A stretch of DNA of 64,000 bases, from NCBI GenBank assembly GCA_024401695.1, contig JAKSKN010000003.1, positions 124,001 to 188,000 of the forward strand, read 5' to 3'. Below, in pieces: positions 1 to 64,000 of this stretch. The DNA comes from Bacteroidales bacterium. GTDB taxonomy: Bacteria > Bacteroidota > Bacteroidia > Bacteroidales > UBA932. Position 1 is the stretch's first letter. Every line of letters begins with the position of its first letter. Both the position numbers and the translations under genes were made by a program. The notes beneath the pieces were generated by a model. That model was not told the origin of the DNA and made no database searches. It saw only the letters and a list, made by a program, of their open reading frames with translations.

Positions 1-329
1 AGATGACCTCGTATGCGCCTAACAGGCTTGCATACAGGTATTCGTCCGCAGAAGGCGGAAGGCTTGTCTTCAGCGAGGTGTATTATCCGCAGGGCTGGAC
101 TTTGACGCTTGATGGTGGCGACGAGCTGCCGATAGAACTTTACGGCGAGCTTTTCCGCAGCGCGGAAGTTCCTGCCGGGGAGCATACCCTTGAGATGGTT
201 TTCGCTCCGCGGTCTTATGCAGTTGGCGAAGGGGTGTCCCGCGCCACTTCGATATTGATTATCTTTGTCGTCCTTTTGGCGGCGGCAGGTGTCATCGCAT
301 TTGAGAAGAAAGATGGAAGTAAGAGCTAA
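1..329 (+). CDS. YfhO-family membrane protein, C-terminal fragment
   Basis: Open at the left edge, so only the last ~109 residues are seen. The segment has the beta-rich extracytoplasmic pattern found at the end of YfhO-like proteins (VYYPQGW, then VPAGEHTLEMVFAP) followed by one last membrane helix (about residues 80-100, TSILIIFVVLLAAAGVIAF) and a short basic tail. In Bacteroidota these large polytopic proteins are thought to act in cell-surface glycan or lipid modification; the exact substrate is not known. Its last 17 bases overlap the start of ksgA, suggesting co-transcription. The family call rests on the C-terminus alone. Confidence 0.72.
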   Translation, partial: MTSYAPNRLAYRYSSAEGGRLVFSEVYYPQGWTLTLDGGDELPIELYGELFRSAEVPAGEHTLEMVFAPRSYAVGEGVSRATSILIIFVVLLAAAGVIAFEKKDGSKS

Positions 330-1077
330 AAAAGCGCTCGGCCAGCATTTCCTGACCGACCAGAACGTTGCCAGAACCATAGTGGGCGCCCTCCGTACAG
401 AAGGGCCGCGTGACGTGCTGGAGATAGGGCCCGGAATGGGTGTCCTGACCCAGTACCTGCTGGAGCGGGAGGATATAGACCTGAAGATGGTGGAGCTGGA
501 CGGCGAGTCCGTTGACTACCTTCTCACCCATTTCAAGGACCTTCCCGGCAAGATATACCAGGCGGATTATCTGCGCCTGGACATTCATAAGCTGTTTGCC
601 GGCAGTTACAGGATCATAGGCAACTTCCCGTACAACATTTCATCGCAGATTTTCTTCAAGATTCTCGACGACAAGGACCTTGTCCCGGAGGTGGTATGTA
701 TGATACAGAAGGAGGTTGCGGACCGCATAGCGGAGAAGCCGGGCAGCAAGACTTACGGAATCCTTTCTGTCCTGCTGCAGGCCTGGTACGACATCGATTA
801 TATCATAAGTGTGGGCTCCGGCGCCTTTGCTCCCCCTCCGAAGGTGCAGTCCGCCGTGATTCGACTGCGCCGCAATTCGCGCACCGAGCTCGGCTGCGAC
901 GAAAAGCTTTTCAAGCAGGTTGTGAAGACCGCCTTCAACCAGCGTCGCAAGACCCTTCGCAACGCCCTCAAGCCATTGCTTCACGAAGGCGTTGACACAT
1001 CGGACCCGATATTTGACCTGCGTGCCGAAAAGCTGTCCGTCGAGGATTTCGTCCGTCTCAGCAAGATTGTCGGTTAA
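313..1077 (+). CDS. rsmA: 16S rRNA dimethyladenosine transferase KsgA/RsmA
   Basis: Dimethylates the two adjacent adenosines in the 3' terminal helix of 16S rRNA (A1518/A1519 in E. coli numbering) during 30S maturation, using SAM. The N-terminus (KKALGQHFLTD) is diagnostic; the SAM-binding motif LEIGPGMGVLT follows at about residues 36-46, and the catalytic NFPYNISS (usual NLPYNI) near residue 103. The frame extends upstream to 265, but homologues begin a few residues before the GQHFL motif, so ATG 313 (MEVRAKKALGQ) is chosen. That gives 254 aa, a normal length, and a 17-base overlap with the upstream membrane protein. Confidence 0.96.
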   Translation: MEVRAKKALGQHFLTDQNVARTIVGALRTEGPRDVLEIGPGMGVLTQYLLEREDIDLKMVELDGESVDYLLTHFKDLPGKIYQADYLRLDIHKLFAGSYRIIGNFPYNISSQIFFKILDDKDLVPEVVCMIQKEVADRIAEKPGSKTYGILSVLLQAWYDIDYIISVGSGAFAPPPKVQSAVIRLRRNSRTELGCDEKLFKQVVKTAFNQRRKTLRNALKPLLHEGVDTSDPIFDLRAEKLSVEDFVRLSKIVG

Positions 1078-1100
1078 GATGGATAATACACAAGACTCAA

Positions 1101-2378
1101 ATGATGAAAAGAACTGTCGCATTCTTATTCGCTGCGCTGGCCCTTGCCGGTTGCAACAGATACAAGGCTGACTCTCCGATATACAGGGAGCATTTCAAGG
1201 CCCACGTCAAGGAACTCAGTTCCGGGAAGTATCAGGGACGGGGTTATGCAGCCGACGGCGTACTCCTCGCCGGCAAGTACATTGCTGATGCGTTCCACCA
1301 GGCCGGAGCGGCCGAAGTCATCGAGCAGCCGTTTGCGATAGACATAAACACCTTTCCCGGTAAGATGGAGGCATCCGTAGACGGACACGAACTGGTGGCC
1401 GGTCGCGACTTCGTGATGCGTGAATATTCTCCGGGAGCGACCGGTGAGTACAGGCTCTATTTCATCGATACGCTGGATTATAATCCCGATATGATTTTCA
1501 GGGATCTGGAAAGGCCTTTCTTCAAGGACGTGTATGTTGTATGTGATTTCTGGTTCACGTACAAGCATCCGGCTGACTTCAAGCGGCTCCAGAGCAAGGC
1601 CTGCGCCAATGCAGGGCTCATCTATACCTGGGACACACCGCTGAAGTTCTACAAAGCCTACGGTGAGAAGGTCGCTGACAAGCCGATAGTCTGGACAACC
1701 TCAGAGGCAATAAGCGGTGGCAGATTCATTACCCTTGACATCGAGAACAGGTTCCTTGAGAATTATGTCAGCAACAACGTCATCGCCCGCATCGATGGTC
1801 GCCGCCACGACAGCTGCTTTGTGTTCACCGCCCACTATGACCATCTTGGCAATCTTGGTGCAGACGTCTATTATCCGGGAGCCAACGACAATGCATCCGG
1901 CACGGCCGCGATAATCACCCTGGCGGAATACTATGCCCACAACAAACCGGAGTTTGATGTCTATTGCGTTGCTTTCTCCGGTGAAGATGCCAACCTCCGC
2001 GGCTCTACATTCTTTGCGGAGCATCCTGTCGTTCCACTCAGCCAGATCAGATATCTCATCAATATTGATATGATCGGGGACAATAATCCCACTCAATACT
2101 GCGAAGTCAGCGATGCCGGTATGAAGGGCTTTCCTCTCTGGGAGAGACTGAATGCCGAAGGTGGGTGTTTCAAGTCATTGCGCCGCGGCGACCTTGCCGC
2201 CAACAGCGACCACTATCCTTTCGCAGTCCGCGGTGTGCCTTGCATTTTCTTTGAAAACGAAGAAGGGGATTCGTTCAAATATTATCATACGGCAGAAGAC
2301 ACTTTTGAAACGATGTCCTTTGACACGTACGGACCGATCTTCAAGCTTGTCACTTCTTTTGTAAATCAGTACAGGTAA
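1101..2378 (+). CDS. M28-family zinc aminopeptidase, lipoprotein
   Basis: Predicted exported metallo-aminopeptidase of 425 aa. The signal peptide ends in a lipobox (LALAGC), so it should be lipid-anchored. The M28 fold is marked by the first zinc ligands in HYDHLG (near residue 248), GANDNASGTAAI with the bridging Asp, FSGED (catalytic Glu, then the zinc-ligand position), NIDMIGDN, and a final His near DHYPF or YYHTAED. The ligand normally seen as the second Glu of GEE is Asp here, a conservative change. Two ATGs lie in tandem (1101 and 1104). It starts 23 bases after ksgA with no visible promoter, so it is probably in the same transcript. Substrate unknown. Confidence 0.85.
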   Translation: MMKRTVAFLFAALALAGCNRYKADSPIYREHFKAHVKELSSGKYQGRGYAADGVLLAGKYIADAFHQAGAAEVIEQPFAIDINTFPGKMEASVDGHELVAGRDFVMREYSPGATGEYRLYFIDTLDYNPDMIFRDLERPFFKDVYVVCDFWFTYKHPADFKRLQSKACANAGLIYTWDTPLKFYKAYGEKVADKPIVWTTSEAISGGRFITLDIENRFLENYVSNNVIARIDGRRHDSCFVFTAHYDHLGNLGADVYYPGANDNASGTAAIITLAEYYAHNKPEFDVYCVAFSGEDANLRGSTFFAEHPVVPLSQIRYLINIDMIGDNNPTQYCEVSDAGMKGFPLWERLNAEGGCFKSLRRGDLAANSDHYPFAVRGVPCIFFENEEGDSFKYYHTAEDTFETMSFDTYGPIFKLVTSFVNQYR

Positions 2379-2395
2379 GTCATTCTTAAAAAATT

Positions 2396-2425
2396 TGCAA
2401 CCTTTTCGGTTGTCCGTGCGTCTAA
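2396..2425 (+). promoter_or_regulatory. ECF-sigma-like promoter of the PspC gene
   Basis: TGCAACCTT (2396-2404), then CGTCTAA (2419-2425), with 16 bp between GCAACC and CGTCTA. This resembles an extracytoplasmic-function (ECF) sigma -35 (AAC core) and -10 (CGTCTA) pair, rather than the housekeeping TAnnTTTG box. It lies 22 bases before the PspC start. CAACC and GGTTG (2398-2412) could also pair as a small hairpin. Sequence inspection only; no start site is known. Confidence 0.5.
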
Positions 2426-2446
2426 TAGAGAAACAACAATAGAACT

Positions 2447-2653
2447 ATGAGTAACAGATTATACAGATCAAAGACAGAACGCAAGGTTGCGGGAGTCTGC
2501 GGCGGAATAGCCGAGTATTTTGATGTTGATCCCACTATCATCCGTCTTGCATGGCTGATAGCCGTCTTCTGCGCCGGTGGCGGGCTTCTGGCCTACCTTA
2601 TCGCATTGATCGTCATTCCTGAAAAGCCAGATGACCTGGTACATTACGAATAA
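2447..2653 (+). CDS. PspC-domain small membrane protein
   Basis: 68 aa, essentially a single PspC domain: [32 protein letters not shown], then a hydrophobic helix (about residues 34-58). PspC proteins are inner-membrane stress components; in Bacteroidota such stand-alone copies are often found near ECF sigma factor genes. An ECF-like promoter sits just upstream and a strong terminator just downstream, so it is probably a monocistronic, envelope-stress-controlled gene. No sigma factor gene is in the window. Confidence 0.85.
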
Positions 2654-2688
2654 AAAAACTCCGGCTGAATTTCAGTCGGAGTTTTTTT
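2653..2688. terminator. Bidirectional rho-independent terminator
   Basis: Stem AACTCCG/CGGAGTT extended by CTGA/TCAG around a short loop, with an A-run on the left and a T-run on the right. It can therefore end transcription of the PspC gene (plus) and of the EF-G-like gene (minus), which converge here. Confidence 0.88.
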
Positions 2689-2704
2689 ATTGCGAGGAAA
2701 AGGA

Positions 2705-4798
2705 TTAGTCTTCCTCCTGCTCTGCTGCTGCGTATTCTGCAAGGAGCTTGGTCTGGACGTCTGCAGGAACCGGCTGGTAATCTGCGAACTCCATTGAGAA
2801 TGTTGCTGAACCTGCTGTGAGTGAGCTCAAAGTGGTAGAGTAACGGTAAAGCTCTGCGAGAGGAACACGTGCCTTGAGGATAGCGAAGCCCTTGTCTGCT
2901 CCCATGTCGCCGAGGATGCCGCGGCGGTTCTGGAGATCGGACATACAAGCGCCCTGGTACTCTGAAGGGGTCATGACCTCTACATTGTAGATAGGCTCGA
3001 GGATCTTAGGACCTGCGTTGCGGAACGCCTCCTTGAAGGCGTTGCGGCCTGCGATGATGAAGGCGATTTCCTTGGAGTCAACCGGGTGCATCTTACCATC
3101 GTAAACGAACACGCGGATGTCGCGGGCATATGAACCGGTAAGAGGTCCTTCAACCATTCTTTCCTTGATACCCTTGAGGATAGCAGGCATGAAACCGAGG
3201 TCGATGGCGCCACCGACTACGCAGTTGTAGAACTCAAGCTTGCCGCCCCATTCAAGTTCGGTGACATCCTGGGTCTTGATGTTGAGCTGGGTGTCTTTGC
3301 CGTCGATCTTGAACTTGGTGTTGAGTTCGCCTTCAGCCGGGCAGACGAGAAGATGAACTTCACCGAACTGACCTGCACCGCCGGACTGCTTCTTGTGACG
3401 ATACTGTGCTGTAGCTACCTTGGTGATGGTCTCGCGATATGGAACCTTCGGAGCAAAGAGCTCGACATCAAGTTTGTACTCGTTGTTGAGGAGCCACTTG
3501 ACGATGTTGATGTGCTGCTCACCGTTGCCGCTGAGGATGGTCTGGCGGAGTTCCTTTGAATATTCAACGATGACGGTAGGGTCTGTAGAAGAAATCTTCT
3601 TGAGAGCGTCACCGAGTTTCTGCTCGTCCTGCTGAACCTTTGCCTTGATTGCGCAGCGGTACTTAGGTGCAGGATAAGAAATCTTGTCATACTTGATTCC
3701 TGAACCAGGAAGGGAAAGAGTGGTGCTTGACTTGCTGTTCTTGAGCTTGACTGCACAGCCGAAGTCACCTGCGCGGAGCGTGCTGACGGACTCCTTCTTT
3801 GAACCGGCGACAGCGTAGATTGCTGAGAAACGGTCCTTATTGCCTGAGACAGGGTCCTCAAGGTCGAGACCGGTTGTGATGGTGCCGCTCATAACCTTGA
3901 AATATGAAACCTCACCGAGGTGCTGTTCAACATCATTCTTGTAGATGAAGAGTGATGGAGCGCCGTCCGGCTTGCAAGCTGGAGCAGGAGCGACTTCCTT
4001 GATGAATTCGAGGAGTCTCTTCACACCTACATCGTTCTTTCCGGATACGCAGAAGATAGGGTAAGCTTCGCCCTTTGCGATGCCGGCAGCGAGTCCCTTG
4101 TGGATCTCCTCCTCCGAAAGGTTACCCTCTTCGAAGAATTTCTCCATAAGTGCGTCGTCGAATTCGGCCACTTTCTCTATGAGTTCTGAACGGGTCATTT
4201 CAACCTGGTCCGCAAGGTTTGCAGGGACGTCGATTTCGGTGTTGCCCTTGTATGCCTTGTTGGTGAGGACATCAACAACAGTGTCGAAGCCCATGCCGGC
4301 GTTGGCAGGGAACTGAACGTAAACGGCCTTGCTGCCGATGGACTCCTTGATGGAGGCCTGGATATTGTCCCAGTCTGCCTTCTCAGCGTCGAGCTGGCTG
4401 ATGGCGATGATGAGAGGGAGATTCTGCTCGGATGCGCGGCGGATGAAGGCGTCGGTGCCGACCTCCACACCCTGCTGGGCGTTGATTACGAGAACACCGC
4501 TTTCACATACCTTGAAGGCAGAGTAGGCACCGCCGATGAAATCATCTGCGCCCGGGGCGTCGATGAAGTTGATCTTGGTGTCCTTTACCTCAGTGTAGAG
4601 CGGGGTGGCGTAAATGGAACGCTGGTTGAGTTTTTCGAGCTCGTCGTTGTCTGAAACAGTGTTCTTGTCCTCGACTGTACCTCTTCTGTCAATGACCTTG
4701 CCCTCGAAGAGCATGGATTCTGCCAATGTGGTCTTGCCGGACTTGGTGCTGCCGAGGAGTACCACATTACGGATGTCTTTGGTTGAATAATCTTTCAT
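2705..4798 (-). CDS. EF-G-like translation factor (EF-G2 type), GTPase motifs degenerate
   Basis: 697 aa with the full EF-G domain order: G domain (about 1-270), beta-barrel domain II, then domains III-V (GAGQFGEVHL, SYARDIRVFVYDGKMHPVDS, LEPIYNVEVMTPSEY). The nucleotide site is altered: G1 is GSTKSGKTT (usual GHxDAGKTT), switch I reads NQRSIYAT where RGITI is usual, G3 is DAPGADDF where DTPGHVDF is usual so the catalytic His is Ala84, and G4 is SQLD instead of NKxD. Bacteroides has a paralogue, EF-G2, reported to support translation without GTP hydrolysis during starvation and gut colonisation; this is probably its orthologue. The start is ATG 4798; upstream residues in the frame are non-homologous and lie in the leader. 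Ribosome-protection proteins keep canonical G motifs, so that role is unlikely. Confidence 0.88.
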   Translation of the reverse strand: MKDYSTKDIRNVVLLGSTKSGKTTLAESMLFEGKVIDRRGTVEDKNTVSDNDELEKLNQRSIYATPLYTEVKDTKINFIDAPGADDFIGGAYSAFKVCESGVLVINAQQGVEVGTDAFIRRASEQNLPLIIAISQLDAEKADWDNIQASIKESIGSKAVYVQFPANAGMGFDTVVDVLTNKAYKGNTEIDVPANLADQVEMTRSELIEKVAEFDDALMEKFFEEGNLSEEEIHKGLAAGIAKGEAYPIFCVSGKNDVGVKRLLEFIKEVAPAPACKPDGAPSLFIYKNDVEQHLGEVSYFKVMSGTITTGLDLEDPVSGNKDRFSAIYAVAGSKKESVSTLRAGDFGCAVKLKNSKSSTTLSLPGSGIKYDKISYPAPKYRCAIKAKVQQDEQKLGDALKKISSTDPTVIVEYSKELRQTILSGNGEQHINIVKWLLNNEYKLDVELFAPKVPYRETITKVATAQYRHKKQSGGAGQFGEVHLLVCPAEGELNTKFKIDGKDTQLNIKTQDVTELEWGGKLEFYNCVVGGAIDLGFMPAILKGIKERMVEGPLTGSYARDIRVFVYDGKMHPVDSKEIAFIIAGRNAFKEAFRNAGPKILEPIYNVEVMTPSEYQGACMSDLQNRRGILGDMGADKGFAILKARVPLAELYRYSTTLSSLTAGSATFSMEFADYQPVPADVQTKLLAEYAAAEQEED

Positions 4799-4827
4799 TG
4801 TATCGTGATTTGAATTATTAGCTTCAT

Positions 4828-4847
4828 TACGCAGGTCAGCGTGCGTA
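4828..4847 (-). promoter_or_regulatory. Stem-loop at the 5' end of the EF-G-like mRNA leader
   Basis: Perfect 6-bp stem TACGCA/TGCGTA with an 8-nt loop. It falls at or just after the expected transcription start and about 30 nt before the start codon. A 5' stem-loop can stabilise an mRNA or act in regulation; no known riboswitch or RNA family is recognised. Confidence 0.4.
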
Positions 4848-4852
4848 GCCGA

Positions 4853-4883
4853 CAAAGTTACTAAAAAAACGAAGTAATGCAAA
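4853..4883 (-). promoter_or_regulatory. Housekeeping-type promoter of the EF-G-like gene
   Basis: Read on the minus strand: TTTG (4883-4880), 19 bp, then TAACTTTG (4860-4853), matching the Bacteroidota -33/-7 consensus with normal spacing. The predicted leader is about 50 nt. The -33 element lies within the 3' end of the small upstream gene. Confidence 0.7.
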
Positions 4884-5121
4884 TATTATCTTTATGTCTG
4901 TAGAAATCAATCAGTTCGTCGCCGTTCATCCCGATTTCGTCAAGGAGGATTTCGTTCAGGGATGAAGGTGACACGGAGAGCCGTCTGCAGATGTTTCGGA
5001 AAGAGATGTCGGGATTACGATAGACTTTTTCGGTGTCCATCAGGCGCTCGAAGCACAGGAAAGTTGAATGGATTGCACACATAATTTTTCGTTTTGCATT
5101 TGTTTTCTGTGCAAATGACAT
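4861..5121 (-). CDS. Small helix-turn-helix-like protein, uncharacterised
   Basis: 86 aa if started at ATG 5121; an upstream in-frame ATG at 5169 would add 16 residues. The visible pattern is MDTEKVYRNPDIS, FRNICRRLSVSPSSLNEIL, then LDEIGMNGDELIDFYR, like the first helices of AraC-type DNA-binding regions and seen in tiny orphan proteins of Bacteroidales. It has only about one HTH, so DNA binding is not certain. It precedes the EF-G-like gene on the same strand and is divergent from the XRE regulator. Function unknown. Confidence 0.5.
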   Translation of the reverse strand: MSFAQKTNAKRKIMCAIHSTFLCFERLMDTEKVYRNPDISFRNICRRLSVSPSSLNEILLDEIGMNGDELIDFYRHKDNICITSFF

Positions 5122-5250
5122 ACTTTTTTGTGTAATTACGGGGGTTTGACCGGGGGTAAGAATTGACATTTTTATCTTTTTTATCACGATTGCACAAATT
5201 TTATTGTCAATGCCAAAATTTGTTTGGCAATAATTGGAAGCCACTCTGGC

Positions 5251-5258
5251 TATATTTG
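5251..5258 (+). promoter_or_regulatory. -7 box upstream of the XRE regulator
   Basis: TATATTTG fits TAnnTTTG, 21 nt before ATG 5280. A clear -33 element at 19-21 bp is not evident. Confidence 0.55.
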
Positions 5259-5279
5259 CCCAAGTTCTCTCAAACGGCA

Positions 5280-5681
5280 ATGACAGACGAGACCATAATC
5301 GCAAACATCGAGCGTCTTCGCGAAGAGACAGGCTTGTCTCAGGATGCGGTCGCCATCAGGATCGGTATATCCAGGAATACCTACGGCAACATCGTTCGCG
5401 GAAAAACGAGGATCCTGAATGAAAACCTTCAGCCCCTTGCTGAAGTCTTTGGCGTTTCCATCGAGGAGATGCTTTTGGGTTACAAGCCGTGCACCCCGTC
5501 TTCGATGGTCCTCAAGGACAATGACAACCATCAGGAACAGCTTCACCGGCTCACGGAGGATTATGAGAGGCGCCTGTCTGAAGACCGCGTGAAAATCGAG
5601 GGACAGGCAAAACAGCTGGACACCCTGGAAAAATATGTGAAGACCCTCCAGGATATGGTTGCGCTTCTTCAGAAGAAGTAG
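5280..5681 (+). CDS. XRE-family HTH regulator with C-terminal coiled coil
   Basis: 133 aa. Residues 1-60 form a Cro/CI-type HTH (IERLREETGLSQDAVAIRIG, ISRNTYGNIVRGKTRILNE, LAEVFGVSIEEMLLGY). Residues about 75-133 are rich in E, K, Q and L with heptad-like spacing, probably a dimerising coiled coil. Start ATG 5280 is chosen because the homology begins there and a -7 box sits 21 nt upstream; the longer frame from 5163 runs through the divergent promoter region. Targets are unknown; it could control its own gene or the divergent small gene. The stop is 27 bases before rnhB. Confidence 0.85.
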   Translation: MTDETIIANIERLREETGLSQDAVAIRIGISRNTYGNIVRGKTRILNENLQPLAEVFGVSIEEMLLGYKPCTPSSMVLKDNDNHQEQLHRLTEDYERRLSEDRVKIEGQAKQLDTLEKYVKTLQDMVALLQKK

Positions 5682-5693
5682 TTCAAAAATGAT

Positions 5694-5701
5694 TAACTTT
5701 G
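5694..5701 (+). promoter_or_regulatory. -7 box directly upstream of rnhB
   Basis: TAACTTTG, a perfect TAnnTTTG, with only 7 nt before ATG 5709. Transcription would begin at or within a few bases of the start codon, implying a leaderless or nearly leaderless mRNA if ATG 5709 is used. Confidence 0.6.
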
Positions 5702-5708
5702 TGGTCTG

Positions 5709-6326
5709 ATGCCACACGAAATCCATCTTTTGAACTGTATGCACCCCGATCTCGTCGAGGCCGGCTGCGACGAGGCCGGCAGAGGTCCGCTCGCGGGCCC
5801 GGTTTACGCGGCCGCGGTCATATTGCCAAAGGATTTCCATCACCCCCTTCTCAATGATTCAAAACAGATGACGGAGAAAGCGCGTGAAACGCTCCGGCCC
5901 ATCATCGAGGCCGAGGCTGTCGCCTGGGCGGTGGAAGCGGTGAGTGCGGAAGAGATTGACCGGCTGAACATCCTCGGTGCGTCGATCACCGGTATGCAGC
6001 GAGCGGTGCGGCGCCTTGCCGTGAAACCGCAGTTCCTGCTGGTGGACGGCAACAGATTCCGTCCATTTGACGGATATGAATTCGCGACTGTCGTACACGG
6101 AGATGCCACCTATGCCTCCATTGCCGCGGCTTCGGTGCTGGCAAAGACCTGGCGCGATGAGAAGATGCGGGAGCTTGCAACCCGCTACCCGCAGTATGGC
6201 TGGGAACGGAACATGGGCTACCCGACGGCAGAACACATAGCGGCGATAAAGAAATACGGTTACACGCCAGAGCACCGCAAGTCTTTTCACCCGAAAGAAT
6301 TGGAACCAACTTTATTTGAAATATGA
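5709..6326 (+). CDS. rnhB: Ribonuclease HII
   Basis: Cleaves the RNA strand of RNA-DNA hybrids and single ribonucleotides in DNA. 205 aa with the metal-binding acidic residues in [19 protein letters not shown] (Asp and Glu near residues 20-21), LLVDGNRF, and [18 protein letters not shown]. The conserved [25 protein letters not shown] tail region is present. An alternative ATG at 5739 (MHPDLVEAG) would give a 195-aa protein with a 37-nt leader; the choice depends on whether the mRNA is leaderless. It overlaps the next gene by 4 bases (ATGA), so translation is probably coupled. Confidence 0.95.
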
Positions 6327-8302
6327 AAAGAATCTTAGCGGCACTTGCCGCCATTCTGGTCCTTGCTCCGGCAGCAAAGGCCGACGAAGGAATGTGGATG
6401 CTTCCACTTCTTGAGAAAATAAATGCAGACGCGATCCGCAACCTTGGCGGACGTCTCACGCCTGAACAGATCTACAGTGTCAACCATTCGTCCATCAAGG
6501 ATGCGGTCGTCCAGTTCGGCGGCGGCTGTACCGGAGAACTCATCTCAGGCGAAGGCCTGCTCGTGACCAATCACCACTGCGGCTACAGTTCCATCCAGTC
6601 CCTCTCTTCCCCGGAGCACAACTACCTTGAAGACGGTTACTTCGCAAAAAGCCGTGCAGAGGAGCTCCCGGTGCCAGGACTTACCGTCCGCTTCCTTCAG
6701 AGTATGACGGATGTCACCGGGCAGACAGAGACCGAAGATGCAAGGAACGCTGTCATTGAGAAGGCAAAGGCCGAGAATCCGAACTGCGAAGTCCGCGTGA
6801 CCAGTTTCTTCAACGACAACGTCCGCTATCTCATCGTTTCCAAAGTTTATCGCGATGTCCGCTTCGTCGGTGCCCCACCGGCATCGTCCGGCAAATTCGG
6901 CGGTGACACCGACAACTGGATGTGGCCGCGCCATACCTGCGACTTCTCGATGTTCCGAGTATACGCAGGCAAGGACAACGAGCCAGCCGATTACAGCGAG
7001 GAGAATGTTCCGATGCAGCCGCGCCAGTTCCTCAACATATCCCTCAGGGGTGTGAAGGAAGGCGATTTTGCTATGATTATGGGTTATCCGGGCCGCACCC
7101 AGCGTTATCAGACAGCTGCAGAGCTCGAGGATATGCTTCAGGCAAATGACATCCGTATCGACGCCCGCACGGTCCGTCAGGATGTGCTTTGGAAGGAGAT
7201 GCGTGCCGACGACGAAGTGGGTCTGAAATATGCCAACAAGTATGCCGGCTCGTCAAATGGCTGGAAGAAGTGGCAGGGAGAACGCGATGCCTTTGCGAAG
7301 CTCGGAGTACTTGAAAGACAGAAAAACAAGGAGACTGAACTCAGCAGATGGATTTCGGCCGACAAGAAACGTGCAAAGAAATATGGAGATCCTGTCGGGG
7401 ATATTGCAAAGATCGTTGAATCACAGAAAGCAGCCTACCAGGCATACCTTCTTGCATCTGAAACCCTGGGCAATATCGAACTTGTCTCCCTCGCGCTCGC
7501 CAAGGACGACAACGGCTACAGGAACTACGACGAAAACGTTGACAAGAAGGTGGCCCTTGCCGTTGTCGAGCATTATCTCAAGAATGTGAAAGCTGAGGAC
7601 AAGATAGATGTTTCGGCCGAAATGATTGAGAGTATGTTTGCGAACAGTGCGTTCACGTCGCTCAAGAGAAAACAGGCTGCCATTGCCGCAGGAATAGATC
7701 TTTCCGCCGACCCTGCATTCCTATTCGCAACCAGGTTGAAGGACAGGCTCACAGCAATGGTCGAGCCGCTTATGGGTGATGAGAAGCGCGCCCCGGCCAA
7801 GGCATACGCGGCAGCGCTCCTGGAGTGGAACGAAGGTGCTGACTTCTACCCTGATGCCAATTCAACCTGCCGTTTGACATACGGTACCGTCAAGGGTTAT
7901 GAGCCGAAGGACGGCGTCGTGTATAAATACTACACGACCCTCAAGGGTGTCCTGGAAAAAGAGGATCCGGACAATTATGAATTCCGCGTCCCGGCCCGTC
8001 TCAAGGAAATCATCCTCAACAGGGAGTATGGCCGGTATGCCAATGAAAACGGTGAAATGGTGGCCTGCTTCCTCACCAATCTCGACATTACGGGAGGCAA
8101 CTCCGGCAGTCCCGTTCTTGATGCCGACGGCAACCTCATCGGCCTTGCTTTCGACGGCAACTGGGAGGCGATGAGCGGTGACGTGATCTTCGAACCTGAA
8201 CTCCAGAGATGTATCTGCGTCGATATACGTTTCGTTCTCCTGATGATGGACAAATTCGGTGGCGCAGGATATCTTCTCAATGAAATGAATATCGTAAAAT
8301 AA
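6323..8302 (+). CDS. S46-family dipeptidyl-peptidase, DPP7-like
   Basis: Periplasmic serine dipeptidyl-peptidase of 659 aa, a little shorter than the usual ~700, with a signal peptide (residues 1-20). The chymotrypsin-like triad is His85 (TNHHCGYS), an Asp in RHTCDFS (about 207) and Ser594 (TGGNSGSPV). Family members split by the residue 18 positions after the Ser: Arg in DPP11 (acidic P1), Gly in DPP7 (hydrophobic P1). Here it is Gly612, so release of dipeptides with hydrophobic P1 is inferred. These enzymes feed peptide-using Bacteroidota. It is translationally coupled to rnhB and overlaps mrp by one base. Confidence 0.93.
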
Positions 8303-9375
8303 TGCTTACAGAACACGAAATCTACACCTTCCTCCGCGAGGTGCACCATCCCGGAATGCAGGACCGCGACATCGTGGACATCGGAATGGTCAGCAAGATT
8401 GAGATCGAAGAACGGAAAATCACAGTTACACTCGCGTTCCCGAAACGCCGCGACCCGCTCTCCGAGTATCTTATCGGCGCCACACGCGCAACCCTTGTCC
8501 GCCATCTTCCGGCAGATGTCGGGTCTGAAGTGAAGACGGTGGTTGTCGACGAGGTGAAACCCAAACAGAAAAAGCTCGATCTCGACAATGAACAGATCAA
8601 GGATGTCAGGCATATAATCGGGATCGCATCCGGCAAAGGTGGTGTGGGCAAGTCAACGGTCGCCGTCAACCTCGCCTGCGCCCTTGCGCGACTCGGTTAC
8701 AAGGTCGGCCTCGCCGACGCCGACGTCTATGGCCCGTCCATTCCGACGATGACGGATACCGAAGGAGAGACTCCGCTCGCAGAGCAGGACGGAGAGCAGG
8801 AGCTGATTGTCCCGCTTGAGAAATATGGCGTCAAGTGGATGTCCATAGGCTATTTCGCTGAACGTGGCCAGGCACTTATCTGGCGCGGTCCGATGGCCTG
8901 CAACGCCCTTAAGCAGATGATATTGCAGGTCAAGTGGGGTGAGCTGGACTTCCTTCTCATCGATATGCCTCCAGGAACCGGTGATATCCACATCAGTCTG
9001 GTTCAGGATATCCCGATGGAAGGGGCTGTGATTGTCACCACTCCGCAGAATGTTGCCCTTGCCGATGTTGAAAAGGGTGTAAGCATGTTCCGCAACAAGA
9101 ATATTGACCGCCGAATCTTCGGCCTTGTCGAGAATATGGCCTGGTTCACGCCGGAAGAGCATCCGGATGAGAAGTACTATATCTTCGGCCGTGACGGCGG
9201 GGCCCGCATGGCCGCGGAACTGGACATCGACCTGCTGGGCAGGATCCCTCTTGTGCAAAGCATACGTGAAAGCGGGGATGCAGGCGAGCCTGCCGCCCTC
9301 GGCACACGCCCGGATGGAGCCGCTTTCATCGAGCTTGCAGGAAAGCTCGCGGAAGTGGTTCAATCTTCACGATAA
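8302..9375 (+). CDS. mrp: Mrp/ApbC-family Fe-S cluster carrier ATPase
   Basis: 357 aa. Residues 1-85 form a MIP18/DUF59-type domain; the deviant Walker A SGKGGVGKST is at 110-119, followed by the NUBPL-type ATPase core (LADADVYGPSIP, FLLIDMPPGTGD). It is thought to assemble or deliver Fe-S clusters in the cytosol. The CxxC pair found near the C-terminus of many Mrp proteins, in the region of VENMAWFTPEEHPDEKYY, is not present here; related Bacteroidota proteins seem to share this. It is the last gene of the rnhB-S46-mrp unit. Confidence 0.93.
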   Translation: MLTEHEIYTFLREVHHPGMQDRDIVDIGMVSKIEIEERKITVTLAFPKRRDPLSEYLIGATRATLVRHLPADVGSEVKTVVVDEVKPKQKKLDLDNEQIKDVRHIIGIASGKGGVGKSTVAVNLACALARLGYKVGLADADVYGPSIPTMTDTEGETPLAEQDGEQELIVPLEKYGVKWMSIGYFAERGQALIWRGPMACNALKQMILQVKWGELDFLLIDMPPGTGDIHISLVQDIPMEGAVIVTTPQNVALADVEKGVSMFRNKNIDRRIFGLVENMAWFTPEEHPDEKYYIFGRDGGARMAAELDIDLLGRIPLVQSIRESGDAGEPAALGTRPDGAAFIELAGKLAEVVQSSR

Positions 9376-9380
9376 TTTTC

Positions 9381-9388
9381 TAATTTTG
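9381..9388 (+). promoter_or_regulatory. -7 box of aspS
   Basis: TAATTTTG matches TAnnTTTG and lies 32 nt before the aspS start, giving a short conventional leader. Confidence 0.6.
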
Positions 9389-9420
9389 CGACTTGTAACT
9401 AAAGTTAATCCGCTTTTCAT

Positions 9421-11160
9421 ATGTACAGAAGCAATACTTGTGGCGAACTCCGTATCGCCGACAAAGGAAAGAAGGTGACGCTGGCCGGCTGGGTCCAGAA
9501 GGCCCGCAGCCTTGGCAGTATGACATTCGTTGACCTCAGGGACCGTTATGGCATCACACAGCTCGTTTTCGAAGGTGATCCCGGTCTCGGACGCGAATAC
9601 GTGATCCAGGTCACCGGAGAGGTTCTCGAACGCGAAAGCAAGAACCCGAAGATGCCTACAGGCGACATCGAAATCAAAGTTGAATCACTGAATATTCTCA
9701 ACAAGGCCCAGACTCCTCCTTTCACCATCGAGGAGAACTCCGATGGCGGTGAGGATATCCGTGCCAAATACCGTTATCTTGATCTCCGCCGCGCTCCTCT
9801 CCAGCGTGCCCTGGCTCTCCGCCACCGTCTCGCCCAGGAGGTCCGCACGTACCTCGACAAGCAGGGCTTTATGGAGATCGAGACCCCGTATCTCATCAAG
9901 TCAACTCCGGAGGGCGCCCGCGATTTCGTCGTGCCTTCCCGTATGAACCCCGGTCAGTTCTACGCTCTGCCTCAGTCTCCTCAGACATTCAAGCAGCTCC
10001 TTATGGTAGCCGGTTACGACCGTTATTTCCAGATTGTCCGCTGCTTCCGTGATGAGGATCTCCGCGCGGACCGCCAGCCTGAATTCACACAGATCGACTG
10101 CGAAATGAGTTTCGTGGAGCAGGAGGATGTCCTCAATATGTTCGAGGGTATGATGCGTCAGATGTTCAAGAACGCCGTCGGCGTTGATATCCCGGATCCT
10201 CTTCCTCGCATGAGCTGGTATGACGCGATGGACAATTATGGTTCAGACAAGCCGGATATCCGCTTTGGAATGAAGTTCCACGAGATCTCAGACCTTGTCA
10301 AGGGCTGCGGTTTCAGCGTGTTCGACGGCAGCGAATATATCGGTGCCATTACCGCAGAGGGCTGTGCCGAATACACACGCAAGCAGCTTGATGAACTTAC
10401 TGAATGGGTAAAGCGTCCTCAGGTCGGCGCCAAAGGCCTCGTGTACATCAAGGTCAATGCGGACGGCACAATCAAGAGCAGCATCGACAAGTTCTACACT
10501 CCTGAGCAGTTGCAGAAGGTCGCAGAGGCCTGCGAAGCAAAGGCCGGAGACCTTATTTTCGTCCTTTGCGGTCCTAAGCGCAAGACCCAGACCCAACTCG
10601 GCGTTCTCCGCATCGAGATGGGCAACCGCCTGGGACTCCGTGACCCGAAGGTATTCGCTCCGCTCTGGATCGTCGACTTCCCTCTCCTTGAATGGAGCGA
10701 GGAGGATGGCCGCTTCTATGCGATGCACCATCCGTTCACGGCACCTAAGCCGGAGCACGAGAAATGGTTCTATTCAGACAAGAAGGAAGACCTTGAGAGA
10801 GTCTGCGCCAATGCCTATGACTTCGTCCTCAACGGCACCGAGCTCGGTGGCGGTTCCATCCGAATCCACAATGCCGATATGCAGAGCCGTATGTTCGAGG
10901 TTCTCGGCATCAGCAAGGAAGACGCCGAATACAAGTTCGGTTTCATCATCAACGCATTCAAGTTCGGCGCCCCTCCTCACGGAGGTCTCGCATTCGGTTT
11001 CGACCGCGTATGCGCCCTCTTCGGCGGGCAGGAGACGATCCGCGACTACATAGCGTTCCCTAAGAACAACCAGGGCCGCGACGTGATGATCGATTCCCCT
11101 TCACTCATCGACCAGGTGCAGATGGACGAACTTTTCCTTGAGAGCAAGGTCAAGGCATAG
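9421..11160 (+). CDS. aspS: Aspartyl-tRNA synthetase
   Basis: Charges tRNA-Asp. 579 aa, the usual bacterial length. An N-terminal OB-fold anticodon-binding domain (about 1-105: [20 protein letters not shown]) precedes the class II core: motif 2 [20 protein letters not shown], the bacterial GAD insertion (about 280-410), and motif 3 [15 protein letters not shown]. Start ATG 9421 gives the standard [11 protein letters not shown] beginning. Whether it also charges tRNA-Asn cannot be told from sequence. It ends 7 bases before the convergent regulator gene, with no terminator visible between them. Confidence 0.97.
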
Positions 11161-11167
11161 TCCGCTT

Positions 11168-12538
11168 TTACAGAATTTTCATCTTATGGGCTTTGGCAGT
11201 CATCTCTGAGGTGCTGCTGACGCCCATTTTTGAAAATATATTGAACTTGTGATTGTTTACTGTACGGAGGCTGATGTTCAGTTTTTCCGCTATTGATGCT
11301 GCAGACTCTCCTGCTGCGCTCAAGCGCATTATTTCAAGTTCCCGTTTCGTGAGGCCGAGTTTTTTGGCATTCTTGCCTTTTTCCGCCATAACGTTGCTCA
11401 CATAGTCGGCAACCGCGGAGTCCAGCGACTCCTTGTTCTTGTCAAGCTCCTGTATGTCCAGGTCGTCAGACAGGAATGAGATGATCTTGTCCTTCGCCTT
11501 GCCTTTATGCTCAAGTTCCCGGTTCTTTTTCTTCGCCTTCATTCCGATATGGATCAGGAAGGCAATGAGACAGGCAAACAGAACGAGAGCCAGGGCGAGG
11601 CAGGTTATAAGGTAACGGTTCTTCTTGATGGTCTGCTCCTTCAGTTCGGCTTCGTATTCGGATTCCATCTTCTGCAGCTGTTCATCGGCCTTCTGGCTTA
11701 TGTACATCCTGACATAATTCAGGGTGTTCATATGGCTCTCGTTGGCATTGTTGTAGTCCTCGAGGCCGTGATAAAGCGAAGTCAGCTGGTCGTAGATCTG
11801 GTACTTCGTGAGGTAATCGTCATCCCTGCACGAATCCAGAACGCTGGTGCAGTATTCCACCGCTTCAGAATATCTGGAAGCCTGCCTGAGAAGTCTTGTC
11901 CTGAATAACCTCCCCCTCAGTACAAGGTCCTGCAGGTTGTTTGAAGCGGCAAGGGCTTCGCCTTTAGACAGATTGCTCTCCGCGAGTTCGAACAGCGACA
12001 TATCCAGGACACGGTTCCATCTGTTCTTGTTGACAAATATCTGGCACAGTGAATAGTAAGCGTCAATCTGAAGGTTCACATCACCTGTTGATTCCGAAAG
12101 GCGGAGCGCTTCTTCCAGATATGGAAGCGCTTCATCGTCCCTGTTGTTGTCCGGGGCGTAGCTGGCATAACAGCATATTCTGGCTTTTATCAGAAGTGCC
12201 TTGGCCAGATTCCTGTCGAAGCCTTTTTCCCGGCTCAGTTCTTCCGCCATTTCGGCGTACTTCCACGAGTGTTCGTCGCGGCTTGTGGCAAGGTCGATCG
12301 ATGCGATGGAATTCATCGCTTCCGCTTCATATTCTTCAAGGTTGTTGCTACTTGCCAGATCCAGGGCCTCAATCGCTTTCTGCATTGCGTTTTCCGCATC
12401 CTGCTGCTGCATATATGCGTTGCTTTCGTCCAGCAGAGAACTGAACAGGACGCTTGTGTCAATGGCTTTTTCCGTGTTGCAGGCGGCAAGGGCCAGCACT
12501 GCGGCGGATACAATGCTCAATATAGTACTCTTTTTCAT
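11168..12538 (-). CDS. TPR-containing membrane regulator with LuxR-type HTH
   Basis: 456 aa. An N-terminal signal with lipobox (LALAAC) is followed by an alpha-helical, TPR-like region (about 25-300), one membrane helix (about 307-331, YLITCLALALVLFACLIAF), a charged coiled linker, and a C-terminal LuxR/GerE HTH (about 395-456: LTKRELEIMRLSAAGESA, SIAEKLNISLRTVNNHKFNI). The layout puts the TPRs outside the inner membrane and the HTH in the cytoplasm. Bacteroidota have many such TPR-TM-LuxR proteins, presumed to sense envelope state, but few are studied. It is divergent from two FISUMP lipoprotein genes, plausible targets by inference only. Confidence 0.82.
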   Translation of the reverse strand: MKKSTILSIVSAAVLALAACNTEKAIDTSVLFSSLLDESNAYMQQQDAENAMQKAIEALDLASSNNLEEYEAEAMNSIASIDLATSRDEHSWKYAEMAEELSREKGFDRNLAKALLIKARICCYASYAPDNNRDDEALPYLEEALRLSESTGDVNLQIDAYYSLCQIFVNKNRWNRVLDMSLFELAESNLSKGEALAASNNLQDLVLRGRLFRTRLLRQASRYSEAVEYCTSVLDSCRDDDYLTKYQIYDQLTSLYHGLEDYNNANESHMNTLNYVRMYISQKADEQLQKMESEYEAELKEQTIKKNRYLITCLALALVLFACLIAFLIHIGMKAKKKNRELEHKGKAKDKIISFLSDDLDIQELDKNKESLDSAVADYVSNVMAEKGKNAKKLGLTKRELEIMRLSAAGESAASIAEKLNISLRTVNNHKFNIFSKMGVSSTSEMTAKAHKMKIL

Positions 12539-12555
12539 AGTCGCGACATTTTGCT

Positions 12556-12563
12556 CAAATATA
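12556..12563 (-). promoter_or_regulatory. -7 box of the TPR/LuxR regulator
   Basis: CAAATATA on the plus strand is TATATTTG on the minus strand, 17 nt before the start codon at 12538. Confidence 0.6.
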
Positions 12564-12599
12564 AGTATTTATACTCATAAATTTCTAAGTAAAACAGAA

Positions 12600-12607
12600 T
12601 AGATTTG
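12600..12607 (+). promoter_or_regulatory. -7 box of the first FISUMP lipoprotein gene
   Basis: TAGATTTG, a perfect TAnnTTTG, 43 nt before ATG 12651. It is back-to-back with the minus-strand box at 12556-12563, leaving 36 bp between the two where a shared regulator could bind. Confidence 0.6.
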
Positions 12608-12650
12608 CATTGCAAACCAACTGAATTATAAACAAAAACATAAAAGTACT

Positions 12651-13985
12651 ATGAAACCTTTTAAATTATCCATCATCCTTTCCGTGGCGCTCTTTGCCGC
12701 AGCGGTATCTTGCGGACCGGTCAATCCGTCATCACCGAACGACCCGGTAACTCCTTCAAAGCCGGAGCAGAAAAAGGTCGAAGTGACCGGAATCACTCTT
12801 TCCGAAACATCCCTTACCCTTTTGATCGATGAGGAGAAGACCCTCACGGCAACCGTCACACCTGACGATGCGACCGATAAGACCGTGACCTGGAGCTCGG
12901 ACGATGAATCTGTCGCCAGCGTTTCCAATGGGAAAGTCAAAGGCCTTGCAGAAGGTTCCGCGACGATTACGGCAAAGGCGGGCAACAAGACTGCGACGTG
13001 TTCCGTTACGGTAACACGTCCTGAACCGGGTCCTGTATCTACAGAAAAGATGGTTGATCTCGGGCTTCCTTCCGGAGTGAAGTGGGCCGGCTGGAACGTC
13101 GGTGCCACAAAGCCGGAGGAATTCGGCGACTACTTCAGCTGGGGCGAAACCAAGCCGAAGGATTCATATTGGCAGGACAATTACAAGTATGGAGTGATCA
13201 ACAAATACGGTACTCCGGACGTCATCTACAAGTACAATGTCAATGAAGAGTATGGTGTCGTGGACGGGCGCACCCGTCTTACGTCCATGGATGATGCCGC
13301 TTACGTCAACTGGGGTTCGGAATGGCGTATGCCTACCGACGAGGAGAAAACGGAGCTTCTTGCCAATACAACCCATACAGAGGGCACATACAATGAAGTT
13401 CCCGGATGGATATTCACCAGCAAAATCAACAACGTCTCCATATTCTTCCCTGCAACGGGCATAATGGACCAGACCAGGTCATATTATACCTACGAGGAAA
13501 CCATCTTCTGGACAGCGACCCTGAGGGCCAATGACCCTAGGATGGCACACATAGCCTGCAACTGGATTGAAGACAGCTCCCTGCTTCACGAAGCCGGCTT
13601 CGAAATGGATCCTCAGGCAGAATCATATCACCTGAGCACGTGGAGATATTATGGTCTTCCTGTAAGAGCCGTCTCCGGAGGCTCTATCCCTGAGGAGGCT
13701 TATGCCCTTACGACTGCTGAAGCAACCGATGTGACAAGCACAAGCGCAAGGGTTGTCGTGACTATCACACCTGCAGCAACAGCCACAGAGTTCGGCCTTC
13801 TTTATTCTGACTATGCAAAGGCCCCGCTGGTTTCAGCAAGAGTGTCAAAGGCTGCCGCCAATGAAAACGGAGTGGTTGTTCTCAATGACTTGACACCAAA
13901 AAGCGAATATCACGCCTGCGCATACGCCATCGTTGACGGAATAGAATATACAGGAAACGAGATTTATTTCACAACCCCGAAATAA
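12651..13985 (+). CDS. Surface lipoprotein with BIG2, FISUMP and Fn3-like domains
   Basis: 444 aa. The signal peptide ends in a lipobox (AAAVSC). After a Pro/Ser linker comes a BIG2 Ig-like domain (about 42-124: VEVTGITLSETSLTLLIDE to ATCSVTV), then a FISUMP domain (about 135-345: GLPSGVKWAGWNVGATKPE, YFSWGETKP, WRMPTDEEKTEL, WTATLR, GLPVRAV), then a short Fn3-like region (about 352-444). It is probably exposed on the cell surface; FISUMP domains have no established function. Followed 22 bases later by a paralogue, likely co-transcribed. Confidence 0.85.
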   Translation: MKPFKLSIILSVALFAAAVSCGPVNPSSPNDPVTPSKPEQKKVEVTGITLSETSLTLLIDEEKTLTATVTPDDATDKTVTWSSDDESVASVSNGKVKGLAEGSATITAKAGNKTATCSVTVTRPEPGPVSTEKMVDLGLPSGVKWAGWNVGATKPEEFGDYFSWGETKPKDSYWQDNYKYGVINKYGTPDVIYKYNVNEEYGVVDGRTRLTSMDDAAYVNWGSEWRMPTDEEKTELLANTTHTEGTYNEVPGWIFTSKINNVSIFFPATGIMDQTRSYYTYEETIFWTATLRANDPRMAHIACNWIEDSSLLHEAGFEMDPQAESYHLSTWRYYGLPVRAVSGGSIPEEAYALTTAEATDVTSTSARVVVTITPAATATEFGLLYSDYAKAPLVSARVSKAAANENGVVVLNDLTPKSEYHACAYAIVDGIEYTGNEIYFTTPK

Positions 13986-14007
13986 TCTCATGGAGTATTG
14001 AGCCATT

Positions 14008-16041
14008 ATGAAAAACAACCTGTTGTTTTCAGCTATTGCAGTATTTGGCATTCTTATCGGGGCCTGCACCCCGACAAATCCATCGACCCCGGTAAATCCG
14101 GACCCTCCGGTAAATCCTAACCCTCCGGTGAATCCGAATCCTCCGGAAAGCAAGGATGTCGTGACGTCCGGCGATGTTGTTGGAATTTCATATAACACGG
14201 CTGCAATTACGTTGCAGGTGTTCTTCGACAATGCCGAGCCTGGCACCACTTTCGAGGATGCCGGATTGATTTATGGCAAGAGCCGGGACCTTGAACCGGA
14301 AACCAGCTTTTTTATGGGAATTGCGACGGACAAGGACGGGAATCCTGATATGAGCGGATCATATACCGTTGACCTGATTGCTCTCGAAGAGGCGTCGACA
14401 TATTATTACAAGGCTTGTGCAATTTTCAGCGGCGTCAGCTATTTCGGCGATGTCAAATCATTCACGACAACGTCCCTGGATATCTCGACCGACCAGCTGG
14501 TCGATATGGGCCTCAGCGTGAAGTGGGCAGGATGGAATATCGGAGCCACCAAGCCGGAGGAGTTCGGCAATTATTATGTATGGGGAAGCATCGATCCTAC
14601 TACAGAGAGAATCAGTGCGTGGCTGGACTCCGATTACAAGGCAACCAAATATGGTGCAATTGACGGGAAGACAGTCCTTGACCTCGAAGATGATGCGGCA
14701 GCCGCCAACTGGGATGGCAAGTGGAGGATGCCTACCGAAGAGGAGAAACGTGAACTTGAAAGCAACACAGAACAGATCAAGTACACTTATAAAGGTGTTC
14801 CGGGGTATGTGTTCACCAGCCTGGTCAACGGAGCATCCATCTTCATCCCTGCAGCCGGATACAGCTATTATGGCGATGTCCTTAAAGAGGGCGAATTCAC
14901 GACATTCTGGACATCAACACTGTGCCCTGATGACGAACGCGGCGCTGCAATAGCCTGCGACCACGTGCTGGAAGGCGGAAAACCGGTGGCCGAAGGCTCG
15001 ATGTTGTACGAACTTGGATTCTATTGGGAATGTGCCACAAGCCAGCGCCAGATGGCTTATAGATGGTGGGGCTGCCCTGTCCGCGCCGTCTGGGACGAGA
15101 ACAGGCCTGATGTTTTATTCACACCTGAACCCAGAGTAGACCTGGGCCCCGATCATCTTGAAACGGCGACGACTGTCAGGCTGTGCGGCCGCCTCAGGAA
15201 TTTCTTCCGAAACGGAAGGACCGTGGCGGATCTTCCTGAATTCGGTTTCTGCTATGTCAAAGGTCTCGGCACGAATCCTACCGTCAATGACAACAAGTCA
15301 ATCTGCACTGCTTCTGACGGCACTCAGGACGGATTTGACTTTGTATTCTCAAAGGTGGTCACCGGCCTTGACAGCGATACTGAATATTCGTACGGAGCAT
15401 ATGTCATTTTTGACGGCACACCATCCTATGCCACGGGCTATAAATTCAAGACTACGATCGATATGTCCAGTCTGGGTCTGGACCCGACCCTTCAGGCAGT
15501 AGATCTCGGCCTTCCTTCAGGACTTAAATGGGCCGGCTGGAACATAGGTGCAGAGCATCCGTCCAATTGCGGTAACACTTATCGTTGGGGAGAGGTTGAG
15601 ACAAACGTTGACGCTGATTATAAATGGTGGGACAACGACCTGTGGACGTACACCAAATATGTTCTTGCGGGAGAGGAGCAACCTGGAGTGCCGGCTGACA
15701 ACCTGACCGTGCTGGAGCCTGCCGATGATGCAGCAACAGCAGCGTGGGGACCTGACTGGCGCACGCCTACAGAAGAAGAGTGGAGGGAACTCATTGACAA
15801 CTGCACGCGGACATACCGTTTTGACCTGTTCTCTGATTATGGGGTCCTGTTTACCGGGCCGAACGGGAAGTCCATATATCTCCCTTCCTACTATTATTAT
15901 GGATTACAATACTGGACAGCCAGCCGCAGGGATGATGATATTTCTTGTGCTAAGTCAATCTATCTGGAGACTTCATATATTGATGTAAGGAGCACATCCA
16001 GAACGTATCCTTTATATGTCCGTGCAGTCACGGAAAAATAG
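14008..16041 (+). CDS. Surface lipoprotein with two FISUMP domains
   Basis: 677 aa. Lipobox LIGAC, then a proline-rich spacer built of repeats (PVNPDP/PVNPNP). Next are an Fn3-like region (about 50-155), FISUMP copy 1 (about 160-370: GLSVKWAGWNIGATKPEEFG, WRMPTEEEKREL, CPVRAVW), a second Fn3-like region (about 375-490), and FISUMP copy 2 (about 495-677: GLPSGLKWAGWNIGAEHPSN, WRTPTEEEWREL, YVRAV). It is a paralogue of the preceding gene with an extra domain pair, presumably by internal duplication. It ends one base before the convergent murB stop. Likely surface-exposed; function unknown. Confidence 0.85.
   Translation: MKNNLLFSAIAVFGILIGACTPTNPSTPVNPDPPVNPNPPVNPNPPESKDVVTSGDVVGISYNTAAITLQVFFDNAEPGTTFEDAGLIYGKSRDLEPETSFFMGIATDKDGNPDMSGSYTVDLIALEEASTYYYKACAIFSGVSYFGDVKSFTTTSLDISTDQLVDMGLSVKWAGWNIGATKPEEFGNYYVWGSIDPTTERISAWLDSDYKATKYGAIDGKTVLDLEDDAAAANWDGKWRMPTEEEKRELESNTEQIKYTYKGVPGYVFTSLVNGASIFIPAAGYSYYGDVLKEGEFTTFWTSTLCPDDERGAAIACDHVLEGGKPVAEGSMLYELGFYWECATSQRQMAYRWWGCPVRAVWDENRPDVLFTPEPRVDLGPDHLETATTVRLCGRLRNFFRNGRTVADLPEFGFCYVKGLGTNPTVNDNKSICTASDGTQDGFDFVFSKVVTGLDSDTEYSYGAYVIFDGTPSYATGYKFKTTIDMSSLGLDPTLQAVDLGLPSGLKWAGWNIGAEHPSNCGNTYRWGEVETNVDADYKWWDNDLWTYTKYVLAGEEQPGVPADNLTVLEPADDAATAAWGPDWRTPTEEEWRELIDNCTRTYRFDLFSDYGVLFTGPNGKSIYLPSYYYYGLQYWTASRRDDDISCAKSIYLETSYIDVRSTSRTYPLYVRAVTEK
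14089..14146 (+). repeat. Three 18-bp tandem repeats coding for a proline-rich linker
   Basis: Units begin CCGGTAAATCC (14089, 14107) and CCGGTGAATCC (14125) and differ at a few positions. They encode PVNPDP and PVNPNP just after the lipidated Cys. Such in-frame repeats can change in number and alter the spacer length. Confidence 0.85.
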
Positions 16042-16042
16042 A

Positions 16043-17086
16043 TTACAGATGCTCCACTTCCGGGTGAAGTTCCACTCCGAAGCGGTCGCGTACCGCTGAG
16101 ATGATACGGTTTTCAAGCGCCAGCACGTCTTTCGGGCTGGCGCTCCCCGTTTTGTTTATCAGCACGAGCGGCTGTTTTTCATAGACGGCGGCCCCGCCTT
16201 CGACAGCACCCTTGAATCCGCATTTCTCAATCATCCAGGCTGCGGGGACCTTGATACTGCCGTCCGGATTGATGAAATGCGGTACCGTGGCGTCTGCGCC
16301 GAAGTCGCGCTTCGCCACGTCGATGATGTGCGCGAAGTCAAGTGCGCTGACGACAGGGTTCTTGAAGAAGCTGCCGGCGCTGCCGAGCTCTTCGGGGTCG
16401 GGAAGCTTCTGACGGCGTACGCCGATTATGGCGTCGCGCACCTTCATAGGGGTGAGGTCTTCCGGCCAGACGTGTTCCTCGAGGCCGAGTGCCTGGCGGA
16501 TGCCCTTGTAGTCAAGACGCGGATTGTATCTGCGCGACAGGCGGAACAGCACCGATGTTACGATGTAGCGCCCTTCGGCGTGCTTGAACATCGATTCGCG
16601 ATAGCCGTATCCGCATTCGGCGACGGAAAACTTGACCTTTTTCCTGTCCTTCAGGTCGTAGCAGACTACGCCGGAGATGATATCCTTGACCTCGACTCCG
16701 TATGCGCCGATGTTCTGCACTGCGGCTGCTCCGGCTTCGCCCGGAATAAGCGACAGGTTTTCCGCGCCCCAGAGACCGTGGCCGCAGGTCTCCTCCACGA
16801 AGCGGTCCCAATGGACGCCGGCTCCGACCATCACGGGGACTTCGTCAAAGCCCATATCGACATATTTGATGAAATCGATGCGGGAGTGGAGAATAGTGCC
16901 GGGGAAGTCGCCGGTAAGCAATAGATTGCTGCCTTCGCCAATGTGTTTGACAGGTTTTGGCAGGGAGTCCCAGTCGAGTGATTCAAGCTCGGCGGCGCTG
17001 TCATATTCCACAAAGCAGGCGCAAGCGGCCTTCATCCTGAAGGTGTTGAGCGCACTAAGATCAAAATTTTCGACTTTCCGCATCAT
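16043..17086 (-). CDS. murB: UDP-N-acetylenolpyruvoylglucosamine reductase MurB
   Basis: FAD/NADPH enzyme making UDP-MurNAc, the second committed step of peptidoglycan synthesis. About 347 aa, type I. Seen are the FAD-binding LIPGEAGAAAVQNIGAYGVE, the E. coli-type YRESMFK region, the catalytic Ser in GSAGSFFKNP, WMIEKCGFKGA and a C-terminal Glu in HPEVEHL. The frame is open to 17374, but homology begins at MMRKVENFDLSALNTFRMKA and a -7 box ends 7 nt before 17086, so translation starts at 17086 (or the next ATG, 17083). Codons upstream of the box cannot be transcribed from it. Confidence 0.95.
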   Translation of the reverse strand: MMRKVENFDLSALNTFRMKAACACFVEYDSAAELESLDWDSLPKPVKHIGEGSNLLLTGDFPGTILHSRIDFIKYVDMGFDEVPVMVGAGVHWDRFVEETCGHGLWGAENLSLIPGEAGAAAVQNIGAYGVEVKDIISGVVCYDLKDRKKVKFSVAECGYGYRESMFKHAEGRYIVTSVLFRLSRRYNPRLDYKGIRQALGLEEHVWPEDLTPMKVRDAIIGVRRQKLPDPEELGSAGSFFKNPVVSALDFAHIIDVAKRDFGADATVPHFINPDGSIKVPAAWMIEKCGFKGAVEGGAAVYEKQPLVLINKTGSASPKDVLALENRIISAVRDRFGVELHPEVEHL

Positions 17087-17093
17087 AATGACA

Positions 17094-17101
17094 CAAAGAT
17101 A
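17094..17101 (-). promoter_or_regulatory. -7 box directly upstream of murB
   Basis: CAAAGATA on the plus strand is TATCTTTG on the minus strand. Only 7 nt separate it from ATG 17086, the same spacing as at rnhB and murA, so a leaderless mRNA is likely. Confidence 0.65.
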
Positions 17102-17106
17102 ATAAA

Positions 17107-17214
17107 GACCTGCTGAAAAAACGCTGACAGAATGAGGATTCCTTCGCCAGGTAGGGTCAAAAAAGGGGTACCTGGAAAAGAAAAGCCTGCTGAAAGGGGA
17201 ATTTTCAGCAGGTC
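17107..17214. repeat. Inverted repeats in the murB/barrel-protein intergenic region
   Basis: GACCTGCTGAAAA occurs at 17107-17119 and in inverted orientation at 17202-17214; CCTGCTGAAA occurs again at 17186-17195. CCAGGTA (17147-17153) also pairs with TACCTGG (17169-17175). The region can fold in more than one way. It may be a decayed repeat element or a set of terminators; no transposase is near. Confidence 0.6.
17186..17212 (-). terminator. Probable terminator of the small barrel protein gene
   Basis: A perfect 10-bp stem (CCTGCTGAAA with TTTCAGCAGG) and a 7-nt loop. In the minus direction it is followed by a pyrimidine-rich tract (CTTTTCTTTT). It lies 55 bases after the stop codon at 17268. 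Confidence 0.65.
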
Positions 17215-17267
17215 TTTCTATTATAGCGATATGTGCAGGCCCTGAAGGCCTGGAACTGTTTCTAAGA

Positions 17268-17825
17268 CTAGAACAGATAGAGGAATCCGATATTGACAGA
17301 GAATGCGCCAATCTTGAAGTTGGTGTCGGAAGTCTTCGCGGTGAGGCTGAAGAGGTATGACACGCTCGGCTCAAAAGCGAAATGCTCGCTGACGAAGAAA
17401 TCGTAACCGGCCTTTACAACAAGGTTGAGGGCATTGATGGAGTCTTTTGACATAAATGATGAATCTCCGACTTTTCCGCTCATCAACATAAGGTCTGCAC
17501 CAGCGAAAAGGTTAGGGATGACATAGTAGCGTGCACCTGCATAGACGTCGAACAGTGAAAGCGGAGTGTCGTCGCCCTTCATTGTCTGGAAACCGATACC
17601 GGCTTCGATGGCGAGGTTGTCGATGACAGCGAAACCGCCGGCGGCCTGAAGTCCGAAGCGTGTGGCCTTGACGCTGCTTGAACTGCCTTCCGGAGTTATG
17701 CTTCCGGTGTTGAAGCCGAGATTGGTGAGAGTAGGATCAAGAAATGCCTGGCCTTTCTTGATGGTCTGAGCGGAAGCCGAAAAAACTAAAAGACATCCGA
17801 CAAGAACAGCAAATACTTTTTTCAT
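17268..17825 (-). CDS. Outer-membrane beta-barrel protein
   Basis: 185 aa with a clear signal peptide (KKVFAVLVGCLLVFSASAQ). The mature part has alternating aromatic and hydrophobic strands, typical of small OmpA/OmpW-like 8-strand barrels in Bacteroidota (GLQAAGGFAVIDNLAIEAGIGF, YAGARYYVIPNLFAGADLML, KAGYDFFVSEHFAFEPSVSYLF), and it ends in the aromatic residue of GFLYLF, as expected for BAM recognition. Start ATG 17825 is set by the signal peptide. It is divergent from the exporter operon across 50 bp that hold a perfect palindrome. Confidence 0.83.
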   Translation of the reverse strand: MKKVFAVLVGCLLVFSASAQTIKKGQAFLDPTLTNLGFNTGSITPEGSSSSVKATRFGLQAAGGFAVIDNLAIEAGIGFQTMKGDDTPLSLFDVYAGARYYVIPNLFAGADLMLMSGKVGDSSFMSKDSINALNLVVKAGYDFFVSEHFAFEPSVSYLFSLTAKTSDTNFKIGAFSVNIGFLYLF

Positions 17826-17837
17826 AGGTTTGTTAAA

Positions 17838-17857
17838 TTTTCGTAAATTTACGAAAA
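17838..17857. promoter_or_regulatory. 20-bp perfect palindrome between divergent envelope genes
   Basis: TTTTCGTAAATTTACGAAAA, a perfect inverted repeat centred 22 bases from the barrel-protein ATG and 28 bases from the tolC-like ATG. Its core TAAATTTA is one base off the -7 consensus on both strands, so it may be overlapping divergent promoters, an operator for a dimeric repressor, or both. Confidence 0.6.
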
Positions 17858-17875
17858 ATTCAATCAAAAACAACA

Positions 17876-19147
17876 ATGTTGACATTCAAAGGGTTAATGC
17901 CTCTGGTTGCGGTTGTGGTTGCGTTCGGTTTCTGTAAGGAGGCCGGAGCGCAGACCCTTTCGCTGGATGACTGCCGCAGGGCGGCCAGGGAAAAAGCCCG
18001 ATCAGCGGAACTGGAGGATGTCATCGATAAAGAGCACCAGCAAAAGGAAAACATCATAAAAGTCAAATACAGGCCGGAGCTTTCTTTCTATGGCGAAACC
18101 CATTATCAGTCCGATGCCCCGGATCCTACAGGAATCACGGATTTCCCGTTCGAGCTGTACAAGCTTGATAAATTCCAGTATCACGCAGGCTTTATGCTGA
18201 CCCAGTCCGTATACCGGGGAGGAACGCTGAAGCTCAGCAAGGAAATCAACGACATAGACAAAGATATCGAAAGCCTTGAAAATGAGTCCTATTTTCTTGA
18301 GCTGGAGAACACCATAGATGAGATATATCTTGACATAATACTGGCTTCCAAGGAGGAGGGCATAGCTCAGACGCATCGGGATATTCTTGAAATCAAGCTT
18401 GAAGATGCAAGGAAGGCTTTCGATCAGGGCGTCGGATACCGCAGCGATATCCTTACCCTTGAAGCCGGACTCGCCGAAGCCGATGCCGGTCTCGTGGCGT
18501 ATGCTGCCAGAAGGAATGCCGGACTGGCGGTACTGTCCGAACTTACCGGTCTTGAAATCACATCCCGGACGGAATTGGAACTCCCATATGCAGGTCTTCT
18601 TCAGGATTTTACCGATCCGACATTCGGTATATTAGACCTGCAGGGCCGCAGGATTGAAGCGCAGAAGCGTTTGGAATTGGCGAAAACCCGGCCGAGCGTC
18701 AATGCCTTCGGAACGGTTGGTTATGGTCTGTGGTCGCTCGATTTCTTCAACCGTAACCCTCAGTTCTATGGTGTGGTGGGGTTGACACTGAGCATTCCGA
18801 TAACCTCCAGGCAGAGTGCAATTTACCGCAACAGGCTGCTCAGCTATCAGTCCGACAGGCTTCAGATACAGAAAGAAGCCCTGACCAGACGCCAGTCTGT
18901 GGAGAAAATAAAGCTTGACGGCGAACTGGCAAGAATCGAAGCCCTGCTGGAATCCAGCGGAACTGCTGTCAGCAAATACGAAGCCTTGTGCGAAGAATTG
19001 GACAAAATGACAAAATCCGGTGTCTCGTCCCAATCGGAATATCTTGAAGCCTTGAAAAAGCTGTCTGCGGCCAGAGTCAGTTATGAGGCATACTCGATCC
19101 TGAAGATCAAGACCCGGCTGATGAAAAACAGATCAATGGTAAAGTGA
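17876..19147 (+). CDS. TolC-family outer-membrane efflux protein
   Basis: 423 aa with an N-terminal signal (ending GAQTLSLDDCRRAA) and two long heptad-rich helical stretches (about 150-245 and 330-423) typical of the periplasmic coiled-coil barrel of TolC proteins; SLDDCRRAAREKA and RPSVNAFGTVGYG are the usual OEP landmarks. It is the outer-membrane channel of the tripartite exporter encoded by the next genes. First gene of an eight-gene operon; the next ATG follows its stop by one base. Confidence 0.9.
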   Translation: MLTFKGLMPLVAVVVAFGFCKEAGAQTLSLDDCRRAAREKARSAELEDVIDKEHQQKENIIKVKYRPELSFYGETHYQSDAPDPTGITDFPFELYKLDKFQYHAGFMLTQSVYRGGTLKLSKEINDIDKDIESLENESYFLELENTIDEIYLDIILASKEEGIAQTHRDILEIKLEDARKAFDQGVGYRSDILTLEAGLAEADAGLVAYAARRNAGLAVLSELTGLEITSRTELELPYAGLLQDFTDPTFGILDLQGRRIEAQKRLELAKTRPSVNAFGTVGYGLWSLDFFNRNPQFYGVVGLTLSIPITSRQSAIYRNRLLSYQSDRLQIQKEALTRRQSVEKIKLDGELARIEALLESSGTAVSKYEALCEELDKMTKSGVSSQSEYLEALKKLSAARVSYEAYSILKIKTRLMKNRSMVK

Positions 19148-19148
19148 T

Positions 19149-20045
19149 ATGAAAAGAAGTGTTTATTTCTACATAGGCGCTGCAATGGCGGTGATTTCCT
19201 GCTCCGGAAACGTCAAGCCTTCGGCATACGGAATCATCGATGCCGAAAAGTGGATGGTCGCTTCTTCCGAGCAGGGCCAGATTGTAAGCCTGAACGTCAC
19301 AGAAGGGAAGAAACTCCTCAAGGACGAGAAAGTCGGACTGATTGACACCGCTCAGCTTTCCATTCAGCTGAAGGCGGTTGAGGCTCAGGTCGTTTCGTTG
19401 AGGCAGACGTTGCCGGATATCGGGAAACAGATGGACGTCCTTCATCAGAAGAAGGAATCAGTCCGGAATGAGATTGCAAGGATCCGCCCGCTGGCGGAAT
19501 CGGGCAGCGTTTCTACAAAACAGCTTGAACGGCTTGAAGAAGAATTGCGTCTCTGCGAAAGTCAGGAATCGGCATCCCGTTCATCGCTCAGCCGTGAGTC
19601 TGCATCCGTCCTTGCGTCAATCATCGCATTGGAAGCGCAGGCCGACGTCTTGAAGGACAAGATCAGCAGAAGTGTGATAGTCAACCCGGAAAATGGAACC
19701 GTGAGTGAACTTTATGTGAAGGAGCACGAATTTGTCAGTTCCGGGATGCCTGTCTATAAATTGTCCGACTACGAGAATATGTTCGTGGACTGCTGGTTTG
19801 ATGCGCAGTCACTGGCCTCCGTGACACTCGGCAGCATAGTTGATGTCGTCCCGGATTCGGCAGACAGGCACAGGATCGACGGTATCGTGACTTATATTGC
19901 AGAGGAATCGGAATTCACGCCGAACAAGGTGATGACACGCGACACCAGAGAAAGATACGTCTATCGTGTCAGGGTATCAATCCACAACGATGGCACCTTG
20001 AAGGCAGGTATGCCTGCGGAAATCTTTCTCCGCGAGTCGAAATGA
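19149..20045 (+). CDS. HlyD/YbhG-type periplasmic adaptor, lipoprotein
   Basis: 298 aa. Lipobox AVISC, then a beta-hairpin half of a lipoyl-like domain (QIVSLNVTEGKKLLKDEKVG), a long alpha-helical hairpin (about 80-175), and the second lipoyl half with beta-barrel (VNPENGTVSELYVKEHEFVSSG, VFVDCWFDAQSLASV, AGMPAEIFL). It should link the inner-membrane ABC transporter to the TolC-type channel. Gene order matches E. coli ybhGFSR, where YbhG is the adaptor. It overlaps the following ATPase gene by 4 bases. Confidence 0.9.
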   Translation: MKRSVYFYIGAAMAVISCSGNVKPSAYGIIDAEKWMVASSEQGQIVSLNVTEGKKLLKDEKVGLIDTAQLSIQLKAVEAQVVSLRQTLPDIGKQMDVLHQKKESVRNEIARIRPLAESGSVSTKQLERLEEELRLCESQESASRSSLSRESASVLASIIALEAQADVLKDKISRSVIVNPENGTVSELYVKEHEFVSSGMPVYKLSDYENMFVDCWFDAQSLASVTLGSIVDVVPDSADRHRIDGIVTYIAEESEFTPNKVMTRDTRERYVYRVRVSIHNDGTLKAGMPAEIFLRESK

Positions 20046-20908
20046 TCAGCGCTGAAAACATATCGAGGATTTTTGGCGCTCACCACGCCCTGGACGATGT
20101 GTCCTTTTCCATTGAGGACGGCCAGCTGGTGGCGCTTATGGGTGCCAACGGTGCTGGAAAATCAACGTTGTTCGACATCCTGGCCACCTTGGACAGAAAA
20201 TTCGAAGGGTTCGCCGGGATAGACGGGATAGATGTCCGGAAGAATCCTGTCGACATCCGGAAGCATATCGGTTATGTCCCCGGGAGATTTTCTTTGTACA
20301 ACGATCTCACCGTCGCCGAAAATCTTGACTTTTTCGCCTCGGCCTATGGTGTGGCCACGGGATGCGTGTCCGAAGTATGTCCCGGTCTTTGGAGGGGCCT
20401 GGAGCCGTTCAGCGCAAGCCGGGCGGGTACGCTGTCCGGGGGAATGAAGCAGAAGCTGTCCATCTGTTGTGCTATGGTGCATACTCCGTCAACGCTTCTG
20501 CTTGATGAACCGACGGTGGGGGTGGATCCGGTGTCACGTCGTGAAATGTGGGAAGAGCTCGATGCCTTGAAAAGACAGGGAACGACAATCCTCATAAGCA
20601 CGCACTACCTTGATGAAGCTTCCCTGGCTGACAAGATTCTGTTCCTTCACGAGGGCCGGCTGCTTGTTTTCGATACCCCGGCCAGAATCATCGCATCTTT
20701 CCCGCACAGGGTATACAGCATACCTTGCGCCCAGGCAGACCGTAATGCGCTGCTGGCCGCACTTGAATCAGGCCCATCACTGATAGGGCATTATGTTTAT
20801 GGAGAGGCGGTCCATGCTGTGAGTGACGGACCTGTCACACTTGACGGATACGAAGTCACAGAAACAGAGCCAAGCCTGGAAGACGTTTTCATCAATCTTT
20901 TATCCTGA
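20042..20908 (+). CDS. ABC transporter ATPase (YbhF N-half-like)
   Basis: 288 aa. Walker A GANGAGKST (about 35-43), Q-loop region YVPGRFSLYNDLTV, canonical signature LSGGMKQKLS, Walker B LLLDEPTVGVD, and H-loop STHYLDEA are all intact. The C-terminal ~70 residues form the extra domain common in ABC-2 drug or lipid exporters. With the next gene it corresponds to the two halves of YbhF-type double ATPases, encoded separately here. Powers export through the two permeases downstream. Confidence 0.93.
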   Translation: MISAENISRIFGAHHALDDVSFSIEDGQLVALMGANGAGKSTLFDILATLDRKFEGFAGIDGIDVRKNPVDIRKHIGYVPGRFSLYNDLTVAENLDFFASAYGVATGCVSEVCPGLWRGLEPFSASRAGTLSGGMKQKLSICCAMVHTPSTLLLDEPTVGVDPVSRREMWEELDALKRQGTTILISTHYLDEASLADKILFLHEGRLLVFDTPARIIASFPHRVYSIPCAQADRNALLAALESGPSLIGHYVYGEAVHAVSDGPVTLDGYEVTETEPSLEDVFINLLS

Positions 20909-20911
20909 TCC

Positions 20912-21574
20912 GTGAAACTGGTAAGCATAGACAACGTCAGCAAATGCTTCGGCAGCTTCAAGGCTGTCGACGGAGTCTCGTTGAGTCTGGAGTCCGGAGA
21001 GATTCTCGGCCTGCTCGGGGCAAATGGTGCCGGGAAGACAACGCTGATCAGGATGCTGTGCGGCCTGACAAAAGCCAGCGGGGGTGCTGTCAGCATAAAT
21101 GGATCCTTCGGATATATGTGCCAGTCATTTTCTTTGATTGAAGAATTGACGGTCCACGAAAATATCAGGTATTATGGGAACCTCTACGGGCTGGATAAGC
21201 AGAAGCTGTCTGAAAGGGAGGATGAAATGGTTGCCGCCCTGCATCTGGAACCATATCTCAACAAGTCATTGCGTTTCCTGCCGTCAGGCTGGAGACAGGC
21301 CCTCTCTTTTTCGATAGCTGTGATCCACGACCCCGACGTGCTGGTCCTTGATGAACCGACATCCGGGCTGGATTCCCTTTCAAGGAGGAGGCTGTGGGGA
21401 ATGATACACGGATGTTCGTCCCGCGGCACCGGGATCGTTGTCAGCACCCACTATCTGGATGAGGCATTTTATTGCGACCGCCTTGCAATAATGAGTCACG
21501 GCCGTCTGATATGCCAGGGGCATACAGCTGAAGTCGCGTCCTGCCCGGGTGAACTTATCAAATACTTCAAGTAA
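20912..21574 (+). CDS. ABC transporter ATPase (YbhF C-half-like)
   Basis: 220 aa from a GTG start, 3 bases after the previous stop. Walker A GANGAGKTT, Walker B VLVLDEPTSGLD and H-loop STHYLDEA are present, but the signature reads LPSGWRQAL where LSGGQ is usual. A similar LPxGW form is found in the second half of fused YbhF-like ATPases, which supports the pairing and suggests asymmetric ATP sites. It lacks the C-terminal accessory domain of its partner. Co-transcribed with the permeases. Confidence 0.9.
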   Translation: MKLVSIDNVSKCFGSFKAVDGVSLSLESGEILGLLGANGAGKTTLIRMLCGLTKASGGAVSINGSFGYMCQSFSLIEELTVHENIRYYGNLYGLDKQKLSEREDEMVAALHLEPYLNKSLRFLPSGWRQALSFSIAVIHDPDVLVLDEPTSGLDSLSRRRLWGMIHGCSSRGTGIVVSTHYLDEAFYCDRLAIMSHGRLICQGHTAEVASCPGELIKYFK

Positions 21575-21575
21575 T

Positions 21576-22658
21576 ATGTCAGGACGCACAGGGGCCATAA
21601 AAGCAATCTTCGTAAAGGAGTTCAGACATATCTTCAGGGATATTGTCAGCTGCCTGCTGCTCTTCATTATGCCTGCCGTGATCCTGGTAATGTTCGGATA
21701 CGCGCTTTCCTTCGAGGTCCATCACCACGAAGTGGCAGTCCTGTGTGTCGGTCCGGACGCTGCTGCGGAACGGCTGTTCGAGCGTATTGACGCCAATCCG
21801 AAACTGAAGGTGACACAGCGGCTGGACAGATATGACCAGATTGGCGAAGCAATGACAAAAGGCAATACCAGAGCTGTCATAATCTACTCTGGAGACGGTG
21901 TTGAACTGTATCTTGACGGATCTTCTCCGGCGTTCTCCATCGGAGTCCGAAGCACGATAGAGGCCGTCATATCTGACTTTATCCTGGACGAGAACCGTGT
22001 GCCGGAATCCGTGAGGCCGGAAATCAACGTGCGTTATCTCTATAACCCTGCCTCCAACAGAGAATATATGTCCGTGCCGGGCCTTGTTCTGATGATCTTC
22101 ATCCTTGTGAGTTCGATTGCTCTCGGCACCAGTATGAACAAGGAAAAGATCAACGGGACCTTCAAGCTGCTTCGGCTGACGCCTGTCACGAATATCCAGC
22201 TCGTTATCGGGAAAGCCCTTCCGTACTTTCTGATATCCCTTGTACATATTGCTGCTATCTACTTCATATGCGGTTACTTCCATATCCAGATCGTTGGGAG
22301 CGTCGCATTGTTCCTGCTGATATGCATTCTGTTTACGCTTTGCTGCCAGTCCCTGGGCCTGTTGATAGCCGCGTGGTTCGACAGGCCGCTGGATGTCGTG
22401 ATCCTCAGCTGGATAGTGCTGTTCATACCGAATGTGTTCCTGTCCGGGTTCGTGTTCCCGACGACCACGATGGAAGGCGTTATCCGCCTGATGGCGGAAT
22501 GCCTGCCCGGAACATCGTTCATTGATGCTTTCAGAAGCGTTGCGTATATGGGTTGCGGTTTCGGTGAAATTCTCAAGCCCGTCATCATCCTGCTTGGAGA
22601 AACCGCTGCTGCAGTCCTGTTGTCACTGCCCGGAATGAAAAGAGAACTGATGAGATGA
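21576..22658 (+). CDS. ABC-2 type permease (YbhS-like)
   Basis: 360 aa. One N-terminal membrane helix (about 25-45: IVSCLLLFIMPAVILVMFG), a large extracytoplasmic domain (about 50-170), then five helices between about 170 and 355, the standard ABC-2 layout; NKEKINGTFKLLRLTPVTNIQLVIGK is the characteristic loop. Start ATG 21576 lies one base after the upstream stop; an earlier ATG (21549) would overlap the ATPase by 26 bases and add non-homologous residues. It overlaps the next permease by 4 bases and probably heterodimerises with it. Confidence 0.9.
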   Translation: MSGRTGAIKAIFVKEFRHIFRDIVSCLLLFIMPAVILVMFGYALSFEVHHHEVAVLCVGPDAAAERLFERIDANPKLKVTQRLDRYDQIGEAMTKGNTRAVIIYSGDGVELYLDGSSPAFSIGVRSTIEAVISDFILDENRVPESVRPEINVRYLYNPASNREYMSVPGLVLMIFILVSSIALGTSMNKEKINGTFKLLRLTPVTNIQLVIGKALPYFLISLVHIAAIYFICGYFHIQIVGSVALFLLICILFTLCCQSLGLLIAAWFDRPLDVVILSWIVLFIPNVFLSGFVFPTTTMEGVIRLMAECLPGTSFIDAFRSVAYMGCGFGEILKPVIILLGETAAAVLLSLPGMKRELMR

Positions 22659-23701
22659 AAACTGTCTTGCTGAACAACCTTGTCAAGGAAGCCCTCCAGC
22701 TGGTCAGGACGCCGGCAATGGTGGCCATTCTGATACTATGTCCTGTTGTGACAGTGGGACTGGTCCCGTTCGGCCTTGGCGACAAGACCATGCTTCGGGT
22801 GGAAGTAGTGGACAGGACGTTTACGGACAGGGGGCTTGAGGCGGTTTCCTTACTTGCGCGTTCTCCATATGTCAAGTCAGTCGGGGCCTCAAATTCCGAG
22901 TCAGAAGCGGAGCAGAAGCTCAAGCACGGCGAAACCGATGCTGTCGTGACCCTGTCCGATGGTGGTGAAGCGACGATTACGGTCAACGGTGCACACACAT
23001 TGCATGCAGCCAATGCCGAATATTACATAGAAAACATCATATCCCCTCCAGAGGAGAAGGTCCTCTCCGAAATCCATCCGCACCCTCTGTATCTGAGCTG
23101 CGACGACAACACTCATTACTATCTGGTCTCAATGATCATAATGCTGACGGCCATAGTGGGATGCTGCCTGTCTGCACTTTCTGTCGTGAGGGAGATGGAG
23201 ACGAAAGTCCTTGAGCATCTGCGCAGTACAGGTATGAAGGCATTGGCTTACGTGACTTCAAAGGTTGCCTTCTATGTTTGCATCACTCTTCTGGAACTCA
23301 TTGTTGCGCTGATCATTGCGAGGGTTGTGTTCGGCCTGGACCCGGCAGGACCTTTGATTGCGCTGTTCATTCTGTTTGCCTGCTTCCTTTTTGCTATGGT
23401 AAATCTGGGTGTGACCTTCGCCGCTGGCGGGAAGAATATGGCAAGAGCAATCTACCTTCTGGTATTCGTGTTCTTGATACTGATCCTTCTGAGCACGATG
23501 TTCGCCCCTCTGGACAATATGTCGCCGGCCTGGGCGGCCACCAGGTTCGTGAATCCTTTTTTCTGGGGCATCGACGGAGCTATGAAGATTATGTTGAAAG
23601 GGGTGGGTATATCCGGAGTTTTTCCTCATATTTGCATACTTCTCGCCATCGGGGGATTGTTGTTCACCTTCAATGTTGTGGCGCTGGGGAAAGTCGAGTG
23701 A
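22655..23701 (+). CDS. ABC-2 type permease (YbhR-like)
   Basis: 348 aa with the same layout as its neighbour: helix 1 (about 18-38), an extracytoplasmic domain, then five helices, and the loop VVREMETKVLEHLRSTGMKALAYV. It is the probable second half of the export channel. The substrate is not evident; YbhFSR-like systems have been linked to drugs and cations, and the adjacent fatty-acid-type operon raises the possibility of a lipid. One base separates its stop from the nitroreductase start. Confidence 0.9.
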   Translation: MKTVLLNNLVKEALQLVRTPAMVAILILCPVVTVGLVPFGLGDKTMLRVEVVDRTFTDRGLEAVSLLARSPYVKSVGASNSESEAEQKLKHGETDAVVTLSDGGEATITVNGAHTLHAANAEYYIENIISPPEEKVLSEIHPHPLYLSCDDNTHYYLVSMIIMLTAIVGCCLSALSVVREMETKVLEHLRSTGMKALAYVTSKVAFYVCITLLELIVALIIARVVFGLDPAGPLIALFILFACFLFAMVNLGVTFAAGGKNMARAIYLLVFVFLILILLSTMFAPLDNMSPAWAATRFVNPFFWGIDGAMKIMLKGVGISGVFPHICILLAIGGLLFTFNVVALGKVE

Positions 23702-23702
23702 T

Positions 23703-24293
23703 ATGGATAACAGATACGAACAATTGCTGGACATTCTGTCCACAAGGCACAGTTGCCGCAGGTTCTCGGGAGAGCCGGTCAGCGAAGAGGACATCCGGAA
23801 AATCCTGGATGCCGCCGGGCGCTCGCCTTTCGCTTCCGGAAGGAAGAACTGGAAGATTGCCGTGATCCGGGACAAGGAACAGCTCAAGGCCATTGCGGAC
23901 TGCGTCCGCGAGCAATCGGTGGAAATATCCAAAGGGATGGACCGGGAGGCTGCGTCAATGTTCCTGAGATATTCGTCAAGCTTTACATTCTTTGAGAATG
24001 CCGCCGCACTGTTTGTCCCATATTGCAGGGAGACCGCCACGATGAACAGCCTTCTCGGGGGGCAGGCATCTGAGGAAATCAATGCCTGGGAGCACGACAA
24101 TATCACGAAGTCACTCTCCTGCGTGGCTATGCTCATCATCCTTGCCGCCGAGAGCCTGAATCTTGGGGCGTGCTATATGACCGGCCCGCTTATGGCCGGG
24201 CGACAGCTCAATGCCTCGCTCGGAATCAAGGAAAACTTTGTAATCGGGGCACTGATACCGGTAGGACACAAGCTTGAGGCCTATGCAGATTGA
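23703..24293 (+). CDS. Nitroreductase-family FMN oxidoreductase
   Basis: 196 aa. LLDILSTRHSCRRFSGEPVSEEDIRKIL with the conserved R-x-RF-like start, AGRSPFASGRKNWKIAVI, and near the C-terminus AAESLNLGACYMTGPLM, all typical of FMN-dependent nitroreductases. ATG 23703 is used because it follows the upstream stop by one base and homology starts there. Real substrates of such enzymes are usually unknown; being at the end of an exporter operon it may modify or detoxify the cargo. It overlaps the next gene by 11 bases. Confidence 0.9.
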   Translation: MDNRYEQLLDILSTRHSCRRFSGEPVSEEDIRKILDAAGRSPFASGRKNWKIAVIRDKEQLKAIADCVREQSVEISKGMDREAASMFLRYSSSFTFFENAAALFVPYCRETATMNSLLGGQASEEINAWEHDNITKSLSCVAMLIILAAESLNLGACYMTGPLMAGRQLNASLGIKENFVIGALIPVGHKLEAYAD

Positions 24294-24924
24294 AACATTT
24301 GTTTCCGGCAAAATGCTGGAGAATGGCTATGTGCTCTGGAACGATGCCGGAGAGGCTGTCCTGATAGATCCGGGATTCACTACGGAGCAGGAATTCAACG
24401 GCCTGGCCGCCTTTATCGATGGGCGTGGACTGAAACCTCTGGCCATACTGGTGACGCATCCTCACTTCGATCATATCGCTGGCGTCGATGCCGTCAGCAA
24501 CAGATATGGGATTGAATGCTGGATCAACGGAGAGGATGAGGCCATTCTTGAAAAGAACGATTTCTTTTCCAATATGTACGGAAGCCACCTTGAGACGAAG
24601 GTCAATTTCAAAAAGTTCTCACCTGATGTCAAGGTCCTGGATTTCGGGAAAATCTCCCTGCAGGTCCTTCCCATTTCAGGGCATACGGCGGGGTCAGTGG
24701 CTTTCTATTCTCCTGAGGCAAAGGCGCTGTTCGCCGGCGATACGCTCACAAAAGGAAGCCTCGGCTTTCTCGAGACAGGCTATGGTGTCGTGCTCGAATG
24801 TATCAAGGAAATGATCTTGTGCCTGCCTGATGATACTGTAATCCATTATGGCCACGGGGCCGCTTCAAGCATAGGTGAAGAGAAGAAAAACAACAGGTTT
24901 TTCAAAAGGAGCGCTGCTCTTTGA
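24283..24924 (+). CDS. Metallo-beta-lactamase-fold hydrolase (glyoxalase II-like)
   Basis: 213 aa. The zinc-site motif THPHFDHIAG (HxHxDH) lies near residue 64; further ligands are ISGHTAGSV, FAGDTL and the last His in HYGHGAAS. Size and motifs match the single-domain glyoxalase II-like hydrolases (YcbL type) that cleave thioesters such as S-lactoylglutathione. Start ATG 24283 lies inside the end of the nitroreductase gene. The last 23 bases overlap the 3' end of the convergent lipoprotein gene. Confidence 0.9.
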   Translation: MQIETFVSGKMLENGYVLWNDAGEAVLIDPGFTTEQEFNGLAAFIDGRGLKPLAILVTHPHFDHIAGVDAVSNRYGIECWINGEDEAILEKNDFFSNMYGSHLETKVNFKKFSPDVKVLDFGKISLQVLPISGHTAGSVAFYSPEAKALFAGDTLTKGSLGFLETGYGVVLECIKEMILCLPDDTVIHYGHGAASSIGEEKKNNRFFKRSAAL

Positions 24925-25297
24925 ACTCAATTTCTGTCATCATCCCGTTGACGGAATCCGTAACGACCTTCATCTTCCCACCCTTCAGATATGTCACAGT
25001 AGCGACGAACACAACGGAGACATCGTCATTGTGGGCGTTCAGCGTAATCGTAAGACCATCCGCAGAGAAGTCCAGTCCGTCCCCTGAGAATTTCATCCCC
25101 GTGCCGCCATCGTAGAATTCGTAATCCCAGTTCTTTTCCACCCGTACATAAGAATCCTTGTATTCAGGACCCAGATCGGGATTCGAGCAGGAATACAGCC
25201 AGGTTCCCACGTAGGAAGGGACCTCCTCCTTTTTACAGGAAACGGCCAGCAGCAGGATGGCGGTCAGGCAGAATGATATGGATGCGATACGCCTCAT
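24902..25297 (-). CDS. Small lipoprotein, lipocalin-like
   Basis: 131 aa. Signal peptide with lipobox LLLAVSC, then a short beta-rich domain beginning YVGTWLYSCSNPD, the G-x-W start common in lipocalin-like Bacteroidota lipoproteins (VRVEKNWDYEFYDGGTGMKF, LTITLNAHNDDVSVVFVATVTY). It overlaps the ketoreductase gene by 4 bases, so it is the last gene of the fatty-acid-type operon and may carry or bind the product in the envelope (inference). Its 3' end overlaps the convergent hydrolase gene. Confidence 0.75.
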   Translation of the reverse strand: MRRIASISFCLTAILLLAVSCKKEEVPSYVGTWLYSCSNPDLGPEYKDSYVRVEKNWDYEFYDGGTGMKFSGDGLDFSADGLTITLNAHNDDVSVVFVATVTYLKGGKMKVVTDSVNGMMTEIEFKEQRSF

Positions 25298-26001
25298 ATC
25301 CCAAGCCAGAATCCGCCGTTGACTGCCAATACGGCGCCGTTTATGTAATTGCTGTTGTCGGAGCAGAGGAATTCGACGGCCGCCGCTACATCGTCAGGCG
25401 TGCCGAAGCGGTCGCTGGCGTTGACGCCTTTCAGGTCGGTTCCCGCCGTGGAGATGACAAGTTTTTCCATTGTGCCGCTGAGAATGCTCCCCGGTGCGAC
25501 GCAATTGCATCTGACACCTTTCTTAGAACATTCGGCCGCAATGCCCTTGCTGAGTGTCTCAATATACGCCTTTGTGCCACCATATACGCTCTGACCGCGG
25601 TAAACCTTCTGGGCGGTGACAGAGGAGATGTTGACGATCACACCTTTTCTTTTCAAGCACATCCGTGGCAGGACAGCCCTGCAGAGCAGGGTTGTGGCGA
25701 GGATGTTGACAGATATCATTTTTTCTATCGACTCTGTCTCGAGTGTAGGAAGAAGTCCTGTTTCGGTGACGGCGGCGGCGTTGACAAGGATTTCAACGTC
25801 ATCCAGGGAAGCAGCAAAATCCTCCACGGCTTTCAGGTCAGAGAAATCGACCTTGACCAAAGTGGCGTCAGGCACGGCATCCGAAAGCTGCTCCACGTTT
25901 TTCCTGTACTGGAGAATCATAGGTTTTCCAAGAGATGCAAGCCTTTTTGCGATGGCCAGTCCTATGCCGGAACTTGCTCCGGTGATCACTATCTTTCCCA
26001 T
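25294..26001 (-). CDS. 3-oxoacyl-ACP reductase, FabG-like SDR
   Basis: 235 aa short-chain dehydrogenase. NADP-binding TGASSGIGLAIAKRL (about 6-20), NAAAVTETGLL, catalytic Ser in NISSVTAQKVY, Tyr-x3-Lys in VYGGTKAYIETLS, and CVAPGSILSGTM. It reduces 3-oxoacyl-ACP to the 3-hydroxy form. In this operon it pairs with a ketosynthase, a dehydratase and an ACP, so it is more likely a dedicated pathway enzyme than the general FabG. Overlaps the ketosynthase gene by 13 bases. Confidence 0.9.
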   Translation of the reverse strand: MGKIVITGASSGIGLAIAKRLASLGKPMILQYRKNVEQLSDAVPDATLVKVDFSDLKAVEDFAASLDDVEILVNAAAVTETGLLPTLETESIEKMISVNILATTLLCRAVLPRMCLKRKGVIVNISSVTAQKVYRGQSVYGGTKAYIETLSKGIAAECSKKGVRCNCVAPGSILSGTMEKLVISTAGTDLKGVNASDRFGTPDDVAAAVEFLCSDNSNYINGAVLAVNGGFWLGI

Positions 26002-27176
26002 TTCTTGAATATCAATGCGGTGTTATGGCCACCGAAAGCCGAATTGAGTTTGAGAATGTATCTGATTGGCATTTTCAAAGGCTCGCCCGTGACAACGTGG
26101 AACGGAGCTTTTGGATTAGGAGTGGTAAAGTTGACCGTAGGCAGGACTTCCTGATGTTCCAGGGAGTGGATTATGCCCATCAGTTCAACGGATGTGCAGG
26201 ACCCGATCATATGCCCGACCTGGCCTTTCATGGAGTAGACCGGGATATCTGCCAGCCTGTCTCCGAAGATGCTGTACAGGCAGTTGTATTCTGCAGGCGC
26301 GCATTTTGGTGTACCTGTGCCGTGTAGATGGATACAGTCAATCTGGTCCGCGCTGATGCCTGCATCTTCCAGAGCTGCTGCCACTGCCCTGGCGGCCTGC
26401 TCCCCGGTCGGTTCCGGCTCTGTGACGGCGAAGGCGTCCATAGAGCAGCCGTATCCGCAGAGTTCGGCAAGAACAGGCACGTCGGCCGGCACCCGCGAGG
26501 AGTCTTCAAGCATAACGGCAACGGATGCTTCGCCAAGAACCGTTCCGCTTGCCTTGAGATCCATAGGCTTGCATTTGTACGGTGAAGGGTCGTCAGACAT
26601 TGACAGTGCGCCAAGTTTGAAGAAGCCGAGGAAGTTCACAGGCGAGATCATTGAATCTGCGCCACCGGTAACGACAGCCCCTGCGGTATGCTTGCGGAGC
26701 ATCCTCAATGAAAGACCTATCGCCTGCGCCGAGGCCGTACACGCAGAGGAGAACAGATGGCAACCGGCCCCGATATTCCATTTCCTGCAGAGTTCCTGCA
26801 TATCGGCGTTCATCCTGAAATGTGCTGAAGAGATGTCCTTGGTGCGGGCATAGTTGTCGATGTCGAAATAATCGACTCCGCCGCCGACATTCAGGACAAG
26901 TTCGTCAGCCTTGTATCTTTTCGAGAAGGCCGTCTTTGCATCAAGCTCACCCAGCGCCTGCTCGAAGAAATATACTTTTCTGTCGATTCCGCTGCCGGTA
27001 TGGACCACCCTGCCGCAACTGCGTATCTCGCCGGCGGCCTTCATCTCATATCCGTCTGTCTTGAAGTTCTGGATGTCATCGATGCAGAGCGTTCCCTGAC
27101 GAAGCGTGTCCATACACTCTTCGTAGCTGCACCCCAGCGGTGTCCTGGCTCCTATTCCCGTGATTACTGCCGCCAT
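25989..27176 (-). CDS. Beta-ketoacyl-ACP synthase (KAS II-like)
   Basis: 395 aa thiolase-fold condensing enzyme. The catalytic set is intact: Cys146 in SSACTASAQAIG, His285 in HLHGTGTP, Lys317 and His322 in KGQVGHMIGS; NSAFGGHNTALIF closes the protein. It shows the shape of KAS II and of the ApeO-type ketosynthases of aryl-polyene clusters, which work with a Cys-less partner; such a partner is encoded just upstream. Likely elongates acyl chains on the 127-aa ACP. Overlaps its neighbours on both sides, so expression is tightly coupled. Confidence 0.9.
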   Translation of the reverse strand: MAAVITGIGARTPLGCSYEECMDTLRQGTLCIDDIQNFKTDGYEMKAAGEIRSCGRVVHTGSGIDRKVYFFEQALGELDAKTAFSKRYKADELVLNVGGGVDYFDIDNYARTKDISSAHFRMNADMQELCRKWNIGAGCHLFSSACTASAQAIGLSLRMLRKHTAGAVVTGGADSMISPVNFLGFFKLGALSMSDDPSPYKCKPMDLKASGTVLGEASVAVMLEDSSRVPADVPVLAELCGYGCSMDAFAVTEPEPTGEQAARAVAAALEDAGISADQIDCIHLHGTGTPKCAPAEYNCLYSIFGDRLADIPVYSMKGQVGHMIGSCTSVELMGIIHSLEHQEVLPTVNFTTPNPKAPFHVVTGEPLKMPIRYILKLNSAFGGHNTALIFKKWER

Positions 27177-27727
27177 TCCCCAAGTTCGAATATTTCAGTT
27201 GCGCCTTTGCCGGAGCCAAGGAACGGGTGTCCGTTCCATTCCGACGGAGTCCCGAGGGCGAATCCGCATTCCACGGAACCGTCCGCATGGAGACGGCCGG
27301 CGCCGATGAGGACATTTCCTTCGGTGGGTGCGGTCAGGGCACAATACAACAATGCCGATGCAGAGTCAATGATGACGTTGTTGTCACCTTTCAAGTCATT
27401 TTCAATGGCGATGAAGCAGGGGACCATATTCCGCATCATCTTGAAGATATCCAGGGTGGATACGGCCGGGAACAGGCTGCAGATGTCCCGGATGTCAGAA
27501 TCAATGCCGCCCACAATGCCGCGTATGCTGTCGAAATTTTCTGTTTCGGCAGAAGCATAGTAAAATGGTGTATCCGAAGAGACACCCTTCCCTTCGAGGA
27601 ATTCCGCTGCCGTGAGCACGGCGGCCTGTGCCTCACGGTTGTAGTATTTCACAAGCTTGCGCTTCCGAAGGACGGCTGTGACCGGAATCGGCTCATCCGG
27701 ACCATATTTGCGAAAAATGAATTCCAT
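27164..27727 (-). CDS. Truncated ketosynthase homologue, chain-length-factor-like
   Basis: 187 aa, about half a ketosynthase; it matches the N-terminal half only, like the 'ketoacyl-synt_2' proteins in aryl-polyene loci. The active-site region reads IIDSASALLYCA (121-124 DSAS) where the catalytic Cys would be, so it cannot condense by itself. FALGTPSEWNGHPFL and GKGATEIFELGEW end the protein. A structural or chain-length role beside the adjacent intact ketosynthase is inferred. It overlaps the dehydratase by one base and the ketosynthase by 13. Confidence 0.75.
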   Translation of the reverse strand: MEFIFRKYGPDEPIPVTAVLRKRKLVKYYNREAQAAVLTAAEFLEGKGVSSDTPFYYASAETENFDSIRGIVGGIDSDIRDICSLFPAVSTLDIFKMMRNMVPCFIAIENDLKGDNNVIIDSASALLYCALTAPTEGNVLIGAGRLHADGSVECGFALGTPSEWNGHPFLGSGKGATEIFELGEWRQ

Positions 27728-28200
27728 TATTCCTTCTCGATGACAGCGCTGGAGGACGCAAACCTGATGAGTTCGTCGCTGACTTCCTTCATCTTGTCAT
27801 TGAGAATATCCAGAAAGGTGAAGATAAGCTCGCCTTCCGCACAGGTTTTGCCGTCTTTCATTGCCTTGACCCTGACTGCTCCATACTCGTCGGGATAGAA
27901 GCATTTGACATCGGCTCTGTAGACAAGTCTGTCACCCGGCGTCACCGTGCCGCGGAACTTGAAACGTTCAACCATAGTCAGCACCGCTCTGCGGTCCGGG
28001 CATCCCATTTCCTTGCGGCACCATTCGAAGAACACCCCTGACAGCTGGGCCATTCCCTCAATCATCATTGTACCGGGGAAAATCGGGTAGCCGGGGAAAT
28101 GCTCGTTGAAGATGTCGTCGGACAGGGAAACGCATTTCAGCGCCTCCACGTATTTGCCGAAGCATATCCTTGTGACTTTGTCTACGAGGTAGAATCTCAT
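27727..28200 (-). CDS. 3-hydroxyacyl-ACP dehydratase, FabZ-like hot-dog fold
   Basis: 157 aa. The hot-dog motif EHFPGYPIFPGTMMIEGMAQ gives the catalytic His34 and Glu48, as in FabZ. It would dehydrate 3-hydroxyacyl-ACP to the 2-enoyl form. No enoyl reductase is encoded in the operon, so double bonds made here may be kept (polyene-like product) or reduced by the general FAS enzyme. The C-terminal ~25 residues extend beyond typical FabZ. Overlaps the ACP gene by 4 bases. Confidence 0.88.
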   Translation of the reverse strand: MRFYLVDKVTRICFGKYVEALKCVSLSDDIFNEHFPGYPIFPGTMMIEGMAQLSGVFFEWCRKEMGCPDRRAVLTMVERFKFRGTVTPGDRLVYRADVKCFYPDEYGAVRVKAMKDGKTCAEGELIFTFLDILNDKMKEVSDELIRFASSSAVIEKE

Positions 28201-28580
28201 TTCTGTTCGTTGAGCTTGGTGTAGATTACGGTTGCAAGGTTATGGACGGTGAAGAGCTGGAATATGTCGTTGACGCTCTGGCCTTCCTTGTATTGAGAGC
28301 TGTCGAGGTTGCTGTTGAGTTTGGCTGCAAGTTCCGCGGTGATCTTGGCATCAGCAGGGAAACCGTCGGCGGAATAGTCGTTCATCGTGATCTCGGCAAT
28401 CTTCAATTTTACGCCGAAGACATTCTCGATCATATAGAGGATTTCGATGAAATCTATGCTCTCGGCGCCAAGGTCCCTGACCATTGCGCTGTCCGGCTTG
28501 ATATCATCGGTGGAATCCAGCCCGAAAATGGGCACAAGTTCTTCAATAAGTCTTTCCTCAATGTTCTGTTTATCGTTCAT
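28197..28580 (-). CDS. Acyl carrier protein, long form
   Basis: 127 aa, about 50 residues longer than housekeeping AcpP. The phosphopantetheine site is Ser41 in RDLGAESIDFIEIL (usual DSL). Helix II/III features are followed by an insertion (about 67-105: NDYSADGFPADAKITAELAA, KLNSNLDSSQYKEG) before a last helix (LFTVHNLATVIYTKLNE). It is the first gene of the minus-strand operon and presumably holds the growing chain. A separate normal acpP lies at 46781-47029, so this one is specialised. Confidence 0.88.
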   Translation of the reverse strand: MNDKQNIEERLIEELVPIFGLDSTDDIKPDSAMVRDLGAESIDFIEILYMIENVFGVKLKIAEITMNDYSADGFPADAKITAELAAKLNSNLDSSQYKEGQSVNDIFQLFTVHNLATVIYTKLNEQK

Positions 28581-28602
28581 AAATCAGCAGTTGAATGTTT
28601 TG

Positions 28603-28610
28603 CGAAGGTA
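28603..28610 (-). promoter_or_regulatory. Weak -7 box of the fatty-acid-type operon
   Basis: CGAAGGTA on the plus strand is TACCTTCG on the minus strand, one base off TAnnTTTG, 22 nt before the ACP start. It is the best candidate in the 86-bp gap shared with murA. Confidence 0.4.
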
Positions 28611-28651
28611 AATATTAAGTGGCAAAAAACAAAAAACAGACATTTTTTTAC

Positions 28652-28659
28652 TACATTTG
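28652..28659 (+). promoter_or_regulatory. -7 box directly upstream of murA
   Basis: TACATTTG, then exactly 7 nt, then ATG 28667. Same arrangement as murB and rnhB; predicts a leaderless or almost leaderless mRNA. Confidence 0.65.
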
Positions 28660-28666
28660 TTGGAAT

Positions 28667-29977
28667 ATGAGTTCATTCGTTATAGAAGGGGGCCGCACTT
28701 TGAGCGGCAGCATTGTACCTCAGGGCGCCAAGAACGAGGCCCTGCAGGTGCTCAGTGCCGTCCTTCTGACGAGTGAAGCCGTGACGGTTTCGAATGTGCC
28801 GGAGATCCTGGACATCAAGAACCTCATCCAGCTCATCAAGACTATGGGCGTGTCCGTCACGCGCCACGCCAAGGGTGAATACACCTTCGTGGCTGACCAC
28901 GTGGATGCACGGTACATCGGCAGCGAGGAGTTCGTCCGCAGCTGTGCGGCGCTCCGCGGATCAGTGATGGTCGTCGGCCCGCTGCTTGCCCGTTTCGGCA
29001 GGGCTTTCTTCCCGAAACCGGGCGGTGACAAGATAGGCCGCCGCAGGGTTGACACCCATATCGACGGTTTCATCAAGCTGGGTGCGAACTGCGAATATGA
29101 GCACAGTGTGCGCGCATACCGCCTTGATTCCGGCGATGGTCTCAAGGGTTGCTATATGCTTCTGGACGAAGCGTCGGTGACCGGTACCGCCAACATCGTA
29201 ATGGCCGCGACGCTGGCAAAAGGAGTTACCACCATCTACAATGCTGCCTGCGAGCCGTACGTCCAGCAGCTCTGCCGCCTGCTTGTCGCGATGGGCGCGC
29301 AGATCGAGGGCATCGGATCCAATCTTCTCCGCATCACCGGCGTCGAGAGACTCCACGGGGCGGAGCATACGATATTGCCGGATATGATTGAAGTCGGCTC
29401 ATTCATCGGGATGGCCGCCATCAACCGCAGTGAACTTACGATAAAGAATGTGTCCTGGGAGAACCTGGGCATCATCCCCGAGGCGTTCCGCCGTCTCGGC
29501 GTGAAGCTTGAGCAGCGTGGGGACGACATTTTCGTTCCGGCGCAGGAGAGTTACGAGATCGAGTCATTTATCGACGGGTCCATAATGACGCTCGCTGATG
29601 CTCCCTGGCCGGGCCTCACCCCTGACCTCCTGAGCGTGATGCTGGTGGTCGCCACGCAGTGCAAGGGCAGTGTGCTCATCCATCAGAAGATGTTCGAGAG
29701 CCGCTTGTTCTTCGTCGACAAGCTGATCGATATGGGCGCGCAGATCATTCTCTGCGATCCGCACCGGGCCGTAGTCATTGGCCACGACCACAAGATTGAC
29801 CTGAGGGGAGGCAGGATGACATCGCCGGATATCCGAGCCGGTATTGCAATGCTGCTCGCCGCAATGTCGGCGAAGGGTGTCTCGGAAATCGACAACATCG
29901 AGCAGATCGACCGGGGCTACGAAGACATAGAAGGTCGCCTGAATGCCCTTGGCGCTCACATTGAAAGGAAAAGTTAG
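28667..29977 (+). CDS. murA: UDP-GlcNAc 1-carboxyvinyltransferase MurA, Asp-type active site
   Basis: First committed step of peptidoglycan synthesis (PEP + UDP-GlcNAc). 436 aa, EPSP-synthase fold: QGAKNEALQVLSAVLLT with the conserved KN pair at 22-23, the catalytic loop FPKPGGDKIGRRRVDTHIDG, and DLRGGRMTSPDIRAG. The residue equal to E. coli Cys115 is Asp121. Asp there keeps activity but removes the thiol that fosfomycin alkylates, as known for mycobacterial and chlamydial MurA, so target-level fosfomycin insensitivity is expected. ATG 28667 is chosen from homology and the promoter; the frame from 28619 begins upstream of the -7 box. Confidence 0.96.
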   Translation: MSSFVIEGGRTLSGSIVPQGAKNEALQVLSAVLLTSEAVTVSNVPEILDIKNLIQLIKTMGVSVTRHAKGEYTFVADHVDARYIGSEEFVRSCAALRGSVMVVGPLLARFGRAFFPKPGGDKIGRRRVDTHIDGFIKLGANCEYEHSVRAYRLDSGDGLKGCYMLLDEASVTGTANIVMAATLAKGVTTIYNAACEPYVQQLCRLLVAMGAQIEGIGSNLLRITGVERLHGAEHTILPDMIEVGSFIGMAAINRSELTIKNVSWENLGIIPEAFRRLGVKLEQRGDDIFVPAQESYEIESFIDGSIMTLADAPWPGLTPDLLSVMLVVATQCKGSVLIHQKMFESRLFFVDKLIDMGAQIILCDPHRAVVIGHDHKIDLRGGRMTSPDIRAGIAMLLAAMSAKGVSEIDNIEQIDRGYEDIEGRLNALGAHIERKS

Positions 29978-29997
29978 TTAGTTAAAAATAGTGTATT

Positions 29998-32097
29998 ATG
30001 AAGGTTTTAAAGTTTGGCGGAAGCTCGGTGGCAAGTGCCACCAGAATGTCAGGTGTCCTTGACATCGTGACCGACGCCTTGCAGACCGACAGGGTTGTCC
30101 TGGTATCGTCAGCCATCAGCGGCTGTACCGACACCCTCATCGAAATCGGACGCAGGGCTTCAGAAGGCGACAGCAGCTGTCTTGACCTGGTCAGGACCCT
30201 GCAGGATCGTCACTCAAAAATCATTTCCCGTCTTTTCACCGGAAAGGAACTTGAAAAGATTTCGGAAAAGCTTTCAGTCTTTTCCGACCAGCTCCGCATC
30301 GCGGCAGAAAACATCCTCGGCAAGAAGTCAATCACAAAGGACGAGGCCGAGCACATCCAGACATTCGGAGAACTCTTCTCCACGACAATCCTCGCGTCGA
30401 AACTTGCCACGGAAAACTTCAAGGTCAAGTGGCTTGATTCCCGTGTGCTCGTGGTCAAGGACGATCTCAAACAGACATATTCCAATATCAAGTCTTCCGT
30501 TGACGTGAGTCCGGAAATCGACGTGTTCGTCGCTCCGGGATTCATCGCCCACGACGCAGCAGCCAGGATCGTGACCCTTGGCCGCGGCGGCTCCGACTTC
30601 AGCGCAGCTCTGTATGCAGCGGCGCTGGACGCAAACTCACTCCAGATATGGACCGACGTCCCCGGCATCATGACCTCGAACCCGAAGGTCGTCCCGGCTG
30701 CACGCACCATCCCGCAGATGTCCTACGAGGCGGCGCTCTGTATGGCGGAACACGGTGCAAAGGTTCTTTACGCCCCGACTGTCGCTCCTGCGATGGCAGC
30801 CAACATCGCCATCAACATACGCAACACCTTCGATCCCGCCAACCCGGGCACTATGATCGAGAAGCTCCCTACCAGGATGGTATGCGAGTGGATGGGCGTC
30901 AGCAATATGACCGTAGGCGAGAACGAACGCATCGTCGTGACTGCAGAAGGTCCGATTGACGAGCCTGTCGCCCACAAGCGTGCACTTGCAGCATTGAAGG
31001 ATGCCGGTATCGTTCCTATCGCGACCGGAGCCGAGACAGGATGCATCACGGTGGATGTCCGTCCGACTGTTGCCAAGGAAGCCTGCCGCGTGCTCCACAA
31101 GGAATTCTTCGAATTTGCAAAACTCAACGTGGTTGACCTGTACGTCGCCGGCAACGGCGCCGTCGGCAGCGCTCTCAAGACCTTCATCGAAGGCGGACGC
31201 GCTGTAGGCAACGGAAAGCAGGTCCATCTTGCCGAAATATCCAGCGACCACGGCTTTGCCGACAAAGTGCTCGCAAATGCGCCCCGCCATTCGATTTTCG
31301 TGGATTGTACCAACAGCGAGGACATATTCAAGAAATATGTTCCGCTTCTTGAAGCCGGAATCAGCATAGTGTCTTCAAACCGCCGTTCTCTTGCCGTTCC
31401 TTACGTCGAATACGCCGCAATGAAGCGTGCAGCGATGCGCAACGGCTGTTTCCTCCGTTACGACACGACCGTCGGCACAGCACTCCCTATCCTTGAATCC
31501 ATTTCCGGCGGAGCCGGCTGCAATGAGCTTGATTATATCGAGGCCGTTGTCTCCTGCACGCTCAACCATATCATCACAGGCTATGATGGTGCCAACACCG
31601 AAAGTTTTGCAACCCTTCTCCAGAAGGCACAGAAGGCCGGGCTTACCGAGAATGACCCTCGAATCGACCTTGGCGGCCGTGATGCTCTCCGCAAGCTTCT
31701 CATCCTCGCCCGCGAGGCCGGGATCCCTCTTGAGGAGGAAGACGTAGAGATAACCCCTATGCTCGGTCAGGATTACTTTGACTGCACTCTCGATGAATTC
31801 TACAGCAAGCTCGAGAAGGCGGAGCCTGAATTCATCAAGCGTGAGGCAGAGCTCGACGCCCTTGACAAGCGTCAGCGTTTCGTTGCATCCCTCCACCGCG
31901 ACTCCTCTGCGAAGAACGGCTACAGGGCAGAGATCAAGATGCAGCTTGTCGGTGTCGAGAGCCCGTTCTATTGGATCAGCGGCACTGAAAACGTCACCAT
32001 CATCAAGAGTGACAATTCAGCTCCGCTCGTCATCAGGGGAGCAGGCGAAGGAGCCCGTCAGGCAGCGTCAGGCGTGTTGAACGACATTCTAAAATAG
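29998..32097 (+). CDS. thrA: Bifunctional aspartokinase / homoserine dehydrogenase, shortened
   Basis: 699 aa, against ~810-820 for usual ThrA. Aspartokinase spans about 1-285 (KFGGSSVA, TLGRGGSDFSAA, GAKVLYAPTV). The regulatory part (about 298-372) has room for only about one ACT-like unit instead of the normal pair. Homoserine dehydrogenase follows from about 376 (LYVAGNGAVGSAL, SSNRRSLAVP, YDTTVGTALPILE, NDPRIDLGGRDALRKLLILA). It supplies aspartate semialdehyde to dapA/dapB and homoserine to threonine and methionine. Both catalytic domains look intact; altered feedback control is inferred. First gene of the thrA-dapB-dapA-dapF(-ddh) cluster. Confidence 0.95.
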   Translation: MKVLKFGGSSVASATRMSGVLDIVTDALQTDRVVLVSSAISGCTDTLIEIGRRASEGDSSCLDLVRTLQDRHSKIISRLFTGKELEKISEKLSVFSDQLRIAAENILGKKSITKDEAEHIQTFGELFSTTILASKLATENFKVKWLDSRVLVVKDDLKQTYSNIKSSVDVSPEIDVFVAPGFIAHDAAARIVTLGRGGSDFSAALYAAALDANSLQIWTDVPGIMTSNPKVVPAARTIPQMSYEAALCMAEHGAKVLYAPTVAPAMAANIAINIRNTFDPANPGTMIEKLPTRMVCEWMGVSNMTVGENERIVVTAEGPIDEPVAHKRALAALKDAGIVPIATGAETGCITVDVRPTVAKEACRVLHKEFFEFAKLNVVDLYVAGNGAVGSALKTFIEGGRAVGNGKQVHLAEISSDHGFADKVLANAPRHSIFVDCTNSEDIFKKYVPLLEAGISIVSSNRRSLAVPYVEYAAMKRAAMRNGCFLRYDTTVGTALPILESISGGAGCNELDYIEAVVSCTLNHIITGYDGANTESFATLLQKAQKAGLTENDPRIDLGGRDALRKLLILAREAGIPLEEEDVEITPMLGQDYFDCTLDEFYSKLEKAEPEFIKREAELDALDKRQRFVASLHRDSSAKNGYRAEIKMQLVGVESPFYWISGTENVTIIKSDNSAPLVIRGAGEGARQAASGVLNDILK

Positions 32098-32101
32098 GAT
32101 T

Positions 32102-32764
32102 ATGAAAGTTATCATAAGCGGTTATGGAAAAATGGGCCATATGGTGGAGGAGGCCCTCAAGCGTCGTGGAATAGAACTCGCGCTTGCCACTGAAGACGTA
32201 TGCAACGTTCCCCGCGATCTTGCAAAGGAATGCGTCTGCATAGATTTTACCACTCCCGATGCTTTCAGGGCTAATTATCCTGTGATTGCCGGTCTGTTCA
32301 AGGCCGTTGTCGTCGGCACGACCGGCTGGTACGACATCAAGGACGATGTCTTTGCCGCTTTCGAGAAAGAGGGTACCCCGCTTGTCTGGGCGTCCAATTT
32401 CTCAATCGGCGTCAATGCCTTCTTTGCTGCTGTAGAGCGCGCCTGCGAGGTGCTGAAAGGTCAGGGCTACACTCCTCACGTAGAGGAAATCCATCATATC
32501 CACAAGCTTGACGCCCCGAGCGGCACGGCAAAGAGCATCGCCGGCATCATCGCCGACACTCTTGGCGAAATGCCCGAGATCGGAGCACAGCGTATCGGTG
32601 AAGTGCCGGGCACGCATACTGCCGAATTCACTTCCGGAGTGGATAAACTCTCATTTACGCACGAAGCATTCTCCCGTCAGGGGTTTGCCGAAGGTGCGGT
32701 TGCTGCTGCCTTGCTTACCGAAGGACTGCAGGGCGTTCACGAATTTAAAGAAATTATCTTATGA
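32102..32764 (+). CDS. dapB: 4-hydroxy-tetrahydrodipicolinate reductase
   Basis: 220 aa, the short Bacteroidota form (E. coli 273). NAD(P)-binding ISGYGKMGHMVEEAL, then VVGTTGWYD, the substrate and catalytic motif EIHHIHKLDAPSGTAKSIA, and a C-terminal FTHEAFSRQGFAEGAV. Reduces the DapA product on the route to diaminopimelate. Four bases after thrA; overlaps dapA by 4 (ATGA). Confidence 0.96.
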   Translation: MKVIISGYGKMGHMVEEALKRRGIELALATEDVCNVPRDLAKECVCIDFTTPDAFRANYPVIAGLFKAVVVGTTGWYDIKDDVFAAFEKEGTPLVWASNFSIGVNAFFAAVERACEVLKGQGYTPHVEEIHHIHKLDAPSGTAKSIAGIIADTLGEMPEIGAQRIGEVPGTHTAEFTSGVDKLSFTHEAFSRQGFAEGAVAAALLTEGLQGVHEFKEIIL

Positions 32765-33645
32765 GCAAATTGAATCTCAAAGGATGCGGCACCGCGCTGG
32801 TTACTCCGTTCACAGCAGATGGTGCTGTGGATTACAAGGCTTATGCTGCCTTGATCGACCGTCAGGTAAAGGGCGGAATTGATTTTCTTGTGGCTCTCGC
32901 CACTACCGGTGAGACCCCGACCCTCTCTTCAGAGGAAAAGGTCGAACTCCTGAAACTCACCCACGAGCACGCTCCGGGCGTGCCTGTAGTGGTCGGCTGC
33001 GGTTCCAATGCAGTTCCGTCGACTCTCGCGAATATGAAACTTCTCGAGCCTTATGGTGTAGATGCCTGGCTCGTGGTCGTTCCTTTCTATAACAAGCCAA
33101 CCCAGGAAGGCCAGTATCAGTACTTCAAGGCCATTGCCGCCACGACCGACAAACCGATCGTCGTTTACAACGTTCCCGGTCGCACGGGTGCCAATATGAC
33201 CGCAGAGACCTGCCTGCGCCTTGCCCGCGATGTCAAGAACATTGTGGCCACAAAGGAGGCGTCCGGCAAGTTTGAACAGATCGAGGCCATTCTCAAGGAT
33301 GCTCCGGAGGGCTTCTCAGTACTCAGCGGCGACGACGATATGACCCTGTCGATTATGAAAATTGGCGCGAAGGGTGTCATCTCCGTCGCTTCAAACGTGC
33401 TTCCTGACAAGCTCGTCGCAATGACGGAGGCGGCCCTTGCCGGCGATTTCGCCAAGGCTGAAGCTCTTGAGGAACCGCTCAAGCCGCTCTTCAAGGCCTG
33501 CTTCGTCGAATCGAATCCGATTCCTGCCAAGGCAGCCCTTTCCATTCTCGGCTGCTGCACTCCGGCGATGCGCCTTCCGCTCGTCCCGGCATCATCCGGA
33601 ACGGTTGAGCTTATGAAGGACGTCCTCAAGAATCTCGGATGCTGA
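32761..33645 (+). CDS. dapA: 4-hydroxy-tetrahydrodipicolinate synthase
   Basis: 294 aa TIM-barrel aldolase condensing pyruvate and aspartate semialdehyde. GTALVTPFTADGAVDY start, ATTGETPTLSSEEK, Tyr in VVYNVPGRTGANM, and the Schiff-base Lys in IVATKEASGKF. Normal length. Its stop overlaps the dapF start by 7 bases. Confidence 0.97.
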   Translation: MSKLNLKGCGTALVTPFTADGAVDYKAYAALIDRQVKGGIDFLVALATTGETPTLSSEEKVELLKLTHEHAPGVPVVVGCGSNAVPSTLANMKLLEPYGVDAWLVVVPFYNKPTQEGQYQYFKAIAATTDKPIVVYNVPGRTGANMTAETCLRLARDVKNIVATKEASGKFEQIEAILKDAPEGFSVLSGDDDMTLSIMKIGAKGVISVASNVLPDKLVAMTEAALAGDFAKAEALEEPLKPLFKACFVESNPIPAKAALSILGCCTPAMRLPLVPASSGTVELMKDVLKNLGC

Positions 33646-34445
33646 AGTTCTACAGATATTCAGGCGCCGGCAACACTTTCGTCGTAATCGACGGCCGCAC
33701 GACCGACGCGGCACGCTTCAAGAAGAAAGAAGTCGTGCACGCCCTCTGCCTGCAGCACGGTACCGACGGCCTGATGATTCTGGAGAATTCCGACAAGGCG
33801 GACTTCCGTATGGACTATTTCAATTCCGACGGATCCGGCGGAATGATGTGCGGCAACGGCGGGAGGTGCATCGTCGCCTTCGCCGACGTTGTGGGGGTCA
33901 AGCCTTTCCATACCAAGGAATATTGTTTTGAAACGTCGGACGGTCTGCATCACGCCGAGATTTTGTCTCATCTCGGTGAATGCAAGATAGTCCGTCTTGA
34001 AATGAAGGACGTCGATGAGGTCAAGCCGCTATCCGGCGGATTCTTCCTCGACACGGGCACCCGCCATTTCGTGAAATTCGTCGAAGACGCGGATGCCGTT
34101 GACGTGGAAGCGGAGGGGCGTGAATTCCGCTGGAACGGGATATTCGCTCCTCAGGGAGTAAATGTGAATTTTGTAAGCAGGTGCGCCGACGGCTCGCTCC
34201 GTGTACGCACCTTTGAAAAGGGTGTCGAGGCGGAGACCCAGGCCTGTGGCACCGGGATAACGGCAAGCGCGATCGCCGCCTGTTTCAGCGGCATCCCGGC
34301 GACCTGCACTGACGGTGAAGTGATGACATACGACATCCGGGCAAACTGCGACAGCCTCTCTGTCGATTTCCGCCGTTCGGGTGACGGTTTCACGGCAGTG
34401 CACCTTACCGGCCCGACTTTGAACCTGGGTGACCTGGTAGAATAA
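33639..34445 (+). CDS. dapF: Diaminopimelate epimerase
   Basis: 268 aa. Interconverts LL- and meso-diaminopimelate using two Cys: MMCGNGGRC and ETQACGTGITASA. KFYRYSGAGNTFVVIDGR is the family start. Its presence implies that an LL-DAP-forming route (DapL, not in the window) operates as well as the Ddh route encoded next door. Confidence 0.96.
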   Translation: MLKFYRYSGAGNTFVVIDGRTTDAARFKKKEVVHALCLQHGTDGLMILENSDKADFRMDYFNSDGSGGMMCGNGGRCIVAFADVVGVKPFHTKEYCFETSDGLHHAEILSHLGECKIVRLEMKDVDEVKPLSGGFFLDTGTRHFVKFVEDADAVDVEAEGREFRWNGIFAPQGVNVNFVSRCADGSLRVRTFEKGVEAETQACGTGITASAIAACFSGIPATCTDGEVMTYDIRANCDSLSVDFRRSGDGFTAVHLTGPTLNLGDLVE

Positions 34446-34450
34446 ATTTG
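34443..34450 (+). promoter_or_regulatory. Possible internal -7 box before ddh
   Basis: TAAATTTG overlaps the dapF stop codon and lies 4 nt before the ddh ATG. It fits the close-spaced box pattern seen elsewhere in the window and could drive ddh separately from the operon. Confidence 0.4.
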
Positions 34451-34454
34451 GAAT

Positions 34455-35354
34455 ATGAGCAAAATTAAAGTAGCAATTGTCGGATACGGCAATATCGGAA
34501 AATACGCTCTTGAGGCAGTAGAGACCTCAGGCGATATGGAATGTGTCGGCGTGGTCCGCAGAACCGCCAGTGCAGACGGCTATCCGGAACTTGCAGGGTA
34601 CAAGGTCGTCAGTGACATCGCCGAACTCGGCAAGGTCGATGTGGCGATTCTTTCGACTCCTTCACGCAAGGTGCAGGAAAATGCAGAAAAATATCTTGCG
34701 ATGGGCATAAGCACGGTTGACAGCTTCGACATTCACAGCGGTGTCGGCGACCTCCGCCTCACCCTCGATGCCGCGGCAAAGAAGAACAACGCTGTCAGCA
34801 TAATATCCGCCGGATGGGACCCGGGCAGCGATTCCATCGTGCGGGCTCTTCTCCAGGCGCTTGCCCCAGGCGGTGTATCATATACCAACTTCGGCCCCGG
34901 CCGTTCTATGGGACACACCGTGGTGGTCAAGTCAAAGGCCGGAGTCAAGGACGCGCTGAGCCTCACCCTGCCGGCAGGCAAGGGTGTCCACAACAGGCTT
35001 GTCTATGTCGTTCTTGAAGAGGGTGCCGATTTTGCCGCTGTTGAGGCCGCCATCAAGACCGACCCGTATTTTGCATCGGACCAGACCGAGGTGAAAGCCG
35101 TTCCGAGCATAGATCCGTACAACAGTATGATGCACGGTGTGAACATCGTCCGCGACGGTGACTCCGGCAAGACCGCCGACCAGCACATCGATTTCAATAT
35201 GCGCATCAACAATCCGGCTCTTACCGGACAGGTCCTTGTCGGTGCCGCACGCGCCGCCACCCGTCAGGCCCCGGGCTGTTACACAATGATAGAAATCCCC
35301 GTCATCGATCTTCTGGAAGGAGACAGGGATTCTCTTGTGCGCAAGCTGGTATAA
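34455..35354 (+). CDS. ddh: meso-Diaminopimelate D-dehydrogenase
   Basis: 299 aa NADP-dependent enzyme making meso-DAP in one step from tetrahydrodipicolinate and ammonia. N-terminal Rossmann fold VGYGNIGKYALEAV, VAILSTPSRKVQENAEKYL, STVDSFDIH, and SAGWDPGSDSIVRAL are typical. In many Bacteroidales dapF is next to dapL; here ddh takes that place. Ends 2 bases before the convergent manC stop. Confidence 0.93.
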   Translation: MSKIKVAIVGYGNIGKYALEAVETSGDMECVGVVRRTASADGYPELAGYKVVSDIAELGKVDVAILSTPSRKVQENAEKYLAMGISTVDSFDIHSGVGDLRLTLDAAAKKNNAVSIISAGWDPGSDSIVRALLQALAPGGVSYTNFGPGRSMGHTVVVKSKAGVKDALSLTLPAGKGVHNRLVYVVLEEGADFAAVEAAIKTDPYFASDQTEVKAVPSIDPYNSMMHGVNIVRDGDSGKTADQHIDFNMRINNPALTGQVLVGAARAATRQAPGCYTMIEIPVIDLLEGDRDSLVRKLV

Positions 35355-35356
35355 GC

Positions 35357-36448
35357 CTATCGGTATTCCTCGTATTCAGGCAAGGCGAGTTCGGAAAGGA
35401 ACTCGGTCAGTTTCTCTTCGTCCCTTGGGCAGATGAGGAGAACATCCTTCATATCCACCACAAGGAAGTTCTCCATTCCCCGGACTGCGACGAGCTTTTT
35501 GTCGGCGCTGGAGAAGATGATGTTGTTGGAACTCTCCTTGAGAAGGCCCTTGCCGCGGATGTTGGAGGCGTTGCCTGACTTGTCGTGATTGGCAAGGTGG
35601 TCATAGAGTGACTCCCAGTTACCGATATCCGCCCATTTGAACTTTGCGGGATATACCCAGGCATTGTCGGTCTTCTCCATTACGGCGACATCGATTGACA
35701 CGCGCGGCATATCGGTATAAATCTTTTCTATGAACTTCTTCTGCTGTTCCGTGCAGAGGTACTCCTTCCAGTTCTTCCAGAGTCTGGTGATGTCAGGAGC
35801 ATACTTTTCCAATTCCTCGCGTATGGCTGAAGCGCGCCAGACGAAGATACCGGAGTTCCACAGGAATTCGCCGCTCTCGATGAACACCTTGGCCAGTTCC
35901 TTGTCGGGTTTTTCGGTGAAAGTCTTCACTTTCACAGGGCGGTCTCCTTCGAAAGGACCGGCCACCTGTATATAACCGAAATTCGAATCGGGACGGTTCG
36001 GGACGATGCCTATGGTGATCAGGGCATCCGTGCCTGCAGCATATTGTACGGCGTTTGACAGTGTCTCGTTGAATGCCGGGATATTGCTGATGGCGTGGTC
36101 GGCCGGAGTTGCGATGACAGTTGCCAGCGGATCTCTCTTCAACAGGGCATATGTCGCGAAGGTCAGGCAGGGGGCGGTGTTGCGGTTGTAAGGCTCCAGC
36201 AGAAGATTTCCTTCCCTGAGCTCCGGGATGCATTTCTCGACCCGCTCCTTATAGCGCTCGAGTGAAACGATGAGGATGTTCCCTTCCGGGACAATGGTCT
36301 TCATCCTGTCGAAGGTCGAGCGGAGAAAGGAAGTTCCATCGCCTTCGAAATCGAGGAACTGTTTCGGCTTTGCAGCGCGGCTGATGGGCCAGAAACGGGA
36401 ACCGATTCCGCCGGCCATGATCACGCAATAAAGATGTTCGTTAGACAT
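35357..36448 (-). CDS. manC: Mannose-1-phosphate guanylyltransferase
   Basis: 363 aa, the single-domain form without the C-terminal isomerase cupin. The nucleotidyltransferase motif MAGGIGSRFWPISR is followed by KPKQFL, TPADHAI, FTEKPDKELAKVF, LWNSGIFVWRA and FKWADIGNWESLY. It makes GDP-mannose for capsule, O-glycan or fucose synthesis. Last gene of the cdaA-mutS2-yraN-manC operon; overlaps yraN by 8 bases. Confidence 0.94.
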   Translation of the reverse strand: MSNEHLYCVIMAGGIGSRFWPISRAAKPKQFLDFEGDGTSFLRSTFDRMKTIVPEGNILIVSLERYKERVEKCIPELREGNLLLEPYNRNTAPCLTFATYALLKRDPLATVIATPADHAISNIPAFNETLSNAVQYAAGTDALITIGIVPNRPDSNFGYIQVAGPFEGDRPVKVKTFTEKPDKELAKVFIESGEFLWNSGIFVWRASAIREELEKYAPDITRLWKNWKEYLCTEQQKKFIEKIYTDMPRVSIDVAVMEKTDNAWVYPAKFKWADIGNWESLYDHLANHDKSGNASNIRGKGLLKESSNNIIFSSADKKLVAVRGMENFLVVDMKDVLLICPRDEEKLTEFLSELALPEYEEYR

Positions 36449-36827
36449 ATATAGGTATAAAAGCTTTAGGGTAATATTCTATTATGGGTCCTGTTGCCTC
36501 GAGGACTACGGTTATCACGTCAAAAAACAATTCTGCATCATCCAGATGAAGAGCCTTGAACTCCGCAGAGTGGAGGAACGCCTTCGCTGCGGCGATAAGC
36601 TTCGTCCTTTTTGCGAAGTTAACGCTGATCTCCGGCGGCGCTGCCACGGGGGCTGTCCTGGTCTTCACCTCCACTATGTGGATGGCGCCCTGCTTCAGGC
36701 TCACAATGTCCAGTTCCCGATGCTTGTTGCGCCAGTTCCGTGCCACGATGCGGTGGCCTTCGTTCTGCAAAAAGAAACAGGCTTCATTCTCTCCCTGCTC
36801 CCCCACGTTCTGTTTCTTGTTTTCCAT
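36441..36827 (-). CDS. UPF0102 (YraN) family nuclease-like protein
   Basis: 128 aa with the PD-(D/E)xK-like core: GEQGENEACFFL, RNWRNKHRELDIVSLKQ, and HIVEVKTRT. These Holliday-junction-resolvase-like proteins occur in most bacteria and their exact role is not settled. One base separates it from mutS2, another DNA-acting gene. Confidence 0.88.
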   Translation of the reverse strand: MENKKQNVGEQGENEACFFLQNEGHRIVARNWRNKHRELDIVSLKQGAIHIVEVKTRTAPVAAPPEISVNFAKRTKLIAAAKAFLHSAEFKALHLDDAELFFDVITVVLEATGPIIEYYPKAFIPIYV

Positions 36828-36828
36828 A

Positions 36829-39294
36829 TCAAAATGTTACTATCGTGACTCCGGTACCGCCTTGTCTTATGTCTTCATCCCTGACAGTCAGACCTGGGAT
36901 TGTCCGGAGATATTTCTGTATCTCTTCCCTCAGCACGCCGGTCCCCTTGCCGTGTATGATGCGTACCATACCTATGTTCAGCATCACGGCGTCGTCGATG
37001 TAGCGCGTGACGATGTCGAGTGCGTCGGATAGGCGTTCGCCGCGTATGTCGAGTTCCGGCTTGAACGCGAGCTTGCGCTCGGAAATAGCGCTGTCAACCT
37101 TCTGCTCGACAGGCTTGAAGAGTTTGCGCGAAGCGTCCCTGAATTCGTTGGAGGAAATCCTCTCGACTTTGTCGGGACTCATCGTGCTGCTTATGCTGCC
37201 TATGATGACCGTGAGCGACTTGCTCGATACTTTCGAAACCTCGCCTACGAGTCCGTTCTGCTTCACGCGCACTTTCTCGCCTACCTTCAGAGGCTCGACC
37301 TTCTGCGGCTGCTCGGGAGCGGAGTCCTTCTTTTTCCTGTTGCGCTTCTCCAGCTGGGTCAATTTGCGGTCGATATATTCATCCCGTGCCTTCTGCTGCT
37401 TGCTCTTGTGGTCGGAAATGGCGTTGAGGAAGCCTTGGAGCTCCTGACGGGCCGCCTTGGTCTGCTCCTTTTCGGCCTGGGCCGTCTTGATGTCGCGTAT
37501 GGTCTTTTCAACCTGTTTTCCGGCACCTCTCACGATGCCTTCCGCCTCACGGCGGGCTTCGTCGATGATGGCTGCCCTCTGTTCCTTTATCTCTTCCAGC
37601 TCCTTCTGGTATTTTTCCGTCAGCCCTTCCAGATTCTTGTCGGTCTTCTTGACCTTCTGCAGCTTTTCGTCGAGTGCGCGGCGGTTGCGGGCAATCTTGC
37701 GGAGGTTCCGTTCCATCCCCACGAATCCTTCACCGGCGCGGGCTTCGGCATCCTTGACTATGGACTCCGGCAGACGCATCTTGCGGGCCAGTTCGAATGC
37801 GAACGAATTGCCGGGCAAGCCGACTTCGAGCTTGAACATAGGCTCGATGCGTGAAGCATCGTAGAGCATGGCACCGTTGGTGACGTGAGTGTCGGCAGAT
37901 GCCGCATACAGCTTCAGATTTGTATAATGGGTGGTGATTACTCCATATACGCCTCTCTTGTCAAGTTCGCTCAGGATAGCTTCTGCAATGGCGCCGCCGG
38001 CGGCAGGCTCGGTGCCGGAACCGAATTCGTCTATCAGCACCAGAGTCTTTTCATCGGCGTTGTCGAGCATATCCTTCATATCACAGAGGAAGGAACTGTA
38101 TGTGCTTAGGTCGTTCTCTATATTCTGGTCGTCGCCTATGCTGACGATGATGCGGTCGAGGACCGGCAGCTCGGACGTCTCGGATGTAGGTACAAGCATA
38201 CCCCACTGGAACATATATTGAAGCAGTCCGACCGTCTTCAGGCAGACTGACTTGCCTCCGGCATTCGGACCGGAGATCAGCAGGATTCTTTTTTGTGGTG
38301 TCAGGCCTATGGTCAGTGGGACCATATCGCGTCCTTCCCGCTTGAGGGCCTTCTCAAGCAGCGGGTGCCGGGCCTTGCGGAGACTCAGCTCCCCTCCGCT
38401 GGCGATTATCGGCATGCCGGAGATGAAGTCAAGTGCGGTCTGGGCCTTTGCCATCAGGAAGTCCATCTCACCGATGAATGCTGCGGAAGCGAGGACGTCG
38501 GGGATGTATGGGCGGAAGAACTCGGTGAATTCGAAGAGTATCTTCTGGATCTCGCGGGTCTCCGCGAAATGGAGCTCCGTTATGTCGTTCTCCAGCTCAA
38601 TGATTTCGGTCGGTTCGATGAATGTTGTCTTGCCTGTGGCGGAGGCGTCATAGACGAAACCGGGAAGCTTGCGCTTGGCGGAAGTGTTTACCGGGATGAG
38701 GAATTTGCCGTCACGGATGTTGACGGTGGCGCCGGAGTCAACGATACCTTCTTCCTGTGACTGCCGCAGGATTGCCGCCGCCCTTTTTGAGACGGATGCT
38801 TCTTTTGCGCGTATGTCGCGCCTTATTTCGAAAAGGCTGTCCGATGCGGAATCTTTGATCTCGCCATATCTGTCGAGGATGTTCTCGATGCGGCGGTGAA
38901 CCTCCGGGCAGGTCTGGATAGGGGCGGCCATCGCTTTGAGATTAGGATAAACGCCCTCCTTGATGCTGCTGAAGAAGTGGATTATGCGGCGTGTGGTGTC
39001 GATCACCGTCTTCAGTTTGGCAAGATTGAGGGTGTCGATGGACGTGCCCGGATGCTGAAGAGGCTCCAGGAAAGGGATAGCATCGATATAACCGGTGGTA
39101 GGGAAGGACTCCTCGAACATCATCACCAGCCGCATCTCGTCCGTAAGGTTCAGACGCTGGCGGATGATGGAGGCATCCGTGGAGAATTCTTCGGATGCCA
39201 CTCTGTCGGAGGCGTATTCGGTAAGGGTGCGGTCTGAGACTATCCTTCGTATCTTGTCAAAGCCCAATTTCGTCTCGAGCCTTTGGTCTATCAT
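36829..39294 (-). CDS. mutS2: MutS2-family ATPase with Smr domain
   Basis: 821 aa. The MutS-like core and clamp (about 1-310), then the ATPase with Walker A LLISGPNAGGKSVCLKTVG and Walker B VLIDEFGSGTEPAAG; a long coiled coil (about 515-640); a KOW-like patch (GEKVRVKQNGLVGEVSKV); and a C-terminal Smr nuclease domain (LDIRGERLSDAL, RIIHGKGTGVLREEIQ). Known roles are recombination control and rescue of collided ribosomes. Overlaps cdaA by 4 bases. Confidence 0.95.
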   Translation of the reverse strand: MIDQRLETKLGFDKIRRIVSDRTLTEYASDRVASEEFSTDASIIRQRLNLTDEMRLVMMFEESFPTTGYIDAIPFLEPLQHPGTSIDTLNLAKLKTVIDTTRRIIHFFSSIKEGVYPNLKAMAAPIQTCPEVHRRIENILDRYGEIKDSASDSLFEIRRDIRAKEASVSKRAAAILRQSQEEGIVDSGATVNIRDGKFLIPVNTSAKRKLPGFVYDASATGKTTFIEPTEIIELENDITELHFAETREIQKILFEFTEFFRPYIPDVLASAAFIGEMDFLMAKAQTALDFISGMPIIASGGELSLRKARHPLLEKALKREGRDMVPLTIGLTPQKRILLISGPNAGGKSVCLKTVGLLQYMFQWGMLVPTSETSELPVLDRIIVSIGDDQNIENDLSTYSSFLCDMKDMLDNADEKTLVLIDEFGSGTEPAAGGAIAEAILSELDKRGVYGVITTHYTNLKLYAASADTHVTNGAMLYDASRIEPMFKLEVGLPGNSFAFELARKMRLPESIVKDAEARAGEGFVGMERNLRKIARNRRALDEKLQKVKKTDKNLEGLTEKYQKELEEIKEQRAAIIDEARREAEGIVRGAGKQVEKTIRDIKTAQAEKEQTKAARQELQGFLNAISDHKSKQQKARDEYIDRKLTQLEKRNRKKKDSAPEQPQKVEPLKVGEKVRVKQNGLVGEVSKVSSKSLTVIIGSISSTMSPDKVERISSNEFRDASRKLFKPVEQKVDSAISERKLAFKPELDIRGERLSDALDIVTRYIDDAVMLNIGMVRIIHGKGTGVLREEIQKYLRTIPGLTVRDEDIRQGGTGVTIVTF

Positions 39295-40103
39295 TCCGCC
39301 TGTCCTCCAAGTTTAAGTTTCAACACGTTGCGGCTTTCGATCCTGGTGACCTGGCCGGCGCGCACGAAAGAGATGCTGCCGGTCTGTTCGCTTACGACCA
39401 CCACGTCGGCGTCGCTTTGCTCGGAGATGCCGACGGCAGCCTTGTGGCGCATACCATAGCGGGCCGGAAGATCCGTGCGGTCGGTGATGGGCAGCGTGCA
39501 TCGTGCCGCAAGTATGCGGTTGTCGCTGATGATCATCGCTCCGTCGTGGAGCGGGGAGTTCTTGAAAAAGATGTTTTCAATGAGACGGCGGTTGATCTCG
39601 GCGTCGATGGTATCGCCGGAGGCGACGATGTCTTCCATCATATTGTTGTGACGGATGACTATGAGGGCGCCGGTTTTCTGTGACGCCATCTCTTCGCAGG
39701 CGGCAGTTATCTCATCGATGGAAGCCGTTGTGAGGCCGCCGGTGCTGTTGCGCTGCATTATCTTCTGAAACAGGTTCCTTTTCTCGACGGCGTTGCCGGC
39801 GCTGCGTCCGAGATTGTTGAGGAACCGTCGGATTTCCGGCTGGAAAATCACGATCAGCGCGATTGCACCCACATCGATGATGGTACCCAGCAGGGCGGAC
39901 ATCATCTTCATGCCTAGGGCGACCGCAAGTATGCGGACGATGAGGACGATGAGGATCGCAATGAAAATGTTCAGGGCCGAGGAGCCGCGGATCCACCTTA
40001 TGATAAAGTATATGATGGCAGCGACCATCACGATGTCCAGAAGGTCTATCCAGGAGAATCGCAGGAAGCTGAAGGCGCCTGCAAGATATGTTCCGATGCT
40101 CAT
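39291..40103 (-). CDS. cdaA: Membrane diadenylate cyclase CdaA
   Basis: 270 aa. Three N-terminal helices (about 18-38, 43-63 and 72-90: LLDIVMVAAIIYFIIRWIRG, NIFIAILIVLIVRILAVALG, DVGAIALIVIFQPEIRRFL), then the DAC domain with KNSPLHDGAMIISDNRI (DGA motif), RYGMRHKAAVGISEQSDA and VVVSEQTGSISF. Makes c-di-AMP from two ATP; the nucleotide controls osmolyte transport and wall homeostasis. The usual RHR motif reads RHK here. A -7 box ends 5 nt before the ATG, so the mRNA is probably leaderless. Confidence 0.93.
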   Translation of the reverse strand: MSIGTYLAGAFSFLRFSWIDLLDIVMVAAIIYFIIRWIRGSSALNIFIAILIVLIVRILAVALGMKMMSALLGTIIDVGAIALIVIFQPEIRRFLNNLGRSAGNAVEKRNLFQKIMQRNSTGGLTTASIDEITAACEEMASQKTGALIVIRHNNMMEDIVASGDTIDAEINRRLIENIFFKNSPLHDGAMIISDNRILAARCTLPITDRTDLPARYGMRHKAAVGISEQSDADVVVVSEQTGSISFVRAGQVTRIESRNVLKLKLGGQAE

Positions 40104-40108
40104 AAATA

Positions 40109-40116
40109 CAAAGGTA
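40109..40116 (-). promoter_or_regulatory. -7 box directly upstream of cdaA
   Basis: CAAAGGTA on the plus strand is TACCTTTG on the minus strand, 5 nt before ATG 40103. Confidence 0.6.
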
Positions 40117-40164
40117 ATAATTCTGTTAGAGAAAGTTATGTTTTTTTATATGAAAAATATTTCG

Positions 40165-40172
40165 TACATTTG
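40165..40172 (+). promoter_or_regulatory. Promoter of the left ribosomal cluster
   Basis: TACATTTG followed by GCAGCCCGCAAAAT. The same layout, -7 box then GCAGnCC and AAAAT, precedes rplP at 53163. The leader to rplC is about 55 nt. Confidence 0.7.
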
Positions 40173-40232
40173 CAGCCCGCAAAATTGCGCGGATATACTT
40201 AAAGTATTAATAAACAATTAATTATCAAACCA

Positions 40233-40859
40233 ATGCCTGGATTAATTGGAAAGAAAATCGGAATGACTTCCGTTTTCAGTGCCGACGGTAAGAATGTACC
40301 GTGCACTGTTATCGAGGCTGGTCCGTGCGTTGTCACGCAGATTCGTACAGTTGAAAAAGATGGTTATGCCGCTGTACAGCTTGCCTATGACGAAACAACA
40401 GAAAAGCACGCCAGCGCGCCTCTGATGGGGCATTTCAAAAAGGCAGGAACCACCCCTAAGAAAAAGCTTGTCGAATTCCCGGCAGACTTTGGAAAGGAGC
40501 TTAAGCTCGGCGACGTCATCACTGTAGGTGACATCCCTGTGGATGAGACACCGTTCGTTGACATTGTCGGTACTTCTAAAGGTAAGGGTTTCCAGGGCGT
40601 TGTACACCGCTACGGTTTCGCCGGTGTAGGTGGCCAGACTCACGGCCAGCACAACCGCCTTCGTCACCCTGGTTCAATGGGCGCATCTTCATGGCCTTCA
40701 CGCGTACTTCCTGGTATGCGCATGGCTGGCCATATGGGCAATGAGCGCGTAAAGGTATTCAACCTCCGCGTCATCAAGGTCATCCCTGAGAACAATCTTC
40801 TCGTTGTCAAAGGTTCCGTTCCTGGAGCCAAGGGTTCTTATGTAATTATTGAGGCTTAA
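40233..40859 (+). CDS. rplC: 50S ribosomal protein L3
   Basis: 208 aa, an early-assembling 23S-binding protein near the peptidyl-transferase centre. [13 protein letters not shown] start, [31 protein letters not shown], and [15 protein letters not shown] are diagnostic. It is the first gene of the left cluster; rpsJ (S10), normally just upstream, is absent, and the divergent cdaA occupies that side. Confidence 0.97.
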
Positions 40860-40863
40860 GAGT

Positions 40864-41493
40864 ATGAAACTTTCAGTTTTAAAGATCGACGGAACCAAAT
40901 CCGGCAAGGAAGTCGAACTCGCAGACAGCGTATTCGCAATTGAGCCTAACGACCACGCCATTTATCTTGACGTAGTCCAGTATCTCGCAAACCAGCGTCA
41001 CGGCAATGCCAAGACCAAGGACCGCAGCGAGATTGCGCACAGCACCAAGAAGCTTGGTCGCCAGAAGGGCGGCGGCGGTGCTCGTCACGGTAGCCTTAAG
41101 GCCAATATCTTCGTAGGCGGCGGCCGCGTTTTCGGTCCGGTGCCACGTTTCTATCATAACAAGTTGAACAAGAAGGTCAAGGCCCTCGCCCGCAAGTCCG
41201 CCCTTTCATACAAGGCGCAGGAGAATGCGATCATCGTTCTTGAGCCGTTCGCAATGGATGCACCTAAGACCAAGGAGTTCCTCAAGATCAACGAGGCTAT
41301 CAAGGCCGGCGATCGCAAGGTCCTCTACGTGCTCCCTGAAAATTCAACCAATATTTTCCTTTCATCCCGCAACCTTCCTCAGGTGAATGTCATTTCCGTT
41401 GACGAAATCAACACCTACGCTATCATGAATGCCAATACTCTGGTAATGGTAGACGGTGTCCAGGACATCCTCGCCGAGAGAAACATGCGCTAA
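40864..41493 (+). CDS. rplD: 50S ribosomal protein L4
   Basis: 209 aa. RQKGGGGARHGSLKANIFVGGGRVFGPVPR marks the exit-tunnel loop. The frame opens at 40849 inside rplC, but ATG 40864 (MKLSVLKIDG), 4 bases after the rplC stop, is the likely start. L4 also autoregulates the S10 operon in E. coli; no such leader was recognised here. Confidence 0.96.
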   Translation: MKLSVLKIDGTKSGKEVELADSVFAIEPNDHAIYLDVVQYLANQRHGNAKTKDRSEIAHSTKKLGRQKGGGGARHGSLKANIFVGGGRVFGPVPRFYHNKLNKKVKALARKSALSYKAQENAIIVLEPFAMDAPKTKEFLKINEAIKAGDRKVLYVLPENSTNIFLSSRNLPQVNVISVDEINTYAIMNANTLVMVDGVQDILAERNMR

Positions 41494-41505
41494 ACGAACA
41501 CGAAG

Positions 41506-41796
41506 ATGGGAATCATTATTAAGCCAATCGTAACAGAGAAGTTGACGGCTCAGGGCGAAAAGTTGAACCGTTATGGCTTCATCGTAAACGCTGATGCCAA
41601 CAAACTTCAGATCAAGGACGCAGTCGAGAAGATGTACAACGTCGTAGTCGCTGACGTCAATACCGTCAATTATCACGGCAAGAGGAAATCCCGCTATACA
41701 AAGTCAGGACAGGTCCGCGGCCGTGCTAATCATTATAAGAAGGCATACATCACTCTTGCCGGTGACGACAAGATTGATTTCTACGCTAATATCTAA
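41506..41796 (+). CDS. rplW: 50S ribosomal protein L23
   Basis: 96 aa. IIIKPIVTEKLT at the start, YGFIVNADANKLQIKDAVEKMYNV, and VNTVNYHGK. Sits at the tunnel exit and docks SRP and trigger factor. Normal bacterial length. Confidence 0.96.
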   Translation: MGIIIKPIVTEKLTAQGEKLNRYGFIVNADANKLQIKDAVEKMYNVVVADVNTVNYHGKRKSRYTKSGQVRGRANHYKKAYITLAGDDKIDFYANI

Positions 41797-41811
41797 TAGG
41801 AGGTTCAGACA

Positions 41812-42636
41812 ATGGCAGTAAGAAAATTCAAGCCGGTTACTCCCGGTCAAAGAAACAAAGTGATCAGCACCTTTGAGGAGATCACCACCAACAAGCCTCA
41901 GAAATCATTGCTGGAGCCTCTCAAGAGCACAGGCGGACGTAACAACACCGGTCAGATGACCGTTCGTTACCTCGGCGGCGGCCACAAGAAAATGTACCGT
42001 ATCATCGACTTCCTCCGCGACAAGGACGACTGCACCGCTACCGTTCTCACGATCGAGTACGATCCTAACCGTAGCGCACGCATCGCTCTCGTGCAGTACA
42101 CAGACGGCGAGAAGAGATACATCATCGCCCCTAAGGACCTCAAGGTCGGCCAGGTTATCGCATCCGGCAGCGGTGTTGCTCCGGAAGTCGGCAACTGTCT
42201 TCCTCTGAGTGAAATTCCAGTTGGTACCATCGTTCACAACATTGAGCTCCGTCCTGGTCAGGGTGCCGCTATGGCCCGTTCAGCCGGTACTTTCGCTCAG
42301 CTCGCAGCCCGCGAGGGAATCCACGCTGTTCTCCGCCTGCCTTCAGGTGAGACCCGTATGGTTCTCGTAAGCTGCCGTGCTACCGTTGGTCAGGTATCCA
42401 ACGCAGATCACAACCTCGAAAGTCACGGTAAGGCCGGTCGCAAGCGTTGGCTTGGCAAACGTCCTCACAACCGTGGTGTTGTTATGAACCCTGTTGATCA
42501 CCCGATGGGTGGTGGTGAAGGCCGTGCATCAGGTGGACATCCACGTTCACGCAAGGGCTTGCCAGCTAAGGGATACAAGACTCGTAATCCTAAGGCTCAA
42601 TCCAACAAGTTCATCATCGAGAGAAGAAAGAAATAA
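41812..42636 (+). CDS. rplB: 50S ribosomal protein L2
   Basis: 274 aa. Conserved [13 protein letters not shown] start, [21 protein letters not shown] and the C-terminal [18 protein letters not shown] with the His needed near the peptidyl-transferase centre. A full Shine-Dalgarno AGGAGG (41798-41803) lies 8 bases before the ATG, rare in this phylum. Confidence 0.97.
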
Positions 42637-42659
42637 CAGGAATTAAACTTTAGAGATTT

Positions 42660-42932
42660 ATGAGTCGCTCATTAAGAAAAGGTCCATACATCCAGGAAGC
42701 CCTGGAGAAAAGAGTTCTTGCTATGAATGATGGTAGCAAGAAGAAGGAAGTGGTCAAGACCTGGTCACGTGCCAGCATGATCTCTCCTGACTTTATCGGC
42801 CATACTATCGCAGTTCACAACGGTAACAAGTTTATCCCTGTTTACGTAACTGAGCAGATGGTTGGTCACAAGCTCGGCGAATTCGCCCCTACTCGCAACT
42901 TCCGCGGACATTCAGGTAACAATAAGAAGTAA
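42660..42932 (+). CDS. rpsS: 30S ribosomal protein S19
   Basis: 90 aa. [39 protein letters not shown], and [16 protein letters not shown]. Binds the 30S head with S13. No Shine-Dalgarno sequence precedes it. Confidence 0.97.
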
Positions 42933-42937
42933 TCATT

Positions 42938-43354
42938 ATGGGAAAGCGTAAAAGACTTATGGCTGAAAGCCTCAAGGAGGCCAAGAAGGTTACAGCAGTT
43001 GCAAAACTGAATGACGTCCCTACTTCTCCACGCAAGATGCGTCTCGTTGCAGACACAGTCCGTGGTGTAGAAGTTAACCACGCACTCGATCTTTTGAAAT
43101 TCTCAAAGAGAGAGGCTTCTATCCGTCTCGAAAAACTTCTCCGCAGCGCTATCGCAAACTGGGAAGCCAAGAACCCGGACAAGAGCAAAGATTTGGATAA
43201 TGGCAATGTCTATGTCAAGACTATCATGGTTGATGAAGGCCGCACTCTCAAGCGCATCCGTCCGTGCCCTCAGGGCCGCGCCGGCCGCATCCGCAAGCGT
43301 TCCAACCACGTCACCATCATCCTCGATGTAAAACAACCAGTGGAGAATAAATAA
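42938..43354 (+). CDS. rplV: 50S ribosomal protein L22
   Basis: 138 aa. [17 protein letters not shown] and the tunnel-hairpin segment ([22 protein letters not shown]) are typical. One base separates its stop from the rpsC start. Confidence 0.96.
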
Positions 43355-43355
43355 T

Positions 43356-44117
43356 ATGGGACAGAAAACTAATCCTATTAGCAACAGAATCGGTATCACC
43401 CGTGGTTGGGACTCTAACTGGTGTGGTGGTAACTATGCTGAGAAGATCGCAGAAGACTACGAGATTCGCAAATATCTTGGTAACCGTCTCGCTAAGGCCA
43501 GCCTCAGCAGAATCGTTATCGAGAGAACCCTCAAGCTCATCACTGTTACAATCTACGCAGCTCGTCCGGGCTTCATCATCGGCAAGGGCGGCACTGAGGT
43601 TGACAAACTCAAGGAAGAGCTCAAGAAGGTCACAAAGAAAGACGTCCAGATCAATATCTACGAGGTTAAGCGCCCGGAGGTTGATGCTCACATCGTTTCC
43701 GACAGCATCGCCCGTCAGATTGAAGGCCGTGTTTCTTATCGTCGCGCCATCAAGATGGCCGTTGCCAACACAATGCGTGTCGGTGCAGAAGGTATCAAGG
43801 TTCAGATCAGCGGTCGCGTAGGTGGCGCTGAAATGGCCCGTTCAGAAATGTTCAAGGAAGGTCGTACACCTCTCCATACTTTCCGCGCAGATATCGACTA
43901 TGCACTTGCAGTTGCAAACACCAAGGTTGGTACCCTCGGTATCAAGGTTTGGATCTGCAACGGTGAGCGTTACGGCAAGCAGGACCTCACCCCTGCAGCG
44001 CTTGCAGCAGCAAACGCCCAGGCAGCAGGCCAGCAGAACCGTGGCGGCAACCGCGGAGACCGTCGCCCTCGTCGTGACGGCGACCGTGACCGTCGTCCTC
44101 GTCGCGAGCAGAAGTAA
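43356..44117 (+). CDS. rpsC: 30S ribosomal protein S3
   Basis: 253 aa. KH domain (about 40-110) with [18 protein letters not shown], then [23 protein letters not shown] and [20 protein letters not shown]. The last ~38 residues are a low-complexity tail, first Ala-rich then Gly/Arg/Asp-rich ([20 protein letters not shown]), beyond the E. coli length. It is the last gene of the left block; a terminator follows where rplP would be expected. Confidence 0.96.
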
Positions 44118-44145
44118 TTTCGTAAGAAAATTACTATATTTAATG

Positions 44146-44176
44146 CCGGTTTCGGGTTTCCGAGACCGGTTTTTTT
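44146..44176 (+). terminator. Strong rho-independent terminator after rpsC, ending at the uvrC ATG
   Basis: A perfect 10-bp stem CCGGTTTCGG/CCGAGACCGG (one G-U), loop GTTT, then seven T residues (44170-44176) running directly into the uvrC ATG at 44177. Transcripts of the left ribosomal block should mostly end here. Only read-through or very short transcripts could express uvrC. Confidence 0.9.
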
Positions 44177-45970
44177 ATGGACATCAGAGAAAAGATCACA
44201 TTGCTGCCTCATCAACCGGGAGTGTACAGATACTATAACTCCGAAGGTTCGGTGATCTATGTCGGCAAGGCCAAGGATCTCAACAAGAGGGTAGCCCAGT
44301 ATTTCGTGGATCCTGCCCGGCTCAATACAAAGACACGCCTGCTGGTGTCAAAGATCGCAGACGTCCAGTATTCGGTGGTGGACTCCGAGGCCGACGCCCT
44401 GCTGCTTGAGAACAACCTCATCAAACAGTACAAGCCGCGGTACAACATCCTCCTGAAGGACTCGAAGACCTATCCGTGGATATGCATCACGAATGAGGAG
44501 TTTCCGAAAGTGCTGCTTACCCGCCGGGTCGATAAGAACGGTTCCAGGTATTTCGGCCCGTACAGTTCCGTCATGCACGCAAGGGCCCTGCTTGAGTTCT
44601 TCCGCAGCAATTATCCCCTCCGTAGCTGCAAGTACAAGATCACGTCTGACGCCATACTCCGGCACAAGTTCCGCCCCTGTCTCGATATGCACATCGGCCG
44701 ATGCCGGGGATGTTGCGTGGGCGGTGTCTCCAGAGAGGAGTATAATTCCTGGATAGCGGAGATAGAACATCTGCTTACCGGAGGGGTGAATGACATAATC
44801 CGCAGTTACAAGGCTCAGATGCAGGCCGCTTCTGATGAATTGAACTTTGAGCTTGCCCAGCAGTATAAACTCAAGATAGATGCATTGCAGCAGCATTACT
44901 CCAAGTCGATCATCACTGCTGCAGGAGAGCGGGACGTGGACGTGTTCTCCCTCGTCTTCGATGGTCTCGAGGCCTTTGGCAATTTCCTCCGCATCCGCGG
45001 AGGCGCGATCATCCAGTCTCTCAACCTCGGCTTCAGGATGCAGATAGAAGAAGAGCAGGCCGCCGTGCTGAGCACCTTCGTTGCTGAGATAGAATCCAAG
45101 TTCGGTGAGCTGAGCAAGGAAATCATTGTGCCGTTCCTTCCTGACGTAAGGATTGAAGGTGTGAATTTCAGAATACCCGTCAGGGGAGACAAGCTTGCTC
45201 TTCTGGAACTGAGTGCCAAGAACTCCAGGGAGTTCCGCTTCAATTCCCTCAAGCAGCGCGAGCATACCAACCCGGACGAGTTTCACGCCGCCGTGGTCGA
45301 AGAACTGCGCAAGGCACTGGGAATGGATGTGGCTCCCGAGCACATTGAATGCTTCGACAACTCAAACACGCAGGGCACGAATCCTGTTGCTGCCTGCGTG
45401 GTGTTCCGGGGCGGAGTCCCGGCAAAGAGCGATTACCGCAAGTTCAAGATAAAGACCGTCGTCGGTGCCAATGACTATGCTTCGATGAAAGAAGTGGTCA
45501 ACCGCCGCTATTCGCGTATGCTTGAGGAAAATCCGGATGACCTGCCGCAGCTTGTGGTCATTGACGGTGGCAAGGGGCAGTTGAATTTCGCCTGGCAGGC
45601 GCTCTGTGAGCTTGGTATTCAGGACAGATTTACCGTAGTGGGCCTTGCCGAGAGGATGGAAGAGATTATCCGTGTGGCAGACCCGTATCCGCTCTTCCTT
45701 GACAGGAATTCGCAGGCCTTCAAGCTTATAACTCACGTGCGCGACGAAGCACACCGTTTCGGAATCACCTTCCACCGTTCGCTTCGCAGCAAATCCCAGA
45801 TCAACTCCGCGCTCCGCGCGATCAAAGGAGTCGGAGAACAGACGGAGCAGCGGCTGCTGATGCATTTCGGCAGCGTGGCGAGGATAGCCGCTGCGCCCGA
45901 ATCCGACATTGCCAAACTTGTCGGCGATTCCCTTGCAAACAGAATCAAAACACAATTGAACAATGACTAA
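44177..45970 (+). CDS. uvrC: UvrABC excinuclease subunit C
   Basis: 597 aa. GIY-YIG nuclease domain (about 10-95: LPHQPGVYRYYNSEGSVIYV GKA), a Cys-rich segment (RPCLDMHIGRCRGCC), UVR domain (about 205-240), the RNase H-like nuclease region (IECFDNSNTQGTNPVAACVV, LVVIDGGKGQLN) and a C-terminal HhH pair (IKGVGEQTEQRLLMHFGSVARIAAA). It makes both nicks in nucleotide excision repair. Its ATG touches the T-tract of the preceding terminator. A possible -7-like box TATATTTA at 44135-44142 lies just upstream of the hairpin. Overlaps pnuC by 8 bases. Confidence 0.95.
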   Translation: MDIREKITLLPHQPGVYRYYNSEGSVIYVGKAKDLNKRVAQYFVDPARLNTKTRLLVSKIADVQYSVVDSEADALLLENNLIKQYKPRYNILLKDSKTYPWICITNEEFPKVLLTRRVDKNGSRYFGPYSSVMHARALLEFFRSNYPLRSCKYKITSDAILRHKFRPCLDMHIGRCRGCCVGGVSREEYNSWIAEIEHLLTGGVNDIIRSYKAQMQAASDELNFELAQQYKLKIDALQQHYSKSIITAAGERDVDVFSLVFDGLEAFGNFLRIRGGAIIQSLNLGFRMQIEEEQAAVLSTFVAEIESKFGELSKEIIVPFLPDVRIEGVNFRIPVRGDKLALLELSAKNSREFRFNSLKQREHTNPDEFHAAVVEELRKALGMDVAPEHIECFDNSNTQGTNPVAACVVFRGGVPAKSDYRKFKIKTVVGANDYASMKEVVNRRYSRMLEENPDDLPQLVVIDGGKGQLNFAWQALCELGIQDRFTVVGLAERMEEIIRVADPYPLFLDRNSQAFKLITHVRDEAHRFGITFHRSLRSKSQINSALRAIKGVGEQTEQRLLMHFGSVARIAAAPESDIAKLVGDSLANRIKTQLNND

Positions 45971-46697
45971 GGAAGAAATCTTCAACAAAGTTTTCAATGC
46001 CTTCATCCTGATTGGAATGACGGTCGCAATGATATTGACCACAATCATCAAGCTGAAGGCTGCCGATTCCGGACAATACCTCCTGATAATTGCGGCATTC
46101 GGTTCACTGATGGGGGTGCTGTCAACAGTCTGCTCCGCAAACGGGAAGATCCTGACATTCCTTTTCGGAATACTGGACGTGTCCATCTATGCGGTGATGT
46201 GCTTCATCGGAGCTAAATATGGCAATGCGGCATTGCACGCGTTGTATTTCTTCCCGATGCAATTCGTCGGCTTCTTCCAGTGGAAAAAACGCGGCGCCGG
46301 TTCCTCTTCGAAATTGAAGGCCCGCCGTTTCACTCCGAAACAGTGGCTTATGTTCGGGGCCATTTTCCTTGCCGCCTCGGTTGTGGTCTATCTTATCCTG
46401 AGCCGTTTTGACAAGACGGCAGCCGACCATTTCATAAAGGTGGCGGTGCTTGCGGATGCGGTATCCACTGTCTGCAACATCCTCGGTCAGATGCTCCTCT
46501 CAACGGCCTATATGGAGCAGTGGTATTTCTGGATAGGGGTCAACATATTTTCAATAGTGATGTGGGCGGTAACACTTTCCAAAGGCGAAGGAGACACATC
46601 ATATTCGCTGATATACATCATCAAATACTCGTTCTATCTGCTGAATTCATTCAATGGTCTGAGAATCTGGATGGGTTTGAGCCGGGAAGGCCGTTAG
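45963..46697 (+). CDS. pnuC: PnuC-family nicotinamide riboside / NMN transporter
   Basis: 244 aa polytopic membrane protein, six to seven predicted helices. TVCSANGKILTFLFGILDVSIYAVM, KYGNAALHALYFFPMQFVGFFQWKKR and QWYFWIGVNIFSIVMWAV are PnuC landmarks. It takes up an NAD or thiamine precursor; the vitamin cannot be decided from sequence. The gene overlaps uvrC, leaving no room for a riboswitch. Confidence 0.9.
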   Translation: MTKEEIFNKVFNAFILIGMTVAMILTTIIKLKAADSGQYLLIIAAFGSLMGVLSTVCSANGKILTFLFGILDVSIYAVMCFIGAKYGNAALHALYFFPMQFVGFFQWKKRGAGSSSKLKARRFTPKQWLMFGAIFLAASVVVYLILSRFDKTAADHFIKVAVLADAVSTVCNILGQMLLSTAYMEQWYFWIGVNIFSIVMWAVTLSKGEGDTSYSLIYIIKYSFYLLNSFNGLRIWMGLSREGR

Positions 46698-46728
46698 TTG
46701 CGTTATTAATAAATAATTGTTATCTTTG
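46698..46728 (+). promoter_or_regulatory. Promoter of acpP
   Basis: TTG (46698-46700), 20 bp, then TATCTTTG (46721-46728), a canonical Bacteroidota pair. The leader is about 46 nt. Confidence 0.65.
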
Positions 46729-46780
46729 TGGCTCGAAAGTTTGGTTTGAAGTACTAATATAAACTAAATAACTAGCAATT

Positions 46781-47029
46781 ATGGAATACGAAGAAATCGT
46801 AAAGAAGGTGAAGGCGATCATCGTTGACAAACTCGGTGTTGAAGCCTCTGAAGTTACAGAGACTGCCAATTTCACAAATGATCTCGGAGCTGACTCTCTC
46901 GATACAGTAGAACTTCTTATGGAATTTGAGAAAGTGTTCGGCATCAAGATTCCAGATGAGGAGACCAGCACAATCGTAACTGTAAAGGACGCAGTTGACA
47001 AGGTTGCTGAAAAGCTTGCTCAGAACTAA
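46781..47029 (+). CDS. acpP: Acyl carrier protein
   Basis: 82 aa housekeeping ACP. The phosphopantetheine Ser39 is in [20 protein letters not shown]. It carries acyl chains for fatty acid and lipid A synthesis. It stands alone here, followed by a terminator; the usual neighbour fabF is not present. Confidence 0.96.
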
Positions 47030-47060
47030 GTCGTTTTTAAACAGTAGACAACACAATAAT

Positions 47061-47090
47061 CAAGGCTGCCCGCAGGCAGCCTTGATTTAT
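47061..47090. terminator. Bidirectional terminator between acpP and the DUF4270 gene
   Basis: A perfect 10-bp stem CAAGGCTGCC/GGCAGCCTTG, loop CGCA. The T-rich tail ATTTATTTG follows on the plus side and an A-rich stretch (ACACAATAAT) precedes, so it can serve both converging genes. Confidence 0.82.
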
Positions 47091-47102
47091 TTGTATTCAT
47101 TC

Positions 47103-48761
47103 CTATTCCGATTTCTTCGGCAGCGAGAATACCAGTTTGAGAGTTGGGACGGCACCCTCGGCATCCGGACCGTTGAGGGCAGCCTTGTAGAAGCGGTCCT
47201 TGTCCAGCTGCCTCGTGACAGACTTCTGCGTCTGTGACTGGGCGGCGGAGTTGGCGAGCATCGCGTAGCTGTAGTAGTTGTTGTAACCATATCCGCCGTA
47301 TCCACCGTAGCCGTATCCACCATAACCGCCATAACCGCCATATCCGCCGTTGTACATACCGTTGTAATAGCTCTGGTATGCGAGGTAATTGTAGTAGTCG
47401 CTCATCTCCTTGTTGCCGGCGACGGTGGTGTATGAGACCTCATCGGCGAGGATGAGCAGCCAGATGTCATACATCCCTTCGTTGAAGGCTTCTGTCTTGC
47501 TGCTTCTTTCGTCGTTCTCGTCGATAAGCAGGATCTGCTGGAGGTGGTATGAGATGTCAGGAGCGTATTTGTCCTGGGTCCTGTTGATGTCGCCCTGGTT
47601 TTCGGTTGCGCTGCTCGTGTCGGAGATGCTTCCGAAAGTGGTCTTCCCGTCGAAGTTGAGCCGGCAGGTAGGGGACAGGACCTTTGGCCAGAAACGGTCG
47701 ATGTCCTCATAGTTCTCCGGGAACTTGAACGGCATATCCAGAGTGGCTTTGTTGATGATGGCTTTCTTCGGATCGCCGCCGGCTTCAATGATCATATCTT
47801 CGGCAATACGCTTGAGCTCTGCCGCCGGAATGCGCGGCTTGAGGCCGCCGCCGCCTTCGATACGGATTTCAGCAGAGGCTGTGCCCAGGTATGTGTCGCT
47901 CTCCTGGGTCGTCATATTCAGGCAGGTCTGAGGATATTTGGTGTTGTTCTGGAGAAGGGAGTCGGCCTGGTAGAAATCATATCCGCCGAGGAGGAAATAT
48001 GACATTGTGTCCTTGCGTACACCATCGAACTCCGCTTCATAGAGAAGGACGCCGAAGTTGTTCTCAATATATCCGTAGTCAAGGTTGTATTTGACCTGAA
48101 GATTGAACATATTGATCCTTCCGCCGTTGGAATTCGGAACGTTGGTCTCGATGAAGAGTCCCGGGATCTCGGAGCGGAATTCCTCCACATCCTTCAGCGC
48201 GCTTTTCGGAAGAGAAAGTATCTTCTGGCCATATTCCTTCGAGAGATGTACGATGAGGGTGTCTCCGCCGCTGTAGATCGGAGTCCCGCGCGTGAGCCTG
48301 GTATCCTTGTGCGGCACTACTTCATTGCACTCGTAAGTCTTGTCAAAGTCAAACGGCTCCGTCAGTTCGTAAATGTAGAGATTCTGGAAGATCGCATCCT
48401 GTCCGTCCTTTGAGATCGAGCAGGAGTCGCGGAGGACCGACAGGTAAAAATCCTTGACGACCGGATCCTTGCCGAAGTCCACGCCGTCTTTCTGGTACAT
48501 AGGTACAAGAGGGAGGGCGGCCGACCTGGTGGTGAGACCGTAGTCTTCGTCACGGATGGCGCCGAAGGTTATCCTGGTGTTTGAGAAACCGGAGAGGCCG
48601 TCGGCCCTGTCAACAAGTATCTCGGAGATCGGCGCGCTCTCGACGAACACGTCATACATATCATCGACAGCGAAAAGGTTGCTTCCGATCTGATAATCTG
48701 TCTCTACGCAGGCGCAGCAGCAAAGAAGTGCCGCCACAAAGGCTGTGAATCTGGATTTCAT
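47103..48761 (-). CDS. DUF4270-family lipoprotein with Gly-Tyr-rich insert
   Basis: 552 aa. Signal peptide with lipobox (ALLCCCAC; CACVETDYQIG begins the mature protein), then the DUF4270 beta-rich region typical of Bacteroidota (YDVFVESAPISEILVDRADGLSG, FKFPENYEDI). Near residues 465-505 is a run of GGY/GYG repeats ending NNYYSY, then a short ordered tail (LKLVFSLPKKSE). ATG 48761 is chosen for the signal peptide; 48776 is possible but lies inside the upstream gene. DUF4270 genes usually sit next to a glycogen-synthase-like gene, as here. Function unknown. Confidence 0.85.
   Translation of the reverse strand: MKSRFTAFVAALLCCCACVETDYQIGSNLFAVDDMYDVFVESAPISEILVDRADGLSGFSNTRITFGAIRDEDYGLTTRSAALPLVPMYQKDGVDFGKDPVVKDFYLSVLRDSCSISKDGQDAIFQNLYIYELTEPFDFDKTYECNEVVPHKDTRLTRGTPIYSGGDTLIVHLSKEYGQKILSLPKSALKDVEEFRSEIPGLFIETNVPNSNGGRINMFNLQVKYNLDYGYIENNFGVLLYEAEFDGVRKDTMSYFLLGGYDFYQADSLLQNNTKYPQTCLNMTTQESDTYLGTASAEIRIEGGGGLKPRIPAAELKRIAEDMIIEAGGDPKKAIINKATLDMPFKFPENYEDIDRFWPKVLSPTCRLNFDGKTTFGSISDTSSATENQGDINRTQDKYAPDISYHLQQILLIDENDERSSKTEAFNEGMYDIWLLILADEVSYTTVAGNKEMSDYYNYLAYQSYYNGMYNGGYGGYGGYGGYGYGGYGGYGYNNYYSYAMLANSAAQSQTQKSVTRQLDKDRFYKAALNGPDAEGAVPTLKLVFSLPKKSE
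47279..47352 (-). repeat. Gly-Tyr coding tandem repeat inside the DUF4270 gene
   Basis: Repeats of 6-9 bp (GGC/GGT/GGA plus TAT/TAC codons) encode GGYGGYGGYGGYGYGGYGGY. The units vary in third base, so it is an old repeat kept by selection on the protein rather than a fresh expansion. Confidence 0.85.
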
Positions 48762-48762
48762 T

Positions 48763-49581
48763 TTACAACGTTTCATAAAATGCGCTGTATTCGTCGATGT
48801 AGCTGCCGTTTTCCAGGGATTCTTTGTTGAACGGAAGTATAGGCAGACCGAGTTTCTTGCAGTGGTTGACAATGTCCTTGTCCACGCCGTCTGCGCCCAG
48901 AATCACACCGTCGGAATACTGAGCTGCCGTTTTTGCAAGATTGATGCCATCCGGCTGCTCAAGGAACGGAACGTCCTCGCGGGTCAAACCGCCGAATGCC
49001 GCCTTCCCGGCGAAATCGGCTGAGAACTTCTCGGAAGGGATGTCGTCGTACAGGGAAAGGACGACTTTGCTGTTCGAGAAGATAGGATCGTCTTTATATG
49101 CCTTTTTGAGATATGCAGGCAGAAGATGGGAGATCCAGCCCTGGCAGTGGATGACATCGGGCGCCCAGCGGAGCTTCTTGACGGTCTCGAGGACACCGCG
49201 TGCGAAGAAGATTGCGCGCTCGTCGTTGTCCGCGAAGAATTTGCCGTTGGCGTCGGCATAGATCTGTTTGCGACGGAAGTAATCTTCGTTGTCGATGAAA
49301 TAGACCTGGATGCGGGCGGAGGAGATTGAAGCCACCTTGATGATCAGCGGCCTGTCAACGTCCCCGATGATGATGTTCATGCCGGAGAGGCGGATGACTT
49401 CGTGCAATTGATTTTTGCGTTCGTTGATGCAGCCGTAGCGCGGCATGAACGAACGTATTTCCATCTTGCGCTCCTGGATACCCTGCGGAAGATACCGTCC
49501 GATATTTGCGATATCGGATTCCGGGAGATATGGAAATATCTCAGAATTTACAAATAATACTTTTTGCACTAAATTGCCCAT
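48763..49581 (-). CDS. Glycogen/starch synthase N-terminal-domain protein (GT5-like)
   Basis: 272 aa covering only the first Rossmann domain of a GT5 glycogen synthase (LFVNSEIFPYLPESDIANIG, ARGVLETVKKLRWAPDVIHCQGW, DGVILGADGVDKDI). The catalytic C-terminal domain is missing, so ordinary glycogen synthesis is unlikely. This short form beside DUF4270 is common in Bacteroidota. ATG 49581 is used because the -7 box at 49587-49594 lies downstream of the other candidate (49599). One base separates it from the DUF4270 start. Confidence 0.85.
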   Translation of the reverse strand: MGNLVQKVLFVNSEIFPYLPESDIANIGRYLPQGIQERKMEIRSFMPRYGCINERKNQLHEVIRLSGMNIIIGDVDRPLIIKVASISSARIQVYFIDNEDYFRRKQIYADANGKFFADNDERAIFFARGVLETVKKLRWAPDVIHCQGWISHLLPAYLKKAYKDDPIFSNSKVVLSLYDDIPSEKFSADFAGKAAFGGLTREDVPFLEQPDGINLAKTAAQYSDGVILGADGVDKDIVNHCKKLGLPILPFNKESLENGSYIDEYSAFYETL

Positions 49582-49586
49582 TTGCA

Positions 49587-49594
49587 CAAAGATA
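49587..49594 (-). promoter_or_regulatory. -7 box directly upstream of the GT5-like gene
   Basis: CAAAGATA on the plus strand is TATCTTTG on the minus strand, 5 nt before ATG 49581. It excludes ATG 49599 as the start. Confidence 0.65.
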
Positions 49595-49617
49595 GCCATT
49601 TTTTTTGATTTTATCGC

Positions 49618-49625
49618 TATCTTTG
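49618..49625 (+). promoter_or_regulatory. -7 box of ftsX
   Basis: TATCTTTG, 17 nt before ATG 49643. It faces away from the minus-strand box 23 bp to the left, so the two promoters must share upstream DNA. Confidence 0.6.
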
Positions 49626-49642
49626 GGCTCGTAATCGAAGTT

Positions 49643-50521
49643 ATGGCCTCTCAGGAGCGAAATATCATACGCCGCAGGATAGCCAACGCCTATCTTTCAA
49701 GCGTGATCAGTATCAGCCTGGTGCTGATGTTGATAGGAATCGCGGCCCTGCTTATTGTCAACGCCCGCAGCGTTTCCGACTATTTCAAGGAGAGCCTCCA
49801 GGTCTCTGTACTGATGAAGCAGGAGGTGTCTGAGAAACAGGCGGAAGAGTACCGGAAGGCCATATCCGGACTCCCGTTCGTGCGCACCACGAGGCTGGTC
49901 AGCAAGGAGGAAGGGACTGAAGAACTCAAACAGATGCTTGGCGAAGATTTCCTGAGTGTTTTCGAGTCGTCCCCGGTGCCGCTTTCCATCGATGTCTCGC
50001 TGCGTGCAGAGTATGTCTCGCCCGATAGTCTGGAGTTTGTTAAAAGCAAGTTGTCAGCATACAAGATCGTTGATGAGATCGAGTGTCAGCAATCCCTGGT
50101 TGAGGCGCTCAACGCCAATCTGGCCAAGATATCGCTCGTCCTCGGGATATTCATACTTCTGATGCTTTTCGTTTCGTTCGTGCTTATCAACAACACCGTG
50201 CGTCTGAGTGTGTTTTCACGCAGGTTCACCATACACACGATGCAGCTTGTGGGCGCTACGCGTTCTTTCATACGCAAGCCGTTCCTTGTGAGCGCGGTCT
50301 GGCAGGGCCTGGTGGCTGCAGTCATAGCAGTTGCAGCCCTCGCTGCGATGCTTCTTGCCGTGAAGCGTTCGTTCGAAGCTCTCTTTACGATCTTCCGCCT
50401 CCAGCAGATGCTGGTGGTTGCCGGCGTCGTAGTTGTCTGCGGCGTTTTGATCTGTGTGCTCAGCACGTATTTTGTAGTCAACAAACTGGTCGGACTGACC
50501 AGAAACGACTTATATTATTGA
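49643..50521 (+). CDS. ftsX: Cell-division ABC permease FtsX
   Basis: 292 aa. Helix 1 (about 20-45: SVISISLVLMLIGIAALLIV), a periplasmic domain (about 46-165), then three helices with the FtsX pattern (LGIFILLMLFVSFVLINNTVR, RRFTIHTMQLVGATRSFIRKPF). It acts with the ATPase FtsE to control division-linked peptidoglycan hydrolases. ftsE is not next to it, which is usual in Bacteroidota. ATG 49643 is set by homology and the -7 box. One base precedes the next gene. Confidence 0.93.
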   Translation: MASQERNIIRRRIANAYLSSVISISLVLMLIGIAALLIVNARSVSDYFKESLQVSVLMKQEVSEKQAEEYRKAISGLPFVRTTRLVSKEEGTEELKQMLGEDFLSVFESSPVPLSIDVSLRAEYVSPDSLEFVKSKLSAYKIVDEIECQQSLVEALNANLAKISLVLGIFILLMLFVSFVLINNTVRLSVFSRRFTIHTMQLVGATRSFIRKPFLVSAVWQGLVAAVIAVAALAAMLLAVKRSFEALFTIFRLQQMLVVAGVVVVCGVLICVLSTYFVVNKLVGLTRNDLYY

Positions 50522-50522
50522 T

Positions 50523-50762
50523 ATGGATAAAATGGCGACGACCCCCAAGGGCCTCAAGTTCATCCTTGCAGGCGTGATAGTGATGATAGCGGGGTTCATA
50601 CTTATGACAGGCGGCGGTACTTCTGACCCGCAGGTTTTCAATTATGCAATGTTTGACTGGCGCAGGCTTGTGGCGGCGCCGCTGGTCATCCTTGCCGGCA
50701 TCGTGGTGATAATCATCGCCATTATGGGCAGGTTCGACGGTAAGGAGGAGGACAAGCGATGA
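50523..50762 (+). CDS. DUF3098 small membrane protein
   Basis: 79 aa with two membrane helices (about 11-29 and 49-69) around a short loop (GGGTSDPQVFNYAMFDWRRL). This family is usually found between ftsX and uppP in Bacteroidota, exactly as here, suggesting an envelope or division role. Overlaps uppP by 4 bases. Confidence 0.85.
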   Translation: MDKMATTPKGLKFILAGVIVMIAGFILMTGGGTSDPQVFNYAMFDWRRLVAAPLVILAGIVVIIIAIMGRFDGKEEDKR

Positions 50763-51574
50763 ACTGGTTGCAGGCACTTCTTCTGGGCCTGGTACAAGGC
50801 CTTACCGAATTCCTTCCGGTCAGCAGCAGCGGTCATCTTGCCATCGGCAAGGAACTGCTCGGTGTCGAGGCGGCCGATGACCTTGTGTTCGAGGTTGTCG
50901 TCCACGCAGCGACTGTCCTGGCTACGATCATCGTGTTCAGGAAGCAGATCTGGCAGCTCCTCTGCGGGTTGTTCAAGTTCAAGTACAATGACGAGACGGA
51001 TTATATCCTGAAGATATGCGTTTCGATGATCCCCGTATTCATAGTGGGTATGTTCTTCAAGGACTATGTCGAAGGCCTCTTCTCTTCGCTTATGGTTGTC
51101 GGCATCGCCCTGCTCGTGACAGCAGCGCTCCTGTTCTTCTCTGATGTGGCGTCAAAGGGCAGGAAAGAGGCTGAGGCCTCGGGAAAGTGTGCAAACCGCA
51201 ATGGCATTTCCTATTGGCAGGCATTTGTCGTCGGACTTGGCCAGGCGCTTGCCGTGACGCCGGGCCTTTCCCGTTCCGGCACGACCATAGGTACCGGACT
51301 TATCTGTGGCGTCAAGCGCGAAGCGATGGCGCAGTTCTCATTTCTGATGGTGCTGGTGCCGATTCTGGGCGAGGCGTTCCTTGATGTCGTCGGTGGCGAT
51401 ATGGCGGCTTCCGCCGTAGGTGTGCTGCCGCTGGTAATCGGTTTCCTGGCTGCTTTCGTGTCCGGCCTGTTCGCCTGCAAGGTGATGATAGCACTGGTGA
51501 AGAAGGCGCAGCTCAAATGGTTCGCTCTGTATTGTGCGCTTGTGGGAATCCTCGTTTTGATATTTGTCCGATAG
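50759..51574 (+). CDS. uppP: Undecaprenyl-diphosphate phosphatase (BacA family)
   Basis: 271 aa polytopic membrane enzyme. GLTEFLPVSSSGHLAIG carries the conserved Glu and His; TPGLSRSGTTIGTGL carries the conserved Ser/Arg loop. Recycles undecaprenyl carrier for peptidoglycan and surface glycans. Three bases before the lpxH start. Confidence 0.96.
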   Translation: MNWLQALLLGLVQGLTEFLPVSSSGHLAIGKELLGVEAADDLVFEVVVHAATVLATIIVFRKQIWQLLCGLFKFKYNDETDYILKICVSMIPVFIVGMFFKDYVEGLFSSLMVVGIALLVTAALLFFSDVASKGRKEAEASGKCANRNGISYWQAFVVGLGQALAVTPGLSRSGTTIGTGLICGVKREAMAQFSFLMVLVPILGEAFLDVVGGDMAASAVGVLPLVIGFLAAFVSGLFACKVMIALVKKAQLKWFALYCALVGILVLIFVR

Positions 51575-51577
51575 TCA

Positions 51578-52312
51578 ATGGCTGAGCGTAACCTGACATA
51601 TTTCGTGTCCGATGTACATCTCGGGTTGGCGACAAAGGATCCCGCCGAGCGTGAAAGGCGTTTCCTCGCTTTCTTGAAAGGTATCCCTCGCGACAGCGCC
51701 AGGTCGCTCTTCCTTCTGGGTGATATCTGGGATTTCTGGTATGAGTACAGGGATGTGGTCCCACGTGAGGGTTCGCGTGTGGTGGCGCAGCTGATCGATC
51801 TTATGGATGCCGGTGTGGAGGTGTATTTCTGCGAAGGCAACCACGATATCTGGACATACTCGTACTTCACTGAATTGGGCATCAAGAAGTTCTCGCAGCC
51901 TTTTATATGCGAGATAGGCGGCAAGACGTTCTGTCTTGGCCACGGAGATGCCCTGGGTGGGTCAAAAAAAGGATATGGCTTGATGCTCAAACTTTTCCAC
52001 AGCAGATTCGCGCAGATGCTTTTCAGTACCCTGCACCCCTGGCTCGCCTACCGTTTCGGCCTTGCCTGGTCGAATTCAAACCGCCGGTCGCATAAACCAT
52101 ATCACTTCAGGAACGAGGAGGAGCCTTTGTACAAATTTGCCCTCGAACTGTCATCGAAGCAGCATATCGACTGTTTCGTTTTCGGACATTTCCACGACGA
52201 GGTGGACCTCGAACTTCCTGGCGGGTCCAGATTCGTCGTCCTGAAAGACTGGATGGACGGGGGTATGCCTTGCGGTGTGCTTAACGGTTCTTCTTTCGAA
52301 CTTCGCTGCTAA
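51578..52312 (+). CDS. lpxH: UDP-2,3-diacylglucosamine diphosphatase, LpxH-like
   Basis: 244 aa calcineurin-like phosphoesterase: FVSDVHLG, LLGDIWDFWYEY, FCEGNHDIW, CLGHGDALG and FVFGHFHDEVDLEL give the metal ligands. In lipid A synthesis LpxH cleaves UDP-diacylglucosamine to lipid X. It occupies the place after uppP where truB is often found. The last 32 bases overlap the convergent DUF4294 gene. Confidence 0.86.
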   Translation: MAERNLTYFVSDVHLGLATKDPAERERRFLAFLKGIPRDSARSLFLLGDIWDFWYEYRDVVPREGSRVVAQLIDLMDAGVEVYFCEGNHDIWTYSYFTELGIKKFSQPFICEIGGKTFCLGHGDALGGSKKGYGLMLKLFHSRFAQMLFSTLHPWLAYRFGLAWSNSNRRSHKPYHFRNEEEPLYKFALELSSKQHIDCFVFGHFHDEVDLELPGGSRFVVLKDWMDGGMPCGVLNGSSFELRC

Positions 52313-52967
52313 GCGTTTCTGTCTTGATCTCCGTTCTTACTGGCCACTCCATGAAGATGGAGTAATAGAAGGCGTTCCATTCTCCGCTGTCCCATTTCTT
52401 GACCAGCTGCTCGATCTTTGCGTCCTTGCCGTCCGGGTCGTATTTTGTTTTCAGGTCTTGGGAGAACAACCTGGCGACGACCTGCCAGAAACCCGCGGCA
52501 AAGCCGCTCTCGTAGGTCTTGATGATGTTGTAGGCGTTCATCCCGCATTCCCTGTCAACCAGGCGCATCAGGACAAGGCCCTGGGATATCGTCATATTCC
52601 GGATATCCTTTTCAAACAATCTGAACAACTCTTTTTCGACGTCGTTGACGTACTGTGTGCGTTGTGATTTCTTCTTGACGTCGGCGGCGATGGTGCTGTC
52701 AACCTGGGCCATCATCCTGCGCCCTGCGAGCGCGTAGGGGTAAACCTTGTTGAAATTGTAGACGAGCTTGTAGTCCCTGCGCCAGTCGCCGTCCTTCATC
52801 CTCCTGCCGCGCGGGAAGCACCAGACCGGGTCTAAGGAGTCGAAGAACATCGTGTCGCCGTCGGGCATGACCTCGTAGTACATCATTTCACCCTTGAGCT
52901 TCTGGGCGAATGATGCATTGCCGGCCAGCAACAAGGCGGCGAATATGACTGCCAGTCTCTTGAACAC
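52281..52967 (-). CDS. DUF4294-family secreted protein
   Basis: 228 aa. Signal peptide about 1-21 (LAVIFAALLLAGNASFA), then the DUF4294 pattern: MPDGDTMFFDSLDPVWCFPRG, RDYKLVYNFNKVYPYAL, GQGLVLMRLVDRECGMNAYNIIK-like core. It starts with GTG at 52967; a -7 box ends 4 nt before it, and the next Met would remove the signal peptide. The 32-base convergent overlap with lpxH is a second oddity. Function unknown. Confidence 0.85.
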   Translation of the reverse strand: MFKRLAVIFAALLLAGNASFAQKLKGEMMYYEVMPDGDTMFFDSLDPVWCFPRGRRMKDGDWRRDYKLVYNFNKVYPYALAGRRMMAQVDSTIAADVKKKSQRTQYVNDVEKELFRLFEKDIRNMTISQGLVLMRLVDRECGMNAYNIIKTYESGFAAGFWQVVARLFSQDLKTKYDPDGKDAKIEQLVKKWDSGEWNAFYYSIFMEWPVRTEIKTETLSSEVRKKNR

Positions 52968-52971
52968 GTTG

Positions 52972-52979
52972 CAAAATTA
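52972..52979 (-). promoter_or_regulatory. -7 box directly upstream of the DUF4294 gene
   Basis: CAAAATTA on the plus strand is TAATTTTG on the minus strand, 4 nt before the GTG at 52967; predicts a leaderless mRNA with a GTG start. Confidence 0.6.
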
Positions 52980-53162
52980 ATAAAAATCCGATTGAAAATT
53001 TGGGAGGACTTAAGGTGTGTGAGGCCGTGTCGAAAATGCAGGAAAATATTTTTTAACAAGAAAAGTAAGTGATTGAAAAATACGGAAGTTAAGTGTTGAG
53101 TTTCTGTGTCGAAAATATTTGAAAATTTTCGATGAAAGTGATGTTAATTCAAGATTTTTTAC
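52980..53162. other. AT-rich intergenic region before rplP
   Basis: No gene is supported here; the only open frame (53010-53201 minus) is low complexity and crosses the rplP promoter. TGTCGAAAAT occurs twice (53027-53036 and 53107-53116), and CGAAAAT (53110-53116) pairs with ATTTTCG (53125-53131). It may hold an upstream activating element or nothing functional. Confidence 0.5.
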
Positions 53163-53170
53163 TAAATTTG
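53163..53170 (+). promoter_or_regulatory. Promoter of the right ribosomal cluster
   Basis: TAAATTTG followed by CAGTCCCAAAAT, matching the box and early transcript of the rplC promoter (40165). The leader to rplP is about 80 nt and contains a small stem CCTTG/CAAGG (near 53187-53204). Confidence 0.7.
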
Positions 53171-53257
53171 CAGTCCCAAAATCCGGCCTTGTTTCAGCCA
53201 AGGTTTTGATTATCAGGGAGTTATAAAGAAAATTATATATTTTAAAAGTAATACAAA

Positions 53258-53677
53258 ATGTTACAACCTAAGAGAACCAAATTCAGAAGGGAACAGAAGA
53301 ACCGCATGAAGGGTAACTCACAGAGAGGAAACCAGCTTGCATTCGGTTCATTCGGTATCAAGACCCTTGAAAATTGTTGGCTTACTGCTCAGCAGATCGA
53401 GGCTGCCCGTCAGGCTATCTCACGTAAGATGAACCGTGAAGGTCAGATTTGGATCAGGGTCTTCCCTGTCAAGCCTATCACCAAGAAGCCTCTCGATACC
53501 CGTATGGGTAAAGGTAAGGGTGATCCGTATGCTTACGTAGCCCCTATCACTCCGGGTAGAATCATCTTCGAGGCTGAGGGTGTGTCACTCGAGATCGCCA
53601 AAGAGGCAATGCGTCTTGGCGCTAACAAGCTCCCTATCGCAACAAAGTTTGTTGTCCGCAGGGATTATGTTGAATAA
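53258..53677 (+). CDS. rplP: 50S ribosomal protein L16
   Basis: 139 aa. [24 protein letters not shown]-like [26 protein letters not shown] and [11 protein letters not shown] are typical. First gene of the right block, normally directly after rpsC. Confidence 0.97.
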
Positions 53678-53695
53678 TTTAATGGAGGAAAGAAA

Positions 53696-53890
53696 ATGAA
53701 AGCATCAGAAGCACGCGAAATGTCTGTAGCAGATCTCCGCGACCGTATTGAGATCGAGAAGAACAATCTCGACACAATGAAGCTCAATCACGCAATTTCT
53801 CCATTGGAGGACACTTCAAAAATTTGCAAGACCAGAAGGGATATCGCTCTTATGATCACTATCCTTGCTGAAAAAGAGAAACAGAACTAA
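53696..53890 (+). CDS. rpmC: 50S ribosomal protein L29
   Basis: 64 aa, all-helical: [19 protein letters not shown] and the C-terminal [20 protein letters not shown] Shine-Dalgarno GGAGGA (53684-53689) lies 6 bases before the ATG. Confidence 0.94.
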
Positions 53891-53904
53891 ATCAGAGAAG
53901 TCCT

Positions 53905-54159
53905 ATGGAAAGAAATCTTCGTAAGGAAAGAATAGGAATCGTGGTCAGCAACAAGATGGACAAGACCATCATCGTTGCCGTTGAGGTTAAAGAGAAACAT
54001 CCTTTGTACGGTAAATTCGTCAAGAAGACCACCAAGTTCGTAGCCCAGGACGAGAAGAATGAATGCGGTATCGGTGATACCGTCCGCATCATGGAGACCC
54101 GTCCGTTGAGCAAGACCAAGAACTGGAGATTAGTAGAAATCATAGAAAAAGCAAAATAG
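53905..54159 (+). CDS. rpsQ: 30S ribosomal protein S17
   Basis: 84 aa OB-fold protein: [60 protein letters not shown]. Binds 16S helix 11. Confidence 0.97.
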
Positions 54160-54165
54160 CATATT

Positions 54166-54531
<366 letters not shown>

Positions 54532-54543
54532 TTAATAAGCATT

Positions 54544-54858
54544 ATGAAAAAGATACATATTAAGAAAGGTGACACCGTGTATGTAAATGCCGGTAATGAC
54601 AAAGGTAAGACCGGAAAGGTCCTCACCGTTATCCCTGAAAAGGATCGCGCTATCGTAGAGGGCATCAATATGGTCAGCAAACACACCAAACCGAATTCAA
54701 AGCAGCCTCAGGGTGGTATCATCAAGCAGGAAGCTTCAATTCACATCTCAAACCTCAATCTCGTTGACCCTAAGTCAGGCAAGGCTACCCGCGTAGGCTA
54801 CAGGATGGACGGCGACAAGAAGGTTCGTTATGCTAAAAAATCAGGAGAGGAGATCTAA
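54544..54858 (+). CDS. rplX: 50S ribosomal protein L24
   Basis: 104 aa. KOW motif [23 protein letters not shown], then [20 protein letters not shown] and [11 protein letters not shown]. Two bases before rplE. Confidence 0.96.
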
Positions 54859-54860
54859 TT

Positions 54861-55457
54861 ATGGCAAAGAAGAAAGAAGCAGTAGTAGCACAGGCCCTTC
54901 CTACCGACTACGTACCAGCCCTCAAGAAGGTCTACAAGGAGGAAATCGTAGAGAAACTTATGAAGCAGTTCTCATACGGTACTGTAATGCAGGTTCCTCG
55001 CCTCGTCAAGATTACTATCAATGAAGGTGTCGGCGACGGCACACAGGACAAGAAGGTTGTTGAGGAAGCAGCTGAAGAGCTCGGCCTCATCACCGGTCAG
55101 AAGGCGGTCATCACTTCTTCAAAGAAGGACGTATCCAACTTCAAGCTCCGTCGCGGTATGCCTATCGGCACCAAGGTCACCCTTCGCAACGTCAAGATGT
55201 ACGAGTTCCTCGAGAAGCTCGTCCGCGTTGCTCTCCCACGTATCCGTGACTTCAACGGTATCGCTGAGAATATGGACGGCCAGGGTAACTACACTCTCGG
55301 TCTCAAGGAGCAGATCATCTTCCCTGAAATCGACATCGACAAGAACCCTCGCATCCACGGTATGGAGATTACATTCGTAACAACGGCCCGCACCGATGAG
55401 GAGTGCCACGCACTTCTCGCCGCATTCGGTCTGCCTTTCAAAAAACATAACAAATAA
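54861..55457 (+). CDS. rplE: 50S ribosomal protein L5
   Basis: 198 aa, about 18 residues longer at the N-terminus than E. coli L5 ([17 protein letters not shown]). [30 protein letters not shown] and [15 protein letters not shown] are diagnostic. Contacts 5S rRNA. Confidence 0.97.
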
Positions 55458-55463
55458 GATACT

Positions 55464-55733
55464 ATGGCAAAGGAATCAATGAAAGCTCGCGAGGTTAAGC
55501 GCGCGAAACTGGTTGCTAAGTACGCAGAGAAGAGAAAGGCTCTCAAAGAGGCCGGCGATTGGGCAGCTCTCGACAAGCTCCCTAAGAACGCATCTCCTGT
55601 CCGCCTTCACAACCGTTGCTCACTCACCGGTCGTCCGAAGGGCTACATGAGAGCATTCGGCATCAGCCGTATTCAGTTCCGTGAGATGGCCAGCAATGGT
55701 CTCATCCCGGGAGTAAAGAAGGCTAGTTGGTAA
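55464..55733 (+). CDS. rpsN: 30S ribosomal protein S14
   Basis: 89 aa, the long form without the zinc CxxC pairs ([37 protein letters not shown]). With the Cys-poor L36 below, two ribosomal proteins here appear zinc-independent. Confidence 0.97.
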
Positions 55734-55754
55734 AAAATTAAAAAGTATAATAAT

Positions 55755-56150
55755 ATGACTGATCCAATTGCAGATTATCTCACCAGGATTCGCAATGCCT
55801 ATATGGCAGGCAAGAAGGTTGTAGAGATCCCTTCATCCAAAATGAAGGTTGCTATGACCCAGATCCTCTGTGAGAAAGGTTACATCCTCAGCTACAAGGT
55901 AGTTGAAGGCACTCCTTACAATACTATCAAGATCGCTCTCAAGTATCACCCTCAGACCAAGATGGCCGCCATCAAGAAGATCGAGCGCGTCTCCACTCCG
56001 GGTCTCCGCAAGTATACCGATGCTGAGAACATGCCACGCGTCCTCAACGGACTCGGCATTGCCATCATCTCTACATCAAAGGGCATCATCACCGACAAGG
56101 AAGCCAAGGAACTCGGCATCGGCGGTGAAATCATTTGCTATGTATATTAA
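55755..56150 (+). CDS. rpsH: 30S ribosomal protein S8
   Basis: 131 aa. TDPIADYLTRIRNAYMAGKK, then the C-terminal STSKGIITDKEAKELGIGGE, a conserved 16S-binding region. The S8-regulated spc operon feedback site of E. coli was not recognised near rplE. Confidence 0.97.
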   Translation: MTDPIADYLTRIRNAYMAGKKVVEIPSSKMKVAMTQILCEKGYILSYKVVEGTPYNTIKIALKYHPQTKMAAIKKIERVSTPGLRKYTDAENMPRVLNGLGIAIISTSKGIITDKEAKELGIGGEIICYVY

Positions 56151-56170
56151 TCTTTAATTTATTATTAATA

Positions 56171-56731
56171 ATGTCACGAATTGGTAAATTGCCTGTAAGC
56201 CTTCCGACCGGTGTGAGCGCAGAGCTCCTTGACGGCAACGTGCTGAAGGTTAAAGGACCTCACGGTGAGATGATCCAGAAGATCGATCCGGACATCACTG
56301 TCACCATCGAGGACAATCAAATCAAGTTCGCTCGTCCAACTGACCAGCCACGCCACCGTTCAATGCACGGTCTCTACCGCGCACTTGCACACAATATGGT
56401 TGTCGGTGTTCACGAGCAGTTCTCAATCACTCAGGAATTGGTAGGTGTTGGTTACCGTGTTGCAGTCCAGGGCCAGATGCTCTCGTTCTCTCTCGGTTTC
56501 TCTCACGAAGTCCAGCTCCTTCTCCCTAAGGAGATCACCGCTGAAGTTCCAGATGTCCGCAAAGGTGAGAACCCTCGCCTTATCCTCAAGAGCTGTGACA
56601 AGCAGCTTGTCGGACAGGTAGCAGCCAAGATCCGTTCATTCCGTAAACCAGAGCCTTACAAGGGCAAGGGTATCAAGTTCGCAGGTGAACAGCTTCGTCG
56701 TAAGGCAGGCAAGACTGCAGCAGCTAAATAA
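56171..56731 (+). CDS. rplF: 50S ribosomal protein L6
   Basis: 186 aa. SRIGKLPVSLPTGVSAEL, KGPHGEM and the C-terminal EPYKGKGIKFAGEQLRRKAGK. The frame opens at 56135 inside rpsH, but ATG 56171 begins the conserved MSRIGK. Confidence 0.97.
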   Translation: MSRIGKLPVSLPTGVSAELLDGNVLKVKGPHGEMIQKIDPDITVTIEDNQIKFARPTDQPRHRSMHGLYRALAHNMVVGVHEQFSITQELVGVGYRVAVQGQMLSFSLGFSHEVQLLLPKEITAEVPDVRKGENPRLILKSCDKQLVGQVAAKIRSFRKPEPYKGKGIKFAGEQLRRKAGKTAAAK

Positions 56732-56746
56732 TAGGAGGAAAGAATT

Positions 56747-57109
56747 ATGGCACTCAGTAGAATTGAAAGAAGAAGAAGGATTCATTACCGTATACGTAAG
56801 CACGTCAATGGCACAGCCGAGAAACCTCGTATGGCCGTTTTCCGCAGCAACAAGCAGATTTACGTACAGGTTATTGATGACGAGCAGGGCAAGACTCTTT
56901 GCGCTGCTGCATCCAACGATAAGGAACTTGCTGCACAGTGCAAAGGCAAGTCCGGTATCGAAGCTGCTGCAATCGTCGGCAAGGCTATTGCAGAGCGTGC
57001 TCTCGCTAAGGGTATCACCGCTATCTGCTTTGACCGCGGCGGATATCTTTTCCACGGAAGAGTTAAAAGTTTGGCAGATGCTGCCCGTGAAGGCGGCCTC
57101 GTATTCTAA
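56747..57109 (+). CDS. rplR: 50S ribosomal protein L18
   Basis: 120 aa. [39 protein letters not shown] and [25 protein letters not shown]. Binds 5S rRNA. Shine-Dalgarno AGGAGGA at 56733-56739. Confidence 0.97.
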
Positions 57110-57120
57110 CAGATAAGACT

Positions 57121-57639
57121 ATGGCAAATACAAATGTTAAAAGAGTAAAGACGTCTGACCTCGAGTTGAAGGACAGACTGGTCGCCATCCAGCGCGTTAC
57201 CAAGGTAACCAAGGGTGGTCGTCACTTCCGCTTTGCTGCTATTGTAGTCGTAGGTGACGAGAACGGCGTTGTAGGTTATGGTCTTGGTAAGGCTAATGAG
57301 GTTACCGCCGCTATCGCTAAGGGCGTTGAGGACGCAAAGAAGAATCTTGTCAAGATTCCTGTCATCAACACCACTATCCCTCACGAGCAGGAGACAAAGT
57401 TCGGTGGCTCACGTGTATTCATGAAGCCGGCTGCCCCTGGTACCGGTGTCAAGGCAGGTGGTGCGATGCGTGCAGTGTTCGAGTCTGCAGGTATCCAGAA
57501 CGTCCTTGCAAAGTCAAAGGGTTCTTCAAACCCTCACAACCTTGTAAAGGCTACCATCGCCGCTCTCACCAACATGAGAGATGCATATACGGTTGCCGGC
57601 CTTCGTGGCGTACCTATGAGTAAAGTATTTAACGGCTAA
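57121..57639 (+). CDS. rpsE: 30S ribosomal protein S5
   Basis: 172 aa. [40 protein letters not shown], and [20 protein letters not shown]. The loop linked to spectinomycin sensitivity (KVTKGGR) looks normal. Confidence 0.97.
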
Positions 57640-57654
57640 TGGGAGGACACGATT

Positions 57655-57837
57655 ATGGCAAAGTATAAGATCACACAGATTATCAGCAGCAACGGCGAGA
57701 CCAAGCGCCAGAAGGACAACCTTCGTTGCCTCGGCATCCGTCGTATGCATCAGACTGTAGAGATCGAGAAGAACCCTGTATCAACCGGTATGGTTGCCAA
57801 GGTCGCCCATCTCTGCAAAGTTGAAGAAATTGACTAA
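57655..57837 (+). CDS. rpmD: 50S ribosomal protein L30
   Basis: 60 aa. YKITQIISSNGETKRQKDNL, LRCLGIRRMHQTVEIEKNP and a C-terminal GMVAKVAHLCKVEEI. Shine-Dalgarno GGGAGGA at 57641-57647. Confidence 0.95.
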   Translation: MAKYKITQIISSNGETKRQKDNLRCLGIRRMHQTVEIEKNPVSTGMVAKVAHLCKVEEID

Positions 57838-57851
57838 GGAGGACCGAAAGT

Positions 57852-58298
57852 ATGAAACTTAACAATTTGACACCTGCTGTTGGTTCTACCCACACAAGCA
57901 AAAGATTAGGTCGCGGTCAGGGCTCTGGTAAGGGCGGTACTTCCACCCGTGGTACCAAGGGTGCACAGGCTCGCGCAGGTTATGAGCACAAGATCGGATT
58001 CGAAGGTGGTCAGATGCCTATCCAGCGTCTCCTTCCTAAGTTCGGATTCAAGAACCCTACAAGAGTAGAGTACAAGGCTGTCAATCTTGACGCCATCGAG
58101 GCTCTCGCTCAGGCTGGTCTCAAGGAAATCGGTGTAGCCGAGATCAAGGCCGCCGGTCTTGCAGGAAAGAATGATCTCGTCAAGGTTCTCGGAAACGGAG
58201 AGCTCAAGTCTGCCGTTACCGTCAACGCTGACGCATTCTCAAAGTCTGCTATCGCTAAAATCGAAGCTGCCGGTGGAAAGGCAGTCGTTAATGAATAA
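57852..58298 (+). CDS. rplO: 50S ribosomal protein L15
   Basis: 148 aa. KLNNLTPAVGSTHTSKRLGR, GRGQGSGKGGTSTRGTKGAQ and GGQMPIQRLLPKFGF. Shine-Dalgarno AGGAGGA (57837-57843) overlaps the rpmD stop, which suggests translational coupling. Confidence 0.97.
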   Translation: MKLNNLTPAVGSTHTSKRLGRGQGSGKGGTSTRGTKGAQARAGYEHKIGFEGGQMPIQRLLPKFGFKNPTRVEYKAVNLDAIEALAQAGLKEIGVAEIKAAGLAGKNDLVKVLGNGELKSAVTVNADAFSKSAIAKIEAAGGKAVVNE

Positions 58299-58303
58299 TT
58301 CTT

Positions 58304-59641
58304 ATGAAGAGATTCATTGAGACAATAAAAAACATCTTCAAGATTGAAGAGCTCCGCAAGAGAATCGTCTATACGTTCCTCCTGATCCTGGTCTACAGAT
58401 TGGGTTGCTTCGTGGTCCTTCCGGGCATTGACGCTTCTATGCTGGCCAACCTTCAGCAGACGACATCAGAGGGCCTCGTAGGTCTCCTCAACATGTTCTC
58501 CGGTGGAGCGTTCGGTAATGCTTCAATCTTCGCACTGGGTGTGATGCCGTACATTTCTGCATCCATCGTCATCCAGTTGCTCGGTGTTTTCGTCCCTTAC
58601 TTCAGGAAACTCCAGATGGAGGGCGAAAGCGGACGCAAGAAGATGAATCAGATGACTCGCTGGCTTACCATCGTCATCATCTGCATTCAGGGTCCAGCTT
58701 ATATGGCCGCAGTTCACAACCAGATCCCTGGTGCCGCCTTCGTGGCAGTCAACCAGCTCGGTTGGAGCAATTTCATGTTCAACATTGTCTCCACCATCAT
58801 CCTTATGGCGGGCTCAATGTTCGTGATGTGGCTTGGCGAGCGCATTACCGACCGTGGTATCGGTAACGGTATCTCCCTTATCATTATGATTGGTATCGTT
58901 GCTCGTTTCCCTTACGCTATCGTAGCAGAATTCAGTGAGAAGTTCTCCACCAACAACGGTGGCTTCCTTCTTCTCATCGTCGAGATCGTAATCTGGTTCT
59001 TCATCGTAGCAGCAGCTATCGCTCTTGTACAGGCAGTCCGCAGGGTTCCTGTACAGTATGCGAAGAGAGTTGTCGGCAACCGCCAGTACGGCGGCGTCCG
59101 CCAGTACATCCCTCTCAAGATCAACGCCGCAGGTGTTATGCCTATCATCTTCGCCCAGGCATTGATGCTCTTCCCTCTTCTCTTCTCCCGTTGGGATGCG
59201 ACCAGAGGACTTGCTGCAACCATGAGCAACTATACGGGATTCTGGTATAATTTTGTATTCGGTCTCCTCGTAGTCATCTTCACATACTTCTACACAGCCG
59301 TTACAGTCAACCCGACGATGATGGCGGAAGATATGAAGAGGAACGGTGGATTCATCCCTGGTGTGAAGCCGGGCAAGAAGACAGTCGAGTATCTTGACGC
59401 CATTATGTCAAGAGTCACTCTCCCTGGTTCAATCGCGCTCGCTATCATATCCATTCTTCCTGCAATTGCAATGGTATTCGGAATCAACAACTCATTCGCA
59501 AGCTTCTACGGCGGTACTTCCCTCCTGATTCTTGTAGGTGTTGTTCTTGATACCCTCCAGCAGGTTGAAAGTTATTTGCTGATGCGTCACTACGACGGTC
59601 TTATGAAGACCGGTCGTCTCAGCGGACGCTCAGGTATGTAG
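58304..59641 (+). CDS. secY: Preprotein translocase subunit SecY
   Basis: 445 aa, ten membrane helices. FIETIKNIFKIEELRKRIVY start, GVMPYISASIVIQLL, FERRITDRGIGNGISL-like GERITDRGIGNGISLIIM, and AEDMKRNGGFIPGVKPGK. Forms the protein-conducting channel with SecE and SecG. Placed between rplO and map as in other Bacteroidota. Confidence 0.97.
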   Translation: MKRFIETIKNIFKIEELRKRIVYTFLLILVYRLGCFVVLPGIDASMLANLQQTTSEGLVGLLNMFSGGAFGNASIFALGVMPYISASIVIQLLGVFVPYFRKLQMEGESGRKKMNQMTRWLTIVIICIQGPAYMAAVHNQIPGAAFVAVNQLGWSNFMFNIVSTIILMAGSMFVMWLGERITDRGIGNGISLIIMIGIVARFPYAIVAEFSEKFSTNNGGFLLLIVEIVIWFFIVAAAIALVQAVRRVPVQYAKRVVGNRQYGGVRQYIPLKINAAGVMPIIFAQALMLFPLLFSRWDATRGLAATMSNYTGFWYNFVFGLLVVIFTYFYTAVTVNPTMMAEDMKRNGGFIPGVKPGKKTVEYLDAIMSRVTLPGSIALAIISILPAIAMVFGINNSFASFYGGTSLLILVGVVLDTLQQVESYLLMRHYDGLMKTGRLSGRSGM

Positions 59642-59664
59642 TTCTTTGAAAAATCAGCAGGTTG

Positions 59665-60444
59665 ATGATCAAGCCGAAAACAGAAGTAGAGATTGAGCTC
59701 CTGCGCGAAAATGCCATCTTGGTTTCCAAGACATTGGCGGAAGTCGGTAAGGCAGTTGCCCCGGGTGTGACAACCAAAGAGTTGAATCGGGTGGCTGAGA
59801 CTTTCATTCGCGACAATGGCGCCATTCCAAGCTTCCTTGGTTTTGAAGGCTTCCCTGCAGCGATCTGTGCATCGGTCAACGATGTTGTGGTCCACGGTTT
59901 TCCGTCCGACTATGTCCTCAAGGAGGGCGACATCGTTTCCGCTGACATAGGTACGTTATACAAAGGATACAATGGTGATTCAGCGTACACCTTCCCTGTC
60001 GGGGAGGTGGACGCCAAAACCAGGAAGCTCCTTGACGTAACGAAAGCCTCCCTTTACAAAGGAATCGAGGCCGCTGTAGCAGGTGCAAGGGTTGGTGATA
60101 TAGGATACGCGGTGCAATCGTATGTTGAATCATACGGATTCTCAGTGGTTCGCGAATTGGAGGGCCACGGAATCGGTACCGAGATGCACGAGAATCCGGG
60201 AGTTCCCAATTATGGGCGTCCGGGTCGCGGCACACATCTCGTGGACGGTATGGTTCTCTGCATAGAGCCGATGATCAATGCCGGTGGCAAGGCTGTCTAT
60301 CTGGCCAGAAATGGCTGGGCAGTCCACACCGCCGACCATAGCAAGTCAGCTCATTTCGAACTTACGGTTGTTGTCCGAAAAGGCCACGCCGAGCAGCTCT
60401 CAACCTTCGATTTTATCGAGAAAGATGGCACGATCAATTTTTAA
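59665..60444 (+). CDS. map: Methionine aminopeptidase, type I
   Basis: 259 aa. Removes the initiator Met. Metal ligands appear in [18 protein letters not shown] (two Asp), [17 protein letters not shown] (His), CIEPMI (Glu) and [10 protein letters not shown] (Glu); VVHGFP holds the substrate His. The open frame begins with TTG at 59662, but ATG 59665 is the more likely start. Confidence 0.96.
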
Positions 60445-60455
60445 GTGATATTTTA

Positions 60456-60674
60456 ATGTCAAAACAAGTAGCAATAGAACAAGATGGAAAGGTGATAGAG
60501 ACCCTTCCAAACGCTATGTTCAAAGTAGAGCTTGAGAACGGTCACGTCTTGCTTTGCAATATTTCGGGCAAGATGCGTATGAACTTCATCCATATTCTTC
60601 TGGGCGACAAAGTAAGAGTTGAAATCTCACCTTATGATTTGACCAAAGGCAGAATATCTTTCAGATACAAATAA
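60456..60674 (+). CDS. infA: Translation initiation factor IF-1
   Basis: 72 aa OB-fold protein. [40 protein letters not shown] and [20 protein letters not shown]. Blocks the A site during initiation. Confidence 0.97.
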
Positions 60675-60686
60675 AAACTCACAGAT

Positions 60687-60803
60687 ATGAAAGTCAAGAC
60701 ATCCATCAAAAAGCGCAGTGAAGATTGCAAGATCGTTAGACGCAAAGGCCGTCTCTATGTCATTTGCAAGAAGAACCCTAAGTTCAAGATGCGTCAAGGA
60801 TAA
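60687..60803 (+). CDS. rpmJ: 50S ribosomal protein L36
   Basis: 38 aa, [20 protein letters not shown] to PKFKMRQG. The zinc-ribbon ligands are incomplete: only two Cys (14 and 27) remain, the first Cys is Ser and the His is absent, so it is the zinc-independent type. It sits between infA and rpsM as usual. Confidence 0.95.
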
Positions 60804-60834
60804 TAATCAGTAACAAATTAAGTAAAGTATAATT

Positions 60835-61212
60835 ATGGCACGTATAGCCGGTGTTGATTTACCAAACAACAAACAGGGAGAGATAGGTCTTACCTATATC
60901 TTCGGAATCGGTCGCCCTTCAGCATTAGCAATTCTTGCAAAGTGCGGCATCGATCCTACAATCAAAGTTGGTGATTGGAATGATGAGCAGGTTGCCAAGA
61001 TCCGTAGTGAGATCAATGAGAACTACAAGATCGAAGGTGAGCTCCGCTCTTCCGTCCAGATGGACATCAAGCGCCTTATGGATATTGGTTGCTACCGTGG
61101 AATCCGTCATCGTCTCGGACTTCCGGTTCGCGGCCAGAGCACCAAGAACAACGCTCGTACCCGCAAGGGTCGCAAGAAGACCGTTGCCAACAAGAAGAAG
61201 GCAACCAAGTAA
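60835..61212 (+). CDS. rpsM: 30S ribosomal protein S13
   Basis: 125 aa. [40 protein letters not shown] and [20 protein letters not shown]. Contacts 23S rRNA and tRNA across the subunit interface. Confidence 0.97.
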
Positions 61213-61225
61213 AAATTGATGAATT

Positions 61226-61612
61226 ATGGCAAAGAAAACTACAACATCCAAGAGAGTTGTCAAGGTTGAAGCTTATGGCGAGGCTCATATTTCATCAACC
61301 TTCAACAACGTAATCGTTTCACTTACCAATGCACAGGGCCAGGTTATCAGCTGGGGTTCTGCCGGTAAGTGCGGTTTCCGTGGTTCTAAGAAGAACACTC
61401 CGTATGCTGCTCAGATGGCAGCCGAGGATGCAGCCAAGACTGCATTCGATGCTGGTCTCCGCAGAGTAAAATGCTATGTCAAGGGTCCTGGCGCTGGCCG
61501 TGAGTCAGCTATCCGCACCATTAACAACGCAGGTATCATTGTAACTGAGATCATCGACGTTACCCCTATGCCTCACAATGGTTGTCGTCCTAAAGGCCGT
61601 CGTAAAGTTTAA
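61226..61612 (+). CDS. rpsK: 30S ribosomal protein S11
   Basis: 128 aa. [39 protein letters not shown] and [17 protein letters not shown]. Forms part of the 30S platform. Confidence 0.97.
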
Positions 61613-61633
61613 TCTTAATAAAACAGAATTACT

Positions 61634-62236
61634 ATGGCAAGATATACAGGTCCAAGCACCAAAATCGCACGTAAGTTCGGTGAGCCTATCTTCGGCGCCG
61701 ACAAATATTACGAGAAGAGAAATTTCCCTCCGGGACAGCACGGCCTTGCAGCAAAGCGTAAGAAGCAGAAGGAGTACGGTGTCCAGCTCAAGGAGAAGCA
61801 GAAGGTCAAGTATATGTACGGCGTTCTCGAGCGTCAGTTCCACAATACTTATGACAAGGCTTCCCGTATGGCCGGTCAGAAGGGTGAGAACCTTATCATC
61901 CTCCTCGAGACCCGCCTCGACAATGTTGTTTACCGTCTTGGTATAGCTCCTACCCGCGCAGCTGCCCGTCAGCTCGTGTCTCATCACCATATCACCCTTA
62001 ACGGAGAGGTTTGCAGTGTCCCTTCAACCTTCGTAAAGGCCGGTGACGTCATCGCAGTAAGAGAGAGATCCAAGAGCCTTGAGGTTATCCAGGCTGCAGT
62101 CGCTTCAACGACCAAGTACTCCTGGCTTGACTTCGACAACAAGACCCTCGTAGGTAAGTTCCTCAATCTGCCTGTAAGGGCTGAGATTCCTGAGAACATC
62201 AACGAACAGCTTATCGTCGACCTCTACTCCAAGTAA
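61634..62236 (+). CDS. rpsD: 30S ribosomal protein S4
   Basis: 200 aa. [40 protein letters not shown] and the S4 RNA-binding domain [20 protein letters not shown]. Zinc-free form. Primary 16S binder. Confidence 0.97.
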
Positions 62237-62260
62237 TATTTAACACCAAAATAGAAGAAT

Positions 62261-63268
62261 ATGGCAATCTTAGCATTTCAGAAACCAGACAAGGTGATAA
62301 TGCTCGAAAGCACCGACACTGTCGGCCGTTTTGAATTCCGCCCTCTTGAGCCGGGTTACGGTGTGACTATCGGTAATGCTCTCCGCCGCATCCTGTTGGC
62401 CTCTTTGGAAGGATTTGCTATCTCTCAGATCAAGATCTCCGGCGTTGACCAGGAGTTCGCCACCATCCCCGGTGTGATCGAGGGTATGCAGGACATCATC
62501 CTTAACCTGAAGCAGGTCCGCTTCCGCCGTATGGTTGAGACTGTTGATTCAGAAACAGCCAATATCGTAGTCAGCGGCAAGCAGGAGTTTACCGCAGAGG
62601 AAATCTCCAAGGGATTGTCTTCATTCAAGGTGTTGAATCCGGAGCAGCACATCTGCTCTCTTGAGCCTTCAGTCAAGCTTGAAATCGCCATCACCATCAC
62701 AAAGGGTCGCGGTTTCGTGCCGGCTGACGAACTCAGGGATGAGAATACTCCTATCGGAACCATTCCGGTAGACGCCATCTATACTCCTATCCGCAAGGTT
62801 AACTGGAGCGTGGAGCCTTGGCGTGTTGAGCAGAAGACCGACTTCGACAAGCTCAATCTTGAGATTGTAACAGATGGATCCATCTCTCCTAATGCTGCAT
62901 TGCAGGAAGCTGCAAGCATCCTGATCTACCACTTCAAGCTCTTCACCGACGACAAGAAGATGTCTCTCGAGAGCGCAGTGGAATCAGACAGCAAGGAGCT
63001 CGATGAGGAGTCTCTCCGCATGAGGCACCTCCTCCTGACCAAGCTCTCCGATATGGGACTTTCAGTACGTGCATTCAACTGCCTCAAGGCAGCCGATATC
63101 GACACCTTCGCTGACCTTGTCTCATACTCACGTGCTGAGCTTATGAAGTTCCGTAATTTCGGCCGCAAGTCTCTCAATGAGATTGACCTCCTGGTCGAGA
63201 AGATGAAGCTCTCATTCGGTATGGATGTCACCAAGTATAATATTGAACCTAAGAAAAAGAATATCTAA
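62261..63268 (+). CDS. rpoA: RNA polymerase alpha subunit
   Basis: 335 aa. N-terminal dimerisation domain (about 20-235: [33 protein letters not shown]) and the C-terminal HhH domain (about 260-325: [40 protein letters not shown]) that binds activators and UP elements. Two bases separate it from rplQ. Confidence 0.97.
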
Positions 63269-63270
63269 AG

Positions 63271-63759
63271 ATGAGACATAATAAAGCTATCAATCATCTC
63301 GGACGCCAGAGCGGTCACCGCAAGGCCCTCCTCGCCAATATGGCAACTTCTCTTATCCTCAATAAGAGAATCACCACCACAGTGGCAAAGGCCAAGGCTC
63401 TCAAGAGCTATGTTGAGCCGCTCATCACCAAGTCAATGGACGACACCACCCACAACCGTCGCGTCGTGTTCAGCTACCTCAAGAACAAAGAAGCCATCAC
63501 TGAACTCTTCCGCACGATTGCACCTAAGGTCGCTGACCGTCCGGGCGGATACACCCGCGTTCTCCACGTCGGCTTCCGTCAGGGAGATGCCGCCGAAATG
63601 GCTTTGATCGAGCTTGTTGACTTCAACGAGGCAGCACTCGCTACCTCTGCAAAGGCAGCCAAGAAGACCACCCGCCGCAGCAAGGCCAAGAAGGCAGAAG
63701 CTGCTGCAGAGGCTCCAGCTGCAGAAGCTCCAGCAGCCGAGGAAGCAAAGGCAGAGTAA
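63271..63759 (+). CDS. rplQ: 50S ribosomal protein L17
   Basis: 162 aa. [39 protein letters not shown] and [20 protein letters not shown]. The last ~38 residues are a Lys then Ala/Glu/Pro-rich tail, longer than in E. coli and common in this phylum. Last gene of the alpha block. Confidence 0.97.
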
Positions 63760-63780
63760 TCAAGACTCAATAGAAAAAAA

Positions 63781-63812
63781 GGCGTTCGCTCATACGGCGG
63801 ACGCCTTTTTTT
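63781..63812 (+). terminator. Rho-independent terminator after rplQ
   Basis: A 9-bp stem GGCGTTCGC/GCGGACGCC (one G-U), a short loop, then seven T residues. An A-run precedes it, so it can also serve the minus-strand gene that ends at 63829. Confidence 0.88.
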
Positions 63813-63828
63813 GTGAGTTTCTGTCTTA

Positions 63829-64000
63829 TCAGAATTCAAGCGTCCCGAAGAACTCGGGGCGGTGGAAGTCGGGCTTCTCGGTCTCGATCGGATTCCAGCT
63901 GGCGAAGTGCTTGTGGGCAGTGAGGTTGCCGCACTTGTAGAAATTTGCTTCGACCGAGTGTGGCAGTGCGCTGCCGTCAAGGCCCAGTAGGTCGAACGGG
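63829..64000 (-). CDS. C-terminal fragment, CBM9-like carbohydrate-binding domain
   Basis: Open at the right edge; 56 residues plus a TGA stop are visible. The end (EANFYKCG, HFASWNPIETEKPDFHRPEF, FGTLEF) resembles the C-terminus of family 9-like carbohydrate-binding proteins, with the NFY and W-P-x-x-T...FHRPEFFG pattern. Such domains bind glycans in secreted Bacteroidota proteins. Too short to judge the rest. Confidence 0.6.
   Translation of the reverse strand, partial: PFDLLGLDGSALPHSVEANFYKCGNLTAHKHFASWNPIETEKPDFHRPEFFGTLEF

Follow-up and report, generated by a model that had tools for sequence, protein, structure and literature searches.

The window analysed here, a 64,000-nucleotide stretch of DNA from a Bacteroidales bacterium, carries a conserved unit of about 15 genes (positions 17268-28580) that probably encodes a highly-reducing type II polyketide synthase (PKS)-like system. 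We put the probability at roughly 0.6 that this self-contained, apparently mobile island assembles a conjugated polyenoyl-ACP, which is then modified, freed and pumped out of the cell. In all 15 rows compared, as in highly-reducing type II PKS, a full ketosynthase (KS) is encoded beside a ketosynthase homologue lacking the catalytic cysteine (hKS); this homologue is only half-size, and the side-by-side occurrence of the two genes noted in a preliminary description of the region was borne out.

Gene content and extent of the island

The preliminary description had recognised an order of six overlapping genes from ACP to LIPO (24902-28580, minus strand; overlaps of 1-13 bases), and gene calls and family assignments confirm it (Table 1), the successive overlaps being 4, 1, 13, 13 and 4 bases. 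Its picture of a pathway that is reduced, confined to six compact genes and devoid of an exporter did not hold, since genes for an exporter, a nitroreductase (NTR) and a metallo-beta-lactamase-fold hydrolase (MBL) lie beside the six on the opposite strand and recur together with them in relatives; the six-gene set is one half of the conserved unit. It was correct in reporting the absence of AMP ligase, ammonia-lyase, acyltransferase, glycosyltransferase, MMPL and enoyl reductase, none of which was named among the 15 island genes by Pfam or, for part of them, by NCBIfam.

Table 1. Features of the island and the evidence for each assignment
Feature	Position	Strand	Length	Basis
OMPb, small outer-membrane beta-barrel, left end of island	17268-17825	-		PF13505 E 1.2e-8
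OEP, TolC-type outer-membrane efflux protein	17876-19147	+		PF02321 E 6.2e-18
MFP, HlyD-family periplasmic adaptor	19149-20045	+		PF13437/PF16576
ABC1, ABC ATPase	20042-20908	+		PF00005 E 2.6e-27
ABC2, second ABC ATPase	20912-21574	+		PF00005 E 5.7e-23
PERM1, ABC-2 permease, RbbA-like	21549-22658	+		PF12698 E 4.3e-39
PERM2, second ABC-2 permease	22655-23701	+		PF12698 E 5.9e-39
NTR, nitroreductase-family flavoprotein, BluB/iodotyrosine-deiodinase-like	23703-24293	+		PF00881 E 9.6e-25
MBL, metallo-beta-lactamase-fold hydrolase, glyoxalase-II-like	24283-24924	+		PF00753 E 5.6e-25
LIPO, small lipoprotein	24902-25297	-	131 aa	Lipobox LLLAVSC by eye
KR, FabG-type ketoreductase (SDR/FabG)	25294-26001	-	235 aa	TIGR01830 E 9.1e-50, under its cut-off
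KS, full ketosynthase (Cys146, His285, Lys317, His322)	25989-27176	-	395 aa	PF00109/PF02801
hKS, half-size ketosynthase homologue without nucleophile Cys	27164-27727	-	187 aa	Profile comparison
DH, FabZ-like hot-dog dehydratase	27727-28200	-	157 aa	PF07977 E 1.8e-21
ACP, with C-terminal extension	28197-28580	-	127 aa	PF00550 E 5.3e-8
Candidate Bacteroidetes-type promoter of the ACP operon	28603-28632	-		TTG-19-TACCTTCG, 1 mismatch to TAnnTTTG

The catalytic cysteine of KS is invariant across the alignment of 15 rows; a pattern search found it in 13, and the other two (L008 and L009) retain it in the alignment. The HGT and K..GH motifs of KS and the YxxxK motif of KR are present in 15/15 rows, and the serine motif of ACP (GAES/GADS) in all 14 members, while the catalytic residues of DH were judged by eye only, the window's DH containing HFPGxPxxPGxxxxE. 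Both the Cys-His-His set of KS and the combination of KR, DH and ACP with catalytic residues and no named enoyl reductase match highly-reducing type II PKS. No Pfam or NCBIfam family was found for LIPO. The candidate promoter was recognised against the Bacteroidetes-type consensus, TAnnTTTG, and a sequence match of this kind is in itself no evidence of function.

On the opposite strand all parts of a YbhFSR/RbbA-type exporter are present (HlyD adaptor, ABC ATPases, two ABC-2 permeases and a TolC-type protein), and the top NCBIfam model for PERM1 is RbbA, under its cut-off. NTR, which keeps its RxSxR motif in 14/14 members, has its best match among solved structures in 3eo8, a BluB-like protein (E 3.8e-14). 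MBL matches the solved structures 7ev5, 2zwr and 2xf4 and retains HxHxDH in 12 of 13 members, the exception being a 51-codon fragment in L021; it is a putative thioesterase.

The half-size ketosynthase homologue

The window's own hKS matched no Pfam or NCBIfam family, including PF13723, the partner family of aryl polyene (APE) and flexirubin systems, and none of the 15 hKS members matched PF13723 at E<=10. FabF models were matched singly by seven of the 15 (best E 0.0019) and by the window's hKS not at all; across the 15, NCBIfam, a library that may lack an AmcG model, returned nothing beyond weak matches to FabF and to two unrelated families. Profile comparison was more sensitive: hhalign of the 15 hKS against a diverse profile of KSs and chain-length factors (CLFs) scored 36.2 (E 2.3e-4), against a mean of 14.3 (sd 2.1, max 18.9) for 60 column-shuffle controls, and a KS-only profile with CLFs removed gave 33.8 (shuffle max 24.1). 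Eleven PDB sequences were matched by the hKS profile, all of them KSs, weakly (E 0.02-1.5). Judged by these comparisons, hKS is a genuine homologue of the KS N-domain.

The affiliation does not extend to particular known partners. Comparison with PF13723 partners gave scores of 16.7 and 18.3, inside the shuffle range, and no link was obtained to the island-KS profile alone or to flexirubin CLFs, the signal appearing only with the more diverse KS profile. A solved precedent for a half-size partner is ApeC, which, according to excerpts of PMC8358021, keeps mostly the first thiolase domain; as the profile comparisons do not tie hKS specifically to PF13723 partners or to the island KS, any statement that it acts like ApeC is an analogy.

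The preliminary description of hKS as lacking cysteine applies to the nucleophile, whose position, located by motif spacing, is occupied by serine in 14 of 15 members and by alanine in L024, but not to the protein as a whole, as four cysteines are present in hKS P0003. Degradation to a pseudogene, which that description had named as a possible refutation, is excluded by frames intact in 15/15 rows and by dN/dS of 0.08-0.19 in three pairs, indicating purifying selection.

Distribution and genomic context

Gene counts refer to 15 rows, namely the window and 14 loci, with genes mapped by HMM; some rows, L020 and L021 among them, are cut off by the edge of a contig or locus. Five loci (L017, L019, L023, L010, L055) were left out because they lie on the same contigs, judged by equal length, as L007, L008, L011, L020 and L016, and L022 because it is likely a near copy of L009. 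Whereas hKS, KS, KR and DH occur in every row, ACP and NTR were mapped in 14, MBL in 13, MFP and both ABC ATPases in 12, the permeases in 11, OEP in 10, OMPb in nine and LIPO in seven. Pairwise distances of the 14 other island genes follow those of KS (r 0.86-0.97), a correlation that, taken without a housekeeping-gene control, partly reflects shared descent.

Incomplete rows differ in what accompanies the core. L015 has no local exporter, and the same genome holds OEP-MFP-ABC-ABC-PERM-PERM-LIPO on another contig; no MBL was found on the two stretches examined. LIPO adjoins the split-off exporter in L081. L024 adjoins four radical SAM genes; its contig of 13 kb shows neither exporter nor MBL, and the rest of that genome offers only 28%-identical permeases, and no OEP or OMPb was found within the stretches examined of L008 and L009.

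The carriers are a few uncultured Bacteroidales, with rumen and omasum genomes among them, and hKS was found in three of 61 congeners including the window's own genome. In class and phylum samples, the hKS profile gave weak matches in 3/395 and 3/395 genomes besides its own; L027, L028, L030, L031 and L032 proved to contain ordinary full-length KSs, and L029 was rejected because, by eye, no KS gene is present there.

In the window the island sits between murB and murA. These two genes are adjacent (0-66 bases) without the island in all six congener loci examined (L049-L054, drawn from 22 congeners with a murA match), and genome G096 has the island on one contig (C4) and an intact murB-murA pair on another (C3). 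Among relatives the island, whole or partial, is set in as many as nine further contexts of flanking genes, and among 13 loci flanking genes are common to only three pairs, plus the window and L012. The island is apparently mobile. A plasmid- or phage-borne element is disfavoured: hKS was absent from 72,556 plasmid records (E 0.01) and confirmed in no viral contig, the window has no tRNA, and island GC (0.520) equals that of its flanks (mean 0.519 and sd 0.015 over 61 windows outside it). The last two features, and the lack of an integrase among the island genes, also weigh against mobility. A contig-edge artefact is excluded, as the window lies inside a contig of 228,836 bases.

Proposed function and alternatives

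In the mechanism we favour, the catalytically dead hKS would pair with KS in the manner of a chain-length factor, and this putative heterodimer would condense malonyl units, supplied by the malonyl-ACP machinery of the host, on the island ACP. Each round would be followed by reduction by KR and dehydration by DH, and with no enoyl reductase the chain would stay conjugated as a polyenoyl-ACP. NTR may then carry out one redox change on the ACP-bound chain, and the glyoxalase-II-like MBL may free the acid, to be carried across both membranes by the HlyD/ABC-2/TolC exporter with the small barrel and, in some lineages, the lipoprotein. We infer the heterodimer, the polyene, the NTR and MBL reactions and the exported substrate. 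More tentatively, and with the odds somewhat against it, hKS may represent a third, independently truncated class of KS partner in addition to CLFs of the PF13723 type and CYFs of the AmcG type, the product an undescribed class of secreted polyene-like metabolites of anaerobes, and the NTR step an acyl-ACP redox reaction new to its family.

The alternative that survives best, though unlikely, is that NTR is the missing enoyl reductase and that the island makes and exports a specialised fatty acid, wholly or partly saturated. In L008, L009, L010/L020, L011 and L018 the NTR gene immediately precedes that for ACP on one strand, and in L024 it lies between KR and ACP, which marks it as a core enzyme; no other enoyl reductase was named in the island. 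However, its closest solved relatives are a BluB-like protein, iodotyrosine deiodinase and general nitroreductases, and the nitroreductase family is not known to include an enoyl reductase that acts on acyl-ACP.

Somewhat less plausible still is a cyclising pair resembling AmcF-AmcG (KS-CYF) of cispentacin biosynthesis, in which case the product would be no linear polyene but a small acid with a ring. AmcG too is a motif-less partner whose role was hard to predict, by the excerpted text of PMC10698177, and KS (P0004), P0002 and P0001 score 158.8, 36.4 and 21.8 bits on the AmcF, AmcE and AmcB models. These values are all under the cut-offs (325, 140 and 80), however, and FabF is the better-scoring model for KS (232.6). 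Among the island genes no AMP-ligase or aminotransferase was named, and the best AmcH-model match in the genome, on other contigs, reaches 92.7 of the 370 bits that the cut-off demands. The island also encodes a KR, a gene not listed for the amcG cluster types named in the excerpts of PMC10698177.

A reduced aryl-polyene or flexirubin locus with its starter-unit genes elsewhere in the genome appears improbable. The KS/partner/KR/DH/ACP logic is common to both, the excerpted account of ApeC likewise makes it half-size, and PF13723 matches in the order include frames of 228-275 aa (228-253 aa among the lower-ranked). Yet PF13723 is missing from 15/15 hKS and from the window's own genome, though present in 75/295 genomes of the order. 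In trees from which ApeO was absent, the island KSs form their own group, separate from eight flexirubin KSs (support 100/100) and, as 15 of 42 rows, from 18 PF13723-associated KSs (support 1.0); a partial copy from L059 and the L048 copy, a duplicate of that in L056, were omitted. The island moreover has an ABC exporter in place of an RND/MMPL-LolA set, an arrangement that mapped relatives keep. Housekeeping fatty-acid synthesis, suggested by the FabF/FabG/FabZ/ACP likeness of the enzymes, is highly improbable given a separate FabF-like KS on contig C1 of the same genome (30% identity) and the occurrence of hKS in so few congeners.

Significance

A literature search, with most subscription journals outside its scope, found no description of such a cluster. 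As the partner is unrecognised by Pfam and NCBIfam, mining tools might report only fatty-acid genes or mislabel the locus as aryl polyene; surveys using antiSMASH, such as that of rumen genomes with 2,800 'aryl polyenes' (PMC8241843, in excerpt), may contain the island unrecognised. Pigments and antibiotics are made by type II PKS-like systems in which the KS partner is dead, and this compact cassette, with its own exporter and at different chromosomal sites in Bacteroidales, offers a new place to seek secreted metabolites of anaerobes and a minimal system, provided by nature, for testing the lower size limit of a KS partner.

Comparison with known systems

With aryl-polyene systems (ApeO-ApeC), as excerpted from PMC8358021 and PMC8253772, the island shares a full KS whose partner is half-size and catalytically dead, as well as KR, FabZ-like DH, ACP, a thioesterase (putative in the island) and a lipoprotein, with no enoyl reductase named. 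It differs in a partner outside PF13723, in a KS apart from the sampled PF13723-associated KSs, and in having a nitroreductase, MBL hydrolase and ABC exporter in place of the AMP-ligase, second ACP or DH, ApeR, acyl/glycosyltransferase, RND transporter and LolA-like protein reported there. Flexirubin and other Bacteroidota PF13723 loci share the phylum and enzyme logic, but their KSs group apart and their partner frames measure 275-359 aa in nine of the 10 best loci of the order, the tenth being a fused frame of 636 aa.

Cispentacin AmcF-AmcG, from the excerpts of PMC10698177, likewise combines a KS and a motif-less partner with ACP, a hot-dog enzyme, hydrolytic release and reliance on host fatty-acid synthesis, whereas the island lacks AMP-ligase and aminotransferase, has its own KR and exporter, and scores under the family cut-offs. 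Ladderane-type FASII clusters of Kuenenia and Desulfotalea, a likeness by description only from excerpts of PMC2649909, share specialised FASII with Cys-less FabF paralogues in anaerobes, and the four radical SAM genes next to L024 add to the likeness; unlike them, the island's 15 genes include no radical SAM or phytoene-desaturase-like gene. The exporter resembles ABC-2 tripartite systems of the YbhFSR/RbbA type in its HlyD adaptor, ATPase units, two ABC-2 permeases and TolC-type partner, but does not reach the RbbA cut-off and is distinguished by two separate ATPase genes and a dedicated OEP and barrel.

Gene content of the island

The preliminary description of a compact six-gene operon was borne out for gene content: genes for an acyl carrier protein (ACP), a FabZ-like dehydratase (DH), a 187-aa half-size ketosynthase homologue (hKS), a full ketosynthase (KS), a FabG-type ketoreductase (KR) and a lipoprotein adjoin with overlaps of 1-13 bases, on a contig of 228,836 bases from a genome of 2.65 Mb that is 97% complete. 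As a unit this set proved too small, since mapped relatives carry exporter, nitroreductase-family (NTR) and metallo-beta-lactamase-fold hydrolase (MBL) genes alongside the synthase genes. Where all genes were mapped, the common cassette comprises a small outer-membrane beta-barrel, a TolC-type outer-membrane protein (OEP), an HlyD adaptor (MFP), two ABC ATPases, two ABC-2 permeases, NTR and MBL, sometimes the lipoprotein, and then KR, KS, hKS, DH and ACP. In L008, L009, L010/L020, L011 and L018 the NTR and ACP genes share a strand and NTR immediately precedes ACP; the window, L007, L012-L016 and L025 have NTR on the convergent strand.

ACP, DH, KS and KR were assigned to families by Pfam and NCBIfam; neither database gave a family match for the hKS or the lipoprotein. 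The KS retains its active-site Cys, two His and Lys, the KR its YxxxK motif and the ACP its serine. Island ACPs have 122-130 aa, about 50 residues more than usual, the extra length being a C-terminal extension.

Positions of the island and associated features
Feature	Sequence	Position	Strand
Island	Window	17268-28580	
Six-gene synthase set	Window	24902-28580	-
ACP gene	Window	28197-28580	
Inverted repeat, first arm	Window	17104-17119	+
Inverted repeat, second arm	Window	17202-17217	-
Locus labelled Candidatus Aminicenantes	L024	2409-12572	
3465-aa open frame	G000:C70	~86517-93869	

The half-size ketosynthase homologue

Three tests agree that the hKS is, by sequence, a genuine ketosynthase homologue: all 11 PDB matches of its profile (up to E 10) are KS chains, although weak (E 0.02-1.5); 7 of 15 members singly match FabF models (best E 0.0019), in a search that also gave two unrelated families at E 0.036 and 0.086; and hhalign against a diverse profile of KSs and chain-length factors scored 36.2 (E 2.3e-4), the maximum for 60 column-shuffled control profiles being 18.9. 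No member had a KS-like Pfam match at E<=10 (0/15), and direct comparison gave no significant score, either against the island KSs or against two PF13723 partner sets. The aligned stretch runs from the N-terminal helix into the nucleophile loop, and the second half of the KS is missing. Motif spacing places Ser at the nucleophile-loop residue in 14 of 15 members and Ala in L024; the hhalign path puts a gap there, leaving the exact residue uncertain, and Cys is absent under either alignment.

Degradation to a pseudogene in relatives is ruled out by reading frames that are unbroken in all 15 rows (185-196 aa) and by low dN/dS: three pairs were informative, at 0.10, 0.08 and 0.19, values similar to those of the KS (0.10, 0.08 and 0.16). 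The window/L012 pair, with three nonsynonymous and one synonymous hKS changes, has too few for dN/dS.

Distribution and genomic context

Homologues of the hKS were found in four genomes besides its own in the family sample and in one in the order sample (149 searched in each, own included), and in 3 of 61 congeners, the own genome counted in both figures. When 84,980 species, each represented by one genome, were scanned with a pattern-based method, 14 loci came up, all titled as metagenome-assembled genomes, the titles of L015 and L025 naming sheep rumen and yak omasum. Thirteen are labelled Bacteroidia, Bacteroidales or Bacteroidetes; the Candidatus Aminicenantes label of the other may be a binning error. 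In this last locus the order is DH-hKS-KS-KR-NTR-ACP, a further SDR is present and four radical SAM genes come next; it may be a version of this synthase with different tailoring.

In all six congener loci read (L049-L054, drawn from 22 congeners with a murA match), murB and murA are adjacent, with gaps of 0-66 bases; in the window they are parted by 11.3 kb of island genes. L012, which is near-identical to the window, shares its murA-side junction, and a further genome of the genus (G096) has the island on a different contig and an intact murB-murA pair. Among 13 loci compared at E<=1e-15, flanking genes are common to L008-L009, L013-L025 and L014-L016 only, giving up to nine contexts other than the window's, an upper figure as some flanks are short or one-sided. 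A recent foreign origin is disfavoured by island GC equal to that of the flanks, by the lack of tRNA genes in the window and by the lack of an integrase among the island genes. At the murB-side junction lies a perfect 16-base inverted repeat with arms 82 bases apart (0.04 matches expected by chance), which may act as a terminator or be what is left of a small element.

KS distances correlate with those of the 14 other island genes (r 0.86-0.97, without a housekeeping-gene control). Between L013 and L025, dS is 0.035 for one permease (PERM1) and 0.37, 0.51 and 0.57 for hKS, KS and ACP, and the synthase half may recombine independently of the exporter half. The strongest sign that synthase and exporter form one system comes from L015. 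Its locus has just the synthase half with NTR, and a different contig of this genome groups the OEP and MFP genes with those for the lipoprotein, the two ATPases and the two permeases (38-58% identical to their window counterparts); no MBL turned up there.

Predicted pathway

No enoyl reductase, starter gene or malonyl transferase is named within the island enzyme set. By type II PKS logic, a putative KS-hKS pair with KR, DH and ACP would therefore carry out iterative extension and dehydration, with malonyl units from host malonyl-ACP, and the predicted product is a conjugated polyenoyl-ACP. The NTR, a BluB/deiodinase-like flavoprotein, is a core enzyme judged by gene position and would catalyse a redox step, reducing or oxidising; enoyl reductase activity on its part would give a more saturated product. 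The glyoxalase-II-like MBL would be the natural candidate for the release enzyme. The predicted exporter has the gene make-up of tripartite pumps of the YbhFSR/RbbA type.

Comparison with known systems

In a tree of 40 rows the island KSs form one group (support 100/100) apart from FabF-type KSs, flexirubin KSs and flexirubin partners, and again (15 of 42 rows, support 1.0) after addition of KSs adjoining ten PF13723 partners of the order; both trees were built without ApeO. PF13723 partners occur in 75 of 295 genomes of the order and are absent from the own genome. Because of this absence and the separate KS group, the island is judged not to be a typical flexirubin or PF13723-type locus. Both systems can coexist: genome G221 (L006/L011) carries an hKS island together with two matches to PF13723 partners.

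The likeness to ApeO-ApeC would be one of common working principle, in that the KS works with a catalytically dead partner of half size; ApeC, according to PMC8358021, retains mostly the first thiolase domain. Cispentacin AmcF-AmcG, for which PMC10698177 proposes the motif-less AmcG as a cyclisation factor, is a second precedent; the island proteins score under the cut-offs of the family models, and the island has no AMP-ligase. Elsewhere in the own genome, a 3465-aa open frame with repeated AMP-ligase-model matches below cut-off is probably an NRPS. The L024 locus, with its four radical SAM genes, is reminiscent of the FASII clusters rich in radical SAM genes that PMC2649909 discusses in connection with ladderanes.
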